From: Symbiodinium sp. CCMP2592
Lineage: Eukaryota > Sar > Dinophyceae > Suessiales > Symbiodiniaceae
Direction: 5' to 3'
Length of the DNA: 64,000 bases
Assembly (NCBI GenBank): GCA_905221615.1
Contig: CAJNDT010002802.1
Span: 75,001 to 139,000 of the forward strand
The position numbers and the translations under genes were made by a program. This document shows, piece after piece, positions 1 to 64,000 of the stretch. The notes beneath the pieces were generated by a model. It made no database searches. It was not told where the DNA came from and saw only the letters and a program-made list of their open reading frames with translations. Position 1 is the stretch's first letter; the number at the start of each line of letters is the position of its first letter.

Positions 1-77
1 TTAGGGCTATCTGATTTTGGGGTCCTTACAAAAATGACCCTGCTATTTCGGTCCCCTATTTTAGGAAACTCCCAAAT
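1..77. mobile_element. Family A inverted-repeat element, truncated by window edge
   Basis: The right half of a short non-autonomous element. It shows the family-A core (a GGGTCCTTA-like block, then a CTATTT block and GGTCCCCTATTTT) and ends in GGAAACTCCC. Fuller copies lie at 2994-3104, 10553-10660, 19478-19583, 53714-53823, 55188-55290, 63022-63128 and 63489-63592. The left terminus is outside the window. Confidence 0.6.
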
Positions 78-176
78 ATCCCCCAACTAAACCGCGACAA
101 CACCAGCTGGGCAGTAGCAGGTACTAGAGGCGACCTTAAAGGAGGAAACCTCAACAGAACGCTTAAAGGAACCCTA

Positions 177-262
177 TACCCTAAAGCCTGAACCCTAAAC
201 CCTACAACCCTAAAACCCTAAAACTCACTCACCCACACCTAGAACCCTAAAACCCTAAACCC
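177..262. repeat. Interstitial telomere-like repeat, C-rich strand
   Basis: Imperfect CCCTAAA units separated by AACCCTAC and AAAACCCT variants. It directly follows, on the minus strand, the last readable part of the broken coding region at 263-500, so it may occupy an intron or the 3' flank. Confidence 0.85.
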
Positions 263-500
263 AAACCATAGCCCCTTATGATCGTCTGCAAGGTCCGCAA
301 CCTCAACTCCCCCCTCTGCCTTACCTTTGGTTAGTAGGGAATGGAGGAATGGTAGTAATTGTAGTTATAATTCTACCCCATTCCTCCATTCCCTACTAAC
401 CAGAGCTAAGCCCTCTGCCTGCTCGTGCATGACAGCAGCCTGCTCCTGGAACTCCTTCTCGATGCGCTCCTCTCGTGGGGTTAAGGCTCCCGAAACGAAG
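263..500 (-). CDS. Tail of an unrecognised protein gene, split by an introner-like element
   Basis: On the minus strand, codons from about 500 to 419 read G-A-L-T-P-R-E-E-R-I-E-K-E-F and then Q-E-Q-A-A-V-M-H-E-Q, a strongly helical, charged segment typical of real coding sequence. An inverted-repeat element then interrupts it (320-410 plus one target-site copy). Skipping bases 418-320 as a GC-AG intron joins codon CAG to GCA in the same phase and gives A-E-G-G-V-E-V-A-D-L-A-D-D-H-K-G-L, after which telomere-like sequence starts. The codon register matches most of the broken gene at 830-2061, so it could be that gene's 3' end. The family is not recognised. The upstream limit of this exon is uncertain. 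Confidence 0.45.
312..418. mobile_element. Family C inverted-repeat element (320-410) with 8-bp target duplication; introner candidate
   Basis: The 91-bp element starts CTTACCTTTGGTTAGTAGGG and ends in the inverse, GGTTAGTAGGG mirrored as CCCTACTAACC, then CAGAGCTAAG. It is flanked by perfect 8-bp direct repeats CCCTCTGC at 312-319 and 411-418. On the minus strand the first repeat copy reads GCAGAGGG (a GC donor) and the element ends GGTAAG, followed by G, so 418-320 forms a 99-nt GC-AG|G intron inside coding sequence. Other copies: 31094-31240, 44851-45019, 53150-53241 and 53902-54067. Confidence 0.8.
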
Positions 501-829
501 CCTTTTCATCTCGTTCATCGCCGGTCACCGGAGGTTCGCGACATCGCAAATTGGTGTTTTTACGGTGCGGTAGCCTCTTTCTCTGCAGGAGCAGCAGATA
601 GGTTTTTTTTTAAGTGTAGTGGTTACCGCATGGCTCCCTGCTCGTACGAGCATACACTAGGTGAGACTTTACTACCGAAGATGTCGTTGTAGTTCAGCAA
701 GTCACCCGCAAAGTCCACAGACAAACAGGTCAGCGGCAACCACATCATTCACCATCACTCTGACCCTCGTCTGACGTCTCTTCTTCAGACCCTTTATCAC
801 CAAGAGCTTCGGCAGGTGGATCACGTGGG

Positions 830-2061
830 TCAGGTGTAGCACGAGGACGAAGATGTGCAGCCATGGACGGACGTGGTGATGATCTCATACTTGGCCTGCA
901 TGGAGAGCTGTCGGCAGTGCAACGCCATGCGGTACTCCCCCATTTCCGGCAAGCGGTAGCTCAGGCGGCGCTCCAGAGTGTAGTCCAGCAGGATGCCCAT
1001 GAGGTTCTCCCAGAGATGTTGCACGAGAAGGTCGGATCACCGGGTTCGGGGCCATGTCATCACCCACCACAGAGGGGTCACCTGAACCGCCCGTCGGCGG
1101 AGCAAACGGACGAGGACGATGTGGTACAGGTCCTCCATCACGTCGAACTTCTCCCAGGTTCCCAGGTCATCAGCAGGTAGAGAAAGGCGGGCATCATCAC
1201 CATCAGCAGGTTGAGGACGATGTCGTCGATGTACTGCAGGTCGAGCAAGTCCTGGTTCTTCAGCAGGTAGACGGCGAGGTCGGGACACGGGCCCGCACGG
1301 GTTGTGCCTGGAGCTCGAGGAGGCACCTTCTTTCATTGCAGCCATGGTTTCTTCACGATCTCGAAGACGTTGCTCAATATTCCGACGTACTGCCTCCACC
1401 AACGGCTCATCCACTTGTTCCCCAAGGACTGATGCCCATATGTTGCCCTCCAGGTCCCTCGCAGCTGCCCAGTCAACTTCACTGTCACCAGGAGGACATG
1501 TGCGGAGGACCCTCCGAAGTGCGAACTGCAACCAAAATTTCATCTCCATGATGTGGTCCTGCCGGGCAAGTAGGCGACGAGCAATTTCTCTGGATGTACC
1601 TGCATTTGGTCTGTACATTGCTGAACGCACTGCCCGTTTTACAATGTACGCACGGTTGGCGAGACGCTCCTCCCCTTCCAGACAAGTCTCCATCTGCTAC
1701 TCATCGTTGTCGAGGGCACTGAGATTCAGAGGTCCCAAGATCGCCGGAGGAACAGGTCCCACATGGTGACTCTCAACTTCCCCTGACAACGCCTCATCTT
1801 CCACATCACTTCCTCGAGGTCCCACATTGGCAGCGCCCTCTTCATCCTGGTCATGGTTGCGACGTCGCCCTCCCCTGCCAACATCCATAAGGGACGACAC
1901 ATCCCCATCCTCACGTGGTTGCCTGCCAGGAGGGCTGCGGGACCTTGTACGCCGCGACCCGGACGATCCACCACTGCGTTGAGCTTGCACAAGGCGGTCA
2001 GGACGAGCACTAATCAAGCCATACTCGAACACCTTCGCCATGAGCTCCGTAAGCTCATCTG
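830..2061 (-). pseudogene. Unrecognised gene with internal stops and frameshifts
   Basis: Long stretches of one minus-strand frame look coding. From about 2061 it reads T-D-E-L-T-E-L-M-A-K-V-F-E-Y-G-L-I-S, then an Arg/Ser-rich and an acidic stretch, then an in-frame TAG at 1697-1699. It continues in the same frame from Met at 1693 with M-E-T-C-L-E-G-E-E-R-L-A-N-R-A-Y and a helical region to about 1330. Coding potential then moves one frame over (D-L-A-V-Y-L-L-K-N-Q-D-L-L-D-L-Q-Y-I-D-D, hydrophobic), returns at an exact 8-bp tandem duplication (1152-1167) to W-E-K-F-D-V-M-E-D-L-Y, meets a TGA at 1037-1039, and resumes V-Q-H-L-W-E-N-L-M-G-I-L down to 830. Short unrecognised introns could explain some breaks, but the in-frame stops argue for decay. 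The family is not recognised. Confidence 0.5.
1152..1167. repeat. Perfect 8-bp tandem duplication causing a frameshift
   Basis: TCCCAGGT is present twice back to back. Deleting one copy joins the two coding frames on the minus strand into M-T-W-E-K-F-D-V-M-E-D-L. The duplication has the length of the target duplications seen at 312/411, 5205/5314 and 63279/63398. Confidence 0.8.
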
Positions 2062-2993
2062 TCCATGCAGAGGTTTAGGGTTTAGGGTTCAGGCTTGATC
2101 CATTCCAGCATGTAAGTTATTGTGGGCTTCTAAGGAGGTTTTGTCATTGACCATGCAGACCACGTTGTAAGCCCTTTCTTGTGCGGCCCCTCAGGTCATA
2201 GTTATAAACATACCTTCATTCAGATGTTATTACAAACATACCTACCTACCTGCCTACCTGACTACCTGCCTACCTACCTATGTCCTACCTATCTATCTGG
2301 CCCCTTGTTTCGTAATGTACTGGTTTGAAAACCACATACCCTTTTTGCAGCTTACTGATGTGAAACTTAGACAGCTCAGTTCGCCAGTTCTGTCAACTGC
2401 AAGTAGCTCTCGCACTCCTGCGAAGCCAATCCGTGGCCCTACAGCGAATCCCTTCTCCCTGAAACCAGCCTCTACCCAATAGGTGAACCACTAAACAGCA
2501 ACCCACCGAAAGTCTGTTCCTCCTCCCGAAACCCGGCAGGTCCTTTTCGTCTTCCTGTCCCTGCTGGACGATAGCTCCGATGCTCTCCGTCCCCTCCTCG
2601 GCGGTGTGTCCAGCCTGGCGACGTAAGCTTCCCAGGCTTTTCTGCAGGGCTTCACGAGCATTTCTCGGTCTTCCACACCGGACGGGTATCCTTCGCGCTT
2701 TGAGGTCAAACCTTCAAGCCGCAGTTACCGATCATGCGCGAAAGCTACGAGGGCAACCCTACCATTTGGTAGCGTGCAGGTCCTGGCACTTCCAGTTTCA
2801 GGGCATGGAGGCTTGCAGGGTTTCCGGTTTCAGCCGATTCCTTCGTCCAGAGGCATGAACGGTCAACAGCAACGAGGACCCATGCGGTTTAGTGAGGGCT
2901 CAGGAGTTCCAGCTTAGGGCTCAGGAGTTCCAGCTTATGGCTTTTTGAGGTCGGGGAGGTTTGGGCTGAGGCAGAAATCGCGTCAACGGCTAG
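2062..2993. other. No gene seen
   Basis: Contains a short TTTAGGG tract at about 2071-2090 and a CTAC/CTGC tetranucleotide-like run at about 2237-2300. Open frames are short on both strands and have no convincing composition. Confidence 0.6.
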
Positions 2994-3104
2994 TATACGG
3001 GAGCTTCCGAAAATAAGGGGTACCTTACTTGGGGGTCCTTATAATAAGGATCCTACTATTTAGGGTCCTATATTAGGGTCCCCTATTTTCGGAAACTCCC
3101 ATAC
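2994..3104. mobile_element. Family A inverted-repeat element
   Basis: Left end CGGGAGCTTCCGAAAATA, right end TATTTTCGGAAACTCCC, with the family core between (GGTACCTTA, GGGGGTCCTTATAATAAGG, ATCCTACTATTTAGGG). ATAC abuts both ends and is a possible short target duplication. Confidence 0.8.
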
Positions 3105-3266
3105 AAGGGACTCAATGATTAGAACAGGGTGTTAGGACTATAGTGCTGCCAGTGGAGATTATTGATGACATCTTGCAAGCATGCTTACCGCTCCGAGCTG
3201 CCTTTCATGAAGACCACACGCATCCATCAATGAGCACTGAACTCAACTTGCCCTTTAACCCTAAAC

Positions 3267-3383
3267 TGTAAACCTTAGAAGCTGCCCCCACGCTGTAATA
3301 GTGACTACAAGGATTATATAACGGCCCGATTATATTCCTATTATACCACTATTACAGGGTGGGGGCCCTTTCTAATGTAAATC
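3267..3383. mobile_element. Family G inverted-repeat element (3275-3375)
   Basis: The 101-bp element starts TTAGAAGCTGCCCCCACG and ends GGGTGGGGGCCCTTTCTAA. Its inner arms read CTGTAATAGTG and CACTATTACAG. It is flanked by the near-identical 8-mers TGTAAACC (3267-3274) and TGTAAATC (3376-3383). A second copy is nested in a family A element at 63287-63397. Confidence 0.75.
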
Positions 3384-3969
3384 CTATATAAACCCACAAA
3401 CCTAAACCCTAAACCATTCAGTATTTCCCCTATTACACTCCTGGCTTTACTGAGACTGCTTGCCTGCTCCAGGACAGCTTGAAATGCCCGCCACAAGATC
3501 AGCCTTATTCTCCGCAAGCTTTCTATGGTTTAGGGTTTAGGGGGTCTGATCTCACTGATGTGTGTGTGTGTTGCGCCTCTCTGTGAACTTTTGCTAGGCC
3601 TTCGGTATATTGACTGTTTGAGCTCGTGGCGTTAATTGGCTCTTCGACCTCCCTAAACCTGATCCCTGAACCTTAACGTCTCCCCGACGGCCTAAACCCT
3701 AAACCCTCAAAAACCTAACCCGAATAACGCTAAACATCACGAATCTCTAACAACCCTAAACCTCAAAACTCGGAACCGGAACAACCCTAAACCCTCGACA
3801 GCCAAAACCCTGGTTATAAACTCCGATTTCGTAAACCCGAACAAGTCCAAAAAAATCGAAAACCTGACCCGCCCTTGCCCTAAGGCTTTGAGGATTCGCT
3901 TGGCAAGGGCTTCTGGCCACGAAGACCCGACTATGCAAGGCTGTTGGGTTGGTTTGAAGGAGACTGAGA
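3384..3969. other. No gene seen
   Basis: Holds scattered CCCTAAA units (about 3400-3415 and 3690-3800), a TTTAGGG pair near 3530-3540 and a short (TG)n run near 3560. No reading frame looks coding. Confidence 0.55.
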
Positions 3970-4065
3970 CTGGGTTGTAGTTTTGGCGGTCTGAAAAGTA
4001 TTTATGAACAGGTACCTCTATGGGAACCATAAGGGAAATTAAAAGTTTCCCAAATTGCCACCTAG
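3970..4065. repeat. Dispersed repeat family I, copy 1
   Basis: About 95 bp that are nearly the same as 12078-12174. Shared blocks include TGGGTTGTAGTTTTGG, GAAAAGTATTTATGAA, GGTACCTCTA and GGGAAATTAAAA, followed by GTTTCCCAAATTGCCACC. Its ends are not clearly inverted. Confidence 0.75.
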
Positions 4066-5204
4066 GAGAGACTTGAGGCGATCGGTTTTGGCGCGAAAGC
4101 CTCGAAGCTGAGGTTTAGGGGTCTTAAGGCCACCTACATGTTTGGTTGTTGAGTCCTTGAAGGTGCTTTTTCATGTGGGTTCAGTTTCCGAAACCCCTCA
4201 AGTTCGAGGGAGCCAGATGGGAATTGGGACTTGGTTAGGGCTTTTTGCGGCGTCGACATCCTCAGCATAGTAATCAGAGACCAGCATTTCGGATTTTGGA
4301 CTCTCTTGCCGCCCTTCACTCTGCCAAATTCTCTGCCTCAAACGGTTTAGTCCGAACCAAGACTCATGCAGGTGTCCCTCAGTCTGCACCTTCCCTGTTT
4401 AGGGTTCAGGGCTTGTGGTTTTGGAACCCTCAGCTCCAGATCCGGCCCAGCGGCAACGCTTCGTTGGAGTTGCGCGCGCGGCTGGAAGCCTTCTGTTCGC
4501 TTTGCCAGGGACGTCTACTGTCGCTGCTGCTGCTCCCTAACTTGACCAACAGTGCTGCTGGCTTTCCTACCATTGTGATTGCTGTTGTCATCATGAATAC
4601 CTGTAGTGTATGGCTTTGTGGCCTTCAACACCATCACATTTGTCATTGTGGCTTGAGGTCACGTGAGCTTTCTGCTCCTCCTTCAGCTGAAAGCCCCCGC
4701 CTCCCTTCGCTCGCGGGGGGATTCAGGTCCCTTTCGCCCAGCCATCCGGGCTACGAAGGGTCTTCATGCTTAGCTAACCAATGGTTTTGGGGTTCCCTTG
4801 GCTCTTTAGCTCCTTATTAAGTAGGGATTATCATCACCCCTGGCTCATTGGCTCCTCCAATATCTATCAATGGTTAGTCAGGGAGTCGGCCGCACTATCT
4901 GCGTTTAGTACTGGCTCTGGTCCCCATACACCTCAAAATCTCAGGACCGAACGGATTGAATGACTAGAATAAGGTTTGGAGATATTTAATTGCAAAACTA
5001 TGAACTAGCTCCAGTGGCATACCATTACTCCTTCTGCAAAACCATGTTATGCCTCCTCTCGCCTCGGCTTGGGGCTTCCGAGGTTTGTCGACGGTTTCTT
5101 CTCCTCTCCCTAAGTCAGGTTTTGCAAATACTTTTGGGGGGTTCTGCAGCCTTAAACCCTACACCCCACCGTACGCTCGACGCCCTGCTAAGTTCTAGGA
5201 TGGT
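4066..5204. other. No gene supported
   Basis: A 191-codon plus-strand open frame (4245-4820) crosses this stretch, but it has no recognisable domain and is matched by open frames on the other strand. Nothing else is visible. Confidence 0.5.
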
Positions 5205-5321
5205 TTAAGTCTTGGGTGGTTGTCAGGATCCCTTTTTGGGTCCCTAATATAATACGGCACCTAATATTTAGGGTACCCAAAAAAGAAAAAAATTAATTTT
5301 GACAACTACCCACTTAAGTCT
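5205..5321. mobile_element. Family B inverted-repeat element (5213-5313) with 8-bp target duplication
   Basis: The element starts TGGGTGGTTGTCA and ends TGACAACTACCCA, with an internal TAATACGGCACCTAATATTT block. It is flanked by perfect 8-mers TTAAGTCT at 5205-5212 and 5314-5321. The length is about 101 bp, like the elements at 3275 and 36143. A second copy is at 43830-43928. Confidence 0.8.
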
Positions 5322-5344
5322 AGGGAGTCTAGGGCCTTAGGGCC

Positions 5345-5459
5345 TTAGGTGGCAAGAACCGCACCCGGGCCGTACCGGGCCTCTTGGAGAACAGCGTGGA
5401 GGCCCTGGGAGTACACGAACATCGCCCGGTAGACGCGTTCTTGCGCCTGTGAAAGGTCG
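5345..5459 (-). CDS. Possible short exon of an unrecognised gene
   Basis: The minus strand reads D-L-S-Q-A-Q-E-R-V-Y-R-A-M-F-V-Y-S and then Q-G-L-H-A-V-L-Q-E-A-R, ending at a stop after about 38 codons. The composition looks coding, and a CAG|G lies at its 5' side, which would suit an AG|G acceptor. It lies about 25 bp from the family B element. No partner exon was found, so this is a weak call. Confidence 0.3.
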
Positions 5460-5521
5460 CTGGGTTTAGTGTACTTAAGGGCTCCTTTTTAAAGAGGTCC
5501 ATAAGGGATCTATAGTAGGGT

Positions 5522-5600
5522 TCTCTAATACAGGGGCCTTGATAGCTAGAAGAGGGGTTTGGGGACTGTTATACTATAATTATAAGGTTAGTAGGGGCTT
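5522..5600. mobile_element. Family E fragment, left half
   Basis: Reads AGGGGCCTTGATAGCTAGA, then GAGGGGTTTGGGG and TTATACTATAATTATAAGG, which matches the left half of family E. The right terminus is missing. Confidence 0.5.
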
Positions 5601-6039
5601 GGGGTTCTGGAGTCTAAGCTTTGATGCCACACGGTCGCCAGACAGGCCAACAAGAAGAGAAGGCTTGGTTGAGGCTTCGATGTCCCAGTTTCACTCTGCA
5701 AGAAACGGCCTGCTGCTTGTATGAACATGTTGCGAGTGTGCACCCTAGCTGGACGTACGAGTACACGCCTGGCCCAGCCAAGTTCCGGAATGTACGCCTG
5801 AAAGCATACTCATTTCAGCTCCCTCTATTTTCTCAGACTCCTTTTTCCAAAAAACCAAGAAGCCGCACAGAGGCCCGATCCGACCTGATCATAAACTGTA
5901 AACCCTCCGTGCTTAGCAGCCAAAGTGGGTTTGCCGAGATGAGCCCAGCAACACAGAAGTCCCGAAGCCCAACGCTCCACGAGCCTGAACCTAAACCTTA
6001 AACCCCTCAAAACCCGAAAACCACAAACACAATTAAAAA
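5601..6039. other. No gene supported
   Basis: A 126-codon plus-strand open frame (5621-6001) has no recognisable feature. C-rich telomere-like units begin near 5990. Confidence 0.5.
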
Positions 6040-6302
6040 CGCCAAAACCCTAAAACCCTAAACACGCAAAAACTTTAATGAACAGCATATTACTTAAGCC
6101 GAAACTAACCCTAAACCCTAAACCCTAAAGTGTCTCTCTCCGACACTGCCTTCTGATCGATGCCTAGCTTCGCCAGAGCGGCTGTGTCGATGCCGAACTC
6201 GGACATGCCCTGGGGGGACTAGGTTTCTAAACCCTAAATCCCTAAACCCTAAACCCTAAATCCCTAAACCCTAAACCCTAAACCCTAAACCCTAAACCGT
6301 AA
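6040..6302. repeat. Interstitial telomere-like repeats, C-rich strand
   Basis: Two tracts of CCCTAAA (about 6040-6130 and 6227-6302) with variants AATCCCTAAA. They are separated by about 95 bp of unique sequence. Confidence 0.85.
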
Positions 6303-6439
6303 ACACCGGCTGAAGGGTGGAGGGATTAGGTTTCTGGAGGTGTTCTTCTCGAGGTCCTAGGACATTTGCACTGTTGCTGCTGCGATATTACTACGATTGT
6401 CGTTCTTGTCCCAATCGGAGAGAGGTCCCCCAGTGATCC

Positions 6440-6665
6440 CGGGCACAAGGGCGCAAGGGCACAAGGGCACAAGGGCACGGCAAGGGCACGGCAAGGGCAC
6501 GGCAAGGGCACCACAAGGGCACGGCAAGGGCACAAGGGCACAAGGGCACAAGGGCACAAGGGCACAAGGGCACAAGGGCACAAGGGCACAGGGGCACAAG
6601 GGCACAAGGGCACAAGGGCACAAGGGCACAAGGGCATGAGGGCATACGGGCACAAGGGCACAAGA
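6440..6665. repeat. 8-bp minisatellite CACAAGGG, left array
   Basis: Tandem CACAAGGG units, interrupted near the left end by CACGGCAAGGG variants. Three units make 24 nt, so the array stays open in several frames; those frames are not genes. The same unit in the same orientation recurs at 9197-9358. Confidence 0.9.
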
Positions 6666-6666
6666 G

Positions 6667-6879
6667 CGCGAATGCACATAGACATATATACAAATATACA
6701 AGTATACATATACACATGTATACATTTCTACATATGTACACGTATACATATAACACGTATAAAACATACATATGCATGTACATATACAAAAGTACAGATG
6801 TACATATATACATCTATACATATATACACATATACGTATATAAACATGCACATAATTACTTATGTACATATATACATTT

Positions 6880-6918
<39 letters not shown>

Positions 6919-7125
6919 CATGCATGCATGCATGCATGCATACATACACATATACATATGTACACGTACACATATATACACAAAACACGTGTACACATAT
7001 ACATATATACATTTATACATATATACATATATACACATCTAAATATATGCATCTACACAAGAATACACAAATACCCATACACATATACACATATACATGT
7101 ACACATGTATACATATAAACATGAA
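6667..7125. repeat. TA/ACATAT-rich microsatellite
   Basis: Runs of ATACAT, (TA)n near 6885-6915 and (CATG)n near 6918-6942. Apparent proteins here are strings of Tyr/Ile/His/Thr and are artefacts. Confidence 0.9.
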
Positions 7126-7129
7126 TAGA

Positions 7130-8735
7130 GTTGTGATTTTAAAATCAGGGGCGCCCCATCAGTCCGAGGCTCCATCCTCGGAGTTCAAGGGTGACAAGAC
7201 TTCTGGTTTTAAAGACAGGACCGCCCTATCAGTCCGAGGCTCCGTCCTCGGAGTTCAATGGTGATAAAAGTTCTGATTCTGAAATCAGGGGCTCCGCATT
7301 AGTCCAAGGCTCCATCCTCGGAGTTCAAGGGTGGTCAGAGTTCTGTTTTTTCATAATCAAGGGCACCCCGTCAGTCCAAGGCTCCATCCTCGGAGTTCAA
7401 GGGGTGGTGAGAGTTTTGATTTTAAAATCAGGGGCGCCCCATCAGTCCGAGGCTCCATCCTCGGAGTTCAAGGGTGGTAAGAGTTCTCATTTTAAAATCA
7501 GGGGCGCCCCATCAGTCCAAGGCTCCATCCTCGGAGTTCAAGGGTGGTAAGAGTTCTGATTTTAAAATCAGGGCCGCCCCATCAGTCCCAGGCTCCATCC
7601 TCGGAGTTCAATGGTGATTAGAGTTCTGATTTTCAATCCAGGGGGTCCCATCAGTACCAGGCTCCATCCTCGGAGTTCAAGGGTGATAAGAGTTCTCATT
7701 TTCAATCCAGGGGGTCCCATCAGTCCCAGGCTCCTTCCTCGGAGGTCAATGGTGATAAGAGTTCTGATTTTAAAATCAGGGGTGTTCAAGGGTGATAAGA
7801 CTTCTGGTTTTAAAGACAGGACCGCCCTATCAGTCCGAGGCTCCATCCTCGGAGTTCAAGGGTGGTAAGAGTTCTGCTTTTAAACTCAGGGGCGCCCCAT
7901 CAGTTCGAGGCTCCATCCTCGGAGTTCAAGGGTGGTAAGAGTTCTCATTTTTCATCCAGGGGCGTCAGTCCCAGGCTCCATCCTCGGAGTTCAATGGTGA
8001 TAAGAGTTCTGATATTGAAATCAGGGGCGCCCCATCAGTCCGAGGCTCCATCCTCGGAGTTCAAGGGTGATAAGACTTCTGGTTTTAGAGTCAGGACCGC
8101 CCCATCAGTCCGAGGCTCCATCCCCGGAGTTCAAGGGTGGTGAGAGTTCTGATTTTAAAATCAGGGGCACCCCATCAGTCCAAGGCTCCATCCTCGGAGT
8201 TCAAAGGCGATAAGACTTCTGATATTGAAATCCGGGACGCCCCATCATGCCAGGGCTTCATCCTCGGAGTTCAAGGGTGATTAGAGTTTTTATTTTCAAG
8301 CCAGGGGCGCTCCATCAGTCCCAGGCTCCATCCTCGGAGTTCAAGGGTGATAAGAGTTCTCATTTTCAACCCAGGGGGTCCCATCAGTCCCAGGCTCCAT
8401 CCTCGGAGGTCAATGGTGATAAGAGTTCTGATTTTTAAAATCAGGGGTGTTCAAGGGTGATAAGACTTCTGGTTCTAAAGGCAGGACCGCCCTATCAGTC
8501 CGAGGCTCCATCCTCGGAGTTCAAGGGTGGTAAGAGTTCTGTTTTTTCAAAATCAAGGGCGCCCCGTCAGTCCAAGGCTCCATCCTCGGAGTTCAAGGGG
8601 TGGTGAGAGTTTTGATTTTAAAATCAGGGGCGCCGTATCAGTCCAAGGCTCCATCCTCGGAGTTCAAGGGTGGTAAGAGTTCTGATTTTAAAATCAGGGG
8701 CGCCCCATCAGTCCAAGGCTCCACAAGCTGCGCAG
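7130..8735. repeat. About 70-bp tandem repeat array, some 22 copies
   Basis: The unit contains CTCCATCCTCGGAGTTCAAG, then GGTGGTAAGAGTTCT, the palindrome GATTTTAAAATC, and AGGGGCGCCCCATCAGTCC. Copies diverge at single bases, and some carry TTTTCAATCCAGG in place of the palindrome. As 70 is not a multiple of three, each copy shifts frame, yet most copies lack stops, giving repetitive open frames on both strands. I treat these as satellite, not as genes. Confidence 0.9.
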
Positions 8736-8925
8736 TTGGCGCAAGCGGCGCAGCCGGCGTCGGCGCACCGGCGCATCCATGTGGTGGGTCGGCGCACCGG
8801 CGCACCGGTACATCGGCGCATCCGTGTTCCAGCGGCGCAACGGCGCACTGGCTGGCGCATCGGCGCAACCGAGTTGCATGCGGTGCACCGACGCACCGCG
8901 CAACTGTGAGGTGCTGCACCCATTG
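8725..8925. repeat. Degenerate GGCGCA/CGGCGCACC repeats
   Basis: GC-rich runs of GGCGCA, GGCGCACC and GGCGCAAC between the 70-bp array and a TA-rich microsatellite. The units are irregular. Confidence 0.7.
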
Positions 8926-8936
8926 CCCCCACGCTC

Positions 8937-9105
8937 CATATATACATATATATGTATATATATATATATACATGTACACATATACATGTACATACATGTA
9001 CACATGTAAACATATAAATATATAAACATACATACAAACATACTTATATACACATACATATAAAGGTAAATATATGCATGTACACATATAAACATAAATA
9101 CACAT
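8937..9105. repeat. TA/ACATAT-rich microsatellite
   Basis: The composition matches 6667-7125: ATACAT, (TA)n and ATAAAC motifs. Confidence 0.85.
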
Positions 9106-9196
9106 GCTCTAAGCATCCTGGCATCATCAGCAAAAGAACAGGAACGAAAGCGAGGCGTTCGAAACTTCATACCAGCTTGACAAGCCCGATGCCAGT

Positions 9197-9358
9197 GCAC
9201 AAGGACACCAGGGCACAAGGGCACGAGGACACCAGGGCACAAGGGCACAAGGGCACAAGGGCACAAGGGCACAGGGCACAAGGGCACAAGGGCACAAGGG
9301 CACAAGGGCACAAGGGCACAAGGGCGCAAGGGCACAAGGGCACAAGGGCACAAGGGCC
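9197..9358. repeat. 8-bp minisatellite CACAAGGG, right array
   Basis: Same unit and orientation as the left array at 6440-6665, here with a few CACCAGGG and CACGAGG variants. Together the two arrays bracket the 70-bp array. Confidence 0.9.
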
Positions 9359-9359
9359 C

Positions 9360-9865
9360 GGGAACAGGAGAGGACCGAAGCCGAGAGAGGTCACCGCTGC
9401 AGGTAATTACTGTGGCTGCATCGTCAATGCAGTTGACGGCTGGAGTTGAGAATGGCATAGTGAGTTTATAGTGTTGGTGCGATTGTTTTCAAACGTTCCT
9501 CATCTCCTCCTCCTCCTCCACCTGCCACTACCTCTACCGCTACCGCCAATGCCACTGCCACAACGACCCCTCTGGGCAATCTGAGAGTAAGACTTGAACA
9601 CCTGAACTTCTACCCCTAGGACTCTACGCATTGTCCAAAAAGCACGACTCATCCTGAACGCAAGGCTCGGAGTCCTATCCCGAGACCACCGAAACAGCCG
9701 AAATCCTAGGCCCTGGCCCTCAACATCCCGCCTTTTGAGGCCCCCAACATCCCCAGGAGCGGGCCCGGAACATATATTCTCAGATCATGATGGGAAGCCA
9801 TCTATATTCGCATACATGCGTGTGTGCATATGCATCTGTCCATATATACAGATAGATTCGGTGAT
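9360..9865. other. No gene seen
   Basis: A short CTCCTCCTC/CTACCGC-rich patch lies near 9505-9560. Otherwise the sequence is non-repetitive and has no convincing open frame. Confidence 0.55.
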
Positions 9866-9867
9866 AT

Positions 9868-9869
9868 GT

Positions 9870-9938
<69 letters not shown>

Positions 9939-10095
9939 TGTATATATATATATACATATACATATATACATATATACATATACACATATATGCATATATA
10001 CATATATATATATATGCACAGGTATCTCTACATACATATAAGGTATGTGTGTATGTGTGTGTATATACATATATATATATATATATATGTTCGAG
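9868..10095. repeat. (TA)n and ATACAT microsatellite
   Basis: An uninterrupted (TA)n tract of about 50 bp at 9873-9922, then TATG/ACATAT variants and a second (TA)n at about 10070-10088. Confidence 0.9.
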
Positions 10096-10229
10096 CACAG
10101 CGTCTGGCTAAGTATCTCCAGGCCTGCGCAGGCTTCAGAGTTCTCCCTGCAGGGGCACTTTCGGACTTCTGCGTTGCCTGCGTGTTGGATTCTTGGGGGG
10201 GTGGGTGGATTTTCGGGCTTCAAGTGTAG

Positions 10230-10500
10230 GGTTGTGGGGCTTTCGGGCCTTAGGGTTTCGGGTTTTGGGGGTTTAGGGTGTGGATTCGAGGGTTCAGGGC
10301 TCAGGGATTCAAGGTGCATGGTTCAGTCATTAGGGTGTGCGATTCAGGGGTTGAGGTCATCGGTCACGAGGTTCGTCAATTCAGGGCGTCAGAGCCTGTC
10401 GAAGGCTCAGCGCTTGCAGCTTAGATGACTTTGAGCTTGGCTGTTGAGGGGGCTAGGGCCAGGAGTTTGGGGTTTTGAATTAGGGTTTGGGGGTTTCAGA
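10230..10500. repeat. Degenerate G-rich telomere-like sequence
   Basis: Many TTTAGGG, TTTCGGG, TTCAGGG and TTTGGGG variants in one orientation, with no coding sign. Confidence 0.55.
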
Positions 10501-10552
10501 AGCGGGGGTCGATAGAAGCCGATAGAATAGGATGCTTCGGCCGGGGTGAACA

Positions 10553-10660
10553 TGAGAGTTTCCCAAAAATAAGGGACTTTAATATAGTACCCTAATATAG
10601 TAGGATCCTTATTACAAGGACCCCTAAAATAAGATACCCCTATTTTTCGGAACCTCCCCC
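10553..10660. mobile_element. Family A inverted-repeat element
   Basis: Left arm GAGAGTTTCCCAAAAATAAG, right arm TATTTTTCGGAACCTCCC. The internal TAGTACCCTAATATAGTAGG and TCCTTATTACAAGGACCCC match other copies in inverse orientation. Confidence 0.75.
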
Positions 10661-10759
10661 CAGATTCACCGTGGATCCTTCTAAACCCCGACCCCAAAGC
10701 CTCGCCCCAGCCCGAAGTCGCAGATTTTTCCACCCAAAATGAGATCTACACCCTAAACC

Positions 10760-11948
10760 CCCATAAGGGTTCTTGAAAAAGGGTGCCGTAAACATTTCCT
10801 TAAAAGGGTGCGATAAGGGTTCTTGAAAAAGGGTGCCATAAACATTTCCTTAAAAGGGTGCGATAAGGGTTCTTGAAAAAGGGTGCCATAAACATTTCCT
10901 TAAAAGGGTGCGATAAGGGTTCCTCAAAAAGGGTGCCATAGACATTTCCTTAAAAGGGTGCGATAAGGGTTCCTCAAAAAGGGTGCCATAGACATTTCCT
11001 TAAAAGGGTGCGATAAGAGTTCCTCAAAAAGGGTGCCATAAACATTTCCTTAAAAGGGTGCGATAAGGGTTCCTCAAAAAGGGTGCCATAGACATTTCCT
11101 TAAAAGGGTGCGATAAGGGTTCCTCAAAAAGGGTGCCATAAACATTTCCTTAAAAGGGTGCGATAAGAGTTCCTCAAAAAGGGTGCCATAAACATTTCCT
11201 TAAAAGGGTGCGATAAGGGTTCCTCAAAAAGGGTGCCATAGACATTTCCTTAAAAGGGTGCGATAAGGGTTCCTCAAAAAGGGTGCCATAAACATTTCCT
11301 TAAAAGGGTGCGATAAGAGTTCCTCAAAAAGGGTGCCATAAACATTTCCTTAAAAGGGTGCGATAAGGGTTCCTCAAAAAGGGTGCCATAGACATTTCCT
11401 TAAAAGGGTGCGATAAGGTTCCTCAAAAAGGGTGCCATAAACATTTCCTTAAAAGGGTGCGATAAGAGTTCCTCAAAAAGGGTGCCATAAACATTTCCTT
11501 AAAAGGGTGCGATAAGGGTTCCTCAAAAAGGGTGCCATAGACATTTCCTTAAAAGGGTGCGATAAGAGTTCCTCAAAAAGGGTGCCATAAACATTTCCTT
11601 AAAAGGGTGCGATAAGGGTTCCTCAAAAAGGGTGCCATAGACATTTCCTTAAAAGGGTGCGATTCCTCAAAAAGGGTGCCATAAACATTTCCTTAAAAGG
11701 GTGCGATAAGGGTTCCTCAAAAAGGGTGCCATAAACATTTCCTTAAAAGGGTGCGATAAGGGTTCCTCAAAAAGGGTGCCATAAACATTTCCTTAAAAGG
11801 GTGCGATAAGGGTTCCTCAAAAAGGGTGCCATAAACATTTCCTTAAAAGGGTGCGATAAGGGTTCCTCAAAAAGGGTGCCATAAACATTTCCTTAAAAGG
11901 GTGCGATAAGGGTTCCTCAAAAAGGGTGCCGTAAGGGTTCCTTAAAAG
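10760..11948. repeat. 50-bp satellite, about 24 copies, with a 150-bp higher-order pattern
   Basis: The unit is CGATAAGGGTTCCTCAAAAA followed by GGGTGCCATAAACATTTCCT and TAAAAGGGTG. The first three copies have TCTTG in place of TCCTC. From about 10914 to 11560, three variants (GGG with GAC, GGG with AAC, GAG with AAC) tend to recur in order, which gives a 150-bp period. There is a one-base loss near 11416 and a shortened copy near 11660. No promoter or gene is visible in it. Confidence 0.9.
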
Positions 11949-12077
11949 GGTACTATAAGCCAAACGCCTTACCCGGAATCTCCCAATGCAGTAAGCTGGG
12001 CACTGCTCGAGGGCCCCAAAAGACCCGCAACTCCGTGGCCGCATTGCGGTGGAGTCGAAGATCGATGCAGAACATTA

Positions 12078-12174
12078 CTGGGTTGTAGTTTTGGGGCTCC
12101 GAAAAGTATTTATGAATGGGTACCTCTATAGGAACCATAAGGGAAATTAAAAAGTTTCCCAAATTGCCACCTAG
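12078..12174. repeat. Dispersed repeat family I, copy 2
   Basis: Nearly the same as 3970-4065 in the same orientation. It lies about 130 bp beyond the 50-bp satellite. Confidence 0.75.
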
Positions 12175-12950
12175 ATTAAAGGAGTCATGGAGTGAGGAGT
12201 CTTGAGAAGTAGAATAGGGCTTCGGGTGATGCTATACAAACATGATCAGAAGGAACCACCAGAATAGTAGTGGCAATCGCTTAGGCCCCTATATCAAGTC
12301 CTGGGTTTCGGGCATGGGGTTGTAGAGATTCGGGCCTGCACCCGCCAAAACCTTAAACTCCAAACGCCCCCACCCGTCGTCCGAAACTTCGATAAAACAC
12401 GCGCCGGATCTCCTAGGCCCTGGGCCCTGTAGTCTCTAGTTTCGAGTGTTTGGCTGCCCTGCCTGGCCAAGGGTGTGGTTCAGCCAGCTTTTGATGGTAA
12501 CGCCTGGCTGCGCGTACACAGGGGTTTGGGATTTCGGTCTGGTGAGAAACTTGCGGTTTATCACAACGGTGGAAATCACTATATGAGAGCGGCAGCAACA
12601 GCATCATTCAGAGGATGCTGTCAACCTACCCCCCTCAGCCCAAATGCATCCCTGCACCCTCGAATTTTTCTACAGGAGAACTGCGGAGAGGAATAGATAG
12701 ACTGTCCACCCACCCACACCCCCTCTTACCCAAAATTGTCCCCAACACCCTCAATTTCATAGAATAGAATTAAACATGATATAATATACAATAATATACT
12801 GTGATATACTGAAATAGCCTGTAATATACGATAATATACTACAGTAGAATATACGACAAAACCGGCCTCGCCTTTCATGTTCGGTACTGCCGGCTTCTTC
12901 GAGGCCGGGGGAGCATCCGGGAAGTCTTCACTGTAACCTCGCACAGGGCT
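12175..12950. other. No gene supported
   Basis: The right half of a family E element (AATAGTAGTGGCAATCGCTT, then AGGCCCCTATAT) is at about 12240-12300. An AT-rich stretch with ATAATATAC motifs is at 12760-12860. Open frames are short. Confidence 0.5.
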
Positions 12951-12952
12951 TG

Positions 12953-12990
12953 GAGTTTAGGGTTTAGGGTTTAGGGTTTAGGGTTTAGGG
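12953..12990. repeat. Interstitial telomere repeat, G-rich strand
   Basis: Five perfect TTTAGGG units in a row. Confidence 0.9.
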
Positions 12991-13139
12991 CCCTTTTCCG
13001 ACTGCAGGTACAGCAAGAATAACTTACCAGGTGGAGCCTATGTTGGGGCCTCAGTTTGAGGTTTAAGGGTTTTGGGCTCTGTAAAGAGATTCAAGAAAGG
13101 TGTAGGTTTGAGGTTTTTCAATTTCGAGGGTGTTTTGAA

Positions 13140-13335
13140 GGGGTTCGATCACGGTTCTTTATAGAGGTTCTGTGACGGTTTAAGGTTTGGGGTTCTTTGA
13201 AGGGCTTCTATAAAGCTGTCAGGTTTGGGGTTGGGGGTTTCATCATGGTTCTTTATAGAGCTTCTATGACGGTTTAAGGTTTAGGGTTCTTTGAAGGGCT
13301 TCTATAAAGCTGTAGGGTTTGGGGCTGGTTCTTTA
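13140..13335. repeat. About 95-bp tandem duplication
   Basis: The block GGTTCTTTATAGAG, then TTCTATGACGGTTTAAGGTT and TTCTTTGAAGGGCTTCTATA, then AAGCTGT, occurs twice (from about 13157 and about 13248). Confidence 0.7.
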
Positions 13336-13960
13336 TACATCTTGCATTCTTTGAGGACCTTATTTGGGGATTCCGGGGGTTGGGGATTCGGGATCGGGAT
13401 TTAGGTTGGGCCACGGGGGCTCAGAGGAGCCCGATACGCATGATTGGGATAGGATTCCCACTGTGCAGAACTAAAGTTCCTTCAAAGGCGCGTGTGTAAG
13501 TGTGCCGGGGGTTATCTTGGTAACCCTAAACCGCCCTAAACCCTAAACCGTTTGTTTTGGCGTTTTCCAGTTTGGAGCTGCGACCCGATTGTTCGTGGTG
13601 GGGGGCGTTTCAGGCTTACCAGCGCTACGTGGAATGTTCGGCTGTGGAGGGTGAAGATTTCCGTTTTGTGCAGTTTAGATGGCTGAGCATGAGAGCCTCA
13701 AGAAGCAGTGCTGGGTTTTCGGGCAGGCTTTGCGATGATTACACGACAAAGCAACCACATCCGAAGGAAAACAGCATTCAACTTAACCCAATCAACGCCC
13801 AAAAGAAGTAGCAGCAACGCTACTTCGGGTGCTCTGTTGCAGTCACTATCCATGGGGCACTCTCCGTCCCATCGAAGAATTTCGGTTCTGGCTTTAGGGA
13901 TGTAGGGCTTAGGGACCGAAGGTCTCGGAACTTTCTGACGGAAAACTCAGCAAGGAGGGT
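13336..13960. other. No gene supported
   Basis: An 84-codon plus-strand open frame at 13557-13811 has mixed composition and no recognisable motif. Short CCCTAAA units lie near 13523-13550. Confidence 0.5.
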
Positions 13961-13961
13961 G

Positions 13962-14081
13962 CTTGGAGGATCATGGGACTTAGTAAGTACGGTTATAAGT
14001 ACCTTAATTGGGGTTAGAAGTAGATATAACTATAGTTACCTTACTTATGACCCTAGTTACTAAGTCCCATGATCCTTTAAG
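13962..14081. mobile_element. Family D inverted-repeat element
   Basis: Left arm CTTGGAGGATCATGGGACTT, right arm AAGTCCCATGATCCTTTAAG. Inner repeats of GGGTTATAAGTA flank a TATAACTATAGTTACC centre. About 120 bp. Other copies: 18579, 31997, 32532 (worn), 38362, 50291, 50858, 51290 and 62301. Confidence 0.85.
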
Positions 14082-14454
14082 TGGGCACTGGGCGTCATGT
14101 AGCGAGTCATGGTAAGCTTCGGGCGGTCCTACTTGTAATTGATAACACACCTGATGCTTCAGTCGCACATCTCAACACCAAAACGGCTGAACCGCTCGGG
14201 ATCGAGACCTCCAGTGGAGAATCAAGGGAATAAAGCTCTTCTTCTGTCGAGATCTCGCACAGCCTATGTCAAAAGCAGTAGAGGTTGAGGGGCTTGAGCT
14301 TGACTTTAAAACCTAACCGAAAAACCCTAAACTATCCACCTCAGCGGCTGTAACCCTTCCACCTTACGTGTCCATGCTAGACTCCTTGCCTCCTCGAGCC
14401 AGGAATCCGAACTCTTGACTCTACAGCTCCTAAAACCCAGGGCCGTAATTAGTA

Positions 14455-14660
14455 TTTAGGGTTTAGGGATGTTTAGGGTTTTGGCTGTCGGGTTTCGGGT
14501 TTGGGGTAATTAGCAGTTAGCGTTTAGGGTTTTGGCTTTAGGGTTTCGGGTTTGAGGTAAGTAGCAATTAAGGTTTAGGGTTTTGGCTTTAAGATTTGGG
14601 CTTTAGGGTTTCGGGTTTGGGGTAATTAGTAATTAGGGTTTAGGGCTTCGGGCGTTAGTC
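14455..14660. repeat. G-rich telomere-like sequence with a roughly 60-bp period
   Basis: About three copies of a block built from TTTAGGGTTTTGGCTTTAGG, then GTTTCGGGTTTGGGGTAATT and AGTAATT. Confidence 0.75.
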
Positions 14661-14899
14661 CCTCCATGTGCTGCTAAACAAACTCCGGGAGCACCGAGGA
14701 CGAGGCCATCCATCCTGGACGCGGCACCTGCTGTTCTCGCCGCTGGCGCTGTTCTGAGATATCTATACAGATGGCTACCTGGTGGCGTGCATATGCGCGT
14801 GACTAAAATAACCACAGAAACAAATAAACGAACATTGAATAACTGAGCGTGCATACATAGATATGTGCATTCATGTGTGTGTGTGTGTATGAGAGAATC

Positions 14900-15000
14900 T
14901 ATGTGATACATATATATATATATATATATATCGATATGTATACATATATGTATATAGATATAAACATATATATATATATATATGCATCTTGGATCCGACA
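14900..15000. repeat. TA-rich microsatellite
   Basis: (TG)n at about 14876-14888, then (TA)n at about 14911-14931 and again at about 14967-14983. Confidence 0.85.
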
Positions 15001-15001
15001 C

Positions 15002-15232
15002 TCACCCATTGGATCCAAGATTCCTTGGCAAGACCCCTGAGCAATCTTGAATCTTGAATCTTGGATCCGGGCCCGGGCCCGAATCAAAATGATTCAGAAA
15101 TGATTCGGATGATTCGGATGAGGGTCGGATCCAAGATTGCCCGCGCAAGACCTCTGGGCAATCTTGGATCTTGGATCCAGCGCCGGGACCGAATCAAAAT
15201 GATTCGGAAATGATTCGGATGATTCGGGGCTA
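15002..15232. repeat. About 110-bp tandem duplication
   Basis: Two copies of a block that contains GGATCCAAGATT, CAATCTTGGATCTTGGATCC and GAATCAAAATGATTC, then GGAAATGATTCGGATGATTC. The copies differ by a few bases. Confidence 0.8.
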
Positions 15233-15424
15233 TTTTGGAGGGAACCCGCCAATGACATGAAATCATAAAGTACAATCTGCAGGCACTGCCCCCAATCCCA
15301 AACTCCCACGCCATCCTGAACCTGAGATTTAGGAGAAAGGCTTGGGGACGAAGGGGATCCCGCGGACCCACGCCGTCCGAAAACTGGGATCTAGAGGAAA
15401 GGCGTGGGTACATGGGGGGGGGGT

Positions 15425-15800
15425 ACCATATGTATATAATATATATATATATACATATATACACATATATACACATATATACACATATATACACCAATAT
15501 TTTTACATACATACATACATACATACGAACATACATACATACACACATACATGCATAAATCTGTGCATGTGCATTGCAGGAATGAACGGGAATATGCATG
15601 TATGCATGGATGCCTGCCTGCCTGCTCGCCTGGCTGGATGCATCCATGCATGCATGCCTGTATGCATGCATGTACGGATGTATGCATGTACGTATGTATG
15701 TGGATGGCAGGCAAGCAGCCAGGCAGGCCTGCAAGTAGGTGGGCAGGTATGCCGTCGCATGCATGCATGTATGTACGAAGTATGTCCACATATGCATATC
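15425..15800. repeat. ATACAT, CATG and CCTG microsatellite mosaic
   Basis: TATACACATA runs, (CATA)n near 15505-15550 and mixed TGCATG/CCTGCCTG runs to about 15790. Long apparent proteins here follow from the repeat. Confidence 0.85.
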
Positions 15801-15964
15801 GGTATGTCTCCCAACATCTGTACTCTCTCTGTCTCTCGCTCGCCCTCTATGGCCATGTCCCTCCGTCTTAACCGTCTGTTTGGAGACAGGATTGTTTGTG
15901 TGTGCGTGAAGGTGTTTGCCGCGGCTTAATGCAGGAATATGGTCAGCGCCTCGGAGGCAGGGAA

Positions 15965-17300
15965 ACACTCAGCCCCCAACACCCTAAACCCCCAAAACCC
16001 TAAACCCTAAACCCTGAACCGTCCCAAACCCTAAACGCCAAAACCCCCACAAAGTCTGAAGCCCCATACGCCAGGTTGACGACGCAAGAAACCAAATGAC
16101 GGCCTGGGACTTCGTCATCAGGCGGCGGTTCCGGCTCCTTTAAAGGACTTTTGGGCTCAGGGATTTTGGTTTCGTTCAGTCTTGACATCTGTCCAGACAT
16201 GAAATGTATGCAGATCTCATCTGCTAGAGAAGTGCACAGAGTGCGGTTCTGGGAAGTGAACCCAGGACCCCTCGCACTCGCTAGGGTTTCGGCTGGAGGC
16301 TTTAAGGCTTGAGGGCTTGAGAGGCTTTGCTATTTAGAGCTCTTGAGGAACAACGAAAAAATACAAAAGTTCATCTCTCGATGATACCACTAAGATGGTG
16401 CCGATGATAATGGGAATCGTGGCTTTTGGGTGATCATGCACGAGGGTCATATACAGTCGTTTATGACCCCTGGAGCGAGTCAAGTTCGTCGTAGTCTTCG
16501 TCCTGATAGCAATGTCGTCGTCGTCGTAGAACTGGTAGAAACTGATTGTAGCAGCAGCAGCAGCAGCAGCAGCAGCTGTCACGAAAATCGTAGGAAGGGT
16601 ACGAAGTGGCAGAAATCACCATAGCTTGAGCAGCACTATGGTCTGACGGCTTGGACTCTGAACCCAGCTTATATCACCCTAAGTCTTGTCGGTGTTTTAC
16701 GGTTTCATGCCATGGAATCTCCTCAAGCAGCTGTCCGTCGTTCTCTTTGGCCTCACCCAGGAGCACACAAGATGGGTGCCTTAAAACTTACAATAGCTTG
16801 TTGGGGTTCTGTTTCGCATAATTGGGGGGGAACATACTGCTAATTATTCCAGCCCAGAGATATTACCCTGCCTCGAAGCGAAATCGAAATTGCAGACTTC
16901 TGCTACAGCCCTGGATATGTTTTTGCATCTAGGTTCGAGACCATGAAGTAGCATCTGATATTAGTAGTTCCAATCTTTCACGAGATTGATTGCGGCTACG
17001 ATGGTGGCTGTGACTCTTGTAGCTTTGATGGTCAAACTGACAACAAGAATGCTGCTGATAAACACAGCGTAGTATTGATACTAATTGTACTAGCAACCAC
17101 AGAAAGAATGCGAATAACAACGAAAACATTAAACATTGTCATCATCATCATCGACAGCACCCAGCATTTAGAGTGGTAACGATCGCCGGCCTGGTAGCTT
17201 ATGCCACATAACATCCCTCCCCGAGTTTTCAAGTCACCTTACCGGAACCCTTAGGTCCCAGCCGGAACATTCCGTGCTGAGAGACCTCTAAAACCCTGAA
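15965..17300. other. No gene seen; telomere-like and triplet repeats
   Basis: CCCTAAA units at about 15970-16040, a short (CGT/GCA)n tract at about 16515-16577 (a run of CAG codons on the plus strand) and a (CAT)n patch near 17138-17153. Open frames are short on both strands. Confidence 0.55.
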
Positions 17301-17304
17301 AGCT

Positions 17305-17365
17305 GTTTAGGGTTTAGGGCTTAGGGTTTAGGGTTAAGGGTTTAGGGTTGAGGGGTTTAGGGTGT
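17305..17365. repeat. Interstitial telomere repeat, G-rich strand
   Basis: TTTAGGG units with one TTAAGGG and one TTGAGGG variant. Confidence 0.85.
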
Positions 17366-18578
17366 GCCGCGAAAAGACTTCAACTTTACGGCAGGCCTGG
17401 TCCTGAGCAATTCTGACGATGTCGGCGAGCGTCATCGACAGCCCGAACCTGGCACAAGCCGTTCAGAAGCGGAAGTACAGCGACAAGAGCTAGGGAAGTG
17501 CAAAGAAAGCTTAAAGCCGAAATCCTTGCAGAACCCGATTCCTCCTACACCCGCGACCCCCAAAGAGGCTCACGCGCTAAGGCCTTGTCCTTGGCAAAGG
17601 AGCCCTGAGAGTAAAGGTGTTGTAAACCCTCTTGCACCCTCCCAAGAACCCGTTTAGAAACCCTGATAGTACAATTCCCTAAACCCTAAACCCTTTTGCA
17701 CCCCCCCAAACCCTAAACCCTTTCGTACCTTTACTGCAGCCCTTAAAGGAACCTTTAAAGGAACCCTTGAAAAGGAACCCTTAAAGATCCCTTAAAGGAA
17801 CCCTTAAAGTGTCCAAAGAATAGACCGGGCGTTCCGGCGGAGATGGCTCTGGGAGCACTCCGGCTTTCTGCGAGGGCACCTGATGAGTCAGATGAAGTCA
17901 TCTGTCCAGTGCAGGAGCTGTAAGCTCTAGGGCACCAGGCTTAGGGCTCAGGGTTTGGGATCGAGGGCTCAAAACTCAGGGTTAAGAGAAGAGTCGAAAG
18001 TTCAGGATTTTAGGGTTTAGGGTTTAGGGTTTAGGGTTTAGGGATCTGGGGCTTCTAAGGCTGCTACGCTTCAGGTTCTGGAGTTTTGCGTTGGTCAGAC
18101 TCACCGGACGCCGACTTTCGAGAGGAGCCCTGTGTGAACCAGTTGCGACTGGCTCAATGTCCAATCGGGTTTAGGGTTTCCGGTTCAGGGTCTGGGGTTG
18201 AGGGTTTGCGTGAAGATGACAGAATTGAAATAAAGGACATTGCACCATGCTAGAGCATGATACAGTCTTACAAGCTCGCAAGCCTTAACTACTTCCGACC
18301 ACATGTCTGTAGACTCGTGCGATCGACCTTGCGTATACCTTTCTACGGTTCCTGATCTTGCCAGTCTTGTCTGCTAGGTGCCGAAAGTCGAAATCATGTT
18401 TTGGAAGTTTACTGCTTCGGCTTTCACAGAGCCCTAACCCCTCTAAACCCCCGACGTAGTGGTTTAGGCTTTTGGGCTTCCGAGGTTCAGGTATGGTTAA
18501 CCCTAAACACAACCCTAAACCCTAATCCAGAATTAGGAACCCTTCTAGGACCCTTACAGCACCCTGAAAGGAACCCTT
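17366..18578. other. No gene supported; short repeats
   Basis: CCCTAAA units at about 17677-17725, an AAAGGAACCCTT-type short repeat at 17745-17815, TTTAGGG units at 18010-18045 and CCCTAAA near 18500-18525. A 97-codon plus-strand frame (17364-17657) is low-complexity Pro/Glu/Lys-rich and unconvincing. Confidence 0.5.
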
Positions 18579-18700
18579 CTTGGAGGATCATGGGACTTAG
18601 GAAGTAGGGTTAGAAGTACCTTATTTGGGGTTATAAGTAGCTATAAGTATGGTTACCTTACTTATAACCCTGTAGTTACTAAGTCCCATGATCCTTTAAG
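18579..18700. mobile_element. Family D inverted-repeat element
   Basis: CTTGGAGGATCATGGGACTT at the left, AAGTCCCATGATCCTTTAAG at the right. The inner GGGTTATAAGTAGCTATAAG matches family D. Confidence 0.85.
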
Positions 18701-18802
18701 TTGAAGCTGTGTCCCCACCAGGCGGGGAGAGTCCGAAGACGTGCTGGGGCCCAAGCGGGCAGCGGCGCCGTGCCGCGGGCCTCTTGGGGACTAAGGCTCT
18801 GG

Positions 18803-18919
18803 GGTGACTAAACTGAACTTAGAACCCTAGCAAAATTATGATTTTAGCTGTTTCTCAGGGATTATAATAAACAGAAAAATTGAAAATGATTTAAGGATTT
18901 CTAAGTACCCCTAAGGTGA
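18803..18919. mobile_element. Family H introner-like element (18808-18914) with 5-bp target duplication
   Basis: The 107-bp element starts CTAAACTGAACTTAGAACCC and ends CTAAGTACCCCTAA. It is flanked by GGTGA at 18803-18807 and 18915-18919. On the plus strand, 18804-18915 would be a 112-nt intron that starts GT and ends AG, followed by G. The homologous element at 36143-36243 sits in a gene. No host gene was identified here. Confidence 0.7.
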
Positions 18920-19477
18920 GGGAGGGACGCGAAGGTTAAGGTAGGTAGGGTTGCAGAAGCTCGATGTGAAAGATTGAGCCTTCGACCGTCGCGCTTTGCA
19001 CTAGAGAGTGTAAGCCGTGACCTTCAAGCCCTGAAGCTCACGACGACTCTCTTGTCTGAAGCATCTTGCGCTTTCACAGCGTCGTTTTTGCATACAGGCT
19101 TCAGAGAAAATTGACTCCTGTCACTGATCGTAGATGCAAAGGGCTACGCTGCAATTTCATGATCTTTGCATACCTGAGAACGCGATCCCTCAACCCTCCC
19201 AGTACTGAGTAAAGCTACATACAAGCCTCACTGCAACCAGGCCGGTCCCTAGACCTAGAAAGTCGTGTCCGAGTACATCTGTTCATCGTTCTCTCTACCC
19301 GGCCCATAATAAGGATCCTGCTATTCGGGGGGTACTAGATTAGGGTCCCTCTCATATCATCGAATCATCCACTGCTCCTTTGTGCCAAGGGGCCCAGTGG
19401 GAGAACTTTTCCTCCGACCGCCGGCGGGGAGATCCTCCGGCTCGATGGTGCTTCATCTCTACGATGATGAGGGGAAT
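18920..19477. other. No gene seen
   Basis: Contains a family A fragment at about 19305-19355 (AATAAGGATCCTGCTATTC, then GGTACTAGATTAGGGTCCC). Nothing else is recognisable. Confidence 0.5.
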
Positions 19478-19583
19478 GAGAGTTTCCGAAAATAGGGGAC
19501 CCTAATATAGTACCCTCAAAAATAGGATCCGTATTTTATAAGGACCCAAAAACAAGGTAGCCCTATTTCCGGAAACCCCCGAA
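19478..19583. mobile_element. Family A inverted-repeat element
   Basis: Left arm AGAGTTTCCGAAAATAGGGG, right arm CCCTATTTCCGGAAACCCCC. GAATG lies immediately outside both arms, a likely 5-bp target duplication. Confidence 0.8.
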
Positions 19584-19841
19584 TGGACATGGTGATGACT
19601 GAAGAGAAGAAAGCCAGGACGAGCAGGACCAAGAGGATTGAGACGACCAGGATGATGAGGAGCAGAAAGGAGATGGCGCTGTGGCTTGAGATGCTGATGG
19701 CCTCACAATCAGCATCAGCCCCTTAAAACCTGCAGCTGTCACTGAAGTGTCCCATCCAGCTGCCTCTTACTGCTTTGAACTTTGACTGACTAAAGCACTA
19801 CAACCACTGCCAACTTATTTCTGTTTTCCTCCTCCTCCTGC

Positions 19842-19873
19842 GGCTACTACTACCACCACCACCACCACCACCG

Positions 19874-19916
<43 letters not shown>

Positions 19917-19940
19917 CACTACCACTACCACTCTCTCTCT
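19842..19940. repeat. (ACC/ACT)n trinucleotide tract on the 3' side of the LINE
   Basis: CTACTACTACCACCACC, then (CTA)n and (CCACTA)n, then a short (CT)n. It is in the same orientation as the tract at 28207-28560 beyond the LINE's other end. Confidence 0.9.
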
Positions 19941-20415
19941 CTCTCTCGATCGCGACAGAGTCCAAGTCTGCCTAGCGGGCCGTTGGGCGGGCAAATTGCC
20001 CGGCTGACAGACAGCAATGTCTTTGACACTCCCGATAAAAGAATGAGCATCGCTCCACGGAGCCAAGCATGCTCAAGGTTCGGACCGAGGTCCCAGCAAC
20101 CGACACATGTGATTGATCGCTGGCCATCCTTGACCAGGAACTGCGAAAACGAGAATCAGCTATCAGAAGAAGCAGGCCTGACATACAATCAGCCATCAGC
20201 CATCGCCACTATACAAACAGAATCGGCTAGCCCTCATCGCCTGGGAGACTCAGGAGGATTCAAGTTTTTCACGGAGCATCCGCTGCCCGAAAGATCGCAT
20301 GACCTCAGTCGGTATAGCAGAGCACCAAAAGCACTGCTCAAGGAGGCGCCGCAACAGGCAAGAAGAATCATTTTTGCTGCACCCCATCGCTGCTTTGATG
20401 CCCCTGTCGGAGTCC

Positions 20416-21423
20416 TCAGATCGTCGAGCTGGTAATCCACGATGACATGAAGCCCGACTTAACCAAAGCGCGGCGATCCTCATTGCACAAGCGCTGAGGC
20501 GAGTCGATGTGATAGGCCAGGAGTAGCAAGCGATCACCACTCCACGGAAGCGTTGCATGAAGCTCGCGAGGAGGGAAAGAGATGGCCTCCCGAGCGGACA
20601 GGATGTGCCCACGTGGACCTGCATTGGAAAGCCTCATCATGCCCGCGTTGTCGCCAAGGAAGAGCTCGCCACCCTCATACACCGAACACGGTAGGGCAAG
20701 ATTTAGGCTGGATTCCAGGTTGTGCATATCCTTGTGAGGCGGGGCCGCTGTGTTCATGGTAAGCGTTATTGTGGTGAACTCATGCTCGTCGTTCCAGGTC
20801 CTGACAATGGCCGTGAGTGCCCTCGTAACCCATGGAAAGCGCGACATCCATACAGTTAGACCTGACATGGGCCCCCTGATCCAGGCACCCACCGTGAAGC
20901 GCTTGGGATCCTGAGTGGTCGAGCACATGTCCTCATTGATCTCCCAACGCATGTTTTTGTCCCGCGGAAGTAGAGAAACAAGTCGCTGTAGTTGGCACCA
21001 GCGAGCCTGACCATGTAGTAGGAACGAGTGAGCAAGGGCGTCGGCACGAGAGTCAGGAGGCGGAAGATCAGCAACATCAGCACCTCGAAGTAAGTAGATG
21101 TGCTGTGAGGCGAACTCGAACTTGAGATCGAGCTCGAACGCCATGATCGGCCTAGACCCTGCAAAGTAGTCACCATTGTGGACATGTTCCAAGGCAGGCT
21201 GTATCGACGGCACCCCACCAGATGGCTTCACCTCAAGCTGATCAGCACAATCCTCTTCAGCCATATCGTCCAGGAGAGACATAACCTCTACCCCCTCAGA
21301 GCCCTGGGCACAAAGTAGGCGCCGACGCTTGACCATCAAGGGATCGTAGCACTGCCGCTGAGGTAGTGTCAGTACAGGGTACCAGGCAAAGTCAGACCTA
21401 GAGCTAGAGCCCAGCCTGGTCAT
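20416..21423 (-). CDS. 2-oxoglutarate/Fe(II)-dependent oxygenase-like protein of the LINE
   Basis: 335 residues from the first ATG at 21423; the open frame reaches a few codons further upstream. The C-terminal half carries the marks of a double-stranded beta-helix dioxygenase: H-K-D (H230, D232), E-G-G-E-L-F-L-G at about 250-257, E-L-H-A-T-L-P-W with distal H289, and S-G-D-R with R298 as probable 2-oxoglutarate anchor, followed by a hydrophobic strand. All putative metal ligands are present, so it may be active; the substrate is unknown. In such enzymes this fold hydroxylates or demethylates proteins, nucleic acids or small molecules. The N-terminal 150 residues are not recognised. It lies last in the element, and the hydrophobic frame that ends at 21404 overlaps its start by 20 nt. 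Confidence 0.65.
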   Translation of the reverse strand: MTRLGSSSRSDFAWYPVLTLPQRQCYDPLMVKRRRLLCAQGSEGVEVMSLLDDMAEEDCADQLEVKPSGGVPSIQPALEHVHNGDYFAGSRPIMAFELDLKFEFASQHIYLLRGADVADLPPPDSRADALAHSFLLHGQARWCQLQRLVSLLPRDKNMRWEINEDMCSTTQDPKRFTVGAWIRGPMSGLTVWMSRFPWVTRALTAIVRTWNDEHEFTTITLTMNTAAPPHKDMHNLESSLNLALPCSVYEGGELFLGDNAGMMRLSNAGPRGHILSAREAISFPPRELHATLPWSGDRLLLLAYHIDSPQRLCNEDRRALVKSGFMSSWITSSTI

Positions 21424-21712
21424 GTAGCTCAACCGATGCACATACTAGCCCTGCCAGTCGCACATCACTCAGGCACAAGAGTCTCAGCAACGCACTTGAG
21501 AGCGCAGCCACTGAACCCCGAATCAAGAAGCGAGGTGCATACCACGTCCAGCGCCATTCTTTTCCAGCAGGACTGCTAGGCCGCCGCATTGACGCTCCCT
21601 GCACAATGACGAGGGCGGCACAGCCAACCTCCATGATCAGCACGCGCCACAGCTTGTAGCTGGCACGGCACAAAATCAAAGCAAGATCGTGAGCTAGCGA
21701 TCGCTGACCATA
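21404..21712 (-). CDS. Open frame continuing past the stop of the second LINE ORF
   Basis: After the TGA at 21713-21715 the same frame stays open for about 102 codons (Y-G-Q-R-S-L-A-H-D-L-A-L-I-L, then an ATG at 21634 and a Leu/Ala-rich segment). It ends 20 nt inside the oxygenase-like ORF. It could be a degraded extension of the second ORF, a readthrough product, or chance. No domain is recognised. Confidence 0.3.
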   Translation of the reverse strand, partial: YGQRSLAHDLALILCRASYKLWRVLIMEVGCAALVIVQGASMRRPSSPAGKEWRWTWYAPRFLIRGSVAALSSALLRLLCLSDVRLAGLVCASVELHDQAGL

Positions 21713-22822
21713 TCAGGCCTCCGAGACGGCCACGGCCAATGCTGAGCGCGCAAAGCGATCCACTTTAAGCTGCATCGCGAGCAAATGAAAGGCGGAGCTA
21801 TGACAAAGCAGGCGAAGCGAATCACGAAGCTCCGCCGGCCCTTCTCCATGTTGCCCTGTCTGCACCAAGAAGACAAGAGAGTCTCCCCGCATTTCTTCAG
21901 CCATGGGACGTGTGGGATGAAAGCGAGCAACTGCAAACTCACGAGGGCAAAGCTTAGCAATGGCATCCACGTGTGCCAGCACCTCAGACTGCGAGAGCGG
22001 TGGCTTTGTAGTGTCCACCTGGTGCTTATTGTTCGCTGCATCCCAACGAAGAAATGACCATGTAAGCGATGGGGTCCGCGACAGCCAGCCAAGTTTCTCC
22101 ATCTTAGCCAAGGTTTCCTCCTTATCCACCACCTCCTCAAGACGTGTCTTGAACTCCTTGAACAAGCAGTAAAGCAACGCCGCTCTCATCGGTCGATCAA
22201 GCTTGTTTGGCTCTTTTTGTTTGATCTGCCTCCAAGAGTTCGCCGCCGCATACAGCATGGGGACCACGGACGACGGAACATTCAACTTCATGTGCATGAC
22301 AAACGAAGATTCCACCTTCATCAGATTAATGGCATCCTCATGCCGCACAAGTAGGCGCTGCATGAGCTCCACCGTGTGCCGCAAGCCCCGAAGCTCAAAC
22401 GATGGGGCTGCTGTCCACGCACGTTCATCACCGCCATGTTCACGGGAGCTCCAGCCATCACCACCACCGCCACCACCACCGCCACCACCCCCTCCATGAC
22501 TACCCCAACGCGGAGCATAGCCACCAGGTCCTCTCTGCCAATCTGAGCCTCCACGGCGCTTGTACCCGGAGAACGGCGCCGCTCCCTTGCCGCTACCGCC
22601 ACCACGACTCGGAGCCCCACGCCCATCAGCGCCACCCTTGGCCTCATTGGCCGCTGTCCGTGCCGCTTTGGCTTCACGCTCCACAGCTACATCTTCCGGA
22701 GCACCGGACGGCGCACTGTTTGCGCCAGGAGCCTGATCCACGCTCGCATTGGCTCCCTTGGGCCAATACTGCTGATAAAAGCCCCATTCTTCATCATTGC
22801 CGAGCATGTCTGCATCGGCCAT
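21713..22822 (-). CDS. Gly/Arg-rich, Gag/ORF1-like protein of the LINE
   Basis: 369 residues from the ATG at 22822, 22 nt after the stop of the polyprotein. Residues about 10-140 are low-complexity, with W-G-F-Y-Q-Q-Y-W-P-K-G near the start, Arg/Gly repeats and a 12-Gly run at about 110-121, as in RNA-binding regions. The rest is a folded-looking helical domain (L-L-V-R-H-E-D-A-I-N, L-T-W-S-F-L-R-W-D, V-A-R-F-H-P-T-R-P-M). I recall similar proteins as a recurrent dinoflagellate family, but this is from memory, not a search. A nucleic-acid chaperone or RNP protein is the likely role. It lies downstream of the RT ORF, the reverse of the usual LINE ORF1-ORF2 order. Confidence 0.6.
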   Translation of the reverse strand: MADADMLGNDEEWGFYQQYWPKGANASVDQAPGANSAPSGAPEDVAVEREAKAARTAANEAKGGADGRGAPSRGGGSGKGAAPFSGYKRRGGSDWQRGPGGYAPRWGSHGGGGGGGGGGGGDGWSSREHGGDERAWTAAPSFELRGLRHTVELMQRLLVRHEDAINLMKVESSFVMHMKLNVPSSVVPMLYAAANSWRQIKQKEPNKLDRPMRAALLYCLFKEFKTRLEEVVDKEETLAKMEKLGWLSRTPSLTWSFLRWDAANNKHQVDTTKPPLSQSEVLAHVDAIAKLCPREFAVARFHPTRPMAEEMRGDSLVFLVQTGQHGEGPAELRDSLRLLCHSSAFHLLAMQLKVDRFARSALAVAVSEA

Positions 22823-22844
22823 TGTGCGAAGAGGCCGGCGCCTG

Positions 22845-25800
22845 CTAGCAGGCAGGCTCGTCAATCAGTTCGATCGGGCCCGCGTCAGACTCCACGTCTG
22901 CTCGAGCCGGGACGAGTAGCGCAAGGTACACTCGCCGCTGCAGATCCAGCGTGAACTCAACCCGCACCGAAGCAGAGCTATCATCAGCATGCCACCAGCT
23001 GGAGTCCATTCTGAGCACCGCGCGATAGTGACCACAGTCCAGGGTTTCACCCTGATGTTCGATCAGAGCCGCGACCTGGAAGTCATGCCACCGTACGGCT
23101 ACTCCTTCGGTGAACACCGGCACTTGTACACAGTCCGAGGGAGCAACCGGCGTATGCACTTTATGACCATCACCACACCGCTCAATTTGAAGAATCAGCA
23201 AGCTGGGAACCTCAATCAAGGCATGGCGAAACTCCTGTGCAAACCACTGGCTGATGAGATCCTGTAGGGGACTTGCCACAAGACCAATGGGGATCGCAAT
23301 GGGATGAACGCCACGCTGAGGAGTTCGAACTTGGTCGAAACGCTGATATCGGGCTTCCCACCGAGCCAAGCTGAATCCCAATCCGCGAAGAAGAACTGAG
23401 GCAAACTCAGAAGCATCGTGTTGCCTGCCATCAAAGGACCACCTTCTCAGAACGGAGCGAACTATGAGTTGTCCACTAAGAGCCAGCGCTTGATTGCGAG
23501 AGACCGCCTGCTCCGCCAGCCGATAGAAGCCCTGAATGGCATTTCCCAGCCCGTCGGCACCCTGCATGGCAAAGAGCAAAGCGTGAATCACAGCATTCAT
23601 GAAGCAGAGGTTGCCACCGTTGCTTAGCCGAAGCCTAAGCAGCCAGCCGGACTCCAGGACCGGAGAGGGGCCCACCACGACTCCAGATGGCACCTGCAAT
23701 GTAGAAGTGGCTACCGCAACTTTCGGTGGCCGCATAGTCGATGCCGAGGAAGAGGCAGCCTTGAGACCCGGACCAAAAGCCCGACCGATCGGGGTGGAGC
23801 CAACCTCGAACAACTGATACTGCGGAGTGCTCTGCCATTGTTTTGCTGCGGGGCCTTTGATGGAAATCGAGTCGACCATCCCCAGACCACGGAGCTGCCG
23901 CACTGCCAGAAGCTGGAACAAAGCAGAGCATTTGCCACTATGATCCAATTCATTTTTGGCCCGACTACCACAGAATCGACACGGCACAACAAAGACCGCA
24001 GACAGACTTCGAGCCTCCGCCGTTGCCACCACTTTCACTTTCCTGTACTGCTCAGGATGAGACTGCCGCCAATGTGCCTTGATTTTTCCCGCCTCCTTGA
24101 CCCACTGTCGGCAAAGTGCACAGCGAGTAGCCAACACACGAAGTCGAGAGCCTCCGGCGCCAAGCTGTGCGGGGGCAACCCTGAGAGCATCCGCAATCTG
24201 GCATGTGACCGTCTCCTGCCCTTGAGCGCCAGCTGGTGGTACAGGAGGAGAGACGATTTCCTCCTCGCGAATGCGCTCCAGCATTTGGTCTTCTGTCAAA
24301 CCCTCAGCCAAGAAGGACTTCACCCTAAAGCAAGTGCCTGTTGTGATGTGACGCTCCAGCGATCGCCAATCAAAAAGCCGACCCTGACAAAATCGACAAA
24401 ATGGCAATCCAAATAGGGAGTGAACATCTTTGCGAAAAGATAATTTGGCCTGAGTGTTGATCTCGGGATGCCGGTGCATGATATGCATCTGCACGCTGGC
24501 TTCAGAGTCAAAGTACACCCCACACACCGGGCACGCACTGCTCAGGGCCACGACCAATGGCTCCAAGGAAGAGCCCACCCCCACCAGGGGCACCTCCAGA
24601 ACACGATCCAATTGGTCCAATACCTCAACGGCACGTGCTAACTCTGGGGCCTTGAGCTCAGCACTGCGACCACAATCGGCACGAATGGAGTCCACCTTCC
24701 GAGCAAGCTGATCACGAAGCGCCACCGCTGGAGTAAACTCAGCTCGAGTCAGCACCTGCACATTGCTCACCCCCTCCTCGTAGATGCGAAGAATCTTCCG
24801 GTAGTGACCTGCCAGGACGGAGACGCACCCCTTATAGACAGGCATCGTCACGCCCACAAAGACCAAGGAGTATGCAAGACACGGCCACACTGTTGCCTGA
24901 TAAAGGCGAGCACGCTGACGCTGCGTGAGCGCTCCGCGCGTGCGCAGAACCCGACCAAGCTCCTGGAATCTCTGCTGCGCGACCTGTGCTCGAGCAGCGA
25001 AAGTCTGTTGCTCAAAGCTATCGTAGGACAGCACCGCGCCCAAGTATGGCATAGTGGCTGCTGTAGGAATCCAGTAATCCTGAGAACCAGACCTAATGCG
25101 CACATGCTGACCTCCGTCACGCCATACCAAAATGGACCGGCATGCCCTGGCAACCGCACTACCACGAAGCCTCAACACAATCAAGCTCTTCTGGAAGTTG
25201 ATCGACATGCCTAGCGATCCCAGAGTGTCGATCAGCAGCCTGATCTCGTCCAGCGCCAATCGAAAGCCTGCAACATCTCGCAAAAGCCAGTGTGCATGAA
25301 GATCATCCGCGAAAAGACTGTAGCGATCATCACGCAGCCGCCGGCCTTTTTCCCGGAGAGCCTCGCCAAGCCTTCTATGCATTCTCGCAGTCCAGGCAGC
25401 AAAAATAATGGGGGCAATGGGACACCCCTGCCTCAGCCCTCGAGTCATGCGTACTGCCTCCGAGGCCCCACCATGCTGAACAAAGCACCTGGTTTGGGCA
25501 TGCACACCAACCAGAAGGACAGCGATGGCCTCGCCGACACCCGCCTCGAGCAAGCTAGCCAAGATCTCCGAGTGGGGCACCGCGTCAAAGGCCTTCCGCA
25601 AATCCAAGCTTATCATAAGCCCTCCAATTAAAGGCTCAGTCGCTTCACCAAGTAGTTTGGAAGTGTGGTCATGCTGATGCTGTTTAAGCAAGGTACGAAC
25701 AGCACTGCAATGGAGTGTAGCACGAAGAAGCGGGTCAGCAGTAGAGGTACCCGGGCGATAAGCATATTGAGGCGTGGACCGCATACTGGAAAGTATGACC

Positions 25801-27905
25801 GAAGAGATCTCGTTCCGCAGGACAATGAGAAAAGCCTTCGCGTCCACGGGCATTAAGCCGATACTTCGCAGGTTCTCCGGACTACTAGGGGTTTTGCCGG
25901 CCTTGGCCAGCCACGCTAGCTGCACCCATGACCAATCTGATGGAATGTGCGGCTGATCACCACACAGTGAAGCCTGTGCAATCTCTGACAACCGGTGGGC
26001 CGCCTCTGCACAACCATTCTTCCAGGCCTGCACCTGGGGCTCTCCATTAGGCACCGCCTTGCCGGATCGCATAGAAAGGAGTGCAGCTTGCCAAGCTTCC
26101 GGTCTGAAGATCTGTGGTGCAATTGGCTGCAACTGGACCGAACATATGTGCTCTGGACTCCGAGCCTTGAATAACTCCGCGGCATATACCGCTAGCATCT
26201 TGCACTCCGCCCTGGGATGCATGACGTTTCCATCCGCATCACGCAGCCGAATAGAGCGTCTAGCTTTGCGAGGAGACAACCACCGAACACACTGAAAAAG
26301 CCCCTTACTATCCCCCTTTCTCGCAGCGGACTCTGCAAGTTCAAGAATGTCAAGGAGCTGCTGCCGCCTTCGAGCGCGCGCCAGAGCGCGAAGCTCCCGA
26401 TGCCTTCGTCGGAGCTGAAGAAAGAGCCGAAGTCTGTGAAAGGCATCCCTCATGGTGCGGACGCGCTGTGCCGCTAGCTGTTTCCTAGCCTCCCAGAAGT
26501 GAACAATTTCACCATCAAGCCCTCGTAGACCCGGCTTCTGAACTGAAGGTACTGATACTGGATTCTGGGCTTGAATGTCGCGCCTCAAATCAGCGATGGC
26601 AGGCAACTCCCTGTGCAAGGGTTCACTGCAGCCACGAGCCCCACGACTCAACCGCCATGGAGTCCACCGCAGAGGAATCATTGCCTGTAGGAGCAGGTGA
26701 CCAGATGATCTCCAGCCCGCAATCGGAGCAACTTTGGGCACACAACGCTTGGCAGCCGAGTCAGCAAGAACTGACCGAACCAAAATGAAATCAATCTGCG
26801 ATTTGCCCTTACTGTGGAAAAAGGTATGGCTCTGGGATTTGCGGCCCCAAGTGTTAAGGGCACATAACTGATGCTTCTGAAGTAACCCCGTGAGCCACTT
26901 ACGCTCAGAAACAACTTCAGCAGTTTGATTGTGCGGCAGCACACCACCACCCGTACACGGTGGAGACTTCTCCAGACCAGAATTCAGATCTCCCGCAACA
27001 ATGATAGAGGATCGCGTAGGCAAGGAGCGCAATGCCGTGTCCAGTTTATCCCACAGACCCCAACGCAACTGAAGAACCCTTGCAAGCTCAGCAGAACCAA
27101 AGGGAAGAGTATGCTGATACACGCCCAAGATGTCGAGATGTTGCCCTTGCGCAAAACACCGCGCCTGAAGAAGCCGCCCCGGAACCAACTCTTGCCATCG
27201 CAGTGTGTCCCGCGAGCAGAAGTCCTCCCTGATCCCGAGCATAACGCCACCAGAGCGAGGTTTGGCACACGGGCTGCCCACAAACGTCCAACCGTCTTCG
27301 CTCCACTCTTGAAGATTCGATCGATGCGTTTCTTGGAGAAGCAGAATATGAACTTCCGGATGCTGTCTGAGATATAGCTTGATCTCTGCGAATAAGAGCT
27401 CCGACAGACCCCCACAGTTCCATGACAATACTCCGACTCTCTGCTTCAGGGTTTCCCTAGTTGGCCGCATACCTGCTCCAGACGACAAGGAGGCGCTAAA
27501 CAGCTGCTTTCCTTTGTAGTTCGAGGTGCCCTGGCGCTCCGCTCGGGCAATGGCACGCTTCAATGACCTCTTCTTGATTCTCGATGAATGAATGTCAACC
27601 ACATTGATAGAGCCGGCCTTAAATCCCCTCTCGTTTGCCACCGAGGCCGAGGCCAAGGTAGCTCCAGACACCCCAAGGGGAGGCATGTCAACCCTCGCGC
27701 CGAGAGACACATCTTCACCTTGACTGCCCACACATCGGGTCTCTCCCCGGAGTTGGGACCGGGACGAGCGCGCACCGCCAAGAAGCTTGTTCTTCGGCCG
27801 TACATGCGCATGCTCCACGTGGGTGGCACTGCGTTGCGTAAACTCATCATGCTCCACTGCAGGACACGTTCCAAGACCCTGGAAAATCTGTATCTGAACA
27901 CCCAT
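22845..27905 (-). CDS. LINE polyprotein: APE endonuclease, reverse transcriptase, zinc fingers, C-terminal USP-like protease
   Basis: 1686 residues from the first ATG at 27905 (the frame is open about 30 codons further upstream). Endonuclease at about 155-415: S-W-N-C-G-G with N163, Q-E-T with E192, G-D-L-N with D306/N308, I-D-F with D372, and S-G-H (401-403) where S-D-H is usual. Reverse transcriptase at about 670-1030: L-D-L-R-K-A-F-D (D768), R-Q-G-C-P-I-A-P, and F-A-D-D at 865-868, so the catalytic aspartates are intact. Four CC-H-H/C fingers follow: C1125/C1128/H1141/H1146, C1170/C1173/H1186/C1192, C1262/C1265/H1278/H1283 and C1309/C1312/H1322/C1326. Residues about 1420-1665 resemble a ubiquitin-specific protease: G-G-N-L-C-F-M-N (C1434), R-Q-H-D-A-S-E-F, G-H-Y (H1626) and W-W-H-A-D-D (D1641). 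Cleavage of cellular ubiquitin or self-processing is inference. Confidence 0.9.
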   Translation of the reverse strand: MGVQIQIFQGLGTCPAVEHDEFTQRSATHVEHAHVRPKNKLLGGARSSRSQLRGETRCVGSQGEDVSLGARVDMPPLGVSGATLASASVANERGFKAGSINVVDIHSSRIKKRSLKRAIARAERQGTSNYKGKQLFSASLSSGAGMRPTRETLKQRVGVLSWNCGGLSELLFAEIKLYLRQHPEVHILLLQETHRSNLQEWSEDGWTFVGSPCAKPRSGGVMLGIREDFCSRDTLRWQELVPGRLLQARCFAQGQHLDILGVYQHTLPFGSAELARVLQLRWGLWDKLDTALRSLPTRSSIIVAGDLNSGLEKSPPCTGGGVLPHNQTAEVVSERKWLTGLLQKHQLCALNTWGRKSQSHTFFHSKGKSQIDFILVRSVLADSAAKRCVPKVAPIAGWRSSGHLLLQAMIPLRWTPWRLSRGARGCSEPLHRELPAIADLRRDIQAQNPVSVPSVQKPGLRGLDGEIVHFWEARKQLAAQRVRTMRDAFHRLRLFLQLRRRHRELRALARARRRQQLLDILELAESAARKGDSKGLFQCVRWLSPRKARRSIRLRDADGNVMHPRAECKMLAVYAAELFKARSPEHICSVQLQPIAPQIFRPEAWQAALLSMRSGKAVPNGEPQVQAWKNGCAEAAHRLSEIAQASLCGDQPHIPSDWSWVQLAWLAKAGKTPSSPENLRSIGLMPVDAKAFLIVLRNEISSVILSSMRSTPQYAYRPGTSTADPLLRATLHCSAVRTLLKQHQHDHTSKLLGEATEPLIGGLMISLDLRKAFDAVPHSEILASLLEAGVGEAIAVLLVGVHAQTRCFVQHGGASEAVRMTRGLRQGCPIAPIIFAAWTARMHRRLGEALREKGRRLRDDRYSLFADDLHAHWLLRDVAGFRLALDEIRLLIDTLGSLGMSINFQKSLIVLRLRGSAVARACRSILVWRDGGQHVRIRSGSQDYWIPTAATMPYLGAVLSYDSFEQQTFAARAQVAQQRFQELGRVLRTRGALTQRQRARLYQATVWPCLAYSLVFVGVTMPVYKGCVSVLAGHYRKILRIYEEGVSNVQVLTRAEFTPAVALRDQLARKVDSIRADCGRSAELKAPELARAVEVLDQLDRVLEVPLVGVGSSLEPLVVALSSACPVCGVYFDSEASVQMHIMHRHPEINTQAKLSFRKDVHSLFGLPFCRFCQGRLFDWRSLERHITTGTCFRVKSFLAEGLTEDQMLERIREEEIVSPPVPPAGAQGQETVTCQIADALRVAPAQLGAGGSRLRVLATRCALCRQWVKEAGKIKAHWRQSHPEQYRKVKVVATAEARSLSAVFVVPCRFCGSRAKNELDHSGKCSALFQLLAVRQLRGLGMVDSISIKGPAAKQWQSTPQYQLFEVGSTPIGRAFGPGLKAASSSASTMRPPKVAVATSTLQVPSGVVVGPSPVLESGWLLRLRLSNGGNLCFMNAVIHALLFAMQGADGLGNAIQGFYRLAEQAVSRNQALALSGQLIVRSVLRRWSFDGRQHDASEFASVLLRGLGFSLARWEARYQRFDQVRTPQRGVHPIAIPIGLVASPLQDLISQWFAQEFRHALIEVPSLLILQIERCGDGHKVHTPVAPSDCVQVPVFTEGVAVRWHDFQVAALIEHQGETLDCGHYRAVLRMDSSWWHADDSSASVRVEFTLDLQRRVYLALLVPARADVESDAGPIELIDEPAC

Positions 27906-28170
27906 CCGAAGAAAACGATTGGACCAAGTCTGGCCGATTCCTGACGCAGTAAGCTCGAAAGGCAAGCTCACAGTCGCGCGGAAAGAGTTCTGCAACGTCC
28001 AGCACTATATCAGCTTCGCTAGCCGAGCACCAGAATGAATGCAAAAGTGCCAGCACGTAATGTCGACTCGGATGATGAAGAGAGTCCCAGAAATGAGTTT
28101 CCAGAAGGATGTCTATAGCTGCTGCTTTAAGACGCCAGCAACAGGAAGAGGTGCAGCAGTGAACTTCCAT
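27847..28170 (-). CDS. Short ORF overlapping the start of the LINE polyprotein
   Basis: 107 codons from an ATG at 28170, ending 59 nt inside the polyprotein in another frame. The sequence is helical and acidic in part (D-I-V-L-D-V-A-E-L-F-P-R-D). A +1 shift in the overlap would join it to the polyprotein, because the polyprotein frame is already open there. It could also be a leader ORF or chance. Confidence 0.3.
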   Translation of the reverse strand: MEVHCCTSSCCWRLKAAAIDILLETHFWDSLHHPSRHYVLALLHSFWCSASEADIVLDVAELFPRDCELAFRAYCVRNRPDLVQSFSSDGCSDTDFPGSWNVSCSGA

Positions 28171-28206
28171 GAGACCACCCTACAGTTTTGAGCCGCTCGT
28201 GGCGCT

Positions 28207-28560
28207 TACCACTACCACTACCACTACCACTACCACTACCACTACCACTACTGCTACTACTACTACTACGACGACGATGACCACCACCACGACGACGACA
28301 GCGACAGCGACAATGACAACGACAACGGCAACGACGACAACAAGCACTACTGCTGCTGCTACCACCACCAACAACAACACCACCACCTCCGCCACCACCA
28401 CCACCACCACGACTACCACTACTACTACTACTACTACCACCACCACCACCACCACCACTACTACCACCACCACCACCAGCACCACCACTACTATATACTG
28501 GTACTACTACTACGACGACGACGACGAGCACCACGACCACAAACCACGACTACCCCGACG
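28207..28560. repeat. (ACC/ACT/ACG)n trinucleotide tract on the 5' side of the LINE
   Basis: About 350 bp of ACC, ACT, ACG and AAC triplets, all in one register. Translations as poly-Thr or poly-Val/Gly/Ser are artefacts of the triplet period. Confidence 0.9.
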
Positions 28561-29062
28561 ATGCTGACTAAAACAACTACGACAGCGAAGATCGCGAAGC
28601 TCGAAGCACTAAAAACGACAAACCCACCCAAGCTTCAGACTCTCAACCTGTCTCTCACATGGCTTCTCTTGCGCACCCTGCTGTGCACGGCGCGGTGGCG
28701 ACTTTCGCCGTCCAAGCACCGGCCGACGCTCGGTCGTCGTCCAGCCTTTGGGGCGTTTGGGGGTCTAGGGCTTAGGGCTTAGGGTTTCAGGGGTCTGGGT
28801 TTCGGGGTTTCAGGGGTCTAGGGTTCAGGGTTTGGGGTTGGGGTTTTTGGGGATTTGGGATTTCAGTGCAGGGGTTGAGCTTGCAATTTGGAGGGTTTCC
28901 GACCAAAGGAAAAATCCACAACTCCCGACATCCCTTGACCCTACAGGGCCGAAAGCCCAAACCTTGGGCCCGAAATCCCGGTATCTCCAGCAGTGCTCGG
29001 GAGAACCTGGGTGTATGGACTCTAGAAAGGGTTTCGGAATCAGAGGGATTGGGGCGGCGGTC
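28561..29062. other. No gene seen
   Basis: G-rich telomere-like variants lie at about 28765-28865 (TTTAGGG, TTTCGGG, TTCAGGG). The rest is unremarkable. Confidence 0.55.
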
Positions 29063-29169
29063 TAATGTAGGAACCTGATTAAGAAACCCTGAGCCTATAA
29101 CCCCAAAATGGTAGGATTCATTTAAGGAGCCCTCATAAAGGCCCAAGGTTTCTTTATCAGGTTCCTACA
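29063..29169. mobile_element. Family F inverted-repeat element
   Basis: Left arm AATGTAGGAACCTGATTAAG, right arm TTTCTTTATCAGGTTCCTAC. The centre contains GCCTATAACCCCAAAATGG. Second copy at 32760-32869. Confidence 0.8.
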
Positions 29170-29424
29170 CTGGCCTTCCCTGAGCCCTGCACTGAAAGCA
29201 ACCCCAAAACCTAAACTAAACTCTCACGCCAAAACTGCAAGAGCCCCTAAACCCAATTCCCTGAACCCCCCCCCCCCCAAGTTGGCAGCCTTCGCCATCC
29301 GTCGTCACCTCACAGCAGCTCAGGAAGTGAGATTTACGGGTTTCCCAGCTTCGACGAACTCAGCACTCAAGTGCGAAAGGACGTCTGATGTCTTGGGGTT
29401 TGGAGGCCTCAAAAAGGTGGGCTG

Positions 29425-29551
29425 AAGGTAGGTAGGATTAGGGATCCCTTATATCAAAACGCCAATGTGGGGATTACCCCACCTACCTTCACCCTAAACC
29501 CTAAACCCTAAACCCTAAACCCTAAACCCTAAACCCTAAACCCTAAACCCT
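29425..29551. repeat. Small inverted repeat joined to a CCCTAAA tract
   Basis: GAAGGTAGGTAGG at about 29425 and CCCACCTACCTTC at about 29478-29490 form an inverted pair around 40 bp. The right arm runs directly into eight near-perfect CCCTAAA units (29490-29551). Confidence 0.75.
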
Positions 29552-29639
29552 TTGAGGAAATCTTTCGATCCAGTTTCGGCTCAGGGTCTCTCAACTTTGT
29601 GCTTTCCGGTCTCAGGGCGCCCTGGGACCCAGTAACTCG

Positions 29640-29740
29640 GGTTTAGGGTGTAGGGTATAGGGTATTTAGGGGTTTAGGGTTTAGGGTTTATTAGGATTTA
29701 GGGGTTCATATAGGGGCTTAGGGTTTAGGGTTTAGGGTAT
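29640..29740. repeat. Interstitial telomere-like repeat, G-rich strand
   Basis: TTTAGGG units mixed with TGTAGGG, TATAGGG and TTAGGATTTAGGGG. Confidence 0.8.
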
Positions 29741-30054
29741 TCTTAATGCCGGTGCTTTGCACGACAGTTGGGAAGCACGCGACAGGGTTGAAAGAGTTTT
29801 GGGGCCTCATGAAGGGTTTAGGGTTTAAGGCTTCGGGCTAACCCTAAACCCAGTGATTTCGGGCCGCTGGAGTTTGTGGCTTTTTGTGCTGGGATGAGGT
29901 CGGTTGCTCGTGATGCTGGTTCACATCGCGCGGGAAAAGCCATCCAGTAACCAACCGGATTATCCCTAAATCCTAAACCCTACACCCTAAACCCTATTGA
30001 GTTGTCTCGGCCACTGCCCATGTCGCGCTTTATCGCAGTGTCCGCCCCGCCAGC

Positions 30055-30160
30055 ATACCATAGGAGCCTTAAGGATTAGAAGAACTCTTTTGGGCCCATT
30101 ATACTGTAGAAAAATGCGGATTCCCCCAAAATAGCATTGGTTATTGCTTAGGCCCCTATG
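30055..30160. mobile_element. Family E inverted-repeat element
   Basis: Left arm ATAGGAGCCTTAAGGATTAG, then TTTTGGGCCCATTATACTG. The right arm has CCCCCAAAATAGCATTGG and TTGCTTAGGCCCCTATG. Fuller copies at 34077, 37572, 38132, 41909, 42129, 51781, 58040 and 59205. Confidence 0.75.
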
Positions 30161-30384
30161 TACATTGCCCAAGAATGCTCATGATGCTCGCCTGCCTGAG
30201 GTAGCAAAAACAGAACGAAACCCCAAACTCTCTCGGTGAGAGGCCCCCAAGCCCGGTTTAGGGTTTAGGTTTTAGGGCCGGTTCAGCCAAACTCGGACGG
30301 CACTGTCGACGGCGCGGGCGGCTGTGAAGATACATACATACATCAATGCAATGCAATGCATTGCAATACAACACGGTACAATAC

Positions 30385-30470
30385 AATTTATATGTGTATA
30401 CACAAATATTTATATTTATATCTATATTTATATATACATATATATATATATACATATATATACATGACTA
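30385..30470. repeat. AT-rich microsatellite
   Basis: TATATTTATATCTATA motifs, then (TA)n with ACATATA. Confidence 0.8.
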
Positions 30471-30594
30471 TGAGCCCTGGAAGTGCCGGCAACTTCCTGC
30501 GGCGTTGCCTCAAGGGGACTGATCGGAGGAAGAGCCTGCGTCGCCTGGGTGCAAAGGCTCAAAGTCTAGCCTATTTGTCGGGTATCATGGGGAA

Positions 30595-30672
30595 CTAAAG
30601 GTTAACCTTTTTGGTTGTATAGGGATTATATAGGGGCTCTACTACCCAGAAAAGGTTAAAGGTTACCTACTC
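30595..30672. repeat. Short imperfect inverted repeat
   Basis: AACTAAAGGTTAACCTTTTT at the left and AGAAAAGGTTAAAGGTTACC at the right, around ATAGGGATTATATAGGGG. No second copy was seen, so it may be a single-copy hairpin or a worn element. Confidence 0.45.
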
Positions 30673-30904
30673 TACTACTAGGCTAGGGTTTGGGATGCAA
30701 GGTGTAGGGATTCAGGCTTGAGGGTTAACGGGACTTGATTTTTAGGAGCTTAGAGATTAGGAACAAAAAACGGGTTGAGGCTTTGGGGTTTAAGTTTTTG
30801 GGGGCGGCTTCGGCGACGCAAAGACTAAGGGCTCAACTCATTATGGGGCTCAGCAGGTTTAGGGTTTTGGGGCTCTAGGGCAGGGCTATGCAGGTTTAGA
30901 GAGG

Positions 30905-30995
30905 GACTTCCTCAACAATAGTAATAGTAATAGTAATAGTAATAATAATAGTAATAGTAATAGTAATAATAATAGTAATAATAATAGTAATACTA
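30905..30995. repeat. (AATAGT)n / AAT triplet tract
   Basis: AATAGT units with AATAAT variants over about 85 bp. Confidence 0.85.
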
Positions 30996-31093
30996 AGATC
31001 CCTAAGCCCCAAAGCCTGAACCCTAGACAGCTCGAGAGCCTGTAGCCTGGACTCGAGACTGTGCACCCTGGATGGCAATCGCAGCATCCTCCA

Positions 31094-31240
31094 CCTTACC
31101 TTTGGTTAGTAAGGAATAGGGCTCCTTTAAAGGGATCTATAGGGGTTTAGGGTTCCTTTAAAGGGATCCTTACCGGAATGGAAGATTGGTAGTAATAGTT
31201 ATAATTGTACCCCTATTCCTCCATTCCCTACAAAGGTAAG
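31094..31240. mobile_element. Family C element, long (C2) form
   Basis: Ends CTTACCTTTGGTTAGTAAGG and TACAAAGGTAAG, flanked by CCAC on both sides. Compared with the copy at 320-410, it has an extra segment containing CTCCTTTAAAGGGATCTATA, GGGGTTTAGGGTT and CCTTTAAAGGGATCC. The other C2 copies are at 44851 and 53902. Confidence 0.8.
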
Positions 31241-31996
31241 CCACTGTGCAAGACGGGCTAGATTGTCTCGAGACTCAGATCCCACCACTGGACGAGGAAG
31301 CCAGCGACTCCTTTTTTTAGTGTTTAGGGGTTTGGGGTTTAGGGTTTAGGGTTTAGGGGTTAGGGTTTAGGGTTTACCGTAGTGTAGCTTCCCATCTTCA
31401 GAACCGCTGTTCTGAATGGGGAGCATTCCTGAGCCAAAGGAGTCTGCAGAAACACACACCCTTCTCTTTACACAGCCTCTGGTTTCTTGCGTTATGGTTC
31501 GTTGGCCGGGCGATAAATGCATTTCGATTCCGGGCGTGAGACTTGACTCCGTGCCCCAAAACCTCCACGCAATGTCTTACTGCTGATGGGAAAAATCCTG
31601 CATCACCCATTGTAAGGAATATACCATAGTTCCCATAGTTTAGAGTCCTTAGGGTCATGCAGGATTTTGTCCATCAACCAGCCCAAGCGACCCGTCACCG
31701 AGGCCGACACAGGCACGTTTATGCGGAGCCTCGGACGACATGTCCGATTGGAGGGTCTAGGGCTTAGGGTTTAGGGGCTTTGGGTTTGAGGTGTCTGATT
31801 TGCTTTCCGGAGTGCAAGCTGCAAGTAAGGCTTTCCGGCTTCAAGCTTCGAGCTTGAGGGTTGGAATCTCAACCGTGAGGAAGTGCAATTGAGATTGAGC
31901 TCAGCTTACATTACAAGTTCAAAGCAGGGTACAATGCCTGCACCCTGAAAGCCAACACTGCCTTGCCCTTGAACCCAAATCCAAAGACACACCCTA
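31241..31996. other. No gene seen
   Basis: TTTAGGG units at about 31318-31375 and short G-rich variants at 31745-31790. Open frames under 90 codons look random. Confidence 0.55.
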
Positions 31997-32114
31997 CTTA
32001 GAGGACCACGGGGCTTAGCAAGTAGGGTTGAAAGTAAGGTCACTATAGTTATATCTACTTATATCCCCAATTCAAGTACTTATAACCCTACTTACTAAGT
32101 CCTATGATGCTCCT
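31997..32114. mobile_element. Family D inverted-repeat element
   Basis: CTTAGAGGACCACGGGGCTT at the left, AAGTCCTATGATGCTCCTAG at the right. The inner TATAGTTATATCTACTTATA matches the family. Confidence 0.8.
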
Positions 32115-32531
32115 AGTAATCCCTAGCCCCTGTATGCGCTATTTCCCAAACCCACTTGTGTCCCAACTTGCGCCTGCGCCTGTACCCATATGGCCCATAA
32201 GCCCTCCGGGATTTAAAACATGTAACCCGAAAACCTGGTTCCAATTGTGTAAGTCCTTGTACGGAAATCGAAAGGCATAGAAACCCAATATGCAGACTGT
32301 AGGGAATAACCGAATAACCCGTTACCGTTTCTGCTAGTCAAGCCCCGGCATAAATTCGACCAAGCGAATCGGAAACAATGTGACGGGGCACACATGGTCG
32401 AAAACTTCTGGAAAAGAACAGTGGGTGCATGGTCTACAGATACAAAACCCCGACGCTGCCTAAGAGCCTACCAAAAGAAGCGAAACACCCGAGACCTTCA
32501 CCCTCTTCCCTGTTTTGGTGCCGTAGGATCT

Positions 32532-32640
32532 ACTTCAAGGTTCATGGTACTTAGTAAATAAGGTTATAAGTATAAGTAGGTTATACTTAGGATAACCCCA
32601 CTTGGGGAACTTATAACCCCAGCTATAACCTATGACGACA
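32532..32640. mobile_element. Family D element, strongly diverged
   Basis: ACTTCAAGGTTCATGGTACT, then TTAGTAAATAAGGTTATAAG, with an inner CCCACTTGGGGAACTTATAA. The right arm has drifted. Confidence 0.55.
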
Positions 32641-32759
32641 CCCACCACCCAGCATGTCCGACTCTGAAACTCCACACCGAGAAAAGCAGTTTAGAGCTGA
32701 GGGTCTAGGGTTTAGAGCCTTTCTTAAACCAAAGAGCCGAAAGCCGATACTCTGCAGCC

Positions 32760-32869
32760 TAATGTGGGAACCTGATTAAGAAGCCTTGGGCCTTTGTTAC
32801 GGTTCTTTATTTGAACCCTACTATTTTGGGGTTATAGGCCCAGAGTTTCTTTGTCAGGTTCCTACATTG
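32760..32869. mobile_element. Family F inverted-repeat element
   Basis: Left arm AATGTGGGAACCTGATTAAG, right arm TTTGTCAGGTTCCTACATT, with a GGGGTTATAGGCCCAGAG core in opposite orientation to the copy at 29063. Confidence 0.8.
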
Positions 32870-34076
32870 AACCATGAAGCGCCTAAACATACCTCCCAGC
32901 CAAGCTCAAGGCATTCTGCGAAGCTTGGCATACCGACACCCATGGCTGTCTTAACCCGGAGTCTAGTTCAGGGTTGAGGGAAGTTGGATACTAAGAGTAT
33001 CCTGGTTTAGGGCTTTGGCTTTAGGGTTTAGTGGGTAAGGTTGCCGGCGCTGGGGCGTCGGCTCGTTGCTGCACGGACATGGGGTGCGGGTCGTTGAAGG
33101 CTTCGGGTTGAGGGTTTGGGACTCAGGTTTTACGGTTTGATTTTTCGGGTTTGGGTTTAGGGCTTGGACATGAGGCTGCAGTTTGAAGTAGAATAGGACA
33201 TGGAAAGAAGGCCTGCGGAGAGAAATGTTACCAAAGAGCCACTGTTTCGGATGCGAAGAGCGCAAACATGTACACATGGTACTCCCACTCCCTCCCACGC
33301 CCCCACTGCGAGGCTGTGGCCATGGAGGGCGGCAGGGATGTTATACCATCGGGGGGAGGAGGAGCTTGGCAACACTGCAACAGGCAAACATACATACAGA
33401 CCGCAAGATAGACAGACAGACGGGCAGACATAGTTACATACTTACATGCATGCAGGCGTACATGCTTTCATAAATACATACATGAATACGTATGCATGCA
33501 GGTACTTCTCTAGCAATATGCATGTATGACACCAAATGCTTTCCATAATCCCCTCCTAACCGGGTTGTGTAGAAGGGCTCGCGGTCGTTGGGGCTGCTGC
33601 TTGCTCACCACAAGGGTCGTGCGACCAACCAAGATTACAAGGCAACGACACCAAGCTGTCGTTAGGCCACCGACTTTTGCAAATGGATGGAAGCATGCTT
33701 GTGCAGACTGCGTTTGCTGCGGGCCAGGTAGATTTGCACTCTACAGCTGCTTGTCCTGTGAAGCGTTTCCGCCTGAGGGTTCAAGAGTCCATTTTGTTTA
33801 GTTTCTCTTCTGGATTGAGGGCTCAGCGTTTAGGGTCCAGCAAGTTAGGACAGATCGCATGGACGGCAGATCCTCCATCGCCTCACTACATTGAATCCTG
33901 AGGCTGCACATCGACCTAAACCCTTAACCCTGAACCCCTAAACCCTAAACCCTAAGCCTATAACCCAAGTCGCCGCACAACGATCTTTGCTCTCTCTCTG
34001 AGGATGCGCGATCGATGACTTACCCTGCCTAGCCAGCCTCTGGATGGATGGACCAGGGAATTTCGATGGCAGCAAT
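32870..34076. other. No gene supported
   Basis: G-rich telomere-like variants at about 33000-33170, a (CATA)-like microsatellite at 33385-33515 and CCCTAAA units at 33915-33960. Several open frames of 65-110 codons overlap on both strands; none has a recognisable motif. Confidence 0.5.
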
Positions 34077-34175
34077 AAAGGGGCCTTAATAATCAGAAGG
34101 GGGTTTGGAGGCCATTATACTATAAGTGTAGTACGGAAGCCACAAAATAGTATAGGTAACTATTAAGGCCCCTTT
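34077..34175. mobile_element. Family E inverted-repeat element
   Basis: TAAAGGGGCCTTAATAATCA at the left, CTATTAAGGCCCCTTTA at the right. The inner GGTTTGGAGGCCATTATACT and CACAAAATAGTATAGG complete the palindromic layout. Confidence 0.85.
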
Positions 34176-34782
34176 ATGTTAAAACGAGAACAACATAATC
34201 TAAACAGGGGAGTAGGCGCAACAACACAGGTTACGATGGATAGGACTACTGACATTGCGACGACCATGATCATGAACAGAACGTCGCTCGGACGTTGTCT
34301 GAGTGTGCGTGGTAACACCCAGTTCTCCTTTCTAGGGAGCTCACTTGACCGCTTCGGAGTTGATCCTGGCCGCCTAAACCCTAAGCTCTAAAACCTAAGT
34401 CGTCCTGGTGGCACCTCATTCAAGGACCACGGGTTATGCGCCAAGCCTTTCGGTAAAACAACGGAACTTTTATGATCAGAATCAGGTCTTGGTGACTAGA
34501 AGACTACAGTTAAAATATTTTGGACTATAAGACTATAATGTGGACAATCGTTCCATATGTTTCCCCTAAAATTACACGGTCATCCGGATCTCGCAAATGT
34601 CGTCAACCCTCGGTGAAGACTTTTGGCTTGAGAAAATAAAGCCCGCGAGCGGTAGGTTGGCCTTGCAGGTCAGGTTGGGGTTCCGGCTGATGGTTAATAG
34701 TGGGATTTACGTCGTTGAAGATGGCGAGTTCTTATGATGTCAGCTTACTAGGTTCAAGGCTACTGAAAGGTCGGTGTCGTGC
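34176..34782. other. 3' flank of the membrane-protein gene; no gene seen
   Basis: A short CCTAAACCCTAAGC patch lies near 34370. No polyadenylation signal is obvious. Confidence 0.5.
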
Positions 34783-36788
34783 TCAAGCGATTCGCCACAG
34801 GATAGCTGCGACAGTCCACCATGAAAACATCGAGATCAGAGTCAGGAGAAGTTCCCGCTCGGGTTGACGGAAGACGTAGATCTGGATCGTGTAGCAAGCG
34901 ATGTAAACCAAGAGGTTCACGACAACGATGGCATTCGATAGCAAGAAGTCCGAGTACTGCCCACGACATCGTGCTCGCCAGCGGTAACACAATCTGAAGC
35001 AGAGTTTGTCTAGCAGAGGAAAGATCGCAAGCAAGTAGGTGAACGTCTGGGCCAGATCGGCTATCTGTCCGCTGGGATCACTAGGCCGGTTAGCTGCATA
35101 CTCAAGACGAATCCAGACATACGGAGTTGAAAGAAGCACGATGCGTTGATAGGAGATAGCTTTGTATGCAAGCTGATCAATGATGGCCATCCGCACTTCG
35201 GATTGAACTTGCGACTCAAAGTTGTCCAGTGAGCTGTACCATGCAGTGATGCATTCAAGAATGACTTCGCGGTCGCATAGCGACTTGTCTTCATGGCCCT
35301 GATCGCAGCAAGCGCTTCTCGCATGCTCTACTTTGAACTCCCGGAGCTGCTCTTGAAGCGTCTCCACGCTGCGGGCATAGCCTCGAAGAGCGTGTGTCAC
35401 GAAGCTGAAAAGCGGGCCAAGAACAGCAAGGAGCAACAGAGATTCTTCTCCCACCAAAACTGGCTCTTCCGAAGAGGCCAAGGAGGATTCAATGTATCCG
35501 TATGCCAGGGCTGTTACGCAGAGCAGCATCTCGCAGCCCAGCAGCACTGGCCCCAACAAGGGAGGAATAATCTCTAGATCTGCCTTGCAACCGGGACCGC
35601 GGCTGTGCAGAAAAGCGGCGATTTCGAAGATGCACCACCTTGGTTCTCCAGGACACGAAGGTCTGGTGTACGAAACAGAAATCTCTTTCGGCACAACATC
35701 ACTCCTGCTAGCGAGACTTTGCAGAATCCAAGTCGCAGTCTTGTCACCCACGATGGATCCCAGAGAACCAGCATGGAAGCCGACTGCTTCAAAAATGCAC
35801 CCATGCTCAGAATGGCCTCTCCCTTTCTGTCTTGGTCAGCTTGAGGAATGCATGCGATGTCTATAAACACCAGCTTCCGTGGACGCCAGAGCAGCAGGAC
35901 GATGCAAAAGGCAACAAGCCCGGAGAACAGGCACCTGGACTTCGAAGTAACCAGGGAAAAAATGCATAGACTTTTATTTCATAATGGGTTTAGGGTTTAG
36001 GGTGGTTCCTTTAAGGAACAGGTACCCAAAAAAGGTATTCAAGTATGCTACTCCAAAGCCAGGGCACCATCTCCCAACCAGAAGTCCGGCCGAGACGAGG
36101 CCGCAGACTACACTCGCACTCAAGGATCCCGCAACGGTTGCCTATACTGAACTTAGAACCCCTAGCAAAAATTGTAATTTTAGCTGTTCCTTAGGGATTA
36201 TAATAACCAAAAATTCAAAATTATTTCTTCTAAGTGCCCCTAAGTTGCCGGCACGCAATTATGGAGGTAAAGTATGTTGATGTACTTGGACCACCGGCCC
36301 CCCCGCCAGCTGTGTGACCAAAACTGGTCAAAGTGCGGTGTCTGCTGGCTGAGCGAGTGCAAAGTGTCGAAGTCACCTCCTAGTAGCCAGGTCGACGGCA
36401 AGTACCGCAGCAGCTTCCCAACTCGAACACCCCGCAGTATCTCTGGCCGTGTCGCCTCCATTTGGTTGATAAATGCAATGTAGAAGGGTGCCAGCTGTTG
36501 GCCTCCGTCGTTTACATCTTCGTTTGAAGCATTTGCACATTCGCAGGGGATTGGGTCCTGGAAGTCGCACGCTACCTCGGAAGTGGCGGTTGGCCTGCCT
36601 AGCACTGTCTCCGAGCTCGGCGACATGGCTCGGCCAGTCTCAGCTGGGTGAGAGATTCGATGCCTACATTTCAGCGAGTTACCCTCGCAACGTGACGAGG
36701 CCCCTGAGGGAAGTGTGTGACCTCTGAATTCGTACCGCGTGGTCTTTGAAGGACTTTTGAGTTTTTGGGAGGTTAGGGTTTGGGACAT
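34783..36788 (-). CDS. Multi-pass membrane protein with SHSW motif, four exons
   Basis: Joining 36788-36249, 36141-36026, 35934-35737 and 35638-34783 gives 570 codons with no stop until the end. The N-terminal 140 residues are low-complexity. Residues about 154-170 read F-D-Q-F-W-S-H-S-W-R-G-G-R-W. Hydrophobic segments follow at about 181-203 and 220-235. The motif L-V-F-I-D-I-A-C-I-P-Q-A-D (240-252) comes next, then a G-A-F-L-K-Q-S block and V-L-W-D-P-S-W-V-T-R-L-W-C-I-F-E. Several more membrane helices run to the C-terminus. From memory this matches an expanded dinoflagellate family of unknown function; the SHSW to RLWC-FE part recalls a TIR-like fold (inference). The ATG at 36788 is the first in frame; an ATG at 36626 is an alternative. 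Exon 1 is interrupted by an introner-like element, and a telomere-like tract lies in the second intron. Confidence 0.75.
35639..35736 (-). other. 98-nt GC-AG intron
   Basis: On the minus strand the exon ends ...ACAAGACT, and the intron runs GCGACTTGG to AACCAAG, followed by G. Joining CT to GTGG gives R-L-W-C-I-F-E, which restores the frame between two exons that are one frame apart. The GC donor with AG|G acceptor fits dinoflagellate introns. Confidence 0.8.
35935..36025 (-). other. Probable 91-nt GT-AG intron containing telomere-like repeats
   Basis: The preferred junction has donor GTACCTGTT after a split Gly codon and acceptor GTCCAG|G, giving F-F-G-C-L-F-S-G-L-V-A-F across it. Alternative donors (36051, 36048) and an acceptor at 35940 also keep the frame. 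The intron contains CCTAAACCCTAAACCC on the minus strand (about 35985-36002). Confidence 0.6.
36137..36249. mobile_element. Family H introner-like element (36143-36243) inside the coding sequence, 6-bp target duplication
   Basis: The 101-bp element (plus strand TATACTGAACTTAGAACCCC to TAAGTGCCCCTAA) is flanked by GTTGCC at 36137-36142 and 36244-36249. Read through, it introduces TAG in the minus-strand gene. Spliced as 36248-36142 (107 nt, GCAACTTAG to AGTATAG, then G), codon CCG joins GCA and the protein continues P-A-T-V-A-G-S-L-S-A-S-V-V. The GC donor comes from the duplicated target. The final AG is the element's last A plus the first base of the second target copy. Confidence 0.85.
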
Positions 36789-37304
36789 CGGGGCATCAGC
36801 GACACTGTTCTAGAAGTATCTGTTCCGACATCAGCCTTCATGAGCCCTCTGTCACCGTCCATTGCCTGTGATCTAAGCGGCTGCACGCACCTACACTTGG
36901 AACAACCAGTGGCCTAGGCCTACAGCCAGGGTGGAGGGTGGCAGGTGCAGGTCAGCCAAAACCTCCGATGGCTGAGAAAATCTGCGACGCATTGGCGAGC
37001 GTGGGAGCACAACGGACAAGGTATTTGGTCAAGAGCTGCGAAGATCCGCACCTCAAGCTGTGCACGGCCTCGTTGAACCGCCCTCTTCCCCTCAGACCAC
37101 GTCGTATCCGAGGGCCGTGATGCGGTTGAAGAGCTCCTGCTGGGCTCTCGGAAGTTCCCCAAACCCTAAACCCAAAGCCCTGAACCCAAAGCCCTAAACC
37201 CAAAGCCCTGAACCCAAAGCCCTAAACCCAAATCCGGTCATGGTCGCGCCAAAACCCCCCAAAACGCGCTCAGGATTTGTGAAGAAATATTTTGGGTGTA
37301 GTGC
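36789..37304. other. No gene supported
   Basis: Overlapping open frames of 60-83 codons on both strands at 36920-37203. CAAAGCCCTGAACC/CAAAGCCCTAAACC repeats lie at 37160-37230. Confidence 0.5.
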
Positions 37305-37367
37305 ACATGGGTCGTTCTCTCTAAATTGAGGGCCCCTCTTAGTAATTTAGAGAACTACCCACATGGT
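37303..37367. repeat. Short inverted repeat, possible worn element
   Basis: CATGGGTCGTTCTCTCTAAA at the left and TTTAGAGAACTACCCACATG at the right, around GAGGGCCCCTCTTAG. No second copy was seen. Confidence 0.5.
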
Positions 37368-37571
37368 TTCGGAGGAGTCTCGGCAATAATCGGGATCTAC
37401 CACGGGGTAACTGTTTGGTCTTTCTGCGGCAACTCATATTATCTTGCTTATCCCTGTGTAGGTGTATCAAACTAATTGCATCCACAGCTACCTTGCCGGC
37501 TTTCTACCCAATCATCCTGCCGCCGCGCAATGCTGCCCCAGCTGCGGTACTTCTGACCATACCTCCCTAAT

Positions 37572-37668
37572 TTAGGGGCCTCAAAAATTAGTAGGCTTTT
37601 GGGGCCCACTATACAAAAAATACAACAAGGAACCCCCCAAATAGTACGGGTAACTTTTGAGGCCCCTC
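37572..37668. mobile_element. Family E inverted-repeat element
   Basis: TTTAGGGGCCTCAAAAATTA, then TTTTGGGGCCCACTATAC. The right arm has CCCCCAAATAGTACGGG and TTTTGAGGCCCCT. Confidence 0.8.
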
Positions 37669-37739
37669 CACTACCCCGAACCACCCATGAAAACTGAATC
37701 CATGCGTTCTGATATCACTTCGCGGGCCCTTCTTAACCC

Positions 37740-38060
37740 AAAGTTTTCTTAGATCCCTCTAGGATGGCTTTCTGGCAGGGCTTGTGGGGTTTATGGCTTT
37801 GGGGCTTAGGGGTTTTGGGGAAGGACGTATCGAAATCCGAGGTGTCATCCGGTCTTCCGTCCTCCTCGTTGTGTATTCCGGGTGCATCCCTCTTTGGAGG
37901 GTCCCGAATAAACCTTGGGGTCGCAGCTGAGCAGCTGAGTCGATTGTTTAGCCATGGTGTGTTTCCATACCGCGAAGTTTCGTGGGTTCGGGGCTTAGGT
38001 ATCAGCGGGGCTTCCGGGAATTTCAAGGTGTAGGGATTTAGGGTTGCGGCCCTGTTCACC
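37740..38060. other. Overlapping open frames, no gene supported
   Basis: An 89-codon plus-strand frame and a 108-codon minus-strand frame overlap. The ends are telomere-like (GTTTAGGG-type), and neither frame has a recognisable domain. Confidence 0.4.
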
Positions 38061-38131
38061 TAACACTTCCTTGCAACAGGAGCGCTAGAAGGCACTGTGC
38101 ACAGGCAGCCCCATGTCCGAGGTAGACAATT

Positions 38132-38238
38132 ACTATAGGGGCCTAAACAATTAGAATAGGGTTTTGGGGCCCACTATACTACTGTCATAATAAGGAACCC
38201 CAAAGTAGCAAAGGCAATTCTTTCAGCCCCTATACTAC
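38132..38238. mobile_element. Family E inverted-repeat element
   Basis: TACTATAGGGGCCTAAACAA, then GGGTTTTGGGGCCCACTATA. The right arm is CCCCAAAGTAGCAAAGGC and TTCAGCCCCTATACTACC. Confidence 0.8.
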
Positions 38239-38361
38239 CTCTGAAACGACGCAAAAAATGGCTCATGGCACATAAAAGCAGTATTCCTCGGCAAGGCACA
38301 CATCTCGAAACTGCTCGCCCTGCGCCGTCACACGCATTGTCACCTTGACTCGGGGCATGTT

Positions 38362-38514
38362 ACTTGGAGGATCAGGGGACTTAGTACTGTAAGTACACGT
38401 AGGGTTATAAGTACCTTAAATGGGGTTATAAGTAGATATATATATATATATATAATTTATAGTTACCTTTGTTATAACCCTACTATTACTAACTAAGTCC
38501 CATGATCCTCTTGA
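38362..38514. mobile_element. Family D element with internal (TA)n expansion
   Basis: ACTTGGAGGATCAGGGGACT at the left, AAGTCCCATGATCCTCTTGA at the right. The centre carries an added (TA)n tract at 38436-38453. It abuts the end of the coding-like stretch at 38530-38811. Confidence 0.8.
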
Positions 38515-38529
38515 GGTCCCTATAGTACT

Positions 38530-38811
38530 TGCTGCGTAAAGTCTAAAAGCCTTCGAATTGCCAAGGATTTGTGTGGTTCTTCGGTAGATGCCAGTCAACT
38601 CCACCACAACATCAACCCACTCATCGTCCATCGGATTCTGCACGGGCTCCTCTTCCAGCACAACCTCAACCAAAGACTCATCCTCCCCGGCTTCCAACCA
38701 TATTCCTCCCTTCTCCGTCTTCATATGCCGCAAAAAAGCAGGATGAGACTCGCCTGGAGGGCCCTTTCCAACGAGGTGATTAGGGATATTGTCGGCCACT
38801 GGCACTCTGCC
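38530..38811 (-). CDS. Coding-like fragment of an unrecognised protein
   Basis: The minus strand reads V-P-V-A-D-N-I-P-N-H-L-V-G-K-G-P-P-G-E-S, then an F-L-R-H-M-K-T-E-K-G-G-I-W segment, then acidic E-A-G-E-D-E-S-L-V-E-V-V-L-E-E-E, and ends near R-L-Y-A-A-S just before a family D element. Its composition and lack of repeats suggest a true exon. Upstream, another frame reads K-D-K-G-G-K-G-K, so an exon boundary or frameshift may lie near 38850. The protein family is not recognised. The element may have cut off its 3' end. Confidence 0.35.
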
Positions 38812-38989
38812 TTCGTGGCCCTTTCCGGCGGGCAGCTGCTTTCCCGATGGGCAGGACGACGGCTTTGCCCTTGCCGCCCTTGTCTTTCAGGCCCTGGGCC
38901 TTTGCCACCAAAATCTACATATACGGACGATGCCTGGATGGACTGCGACATTTGCGTGTGAAGCTTATGATAACAGAGTCTAAAACCCT

Positions 38990-39190
38990 TCTAACATAGT
39001 ACAAAATGACATAGTATCATGGTATAACATAGTACATTATAGCATAATATACTGCAAAATAGTATAGCGGAATATGGAGGAATATAGTATAGTATCGAAA
39101 AACCATAGTCAAAAGCATAGTATATAGTGCAATAAAGCATTACATAGCATACTAGAGTACAATATAGTTGCAAAAAAAAGTATAGCATCG
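38990..39190. repeat. AT-rich ATAGTATAGCATA-type sequence
   Basis: Degenerate ATAGTA, ATAGCATA and ACATAGTA motifs over about 200 bp. Confidence 0.7.
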
Positions 39191-39866
39191 TATTGGATTG
39201 AATTCATTCCTCAGCAGTTCCTGGCCGAGCGAATAATTGGTGTTGGGGCACAAACCCATAGGTCAAACACAACCTTGACCCTAAACCCTAAAGCCTAACT
39301 AAACCCTAAACCCTAAAGTCTAAACTCTAAAGCGTAAAGCCTCAATGCCACAGGGCATCACTAAGGGGGGCTCCGGGATAGTGGGCCTCGCCTTTGCTGC
39401 CATCCTTGACTCCTTTGCCACTTTGACACTGGGCCGGTACTGGCCTATTCAACCCGTATCCCCCAACCTAAGCCAGCGGCTTTGCAACAGGAACTTCACT
39501 TCCAATCTTACGTGGCAGCTCGTCAACGTTGCGTCGGAGCTCACCATGTACCCGACTCCTGAACTAAACCCCAAACCCCAACTCGTATACTATTCCCCAG
39601 AATCTGGTCCACAAAACCCCAAACACTGTCAGAGCGGCCACTGCGCTGCAGTCTGCCAGTGCCTGTGGAAGAGGAGACTAAAGCGGCTTAAGGGTTCAGC
39701 GTTTCGGGTCTAAGGTTTAGGTGTGAGCTTGAGGGGCAGACAGTTTAGGGGGTGTAGGGGTTGAGAAGAAAAGCTCGGGGGGGTTTGGTCCGACCCTAGC
39801 GCTTCCAAAAACCCTGACGAGGCGGCGATCATGGCTTCAAGATAGTTGGTTTCGAAAGTGCCTGAC
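39191..39866. other. No gene supported
   Basis: CCCTAAA/CCTAAAGTC units at 39278-39330. A 122-codon plus-strand frame (39345-39713) has no recognisable domain. Confidence 0.5.
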
Positions 39867-39955
39867 CATAGGGGCCTTGATAACTACCTATGCTATCTTG
39901 GCACTTCCTTTTTTTGCAAATATTATAATATAATTGGTCCAGAAAGGGTTTCGGA
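39867..39955. mobile_element. Family E fragment
   Basis: ATAGGGGCCTTGATAACTAC, then CTATGCTATCTTGG and TATTATAATATAATTGG, ending GGTCCAGAAAGGGTTTCGG. The second terminus is lost. Confidence 0.55.
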
Positions 39956-40051
39956 TCGAGCGCCCGTAGCTAGGAGAGCAGGCACATTGCTGGAGCCCCA
40001 GTTCCGTGTCGGTGTGCCCGCTGGGCAAGCGGAACGTCATGAGCCTCGTGA

Positions 40052-40741
40052 ATGCCCCGATCGACTTGGATGGCCAAAGCATGCCTACTTACTAGGGCAG
40101 TCCTCAAGGGACATGTATGCCACTCAGTGCCTCGTTTGCTGTCTCATGGTGCCGTTTCTTTGCGGGCACTGCGAAAGGAGCTGGAAATGCGCACTGCTGC
40201 CAATCTGGTTGCCCGGAGATCTGAAATCAAGGAGCTGGCAATCGAGGTAGTCGATGACGTCGTTGTGGGTCGTCATTTGGAGCAGTTGAAACCGGATAGA
40301 TTGGCTACACTTCGTGACGTCTTTGTAGGGGTGTGGAAACACCGTTGCGATGGCACTGCTCGTGTACTACCGTGCACGAGACGCGGAGAATGGCTTTTCA
40401 GTGATCTACCGGATGTGCGTGGGGCAAGTGACGGCGACAAAACTTGTTGGGAGCTCTTCTGTCTCGAAAACGGAATTCTGCCTGATGGGCAACTGCCTTC
40501 GGAAAAAATGGCCAGCGGCGGAGATGATGCTGTTATGGCGTTTGGCGTAGCGCGACCTGGCGTGAGTACGCATGTGCCCAACCATGTGACAGTTGACATC
40601 GAGCTTACGTGTGCGGATGAGTTGCGCAGAGACGCTTACTGGCAACTTTTGAACAAGTGCAGCGGGGTGCCTACCTGTAAATCCGGCTGCAAGAAGGGCA
40701 TGCATGACACGTTCGAGGTTGACGCCCATGGCAGCCGCTAA
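40052..40741 (+). pseudogene. Open frame with an embedded, diverged alpha-tubulin-like segment
   Basis: A 229-codon open frame. Codons 132-201 (40445-40654) follow the N-terminal part of alpha-tubulin: C-W-E-L-F-C-L-E-N-G-I, then P-D-G-Q-L-P-S-E-K, G-G-D-D-A, H-V-P, V-D-I-E-L-T, D-E-L-R and Y-W-Q-L. By eye about 30 of 70 positions match, too few for a normal tubulin, which is highly conserved. The stretch before it (R-G-A-S-D-G-D-K-T) may be the decayed G-Q-A-G-I-Q-V-G-N-A segment. The first 130 codons are not tubulin and are not recognised. No later tubulin parts (such as the GGGTGSG loop) follow. It is most simply a decayed or chimeric gene fragment; a divergent tubulin-like exon is possible. 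Confidence 0.5.
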
Positions 40742-41908
40742 ATCCCTGTGACACGGAGGCTGTACGGCAGCCCGCTTGCTGGGTGCCTTCGTGGCGGCTG
40801 GTGGTACCGCCGTGGATGCACGGACTTGGTCTGGGACAGGCGAGCCCAAGGCTGCATGTATCGAGACGGGCTCGTCGGACTCGGCTTGGGGCAATCTCTG
40901 CTTCGATCCCGGGGGGTTGCAACCAGGTGGACTGCTGCATCCGAGCCACCATGCGCTGCTTGCAGAGTGTGCCGTGCATGGCTGGGCGTGAGATGAGTGG
41001 TGGGGGGATGGATGGTAAGGTACTCGGGAAAAACTAGCAGGCGTTCAACATCAGCTATGAGGGTAAGCTTGACTGGTCTGGCTTCGTTGTTTCCTTCGAT
41101 TCTGTGCTGTGATGCGCACCTGCATGTACAGCTTGTCGGGCTTGCACCGCGGTGTTACCCTGAGTCATTTATGCGAGCGCAGGGACAGTTTTTAGCACTC
41201 GCGAAACGAGGTGCGCTGGTTAAATCCCTCCCCACTTGGCAGATTGCTGTGCCAGGGTGCAATACGCGTGCCTGAATACTGCCGCAAACCTCCTCATTTG
41301 AATTCATCTGTGCAAGAGGCGAGTTCGCATCGGACCCATAGCCTCACGAAGAAGAAGAAGGGCCCAAAAACCCTGCTCTGAATCACAATGACACCGCCAT
41401 CCCATCCTCGTCTTTACGGCTTGGGAGTTTCGGGTTTTAGGCAGTAGAGTTTAAGTTTCGGATTTACGGTTTAAAGTAGGCATCGACCCGATCCAGAATT
41501 GAACCCCACGTGTCTCCTTTTGGAGCACTTGCGGCGGAGAGATGGTTGGAGCAGCTCCGCAACAATACCCATAGTTTCCCGCGGCCATAACAACGACGAA
41601 GAGAAAAAGGACAGTCATAGCATTAAGCAACTGCAGCGGTCTTCAGGGTTCCATAGCATTGGCAAACCTAAACCCGTGAAAGCAACAGAGGAAACTAACA
41701 GACTAGTTTTTCGTCGGGCCAGAATTCTCATCACAGGCCGTGTGAAACAAAATCTAAAACCGACACGGCGAGCCTCAGCCGGCAGAGCGTGCGACAAAGC
41801 CCCGGACTCCGTCCCATCGCCTCTCCAACTGGCTTTAGGTTTAAGACTGCCCGGGCATTCGGGTGAGAACTGCTTCAGATCACTACCTGCTATAAAGATC
41901 GAGGGCCT
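40742..41908. other. No gene supported
   Basis: Many overlapping open frames of 60-150 codons on both strands at 40748-41275 and 41499-41954, with no recognisable motif. The block CGAGCCTCAGCCGGCAGAG at about 41769 recurs in altered form at about 43277. Confidence 0.45.
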
Positions 41909-42035
41909 ACCAGAAGGGGCCTTACTAATTGGAATAGGGTTTTGGGGGCATTAGGGTTTTGAGGGCATATTATACTACAATTAGATAAAGGAACCCGCAC
42001 AATAGTACAGATATTTATTTAGGCCCCTATAGTAC
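41909..42035. mobile_element. Family E element with small internal duplication
   Basis: AGAAGGGGCCTTACTAATTG, then TAGGGTTTTGGGGGCATTAG and GGTTTTGAGGGCATATTATA (the TTTTGGGGGCAT part is doubled). The right arm ends TTTAGGCCCCTATAGTACT. Confidence 0.8.
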
Positions 42036-42128
42036 TGCTCTTCAGAATCGGGACAAAAGCTTCAGGTACTACCCCGAAGCCCACGGTGCTTTCGTGAGCC
42101 TGCTTCCACGGAGCTAGAGCCTTGGCAT

Positions 42129-42254
42129 GTACTAAAGGGGCCTTAATGGTTAGAGTGGGTTTTGGGGCCCAAAATACTGCAAAAAAACTATAAATATATT
42201 ATATTAGTGCACCCCAAAATGATGTAGGTAATTGTTCAGGACCCCTATTGTACC
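42129..42254. mobile_element. Family E inverted-repeat element
   Basis: GTACTAAAGGGGCCTTAATG at the left and CAGGACCCCTATTGTACC at the right, with GGGTTTTGGGGCCCAAAATA and CACCCCAAAATGATGTAGG inside. Confidence 0.8.
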
Positions 42255-42356
42255 TGGACCCTAGAACATCTTACCTTTTTCGGGTTCCTTCTTGTGAATT
42301 CCCTCTATAAGTCCTGAAAAAGGTAAATTATTCAGGGTCCAGGTACATCTAGGATT
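42250..42356. mobile_element. Family J inverted-repeat element, overlapping the end of a family E copy
   Basis: TACCTGGACCCTAGAACATC, then TTACCTTTTTCGGG at the left; CTGAAAAAGGTAAATTATTC, then AGGGTCCAGGTACA at the right. It is the only copy seen in the window. Confidence 0.65.
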
Positions 42357-43829
42357 CCGGACCGCAAGTGCCAACCCTCGCCCTCTCGAAAACACCCTGA
42401 ACCTTAATCCGTAAGGGTTACTAGGTTACTACAAGGAATCCTTTTACGGGGTTTCCATAAGAAACCCTAACCTGTCAGGCTTACTATCAGGGTTCTTGTA
42501 ACGGAAGTTGAAGAATCACAGGGCTGACCTTTGCTTCCTCGGCGCGACGAGCGGCGCGCCTGGGACCACGGAGCATCTTTGCTGCACCACCACCGCCGGA
42601 GTCCATTGTGACAACCGCACTGGTACTGATAGCAACCACCACAACCACTACAGACAGAGTGAAGAGCAATAGTCAAATACCAAAGAAACAGTAAGGACAC
42701 CAAAGTAGTAGCACGACAGGGACGACGAAACAACTGCGACCGCGACTCCGATTGCCACTGCTACTGAACCGCTACTGCATTACCTTTCGCTTCTACTACT
42801 AACTGCACCATTACCAAATTCTCCAATCACCACCATCTTCTTCATAAGTGCCAGCATCAGGACCATCATAGCAGATAACAGCATTATCCTGAGCATCATC
42901 ACGACTAACAACAGTCGCTCGAGCAGCTAGGACCGTTCCCCTGGCCTCTGCGAATGAATCTAGGACCAAGCTCGCATCCGGCATTGAGTTGCAACAAAAC
43001 GTCTGGCGGGAGACACCTACGCCGAAAACGCTTATGAAGACGAAGAAGGGTAGTCACTGCAGCTGCAGCACACCCGCCCACTAGGATACTTTGTCGTGTC
43101 CACAACAGCGGACCCGAATGAACCTAAACCCCCCAAACACCAAAACCCGAAACTCGAATTCGGAAACCCTCGACCCTAAACCCCTAAACTCGAACTCCGA
43201 AACCCTAAACCCCAAAACCACTAAACTCGAAATCCGAAACCCCGAAACCGGAAAATCCTAGCCCTCATCTGCCAAGGCGAGCCTCTGCCGGCAGGGTCTG
43301 CGAGAAAGTTGCAGAGTCCGTACTGTCGCCTGCTGGGTCTTCTACACTTCCATTGGGATAAGGACTTCTGGTATATTCAACGTGTAGATTTAGGGTTTAG
43401 GGTTTAAGGCTTTTTTTATAAGTGAGAGCTTAGGGTATAGAGTTCAGGGTGCAAAATTACAAATCATTCATATCAGGGCTTTGGATGTACAAAGATGCGA
43501 GATACCACAGCTTGAATCAAAGTCTTAGGTCAAGGACATCATGGCAGTGCCAGTGCCAGCGGAGGTCTTGAAGTCTTGGGTAAACCCTAAACCCATATCC
43601 CTAATCCCCCCCGGCAAGGCCCTGAACTTATTGTCCGTTGAAACAACACAATGGTCAGAACATGAGAACTAATAGTCATAATGATATTAATAATCGTATC
43701 AACAATTCCTGTACGAATAAGAACCAATGAATAATCGTCATCAGCATCATCGCAACTCAACCCTGAGCTCTCCAAAATCCTGCGCCCGAACCCCCCGAAG
43801 TCCTGAACCCGAATGTGAACAAATGGGTG
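42357..43829. other. No gene supported
   Basis: Triplet-like CACCACCACTACTGC patches at 42590-42860, C-rich telomere-like units at 43120-43260 and TTTAGGG near 43388-43410. The block CAGGCGCGCCGCTCGTCGCG (minus strand, about 42560) is similar to one at about 43960. Confidence 0.45.
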
Positions 43830-43928
43830 GCTGTCAAAATTATGGTCCCCTTGTGGGTCCCTATCATAATACGGCACCTATTATTTAGGGTACCCCAAAA
43901 GGGACCACAATTTTGACAACTCCCCAAT
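43824..43928. mobile_element. Family B inverted-repeat element
   Basis: TGGGTGGCTGTCAAAATT at the left, AATTTTGACAACTCCCCA at the right, with TAATACGGCACCTATTATTT inside as in the copy at 5213. No clear target duplication. It abuts a coding-like minus-strand stretch. Confidence 0.8.
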
Positions 43929-44301
43929 TGAAGCACAAAGCCGTCCTTTGCTTGCCCGGCGCGACGAGCGGCGTGCCTGACATGCAGTTCATCCGCACTC
44001 TGTGGCAATGGTTCCAGTAATTGCCCCAAGTGACAACTTCTTGACAAGGATGCATTAAATGCGCAGCCGGGGCCGTGTGGGAGCAGGACCACAAGTTGTC
44101 GGAGTAAGAATCGGGGCAAAAGTCGATATTGAGGAAGCGGTAGACTTTCTCAAACAGTAGGCAGTGCAGCTGCAGTAAGTATAACATTGAGAGAATGATG
44201 TTGGCAACGATGACTGCGCTGGTGCCCTTGGCACTTTGTAACACTACCTTCACACCGATGCAGCAAGAGTCACAGACTCTGCTGTGGTTCGAGCATCTCA
44301 T
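43929..44301 (-). CDS. Coding-like fragment, possible membrane segment
   Basis: About 124 codons before a family B element: S-A-V-I-V-A-N-I-I-L-S-M-L-Y-L-L is hydrophobic, followed by a Cys/His-containing stretch that ends N-C-M-S-G-T-P-L-V-A-P-G-K. The ATG is at 44301. No family is recognised. The frame continues a short way into the element, so the element either truncates it or lies in an intron. Confidence 0.3.
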
Positions 44302-44379
44302 AAGGTCTCACACGCACTGCCGGCCGTAAACACTGTGAGCTGTTTCCCTAGAGCCTAGACCCCACCACTCCTTTCCTCC

Positions 44380-44765
44380 AACGGCCCTAACCCTAAACCC
44401 AAAACCCCAACAGCCCTAAACCCTAAACCCTACCCCCCCAGCAGCCGTAAACCCTGAACCCCAAGAGCCCTAAACCCTACAATCCAAGAGCCCTAAAGCC
44501 CTAAACCCCAGCAGCCGCAAACCCTACGCCCCAAGAGCCCCTAAACCCTGTGGTACCTCGGCCGGCAAACTCAGAGGTAGTTCAGTGGAGTCTGTTCCGT
44601 CGCCTTTCCACAGTACCAGAAGTTTGGGGTTTAGGATTTCAAGATTCAGCATTTAGGGTTTGGGGGCTAGGGTTTAGGGTTTAGGCGCTTAGGGATTTGG
44701 GCTTAGGGATTTAGGGTTTAGGGTTTAGGGGCTTAGGGATTTAGGGTTTAGGGCTTTAGATGGGC
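44380..44765. repeat. Telomere-like repeats, C-rich then G-rich
   Basis: 44385-44560 has CCCTAAACCC units interspersed with CAGCAGCCGTAAACCC and CCAAGAGCCCTAAACCC. 44640-44765 has TTTAGGG and GCTTAGGGATTTAGGG units in the opposite orientation. Confidence 0.8.
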
Positions 44766-44850
44766 GGCAAGTAAGGCATCAGTTCGGGCTTGCCGACTGT
44801 AGAGTTGCAGGGTCTTAGGGAAAGAAGAGGGTTTTAGTCACCTTCCGCTG

Positions 44851-45019
44851 CACTTACATTTGGTTAGTAGGGAATAGGGCTCCTTTAAAGGGATCTATAG
44901 GGGTTTAGGGTTCCTTTAAAGGGATCCTTACCTTTCATTAGTAGGGAATGGAAGAATGGTAGTAATCGTAGTTAGAATTGTACCCCATTCCTCCATTCCG
45001 TACTAACCAAAGGTAAGTG
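44851..45019. mobile_element. Family C element, long (C2) form
   Basis: CTTACATTTGGTTAGTAGGG at the left, TACTAACCAAAGGTAAG at the right. It has the C2 insert with CTCCTTTAAAGGGATCTATA and TTTCATTAGTAGGGAATGG. TGCA and TGTA flank it. Confidence 0.8.
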
Positions 45020-45891
45020 TATTGGCTTCCGGGGTTCTGCTGCGCTCTGCTTCTCTCTGCGTTCGTTTAAGGTTGCTGCCTGCAGAAAGGCCGGCTCTAG
45101 GGTAGGATGGCCTTCCATGGGTCATCGGTTTTCGGGAAGCCTCGTTGACCGCTTCCGACCCGAAACTCCACTTGATCCAAAGCACGGCAAGAAAGGGGCT
45201 TAGGGCTTGGGGTTCGGGATTTAAGTGCAATGTCACACGGCCCAAGTGCGTGTAGGTTTCGGGCTTGGCAATCCGAAATTGTGCCTGGGCCTGAGGATTC
45301 CAAGCTAAGACACCAAGAACAATCAACATAGGCCCTGCCAGCGCTTCAGCTTGAAAAAGTCCGCAGACAAGAAACTCTTGATTTCGAAACCCCACACACA
45401 ACTCAAACCCCATGCTCGCCACCCTTCATCCCAAAACCCCATCTCCGGAAGGAGCCTAAGGAAAAACCCAAACATCAAAACCGGAATCCCACAACTCTAA
45501 CCTCCACTTTCCAACTCCGTAATCCCAAAGGCTCTATACCTTGAAACCCTAAGCCCCCCTTAAAGTCCCCAACCCATCCAAAACCCTCAACTTTGAATCC
45601 GAGAACCCTCATCCCCCGGCCTTTGCTCCCCTTCCGGGAGCCACGCGACAGGCCGCTGGAGTGGGAGGACTCCTCCGATCTTCATCAAAGCTGATGTGAA
45701 CAGGATTGGGCTTTTAGGGTTGAAGCTTTACGGTTTAGGATTTAGACCTCAGGGTTGCTGGTTTAGGGTTTAGGGGTCTTGGGGTTTTGGGGTGCAAATT
45801 GCAGGTTCAGGAATCAGGTTTTAGGTCTCTTCGTACACGGTCCAGGGCAACATACGGCCAACCACAAGAGCCAGTATCATGTGTGCACAGG
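45020..45891. other. No gene supported
   Basis: A 139-codon minus-strand frame (45003-45422) overlaps the element and has no recognisable motif. C-rich degenerate telomere-like text runs through 45470-45620, and TTTAGGG near 45755-45775. Confidence 0.5.
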
Positions 45892-46873
<982 letters not shown>

Positions 46874-47619
46874 GACCGAATCATCCTCGCAGGTTCTCTA
46901 CATCTCCGGCCTTGCTGTGCACACTCGAGCGTCTACCGTCGTGGTCCGCCCGATGGCCTGGACCGGGACTCAGAAGGTTTAAGGCTTCGCGGGTCCGAGG
47001 CATTGTGACTTACGGGGTCTCTTCGCTGCTTGAGGGGTTTACAGCCTTTGAGCTATCTTTGGAGATCTCTGAACCACAATACGCGCGATGCTGTCGTGTT
47101 CTCCCTGAGGGATGGGGTGAGCGGGCACGAACTGGCCTCAGAGCCAATGACCTAGAATTGAACTTCTCGAGTTTGCGGCTTTTCTGGGTTTGGGGAGCCC
47201 TAAACTCGAAAGCGCCAAACGGAAGAAAACTTCAAGTCCCCGGGGCCTCGCAATGAGGAGCGCTGGCTGCGGCGGCGACCCGCACCCAGGGTTTCGGAGG
47301 ATCTGGCACTCAGGATCATACTCAGGATCGTATCAAGGAAGACGACGTGGGAAGATGAGACGAAAGGGCTGCTAGAAGGGGCTGGTATAGGGATGCATAC
47401 TCTTGTCTCCGAGTCTCTGAGGTCTGCCATCGTCACCTAGATCAGTGAAGACAGAAATGCAGAAGTGAGAGGACCGACAATTCCAGGACTCCCCGGGGAC
47501 CCTTTAATAAAGCCCTTATGGTCCTTGATAGTGGGTACTCAGGACATAGTAGAGGGTAGTTGGGGGGGTGATATAGACAGAGGGTAGTTGAGAGGGGGTT
47601 ACACCTCTACTATGAAACA
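46874..47619. other. No gene supported
   Basis: A 114-codon plus-strand frame (46912-47256) follows the GA array and has no recognisable domain. Confidence 0.45.
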
Positions 47620-48190
47620 TTAAAGAAAGACTGATGATGATGAGAAGAATAATAGCAAGGTAGTAGAAGGTAGTGGTGGTGACGCAGAAGAGCAACCAGC
47701 AACGGTGATGACGACGATGGTGAAAAGGACGAAGAAGATGCTGATAACTGGGGATATAAGCTATTATAAGTGTAGTTATCCTAATAATAACCCTAGTTAC
47801 TAATGATGACGAGAAGGACCCCGATACGACTGAACGACATGAAGTTGAGACTGTACGGCTGATCACGACGACGGAGACGAGGACGATGACGTTGCTGTGG
47901 AAAGCTGATGATGAAAATGGCGACGGCGATAACGACGATTACCAAGGTCATCATCACCATCATCACGACAATCACCTCGCTATGTGCATAACATGTCACG
48001 TCGTCACCGTCACCTTTGCCACCACGCCAGTCATGACGTCATCACCATCATCGGACCATCATCGCCATCGTCGTCACCATCCTGACCGCCAACATCAAAG
48101 CTACCACTGCCGCACCACTGTCGACCACGACGACTTCGGCTGCTGATGGCGGCTGCTGCTGGCGGCTGCTGCTGGCGGCTGCTGCTGCGC
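47620..48190. repeat. Cryptic triplet-rich region with a family D remnant
   Basis: GATGATGA, CGACGA, CATCATCACC and CTGCTGCTGGCGG patches. A worn family D core lies at about 47747-47803 (GATAACTGGGGATATAAGCT to AACCCTAGTTACTAATGATG). Confidence 0.7.
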
Positions 48191-48469
48191 AACTGACACC
48201 TCACACAGCCCTGAGCAGCAATCCGCGAAGCCTCAAACCCTCCAAAACCCTAGCACGGTCGAGTCACAGCAGTACGAATTGAAATAACAACTCAAGCTCT
48301 CGTGACAGATCAACAAAACATGTAGGGTTAAGGCCGGCAGATTTACAAAGACACCAAAGGTCCTGCGAACCTGAGAAGTAAAGCTCCGAAAAGCAACAAC
48401 CTTCTCCCTACCTCCCCTATCCCCCCCCAACCTTCCCTTCCCCTAACCTCAACCCGAAACCCTAATAAC

Positions 48470-48645
48470 TCCCTCAACCCTAAACCCTAAACTCCCCTGA
48501 CCTCAACCCCAAACCCTAAACCCTAAACCCCTAAACCCCTAAACCCCCAAAACCCCTAAACCCCTAAACCCCTAAACCCCCAAAACCCTAAACCCCTGAA
48601 CCCTCAACCCCCCCCCCCCCTCAAAACAAAAAAAAAACAAACAGA
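48470..48645. repeat. Telomere-like repeat, C-rich strand, with homopolymer runs
   Basis: CCCTAAA and CCCCTAAA units from about 48474, then a run of about 13 C and an A-rich run. Confidence 0.85.
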
Positions 48646-48739
48646 GAAACCTGGGCTCCTGACTCGGGTCTTCGGGCCGAAGCCGGAGGCGAGCGGCTGT
48701 CCTCACGGTGCTCCTGGGCTTCCAGGGATCACGAAAAAA

Positions 48740-49070
48740 AAAGGTCCTGTATCCATTCTTTAGCTTTTAAAAATGTAACCACAAGATAACAATGTTCAGG
48801 TTTCGTAACTCTTCTTCAGTTTTTAGAAAATGTAACCACAAGCTAATAATACTCTGAATATACCATTCTTTAGTTTAACAATGTAACCATAAGGTAATAA
48901 TACTCTGCAAATAATACAGGAATACTATAATAATACCATAATACTGCTATACAAATGCCGTAAATTCTGTGATAATACTGTAATGATACTATAGCAACAA
49001 CAACGCTATTGTAAGCATACCAATAAGACTGCTAATACGAATGATACCAGTAATACCCAGAGACAACACT
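48740..49070. other. AT-rich stretch, no gene
   Basis: AATGTAACCACAAG(A/C)TAATAA occurs about three times (about 48772, 48832, 48882), followed by AATACTATAATAATACCATA-type text. Confidence 0.6.
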
Positions 49071-50290
49071 TATAGTCCTAACAGGCTTTTGAAACGGATT
49101 CAGGAGGGTCTTACAAGGGTTCCAAGCGAGTTTAGGGTTCAAGGGGAAGGGTTCAGGGCGGAGCATGTCGGACTATTTGTCATATTGGGTAGTGTTCTTT
49201 ACGTTTTCAACAGTATTACTATCTTGAAACGATTCATAGCGTGTAGAATAGGATGATCTTCTTTGAGTACTGTTACGATTGTTCCTACAAATCTTGGCAT
49301 TTTTGCAGTACAAAGCACTGCCACGGATCTATCACTAATGTTTTCTGCTCCTCTGGTCAGCTTTGGACAACCATTTTTACTGGCATCCTTACTACCTTCA
49401 TGGTTTGCTAGCATGAACATGGTTGTAGGATTTATGGATGCCCGGGTCTTGCAGTGTAAGGCTGTGACATTGAAAGGTCCAGGAATTCAAAGGTCGGGGG
49501 CGCAGAATGCAGAGTCCTAGCCTACAACTGCTAATTCTACTCCCTACTCCTCCTCCTCCTCCTACAAAACCTAGGGCCCTAGAACGCTCAAGCCCCAAAT
49601 CTCAACCCAGGGCACCTCAGCATTCAGCAGACCAAGGTCAATGAGCAGATAGTCCATGTCAGAGCGCCTCCGATCGCTGCGGAGTCTAAGGTTTAGAGAT
49701 GCCCAGGGCTGGATCGTTTCAAGTACAGGAAATGGAGGGTTTAGGGTTTAGGGAGTGCGTGCCTGGCCTAGGGTGGAACCCCAAGGGTTCAGGGCGAAAC
49801 CGAAACCGAAAGCTTAGGGATAGGTGAAGGCGTCACCTGCGTCGACCAAGCCAGCGATGAGGCTGACCCAACCTTACAGTGCTCTCTTTGGGAGTAGCGA
49901 GCTTCGGCGTGCAGGCCGCTGGGGTGTTCAAGTTGAGAGTTTTGTCGCAGACGTTGAGGTTTAGGAGCTTTGAGGTCGGGTAGCGAAAAGTTCCCATTTA
50001 GACGGCATAGGACGGCGACGATTGTAACAGATTGTAGTTCTGATTCTGGTTCCAGGCTTTCACCTTCTGGGCAGTGCAAGTCCATGCCGGGTATGGGGAC
50101 TGGAGTCTACAAGCATTGAACCCCACAGCGCGGCAGCCCTTCGTGTTCAGGCTTCGGGCCACAACCGGACGCTGTACGTTGTTGATTATGCTGATAACCC
50201 TTAGCCGCTAGGTCAGGGGCAGCTGTTACATACTTTCCCGCGACCTCCTTGAAGCAGTTGCTACAGACCAGCTCGAATGCTGAAGCACTA
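49071..50290. other. No gene supported
   Basis: Two plus-strand frames (49041-49256 and 49263-49520) contain hydrophobic stretches and could be remnants of a membrane protein, but nothing is recognisable. TTTAGGG lies near 49735-49750. Confidence 0.45.
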
Positions 50291-50407
50291 CTTGGAGGAT
50301 CATGGGACTTAGCAAGTAGGGTTATAAGTAAGGTAACTATAGTTATATCTACTTATAGCCCCAATTAAGGTACTTACAACCCTACTAACTAAGTCCCATG
50401 ATCCTCC
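50291..50407. mobile_element. Family D inverted-repeat element
   Basis: CTTGGAGGATCATGGGACTT at the left, AAGTCCCATGATCCTCC at the right, with TATAGTTATATCTACTTATA inside. Confidence 0.85.
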
Positions 50408-50857
50408 TGATATAGACAACCACATCCAACCCTAGCCTGAATATTTAAGCTCCCCATTTTTATGGGCCCTCAACCCCAAACCCCCAAATCCCTAGACCCT
50501 AAGCCCTACATCCCAAACTCTAAACAACTAAACCCCTGTAGTAAAACCCCAAAAGTTGGAAACCGGATCGAGGACAAATAGTGCTGGGATTCCCTATACA
50601 TTACTCTTAAGGATTGAGGCTATTGGGCCCAGCTTTTGCAAGAGAGGTGCCCTTGTCTTCGCAGAAGTTCGGCGGCCGTGGTCCCGTCCGGTGTAGGCGA
50701 CTCCAAGTCAGCAGCATAGCGGGTGTAAAGCCACCTTGTGGGTTTAGGATTTAGGGTTTGGGGTTTAGGGTCTAGGGTTTGGGGTTTTGGGGTTTAAAGT
50801 TGCGGCTGTCTTAAAGTGGGAGGGTTTGTGAGTTTGTGCTTCGGATTCTGTAAGGAC
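50408..50857. other. No gene seen
   Basis: C-rich telomere-like text at about 50465-50550 and TTTAGGG variants at about 50740-50800. Confidence 0.55.
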
Positions 50858-51056
50858 TACTATAAGGATCATGGGACCTAGCAACTAGGTTTATGATTAG
50901 GGTAACTATACTTATAGCTACGTATAACCCCAATTGAGGTACTTACAACCCTACTTACTAAGTCCCATTATGGAGCTCTTATAGATCCCTTTGAGGAACC
51001 CTATAAGGACCCCTTTAAGGGACCCTACTTACTAAGTCCCATGAGCCTTCAAGTAC
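50858..51056. mobile_element. Family D element with duplicated right end
   Basis: ACTATAAGGATCATGGGACC starts the copy. Its right arm (TACTAAGTCCCATTATGG) is followed by about 60 bp and then a second right arm, CTTACTAAGTCCCATGAGCC, at about 51028-51047. Confidence 0.7.
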
Positions 51057-51107
51057 TATAGAGGGGGCCTTTCGTGGAGCCTCCATCTCGCCGAGCTTGG
51101 CCTGTTG

Positions 51108-51289
51108 AGGGTTTAGGGCTCTAGGGTTTAGGGTTGAGAGTTTAGGGGTTTAAGGGTTTAGGGTTTAGAGTTGAGGGTTTAGGGCTTTAGGGTTTAGGGG
51201 CTGAGAGTTTAGGGGTTTAAGGGTTTAGGGTTTAGAGTTGAGGGTTTAGGGCTTTAGGGTTTAGGGGTTGAGAGTTTAGGGGTTTGAGG
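51108..51289. repeat. G-rich telomere-like tandem repeat, about 66-bp period
   Basis: TTTAGGG, TTGAGAGTTTAGGGG and TTTAAGGG arranged in a block repeated about 2.7 times. It runs straight into a family D copy. Confidence 0.8.
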
Positions 51290-51394
51290 GACTTCGTCAG
51301 TAGGGTTATAAGTAACGTCACTGTAGTTATATCTACTTATAACCCCAATTAAGGTACTCATAACCCTACTTACTAAGTCCCATGATACTCCAAG
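51290..51394. mobile_element. Family D element, left arm eroded
   Basis: GGGACTTCGTCAGTAGGGTT at the left joins the telomere-like tract. The right arm AAGTCCCATGATACTCCAAG is intact. Confidence 0.75.
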
Positions 51395-51780
51395 CATGGC
51401 GGATGAGGGGATGAGGACGAAGAATTTGGGCTTTGGACACAGGGCGTCATGCTGAAAGCCTCGGCAGCAGTCCTGCCGAAAGGGGTCTAGTCCAATCTAA
51501 GGGCCATTCCCTGATTTAGGTCTTTGGGCAGGCGTTTTTGGCAGGAGGTGGGTTGACGCTGGAAGCCATTATTCAAAGGTACAGTACTCATTGAAGCAAA
51601 GGACGAAACTCTGGCAGCTTATTGCCTTCTATGCTGGTTCCGAATCGGGTGAGAACATAGCTTCACATCAATACTCGTGTTGACCTGATACAACGCTTAC
51701 ATGGTGCCGGAAAGCTATGCTAAGTGGCTCGGGTTTACGGGTTCAGGGGTTTGGCTCTCTAAGTTGAGGGTATTGGCTGG
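51395..51780. other. No gene seen
   Basis: Non-repetitive sequence with only short open frames. Confidence 0.5.
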
Positions 51781-51889
51781 TAATGTAGGGCCTTAGTAAC
51801 TAGAATAGGGTTTGGGCCCCTGTATAGTATTCTTATAAGAGAACACTGTGGAATAATACTAGTAATTATTGAGACTTCCGTATTACCTA
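51781..51889. mobile_element. Family E inverted-repeat element, diverged
   Basis: TAATGTAGGGCCTTAGTAAC, then GAATAGGGTTTGGGCCCC. The right arm TAATACTAGTAATTATTGAG has drifted. Confidence 0.65.
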
Positions 51890-52089
51890 CTACCTGATCC
51901 CAACGTAGACTCTGTTTCATAGAAAACAAAGCCAAGTAGGCTTAATCCTCTTATACAGAGGTCCAACCGATTACTGATCATATCCGCTTTTAAAGCTCTA
52001 CATTACCATACTTGTCAGCCAAAATGCTGATGTCTTTCGTTGCATTACCGCAACAGACGTGCAAAGCGCCGTTCTGATCTATTGCCATG

Positions 52090-52445
52090 CCCTTATGTTA
52101 AACCCTAAACCCGAAATCCAAGCTTTAAGGATACCGAAAAGTACTGGTGTTCCCGACACCACCTCTAAACCCCTAAACCCAAAGCCTCTAAGCCTCTAAG
52201 CTCTAAGCTCCTAAGCCTCCCAAGCCCTAAATGCACTAAACCCTAAGCCCTAAACCTCAAAGCCCCCCAGCCTCTCAGCCCTAAACCCTCAGCCCTGCGT
52301 AGCCTGAAGCCCTAAACCCTAAACCCTAAACTCTAAGCCTCTAAGCCTCTGAGCGCGAAGCCGGATCAATTCCAGGTGAAGGCGGTCGCAGGCATAGAAG
52401 AGCCTTCGGTTTAGGGGTTTAGGGTTTAGGGTTAAAGGTTTAGGG
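52090..52445. repeat. Telomere-like repeats with CTCTAAGCCT variants
   Basis: CCCTAAA units mixed with CCTCTAAG and CCTAAGCC variants to about 52345, then TTTAGGG units at 52408-52443 in the other orientation. Confidence 0.75.
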
Positions 52446-52927
52446 CCTTGTGCTAGAGACTCCCACACAGGGATTAGGGATCCCTGTCTGTGGAAGCCTA
52501 CCTTACCCTACCGAAACCTACTGTTTTGGTGGGGCCCCTTTCAATTTCATAGCAGGGTTCATAATAAGAACCTACAACAAAGTAGGGTTTAGTTGTTTAA
52601 GGTAAATAATTACCAAAACTTTTCTTAGGCTTAGGGATTCCTTGTTATAGTTATACTATAAAAACCCGAAACACCCGATTCCACTTATTAAGGCCCCTAT
52701 AGTACGTGCGTAGGGTCTTGGTTGTTCAGGGGTTTAGTTTAGGGTTTAGGGCTTAGAGTTGAGAGGGTTTGGGGTTTAGTAAGGATGCCTTGTTTTACGG
52801 GAAACTGGGTCTCTAATTCTGCGGATCTCTGTTGCATGTTGAGAAAACCGGGCTTCTAGTACTTAGACATTGCACACCTTGAACTTTGTATGATTGAAAC
52901 TAAGCCCTGCGCCCGTAACCCTTAACC
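52446..52927. other. No gene seen; element fragments
   Basis: A short inverted pair, ACAGGGATTAGGGATCCCTG, lies near 52472. The right end of a family E element (TATACTATAAAAACCCG, then TTATTAAGGCCCCTATAGTA) is at about 52650-52704. Confidence 0.5.
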
Positions 52928-53401
52928 TTAGGGCTTAATATTATCGATCTTCTGCAGGCCCTGGAAGAAGATAAAGGGCTGTTGATATCCTAAAGGCACT
53001 GGTAGCCACTTGCAGCCCTGCGGCAAAGACCAGCCACTCTTGTCCACTGCATCCACGGCAGCGTGGCGGTGTGCTAGATGCCTGGTTCCCAAAGACAGAG
53101 AGGGGTCTTGGGGCCAATGGCTTCGAAGCTTGTCCCTGAAGTCCCTAAACTTACCTTTGGTTAGTAGGGAATGGAAGAATGGTAGTAATAGTAGGTATAA
53201 CTCTACCCCATTCCTCCATTCCTTACTAACCCAAGATAAGTAAACCCTAAACCCCAAATGTCGACTGACCTCCGCATTCATCGGCCCAAACACCTTCCTG
53301 AAAGAGCATCGGCCCAGGCACCCCCCCCAGGCTTCCCTGGCAACCAGAAGGTCGAATCCAAAGACTTCTGGGAGAGTATTGATGGTGTTTTTTTTGAGCT
53401 C
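52928..53401 (-). CDS. Coding-like region of an unrecognised protein, containing a family C element
   Basis: One minus-strand frame is open from about 53401 to a stop at 52928. Before the element it reads L-P-E-V-F-G-F-D-L-L-V-A-R-E-A-W. After it comes F-R-D-F-R-D-K-L-R-S-H-W, then A-A-V-D-A-V-D-K-S-G-W-S-L-P-Q-G-C-K-W-L and a Gln/Phe-rich end. The element (53150-53241) happens to be open in this frame, so it may be translated, spliced out, or the whole may be a relic. GTCAGT at about 53262 is a possible donor, and AAAG|G or TAAG at the element's end a possible acceptor. No family is recognised. Confidence 0.35.
   Translation of the reverse strand, partial: ELKKNTINTLPEVFGFDLLVAREAWGGCLGRCSFRKVFGPMNAEVSRHLGFRVYLSWVSKEWRNGVELYLLLLPFFHSLLTKGKFRDFRDKLRSHWPQDPSLSLGTRHLAHRHAAVDAVDKSGWSLPQGCKWLPVPLGYQQPFIFFQGLQKIDNIKP
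53150..53241. mobile_element. Family C element, short form, within a coding-like region
   Basis: CTTACCTTTGGTTAGTAGGG at the left, TACTAACCCAAGATAAG at the right. Both flanks are telomere-like (CCCTAAA at the left, TAAACCCTAAACC at the right), which hides any target duplication. Confidence 0.8.
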
Positions 53402-53713
53402 CTGTTTCCCTCAGCAACATCCTTGCTACAAACGAAAGTATTGATGGTTTAAGGTTTATGCTAAACTGTTTCTGACTATTGATTCCTCTCGTCCAGAGAC
53501 GCGAAAACCCACTCAGCCTGGACCCGAGAGCTTGGCACAAAGATGTGAAAAAAACTCAGGGCGCAAGCTTCGGTGCCTCACAAGCTTCATGTCCTCCGTG
53601 CCCACGAAAGCCTGTGAGCATCACAGCCAGTACAGGGGCCGGAACACTTAGAGCAAAACTTGTGTTGGGTCTGTTGCGTTATTACCTATTCAGAGCGCCG
53701 GATTAATTGATTA

Positions 53714-53823
53714 TGCGGGAGTTTCCGAACATAGGGGACCCTAATCTCGTACCCTCAATAGTAGAATCCTTAGTATAATAAGGACCCCCAAATACGGTAC
53801 CCTAATTTTCGGAAATTCCCACA
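53714..53823. mobile_element. Family A inverted-repeat element
   Basis: CGGGAGTTTCCGAACATAGG at the left, AATTTTCGGAAATTCCC at the right, with TATAATAAGGACCCCCAAAT inside. Confidence 0.8.
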
Positions 53824-53901
53824 CAACTCAGGACTTCAGTTGAATCCCAGGCTGCCGGTTGAGGCTTGCGGTGCTCACAAGCAAGACCCCTTTAACTCTG
53901 A

Positions 53902-54067
53902 ACTTGCCTTTGGTTAGTAGGGAATAGGGCTCCTTTAAAGGGATCTATAGGGGTTTAGGGTTCCGTTAACGGGATCCTTACCTTTGGTTAGTAGGGAATG
54001 GAAGAATGGTAGTAATAGTAGTTATAATTGTACCCCATTCCTCCATTCCCTACTAACCAAAGGTAAG
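53902..54067. mobile_element. Family C element, long (C2) form
   Basis: CTTGCCTTTGGTTAGTAGGG at the left, TACTAACCAAAGGTAAG at the right, with TGAA directly outside both ends. It carries the C2 insert with CTCCTTTAAAGGGATCTATA and a second TTACCTTTGGTTAGTAGGG. Confidence 0.85.
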
Positions 54068-55012
54068 TGAAGCCCAAGCCCGAAACCGACATTGAAGCCA
54101 GAAGCAACAACACCCAAAGCCCCGAAACTTCCAAACACGTAAAGAATCGAAGAGTCTGATTTTGCAGAACCCCGAGACAGAATATTCAAGATTCAGGATC
54201 TCCGTCCAACTCGGTCGCCGCCCTAAACGGGCGACTTTGGCGAAGCCCGGTGCTCTACAGCGGTCTATGACTGCGCTGGAGACTACAAAGGTTCATCGCT
54301 TCTTGGAGTGCGGGAATTTCGGGTTCGAGGCTGGAATTAAGCAAAACACAACACTCCTACCGAAGGCCCACACTCAAGGGCGACAAGTTCTGGCATCACT
54401 TGCATGGATGTTGCTTGCAGATGCTTTCAACGCCCTGACCTGGGTTAGTTCACCATGCGTCTGAAACCCAGAATACCCTGGGCACTTCATCCCAACCTCG
54501 GCAGAAACCTCCGAACTCGGGGCGTTCAGCACTGGATCTTCGCGAGCCACTGACTGTCTTAAGAGGAAGCTTCCCACCCGCAGATGTCTCCCAAACCAGA
54601 GAGCACCGGTCTCTAAATGCTTGAACAAAGCTTTCTGAAGAGAATGCTATATCAGGGTTTTATGGGGTCCTAAAGAGGAGAGTCGTTACAAACTGCCGCA
54701 AGTTTCGCAAACCCAAGACCCCACAAGGTATAAACGCTGAGCCTACAGTAAGCCTCGTAGAATTCTTTATTTGCTTCCATCTTGCAATAAGGAGCCCTAA
54801 GGAAGAGTATTGATACACTTTCAAGCTTCTATACTTCCGGCCTGCATGAGGACCGTCTTGCCATCCGCCGACCGACCTGGACTTAACGGTTCTTGACTTC
54901 CGCTGATGGCTCAAATTTCCCAAGTGCCCTGAGTTTGAGGCTTTGGAGCTTCTGGATCGGAGGCTTCAGGGCTCAAGCTTTCGGTTCAGACTCTTGGGGG
55001 CTTAGGGGTGTA
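54068..55012. other. No gene supported
   Basis: A 100-codon plus-strand frame (54162-54464) and 84-87-codon minus-strand frames overlap. None shows a domain. Confidence 0.45.
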
Positions 55013-55085
55013 GGTTTAGGGTTTAGGGTTTAGGATTTAGGGTTTAGGGTTTAGGGTTTAGGATTTAGGGTTTAGGGTTTAGGGT
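55013..55085. repeat. Interstitial telomere repeat, G-rich strand
   Basis: About ten TTTAGGG units, with GATTTAGG variants at regular intervals. Confidence 0.9.
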
Positions 55086-55187
55086 GGAATGAAGGACCCA
55101 GACAACTCGACACCAAAGGCCGGAAGCCGGCACCTCTCGCATCCTGGCGAGCTCTTGACACCGTCGTAAACCCAGAACGGTAGCCTC

Positions 55188-55290
55188 TGGGAGTTTCCGA
55201 AAATGGGGGTACCTTATTGTGGTGGTTTTATATTAGGGAACCTACTATTTAGGGCACTAGATTAGGGTCCCCTATTTTCGGAAACCCCCA
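55188..55290. mobile_element. Family A inverted-repeat element
   Basis: GGGAGTTTCCGAAAATGGGG at the left, CCCTATTTTCGGAAACCCCC at the right. Confidence 0.85.
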
Positions 55291-55858
55291 TATTTTCGAA
55301 AGCCGCAGCTGGAAAAAAATCGGGAATTTTGCGACACGAATTCCATCGGCTGCAGTTTGAGCCAGCACCCATCTGCGCATCGCGAGTCTGTTTTCCCAGG
55401 AGGTTAGGATGTGAAATCTAGAGAGCAGTAACACATTGAGTACATACCATATGGAACAGGTCAGAGGAACAATTGCATACCGTGACATGCACTTGGGCCT
55501 AAAGGATTGCAACTATGCTTCGAGAGTCACCATGCAGTTCCTATGACAATATGATCATGGTGTTCTCGTACGCTCCCGCACCTGAAAAGGCTTAAGCAAA
55601 CGAGATATTCATGAAATCCTAAATCCTAAACTTAGGGATGTCTAGGCAGAGCAGCAGTTTCAGAAACGGAAGAAAAATATGTGTTTTGGTGCGACCTAGG
55701 TAAAGAGCAAAAGGTACAGCTGAATCCTAAACCTCGAGCCCCAAACCCTAAACACATAAGTAAATGAGTTCCTTGCGAAGGAACTTGGCGTAAGCTACCA
55801 CCACTGAGATGTATGGAGAGTAATCGAGCTCCGGACGAGAACCTAGCAAACACCACCG
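55291..55858. other. No gene supported
   Basis: Open frames of about 75-87 codons on the minus strand without recognisable motifs. Confidence 0.5.
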
Positions 55859-56326
55859 CAAACCCTAAACCATAAATCCTGAACCCTAAACCCTAGATCC
55901 TGAACCCTAAACCGTAAACCCTCAATCCTGAACCACCTAAACCCTCATTCCTCCGAACCTTTCGAGGGCAATTAGTCCAAGGCCGCCCAGGCGCTGTGGA
56001 GGGAGGCCTTCTCCTCTGTGAAGCACATTTAGGGGTTTAGGGTTTTGGGGTTTAGGGGTTAGGGGTTTAGGGGGTTTAGGGGTTTAGGGGTTAGGGGTTT
56101 AGGGGGTTTAGGGGTTTAGGGTTTAGGGTTTTAGGGTTTAGGGGTTTAGGGGTTGAGGGGTTTGGGATTTAGGGGTTTCGGGTTTAGGGGTTTAGGGGTT
56201 TAGGGGTTTAGGGTTTAGGGGTTTAGGGTTTTAGGGGTTTAGGGTTTAGGGGTTTGGGATTTAAGGGATTAGGTTTAGGGGTTTAGGGGTTTAGGGTTTA
56301 GGGGTTTAGGGTTTAGGGTTTAGGGG
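55859..56326. repeat. Telomere-like repeats, C-rich then a long G-rich block
   Basis: C-rich AACCCTAAACC(A/C)TAAATCCTG units at about 55860-55955. After about 70 bp of unique sequence, about 300 bp of TTTAGGG, TTTAGGGG and TTAGGGGTTTAGGG units runs from 56027. This is one of the longest telomere-like tracts in the window. Confidence 0.9.
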
Positions 56327-57049
56327 AAGCACTTGAGATGGTTTGGGGCAGGGCTTCTTGCAGCTTTGGGGGGGCGTCCTAGAACTGTAGGGTGCTTATG
56401 GGCTTCTGCATGGGTTACTATAGCGGCTTGAAAAAAGAAAGCTGCTTGGAAAGCTGCATAATCGCGTTTTTGGAAGGGGTGTTTCTGTCCAGATCTTGCA
56501 TCTCGGGGCGATATGTTGTTGATCCAAACCTGAATTTTTCAGGGTTACTTGGGTCTTCGGCTGGGGCTGCTAGGAGAGAAGGTTTAGCCGCACGAGGTTC
56601 AAGAACCCCTAGACAAGTAGAAGTCCTTCCCTTCCGTACAGCAACTCCAGAGAACTGCTATGGAAGCGTTATAGAACCTTTGAAACAAAGCGCACAGAAG
56701 CCTTACAGAACCTTTACAGACAGCTGTAAAGAACCCTTGAGCCTCCAAACGGTGCCTTTCTTTTAGGGGCCGGTTTCTGGCCGCCTGCGCGAGGTCAATT
56801 CCCACATTTGGGACGAAGACACGGTTGACGGGTTTAGGGTCCGGGGTGTCCTCGGTTCCCAAGCATCTGATGCGGACGGGTGTCTGCGAGCATGACTCGA
56901 ATTAAACTTTAAGGTTCTCTTCCGGGGCGTCGATTGAAGCTTCCATGAGTCATAAACTTATTCGAGTCACACTCTTATGATTTACAGCCGTGCCATAGAG
57001 TCAACAGCCGAAGGCTGGTGGGGACAGGGAAATATCTATACTTCGAGAC
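56327..57049. other. No gene supported
   Basis: A 124-codon plus-strand frame (56392-56766) has no recognisable domain. Its last part is built from the AAAGAACCCTTT-like short repeat common in this window. Confidence 0.45.
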
Positions 57050-57200
57050 CCTGAACCCTAACAGCCATAGACCAAAGAAGCCCGAAACCCTAAAGCCCTA
57101 AAACCCGAAGCCTTAACCACTGGGCCCACTAGGCCCTAAACCCTAAGAACCTAAACCCTTAAATCCCTAAACCCTGACAGAAGCCCGAAACCCAACAAAC
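57050..57200. repeat. C-rich telomere-like sequence
   Basis: CCCTAAA, CCCTAAAGCC and CCGAAACCCTAAAGCC units. Confidence 0.75.
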
Positions 57201-57721
57201 CCCCACGCAAGCACAGCCAGGTCTCTTCAAGAAGCAGGTCGACGGTTGCGATGTTGTGAGATCCACATGCGTGCATCAAAGGGGTCCGCCTCCACGACTT
57301 GAGCATTTGGGTCGTGCGGGTTTTACGGGTTTGGGCTGCTATAGCTTAGGGTTAGGAATATTCCTTACACTGTAGATGAACTCCTTCATGTGGTTCAAGG
57401 CGTATTGAACTCAGCTGGGTTCTGGTGTAAGTTTCAGGGTTGAAGACAAGCACCACAGAAGACGCATGGGTATTATCACTTTCACCAGTATTACCATCAC
57501 CCTCTTCATGGGTATTGTCATCTGCCAGGGTGGTCATCTTCGCTAGCATGGTCACACCTAGAATGACCCAAGTAGCGGTATGAGAAAACGATACTGCTGT
57601 ATATGTACATATACAGATACATATACATGGAAATAACGCACAAGCTGTTGGCACTTTCCAAACTGTACATACGCAGGAGTCCAGAGGAATAAAGCTTCTA
57701 AGAAATTGGGCGCTTGATCCT

Positions 57722-57790
57722 GGCAAAAACCTTAAACCCCTAAACCCTAAACCCTAAACCCCAACCCCCTAAACCCTAAACCCAAATTTC
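57722..57790. repeat. C-rich telomere-like sequence
   Basis: CCCTAAACCCTAAACCCC units, abutting an open frame of unknown value on the minus strand (57352-57726). Confidence 0.8.
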
Positions 57791-58039
57791 AGGACCTGCA
57801 ACCCGGGGTACCTCTGCTCATCGAAAGCATCGACCTAACTGTCGCGGGCTGAAGCAGGCTGCTCTTTTTGACCGATTAGGGGTTCTATAGGGGTTCACCT
57901 TAAAAGGGGCCTACAAGGTCTGCTATAAGGGCTACTATAAGGATTTAGTATACAGAAAGGGCCTTAACAGGAAGGGTTCTATAAGGGTTCCTTGAAACGG
58001 GTTCTATGAGGTCTATTAGAAGGGCTATGATAAGGACTT

Positions 58040-58145
58040 AGTATAGGGGCCTTAACAACTACCTATACTATTTTGGGAATGTCTTATTTTAAGTATATAC
58101 AGTGGGACCCAAAACCCTATTCTAATTACTAAGGCCCCTATAGTA
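58040..58145. mobile_element. Family E inverted-repeat element, reverse orientation
   Basis: TTAGTATAGGGGCCTTAACA at the left, TTACTAAGGCCCCTATAGTA at the right, with TATACTATTTTGGGAATG and GGGACCCAAAACCCTATTC inside. Confidence 0.85.
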
Positions 58146-58770
58146 ACCTGTATCTTTGTCTACTCTTAACACCCTGCCGTGCAAATACCTTGTAGGCCTC
58201 GCCAAACAGCTTGACGCAGCTACTGGCCATAAAATCCACTAACAGACCGGGAGGAGAACACAGGGGAATGTAGCACAGCTCTGTTTGGCAGCGATTCAGG
58301 CCGCTTGCCCAACCCTCAACACCCAAGCAAACACTAGGGACGTATCAGCTTGCGTCCTACTGTGCCAACCCCAAATCCTATACTCCTACACCTTGCACCA
58401 AGAATTCTTTAACCCTGCACCATGAATCCTGATGCGACACATCAAACTCAAAGCCCCCTTAGAACTTGAATCTTATAAGCCCATCACCACCACCATCACC
58501 ACCACCACCACCACCCCCACGATCACCACCAACAACAACAACACAAGAACTACAGCCACCAACACCACCTACAACCTCACACGCCAACCGAAAAAAAAAA
58601 AAAAACGAGACCCCCAACTAAGAATCCTGAATCCTTGAACCAACCAGAAGCCCATGAATCATTAATCCGTACGGAAGCCTTTACAGCCAAGGTTCCTCCG
58701 CCCGCGCATGGATCAAAGCTTTGGCAAGCCTACCATGAGCTCGCGGAGGACGTCAGGGAGTTGGAAAATG
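58146..58770. other. No gene seen; CAC-rich triplet patch
   Basis: (CACCAT/CACCAC)n at about 58480-58560 and an A15-like run near 58590. Confidence 0.55.
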
Positions 58771-59001
58771 CAGGGTTTAGGAGTTTAGGAGTTTAGGAGT
58801 TTGGGAGTTTAGGAGTTTAGGAGTCTAGGAGTTTAGGAGCTTAGGAGCTTAGGAGTTTGGGAGTTTAGGAGTTTGGGAGTTTAGGAGTTTAGGAGTTTAG
58901 GAGTTTGGGAGTTTGGGAGTTTAGGAGTTTGGGAGTTTAGGAGTTTAGGAGTTTGGGAGTTTGGGAGTTTAGGAGTTTAGGAGTTTGGGATGTTAGGGTT
59001 T
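58771..59001. repeat. Variant repeat TTTAGGAG / TTTGGGAG
   Basis: About 27 units of the 8-mer GAGTTTAG or GAGTTTGG, a one-base-longer relative of TTTAGGG, all in one orientation. Confidence 0.9.
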
Positions 59002-59124
59002 CGGAAAACTGTGGATGTTTGTTGCCATAAGTTCGGATTCTGGCGTTCCTTCTTGTTGCCAGACTTTGGGGGTGAAGGTCGCTTGTGTATGGGCTTCATG
59101 GCTCATGGGGTGAAGGGGAGTCAT

Positions 59125-59306
59125 ATGGGGGCCTTCATAATTAGAAGAGGGTTCCTTGAAGGGTTCCTTTAAAGGGGTCTATAAGGGATCTGTAATAGGG
59201 TTCTATAATAGAGGGGCCTTAATAATTAGAATAGGGTTTTGGGATCCATTATACTATTATAAGGAACCCCCAAAATGGTCTAGGTAATTGTTAAAGCCTC
59301 TATATT
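59125..59306. mobile_element. Family E element (59205-59306) behind a second, partial left end
   Basis: GGGGGCCTTCATAATTAGAA at about 59127 is a family E left end that breaks off into CCTTTAAAGGGGTCTATAAG-type text. A complete copy then starts with AGAGGGGCCTTAATAATTAG and ends TTGTTAAAGCCTCTATATTA. Confidence 0.75.
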
Positions 59307-60279
59307 AGGGTGTTCGCTTCAGGGCGCCGCGCGTACCAGAACCTAGTTACACCGGACCTGCACTGTTGTCATTGATTGCCGTTAATGCGCTTAAAACAGG
59401 AAGGTGCCTTGAGCACTTGTGTCTAGTGTGTTCGTGCGAACTCTTTTAAACCTGACTTGTTGGCAATGAACCTCCACTTCTGTGCCCATGAGGCTCTGGA
59501 AGGCCTGGAACCTCAACCGTCAAAAAACCTGAGAACTCTCAAACCCTGACCTCGCTCCATGAACCATAACCTCCGGGCTTTCCTTTCGGAACCAAGCCTT
59601 AAACAACACCGAAACTCCAATCCGAAAAGAAACCCTAAACATCTTAACGCCCGAAATCCCCAACCGACACTGTAAGAGCCTTAAAATCTCACTAACCTTG
59701 CATCGAAGGGCTTCGAAGAATGATGGCTTGCTGTGGCCGCCAGCATCAGCGGCGTCTGACCCCGAAGCGTCCTTCGGAAGGCTTCAGTTCAGTTTAGGGG
59801 AGGAGTGCAGGGCTTAGGGTTCCGAGTCGAGGGGTTTGGCAATTGGGGTGTTGTGCCTGCGGGCTTTGGGTTGAGGGTTTAGGGTTTAGGGCTTAAAGGG
59901 TTTAGGGTTTAGGGTTTGGCATTTGGGATTCGCGGTGTTGGGGGTTTGAGGGTAGGTCGAGTGAAGGCTTTCTGGGCCTCGCGCACCATGGTGTATTCCA
60001 GGACTCGTGGCCCCGCCGTACCCAGGCAGGGCTGCAGGATGGGTTGTCCTACAGCAGCATCTGCTAGAATCCTTAAGTCAGCGCAGCCGGCTCTACTAGC
60101 ACCCTCAACCCTAAACCCGGAACCACACTAAGCCCCATACCAAGCTCCCCATAAAGCTTTTCCCCTGCACCCTAAACCATGACTGAACCCGAACAAGAAA
60201 AGAAAAGACATGAAAAGAGGAATGCAGCTCAAAGCCCCCGCTCATCCAGATGATCCACTCAACCCCTAGACTCCGAGCA
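59307..60279. other. No gene supported
   Basis: TTTAGGG units at 59875-59925. Open frames are 71 codons or shorter. Confidence 0.5.
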
Positions 60280-60560
60280 GCCTAAATCCTGAACCCTAAA
60301 CCCTCCTAAACCCCTGAACCCTAAACCCTGAACTCCTGAACCCTAAACCCCTGAACCCTAAACCCTAAACCGTCCTGCAGTCCGGTGCTGCACCAGCCCG
60401 TAGGGCGCACTCTGCAGCCTCGACGTCGCCGTGGCGAGTGGCGTGGAAGAGCTGGGCATCCAGCTCGGTGATGCCTGGGTTTAGGGTCTAAGGTCTAGGG
60501 TTTGGGGTTTAGGAGTTTAGGAGTTTAGTGATTAGGGTTTAAGGTGTAGGGACATGCCAC
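60280..60560. repeat. Telomere-like repeats, C-rich then G-rich
   Basis: CCCTAAA and CCCTGAACCC units at about 60285-60375; TTTAGGG, TCTAGGG and GTTTAGGAGTTTAGG units at 60478-60555. Confidence 0.75.
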
Positions 60561-61867
60561 TGTGATAGGCTTATGGCAAGGGAAGTCCTTGTTTCAGGGA
60601 TGACGGTGCTGGAGTTTGGGGCTTAAGCCTCAGCATGTTAGGGTTGAGGGTGACATTGAAAAATGAATCTGATGTTTAGCCCTAAGTTTGGCATGCTTCC
60701 GTTGGGTTTGGGACTTCTTTTTCAGGCTGAAGGATGTCAGCGATCCGGCTCCCATCTGCCACCACCGCCCGACAGGGCTTTAGGGGTTTCGGGTTAAGAG
60801 CTGTAGGATTCCAGGGATTTAGGACTCTGGGGCTGTATGAGTGTATCCTTCAGGGATTTAGGTTTCGAGGTGTTTAAGCGTTGAAGCTTCAGGGAGTTAA
60901 TAGTGGGGGTTTTAGGCGTTCAGGGTTTTGGGCTTTTTGGGAAAGTGGTGATAGACTAGAGTTAACTAAAACCGTAGAACTCAAGCTCAAATGAGCCAGG
61001 GCAAGAAACGTCCTGGAGAAGGTGAAGCTTAGGCTCGGGCTTGCGGTTTAGTGATTAGGGCAGTCGAAGCAGCCTAACCCTATACCAACCGAAAGCCTCA
61101 TCCATGAACGCCACTTGCTGAAGACCAACGCTGCACCTCAATTTCTGTACCCGGAGTCCTGACGTCCATCCAGGGGGCAGGAGTAGTTGATGAGAAAAAG
61201 TGTTGGTGTGCCTCATACTTTGAAAATGCTAGAGACCATCACAAGTACTACTTCTTCTGACCACTTCTTTTCAACTTAAGAAGCTCCAACCCCCCCCCGT
61301 TGCCCGCCGCGACCTGGATGGAAAAATTCGTCGTGGGCGTCCTGCGCCTCCTTGCTGCCCTGCCGGCTCCTGGTCCGCGGATAATAGAGTTTAGTGTTCA
61401 GGGTTTACGGGTTTTGGGTTTAGGGTTCCTGGGATTAGGGCGTTGGGTCCGAACACTAAACCCTGAGACCTTCAATCTTGGACCCCTGCAGGGCAATACG
61501 AAGTATTGGCTTCAATCCTTCAGCCGGAATTCGCAGATCTGTCATGAACCCATAGAGGGATTAGCGTTTGGAGGCTCCCTAAAACTCGTCACCTAAAAGT
61601 TATCTGACAAATGTCCAAACTCGCAGCTTGGGGCTTCACAGCTTGGCCCTGTGTTTGAGGTACAGCCCGTTTAGACGGTTTGAGGTTTAGGGTTTAGGGC
61701 TTTATTTTATCGGGGCCTAAAGGTTACGGATTATGGCTCGGGATACATCGCTTAAGTCCTAATGCTCCGGAGTCTGCAGTCCCACGAGCCACAAGTTAAG
61801 AAGTACTCCTGAAACCATAGCCAGGCTCTTCGCCTCAGGGATATCTCAATGCGCCAATTTGAAGCTT
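60561..61867. other. No gene supported
   Basis: G-rich degenerate telomere-like text at 60780-60930. A 98-codon plus-strand frame (61300-61596) crosses TTTAGGG-like sequence and has no domain. Confidence 0.5.
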
Positions 61868-62014
61868 TCAATCGACCAAAGGGGAAAAGGAGGGCCCCTT
61901 AATGGGGACCCCTACCCTATAATGGGGCGATATAATGGGTATATAATACCTATATTTTAAGGGTAATACCTTTGGGTCCTTATTAAGGGTCCCTCCTTTT
62001 ACCCTTTGAATTGA
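61868..62014. mobile_element. Long inverted-repeat element, single copy seen
   Basis: CAATCGACCAAAGGGGAAAA, then GGAGGGCCCCTTAATGGGG at the left; TCCTTATTAAGGGTCCCTCC, then TTTTACCCTTTGAATTGATT at the right. About 147 bp with an AT-rich centre. Confidence 0.7.
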
Positions 62015-62300
62015 TTCAAGCTTAAGGCTTCCAGCTAGGGAAGCGGAGTGTCGGATGCCGCACTATCTGCGACACCCGAGGCTCGGCACTCTGTCCAGAT
62101 GCTGTGTGGTTGTGAAGGTCATTTGGTGAATATAGTGCTCGTCTCATAATGAATAACATAGAAAAGAAAGGAATAGAATGCGCGAGTCTCTTTGTGGTAC
62201 TGTCTTGTATTACAAATACTTTGGGACCTCCCTTGAGCGATCCTTGCGTCTGAACCCTAGAACCAACTCGAGCCTGCCCCCGACCCGAAAGCGGGAACTG

Positions 62301-62436
62301 CTTGGAGGTTCATGCATAGTTAGAAGCAGGGCTATAAGTAGACATCTATACTTATCACCTATTTGGGGCCTTATAACCCCACTTATAACTAACCATCCCT
62401 AAATAACCCTAAACCCTAAACCCTGAACCTCCAAGT
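62301..62436. mobile_element. Family D element carrying a CCCTAAA insertion
   Basis: CTTGGAGGTTCATGCATAGT at the left, GAACCTCCAAG at the right. Between TAACTAACCATCCC and the right arm lie three CCCTAAA units, so the telomere-like tract sits inside the element. Confidence 0.75.
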
Positions 62437-62549
62437 GATCCTGGGCGGTTGCGACACAGCGTTGGCGAGTCAGGAAATCCAGATGAAACCCAGGGCCGAG
62501 GAATGACCTCTCAACCCCGAACTTTCAAATCCGAAGCGTACAGTAAAAG

Positions 62550-62634
62550 CCAGAAAGTTGGAATATGATTATCCTAAACCCTTTATGGTAAATTATAGGG
62601 TATCCTACCCTGAAACCATATTCCAACTTTCTGG
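62550..62634. mobile_element. Perfect-armed 85-bp inverted repeat, single copy seen
   Basis: CCAGAAAGTTGGAATATG at the left and CATATTCCAACTTTCTGG at the right are exact inverse matches, around ATTATCCTAAACCC and ATTATAGGGTATCC. Confidence 0.7.
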
Positions 62635-63021
62635 AGTTCCCTTTTAGGCCCTAAATGCCGCGTAACACTCGAACCGCCGATGCGAAGCGGTCCCGTGTTG
62701 GTGGCGCGGACTGGCAGTGGGGCTGGCCCCTGGGTGTCCGGTTGTCAGTTGTTGGGATTCTTTAAGTCTGGGCTCCGAGGTAGGGTGGAGTTCATTTTTG
62801 TCTGTTTTGTTGATTCTTTCCTTGGGCCGATATTCCTTGTTATCATGCTTTTGCCAACTCCAGGCATCCGCTTATTTACATCACATTGCAAATCTGGTCC
62901 TCGCGCATCCCCGCACCGTGTTATTTACAAAGATGTTTGCTGCTCGCATCTCCCGCTGCGGTGCGGCGCGTACTTTCCTCTGCGTCTGTCATTTACAGCA
63001 GATTCTGCATGCTGGAGGTGT
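62635..63021. other. No gene supported
   Basis: Two overlapping plus-strand frames (62680-63027 and 62717-63106) have hydrophobic stretches, but nothing is recognisable, and the second runs into a family A element. Confidence 0.4.
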
Positions 63022-63128
63022 AAATAAGAGTTTCCGAAACAGGGGACCCTGCGATAGTACCCTAAATAGTAGGATCCTTATTATAAGGACCCCAAAAATT
63101 AGGTAGCCCCTAATTTTCGGAAACTCTA
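63022..63128. mobile_element. Family A inverted-repeat element
   Basis: GAGTTTCCGAAACAGGGG at the left, CCCTAATTTTCGGAAACTC at the right. TAA lies at both ends. Confidence 0.8.
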
Positions 63129-63261
63129 AACCCACATGGGGCCCTTTGAAGCTACCCTTATAGTAGTACCTTTACAGTCACCCTTTCAAGGAACCCTTAG
63201 GTGCGCCTAATTTTCGGAAACTCCCACCATGATTCGAGTGTGGCGAGGCGACGAAATTAGG

Positions 63262-63440
63262 CGCTTCCAAAAAATTTAGGGGTACCTTAGAAGCTGACCC
63301 CACCCTGTAATAGTGGTATAATAGGAATATAATGGGGCCCTAATATGATGATATATAATCCTTATGGTCACTATTACAGGGTGGGGGCAGCTCCTAAGGG
63401 GTACCTTATTTTGGGGGTCCTTATAATAAGGATCCTTTCA
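63262..63440. mobile_element. Family G element (63287-63397) nested inside a family A element
   Basis: The family A left part (CGCTTCCAAAAAATTTAG) is cut by a 111-bp family G copy, TTAGAAGCTGACCCCACCCT to GGGTGGGGGCAGCTCCTAA. Perfect 8-mers GGGGTACC lie at 63279-63286 and 63398-63405. Family A then continues with TTATTTTGGGGGTCCTTATA before breaking off near 63440. Confidence 0.85.
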
Positions 63441-63488
63441 GCGTTCCTTTAAAGGGATCTATAAGGGCTCTATACAGGGTGTAGGGTT

Positions 63489-63592
63489 TAGAGCTTCCAA
63501 AAATTGAGGGGTACCGTATTTTGGGGTCCTTATAATAAAGATCCTATGATTTGGAGTACTATACTAGGGTCCCCTATTTTTGGAAACCCCCA
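63489..63592. mobile_element. Family A inverted-repeat element
   Basis: GAGCTTCCAAAAATTGAGGG at the left, CCCTATTTTTGGAAACCCCC at the right. Confidence 0.8.
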
Positions 63593-64000
63593 AATGGGCT
63601 GTTCGTCCTGCAAACATGGAACATGTAAGTTTCATCCTAACCCTACTTGATAAGGCCGTATATCTAAATTGTACGTTATAAGAACACACTGCTTTGGCCA
63701 AGGATTCGACTAAGCTTGTGGCGTAAGTCATGCAGTAGTTGCATGACTTGGCTCTCAAACCCAATGCCCTTAATTACAGCATAGCTAAAACCTAAGCCTT
63801 CAGCCTAAACCCTAAACCCTAAACCTTAAACTCAAATTTTAAGCAATCGAAAGCCCAACTTTATCACGCGAAGGCCTCTGGAGGCTTTGTCAGAAAAGAT
63901 GAATCTTAGTAAATTTACGGTTTAGGGTGTAACTTGTTTCGGCTGTTTTGAGGGTTCAGGATTTCAGAGTCTTAGGGCCTTGGGAGTTCAGGGTTTAAGA
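63593..64000. other. No gene seen
   Basis: CCCTAAA units near 63807-63830 and degenerate TTTAGGG/TTCAGGG text from 63920 to the window end. Confidence 0.5.

Follow-up and report, generated by a model that had tools for sequence, protein, structure and literature searches.

Within the window, that is, the whole 64-kb stretch of Symbiodinium DNA analysed here, we found that positions 36248-36142 of the minus strand are, in all likelihood, a recently gained spliceosomal intron (intron 1) produced by the insertion of a single introner, a non-autonomous DNA transposon. Judging from the sequence, the inserted element, a member of a repeat family that we call family H, is very probably removed from the message as a new intron, and the protein is kept intact. 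The mechanism appears to be the one published for S. microadriaticum, which would make the window locus a clear new example of an established route of intron gain. Intron gain is a long-debated question, and here the states before and after stand together in one genome: a gene copy with two young introns of two families can be compared with ten sister copies without them, while an older intron is common to the copies that can be aligned. The locus offers a clean system for testing how a newborn intron is spliced.

Intron 1 and its insertion site

On the minus strand the site reads ...GTGCCG, then GCAA, the element (CTTAGGGG...CAGTATAG) and GCAACCGTT. The open reading frame that begins at 36809 runs into the element and ends at a TAG formed by element bases 3-5 (36242-36240, ...CVPAT*), in agreement with the sequence-only reading, which had proposed that read-through of the element brings a stop codon. 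The same reading had proposed a 107-nt GC-AG excision, and the sequence supports it: when the 107 nt are taken out (GC...AG, followed by G), ...ILYLHNCVPA is joined in frame to TVAGSLSASVV.... The extra 107 bases in the gene consist of the element and one copy of the target duplication. The element does lie within the coding sequence of a membrane-protein gene, as had been noted, but it is 103 bp long (36244-36142) and not 101 bp. See Table 1 for the coordinates of all features.

We compared 35 frame-open pairs of a GT, GC or GA donor and an AG acceptor around the window element for a direct repeat extending from the donor on. The pair 36248/36142 has a 5-base repeat, and the other 34 pairs have repeats of 0-2 bases. 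A competing donor is a GT at 36254, six bases upstream, which with the same AG would give a 113-nt intron. This pair is frame-open and has canonical GT-AG ends, but it would also remove two codons that are present in all ten of the closest paralogs among the matches listed. Moreover, GC or GA donors are ordinary in Symbiodiniaceae, where the review PMC11453091 gives them for 25-74% of introns, and applying the GC rule to the glutamate synthase copy described below (L030) gives a gapless match across the splice junction. We consider splicing from the GT quite improbable and retain the GC donor at 36248. The RNA fold of intron 1 is unremarkable (z -0.99), so a hairpin is not needed as an explanation.

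Table 1. Coordinates of predicted gene parts and repeat elements in the window
Feature	Position	Strand	Basis
Exon a, membrane-protein gene, open from 36809	36249..36809	-	ORF and paralog alignment
Intron 1, introner-derived (predicted), 107 nt	36142..36248	-	frame restored; absent in ten closest paralogs listed
GC donor of intron 1 in target copy 1; AG at element end	36142..36248	-	sequence
Target site duplication copy 1, GCAA, source of GC 5' splice site	36245..36248	-	
Family H element proper, 103 bp, CTTAGGGG...CAGTATAG	36142..36244	-	ends from 38-copy alignment
Target site duplication copy 2, GCAA, opens next exon	36138..36141	-	
Exon b (TVAGSLSASVVCGLVSAGLLVGR..)	36068..36141	-	paralog alignment
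Intron 2, 133 nt, GT-AG	35935..36067	-	absent in ten closest paralogs listed
Exon c (..CLFSGLVAFCIVLLLWRPRKLVFIDIACIPQ..VTR)	35737..35934	-	paralog alignment
Intron 3, 98 nt, GC-AG, older	35639..35736	-	interruption at same place in 7/7 alignable paralogs
Exon d to stop, WCIFEIAAFL.. to ..AAILWRIA*	34783..35638	-	ORF
Second family H element in the window, TSD TCAC, no G donor possible	18808..18915	-	
Further ~100-bp elements, examples	2999-3103, 13962-14085, 320-410, 3273-3379, 34074-34177, 29064-29169		

Copies, ends and target duplication of family H

A DNA search of the genome (1,098,105,373 bases in 5,383 contigs) with the element gave at least 41 matches (best 40 of 1,794 candidates scored). 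A search of the whole assembly for family H had been suggested from the window sequence, and the 17-nt 3' end of the family occurs there in 3,539 exact copies, with none for the reversed control. Three sets of copies were fetched: 39 chosen by BLAST rank, 20 in which GC follows the element, and 40 in the order of the search list. The 38-copy alignment combines 36 of the 39 BLAST-ranked copies with the two window copies; L015, L039 and L040 were left out.

In this alignment the flanks repeat exactly 4 bases in 27 copies, 5 bases in none, 6 bases in one (L014), 3 bases in one and 2 bases in five, and a 4-base flank match is found in 1.3% of shuffled pairs. A further 40 copies were drawn in list order from the first 43 places, of which two were already in the set and one lay at a contig end; 22 of these 40 have an exact 4-bp target site duplication (TSD). 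The TSD of family H is 4 bp. The 6-bp target duplication of the sequence-only reading must therefore be shortened to GCAA: the 6-base GGCAAC repeat is made of these 4 bp, a chance C that is the first base of the element and a chance G that is its last. The GC donor does derive from the duplicated target, as had been claimed, but with a TSD of 4 bp the AG belongs wholly to the element and owes nothing to the second target copy.

The window element is 93% identical to the family consensus with insertions counted and 97% identical without. The consensus ends, CTTAGGGGTACTTAGAA and CTATACTGAACTTAGAA, have CT at the extremity and then an exact block of 8 bp, forming an imperfect terminal inverted repeat (TIR); by eye, the inverted ends of the window copy match at 11 of 17 positions. 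The base after the 3' end of the 3,539 copies is T in 1,652 and G in 754, and in 90 of the latter the next two bases are GC. It is not G in 2,785 copies, for which no intron is possible by the TSD rule. No ORF of at least 110 codons covers the second window copy at 18808-18915. MITEs are non-autonomous TIR transposons, and family H resembles them in its short length, its TSD, its many copies and the lack of any coding capacity seen. Unlike MITEs, family H is strongly co-oriented with genes, which is not the case for family A, a TIR family of the window (see below).

The insertion site is uninterrupted in paralogs

Searching the same genome with the spliced protein gave at least 151 matches (best 150 of 389 candidates scored); the query protein used in this search and in the search for relatives included 14 residues from a wrong intron 2 donor. 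The ten closest paralogs among the matches listed (L048-L057) have 60-77% amino acid identity. In a multiple alignment, all ten are uninterrupted at the site and have a single target copy, reading GGCAAGC in seven, AGCGAGC in L054, AGCAAGC in L055 and TGCAAAC in L056. In six of the ten, two separate stretches of the unspliced window DNA used as query (bases 272-276 and 379-383) align by BLAST to one and the same five bases of the paralog, which is the signature of a target duplication. This empty-site test covered the window copy of family H.

An uninterrupted paralog could in principle also result from the loss of an old intron 1, for example via reverse-transcribed copies, and retroposed genes are known from dinoflagellates (PMC7789003 and PMC8045281). 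Intron 3 bears directly on this. Its interruption (35736-35639) is found in all seven paralogs that can be aligned there, which argues against reverse transcription of the whole gene in these copies, although it is alignable in only seven of the ten: L050, L051 and L057 have no anchor at intron 3, and the stretch is missing in L057. At least seven paralogs are thus not reverse-transcribed copies, and intron 1 is best explained as a gain in the window copy. Loss would also need repeated exact events, and it fits poorly with an element 93-97% identical to its consensus in a gene whose flanking exons are ~20% different from the nearest paralogs among the matches listed. We regard intron loss as extremely unlikely.

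The host gene carries a second, unrelated introner

The host gene (34783-36809) belongs to a very large membrane-protein family, with the motifs FWSHSW, FLDIACI.Q and WC.FE.AAF recognized by eye. None of the three scanned frames of the window gene has a Pfam match. A pattern search for relatives matched no stretch in viral contigs; in genome contigs it gave 26 matches, none of them a relative by tblastn.

Intron 2 lies 74 exon bases downstream of intron 1 and is made up of the TSD GTGC followed by a 129-bp element (CCTGG...CCAG) from a family unrelated to H. It is missing from all ten of the closest paralogs among the matches listed (multiple alignment). Its family has at least 39 further matches in the genome (best 40 of 1,369 candidates scored, own included) and 349 exact copies of the 20-nt 3' end, and the TSD is exact over 4 bp in 13 of 20 fetched copies against a null of 0.5%. 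We infer that intron 2 represents another introner in this gene, unrelated to family H, and its predicted removal also keeps the frame. A donor for intron 2 inside GGGTACC was considered and was ruled out by the paralog alignment.

These data bear on a further alternative, in which the family H element is an unspliced transposon that broke this gene copy and left a pseudogene whose protein ends at ...CVPAT. The stop is indeed met immediately upon reading into the element, and a large gene family could tolerate a dead copy. Against this, the downstream exons are open for ~370 codons to the stop when the introns are removed as modelled, the second introner in the same gene is also frame-keeping, and family H has frame-perfect ends in a glutamate synthase small-chain gene. 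A pseudogene is very unlikely.

In the mechanism that we propose, a MITE-like element of 103 bp whose inverted ends are imperfect inserted into TGCCG/GCAA/CCGTT of an exon that, as the paralogs show, was uninterrupted, and the target GCAA was duplicated. The left GCAA copy starts with GC and would act as the 5' splice site, and the AG at the element end would act as the 3' splice site, both assignments being drawn from the frame, the paralogs and other genes. Splicing would then take out one target copy together with the element and leave the protein unchanged. A second family would have repeated the same process further downstream in the gene. That insertion itself creates a GC-AG intron had been put forward from the window alone, and it gains support from the empty site in paralogs, the 4-bp duplication and the domains restored by the same excision elsewhere. 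Reverse splicing at the RNA level was considered and rejected: the mobile unit has no donor, and the four donor-bearing bases vary among copies and are repeated behind the element.

The same excision restores other genes

We applied the same excision rule to family H copies elsewhere in the genome. In L030, it restores the small chain of glutamate synthase, and chain I of PDB 7mfm aligns without a gap at the junction GCPLGN/RIPTWN. In L078, it restores TMEM144: a stretch of 92 residues running over the junction falls on 92 positions of the profile. Domain matches also span the excision junction in L011 (BTB) and L092 (amino-acid transporter), and L023 has no Pfam match after excision. Judged by their motifs, the genes that contain L081, L083 and L097 belong to the window gene's own family. 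Family H thus appears to recur as a predicted intron in several unrelated genes.

A statistical comparison of restored frames, using 300-bp flanks, points in the same direction. The median sense frame is 102 codons for copies with a GC TSD (n = 23), 52 for GT or GA (n = 9) and 56 for others (n = 18); GC copies differ from all others (n = 27) at p = 1e-5, and frames of at least 100 codons are found in 12/23 and 2/27, respectively. The antisense control is also weakly positive (p = 0.017), so base composition supplies part of this signal. The test kept 50 of 60 copies: L017 was dropped as a duplicate of L016, and nine copies were dropped for having fewer than three of the four TSD bases matching. 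Twenty of the 90 GC places were fetched, 19 in list order (two passed over, one of them already in the set) plus C1902 (L097), which was picked because it adjoins a gene-family match, so that the 12 long GC-class frames include one that is not a blind pick. In the list-order sample as a whole (40 copies, none followed by GC), sense and antisense frames are similar, with medians of 64 and 60 codons and at least 100 codons in 8 and 6 copies, which indicates that most copies are outside coding exons. We consider the single restored genes to be stronger support than the frame statistic.

Three copies with a GA TSD, L119, L128 and L146 (G000:C1, C2 and C14), are candidate GA-AG introns, as excision restores 133, 186 and 131 codons, respectively. 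L128 looks ion-channel-like by eye.

Listed family H copies tend to be oriented with genes, even where the TSD offers no G donor

We also compared the strands of repeat copies and genes. These counts come from one genome, with one gene family as reference and first-listed places, and neighbour pairs are not fully independent. Copies of family H followed by T (T-class), which have no G donor, share a strand with their neighbours in 52 of 55 pairs (first 100 listed, median spacing 78 kb); for listed copies of all classes the count is 65 of 71. Where the nearest gene-family match lies at a distance of 2-300 kb, its strand agrees with that of 10/10 T-class copies and 4/4 GC-class copies. In the BLAST-best set, a single copy has a gene match no more than 300 kb away (C2223, at 232 kb), and the two disagree (0/1). 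Neighbours in the intron-2 family agree in 25/29 pairs, and this family agrees with the nearest T-class H copy in 14/14. Family A, our control, is represented by a 24-nt stretch that has 5,602 exact matches in the genome; it agrees with itself in 47/83, with the nearest gene in 6/10 and with the nearest H copy in 21/33. The gene comparison covered those T-class rows whose contig carries a gene match, 24 of the 100 listed, together with 12 of 100 family A rows; the H-strand comparison used 46 of 100 listed family A rows and 40 listed H rows. A donor one base upstream in T-class copies was considered by eye and was not supported.

Since T-class copies have no G donor and are nevertheless gene-oriented, selection for TSD splicing does not explain the bias. 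We tentatively raise the possibility, which we hold with some doubt, that members of family H and of the intron-2 family insert into, or persist in, transcribed DNA nearly always in the gene-sense orientation, spliceable or not. The bias could arise from oriented insertion that is coupled to transcription or replication, or from the removal of antisense copies. If this is true, gene-sense bias would precede intron creation, and orientation would stem from insertion or from strong selection against antisense copies and not from rescue by splicing at the TSD. The bias of non-spliceable copies makes the order of events testable, with oriented insertion first and splicing second. A literature search by title found nothing on a gene-sense bias of such copies, which is not proof of absence.

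Relation to known introners

That introners of this general kind are already known, as the sequence-only reading stated, is borne out for the genus Symbiodinium itself. The introners of S. microadriaticum shown in Fig. 2B of Gozashti et al. 2022 (PMC9860276) have 4-bp TSDs and TIRs, bring a 3' splice site with them and take the 5' splice site from the TSD, and the example in the legend spans 115 positions. Family H resembles them in its 4-bp TSD, in carrying the 3' splice site and in its TSD-derived predicted 5' splice site; its inverted ends form an imperfect TIR. S. microadriaticum is of the same genus as the window, and the likeness described here is one of mechanism. Introner-driven introns in dinoflagellates are also described by Roy et al. 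2023 (Curr Biol), as cited in PMC11453091. The Amoebophrya introners of Farhat et al. 2021 (PMC7789003), from a dinoflagellate lineage, resemble those described here in having inverted repeats at the intron ends and short direct repeats (3-5 nt); their splice sites are highly variable and non-canonical, whereas those predicted here are GC-AG and GT-AG. PMC10522408, PMC10666404 and PMC11114475 describe introner elements in further dinoflagellates. The genome studied here is that of a dinoflagellate: the 21-nt dinoflagellate spliced leader has 429 exact copies in it, and its reversed control has none.

Other features of the window

Scanning the 64-kb window for Rfam families (at gathering scores) and for tRNAs gave no match. 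A 1,719-aa frame at 22848-28004 (minus strand) contains Exo_endo_phos, RVT_1 and UCH domains (UCH at residues 1460-1679) and seems to be a LINE-like retrotransposon carrying a deubiquitinase-like domain. The window also contains six or seven further families of ~100 bp with inverted ends (examples in Table 1). Some of these elements are predicted to fold into strong hairpins, with z scores of -3.8, -6.4 and -9.9 for the three that were folded. Finally, a family B element at 38363-38509 (plus strand) overlaps the end of an opposite-strand ORF at 38419-38886 (minus strand); this element may represent one more intron of the introner type.
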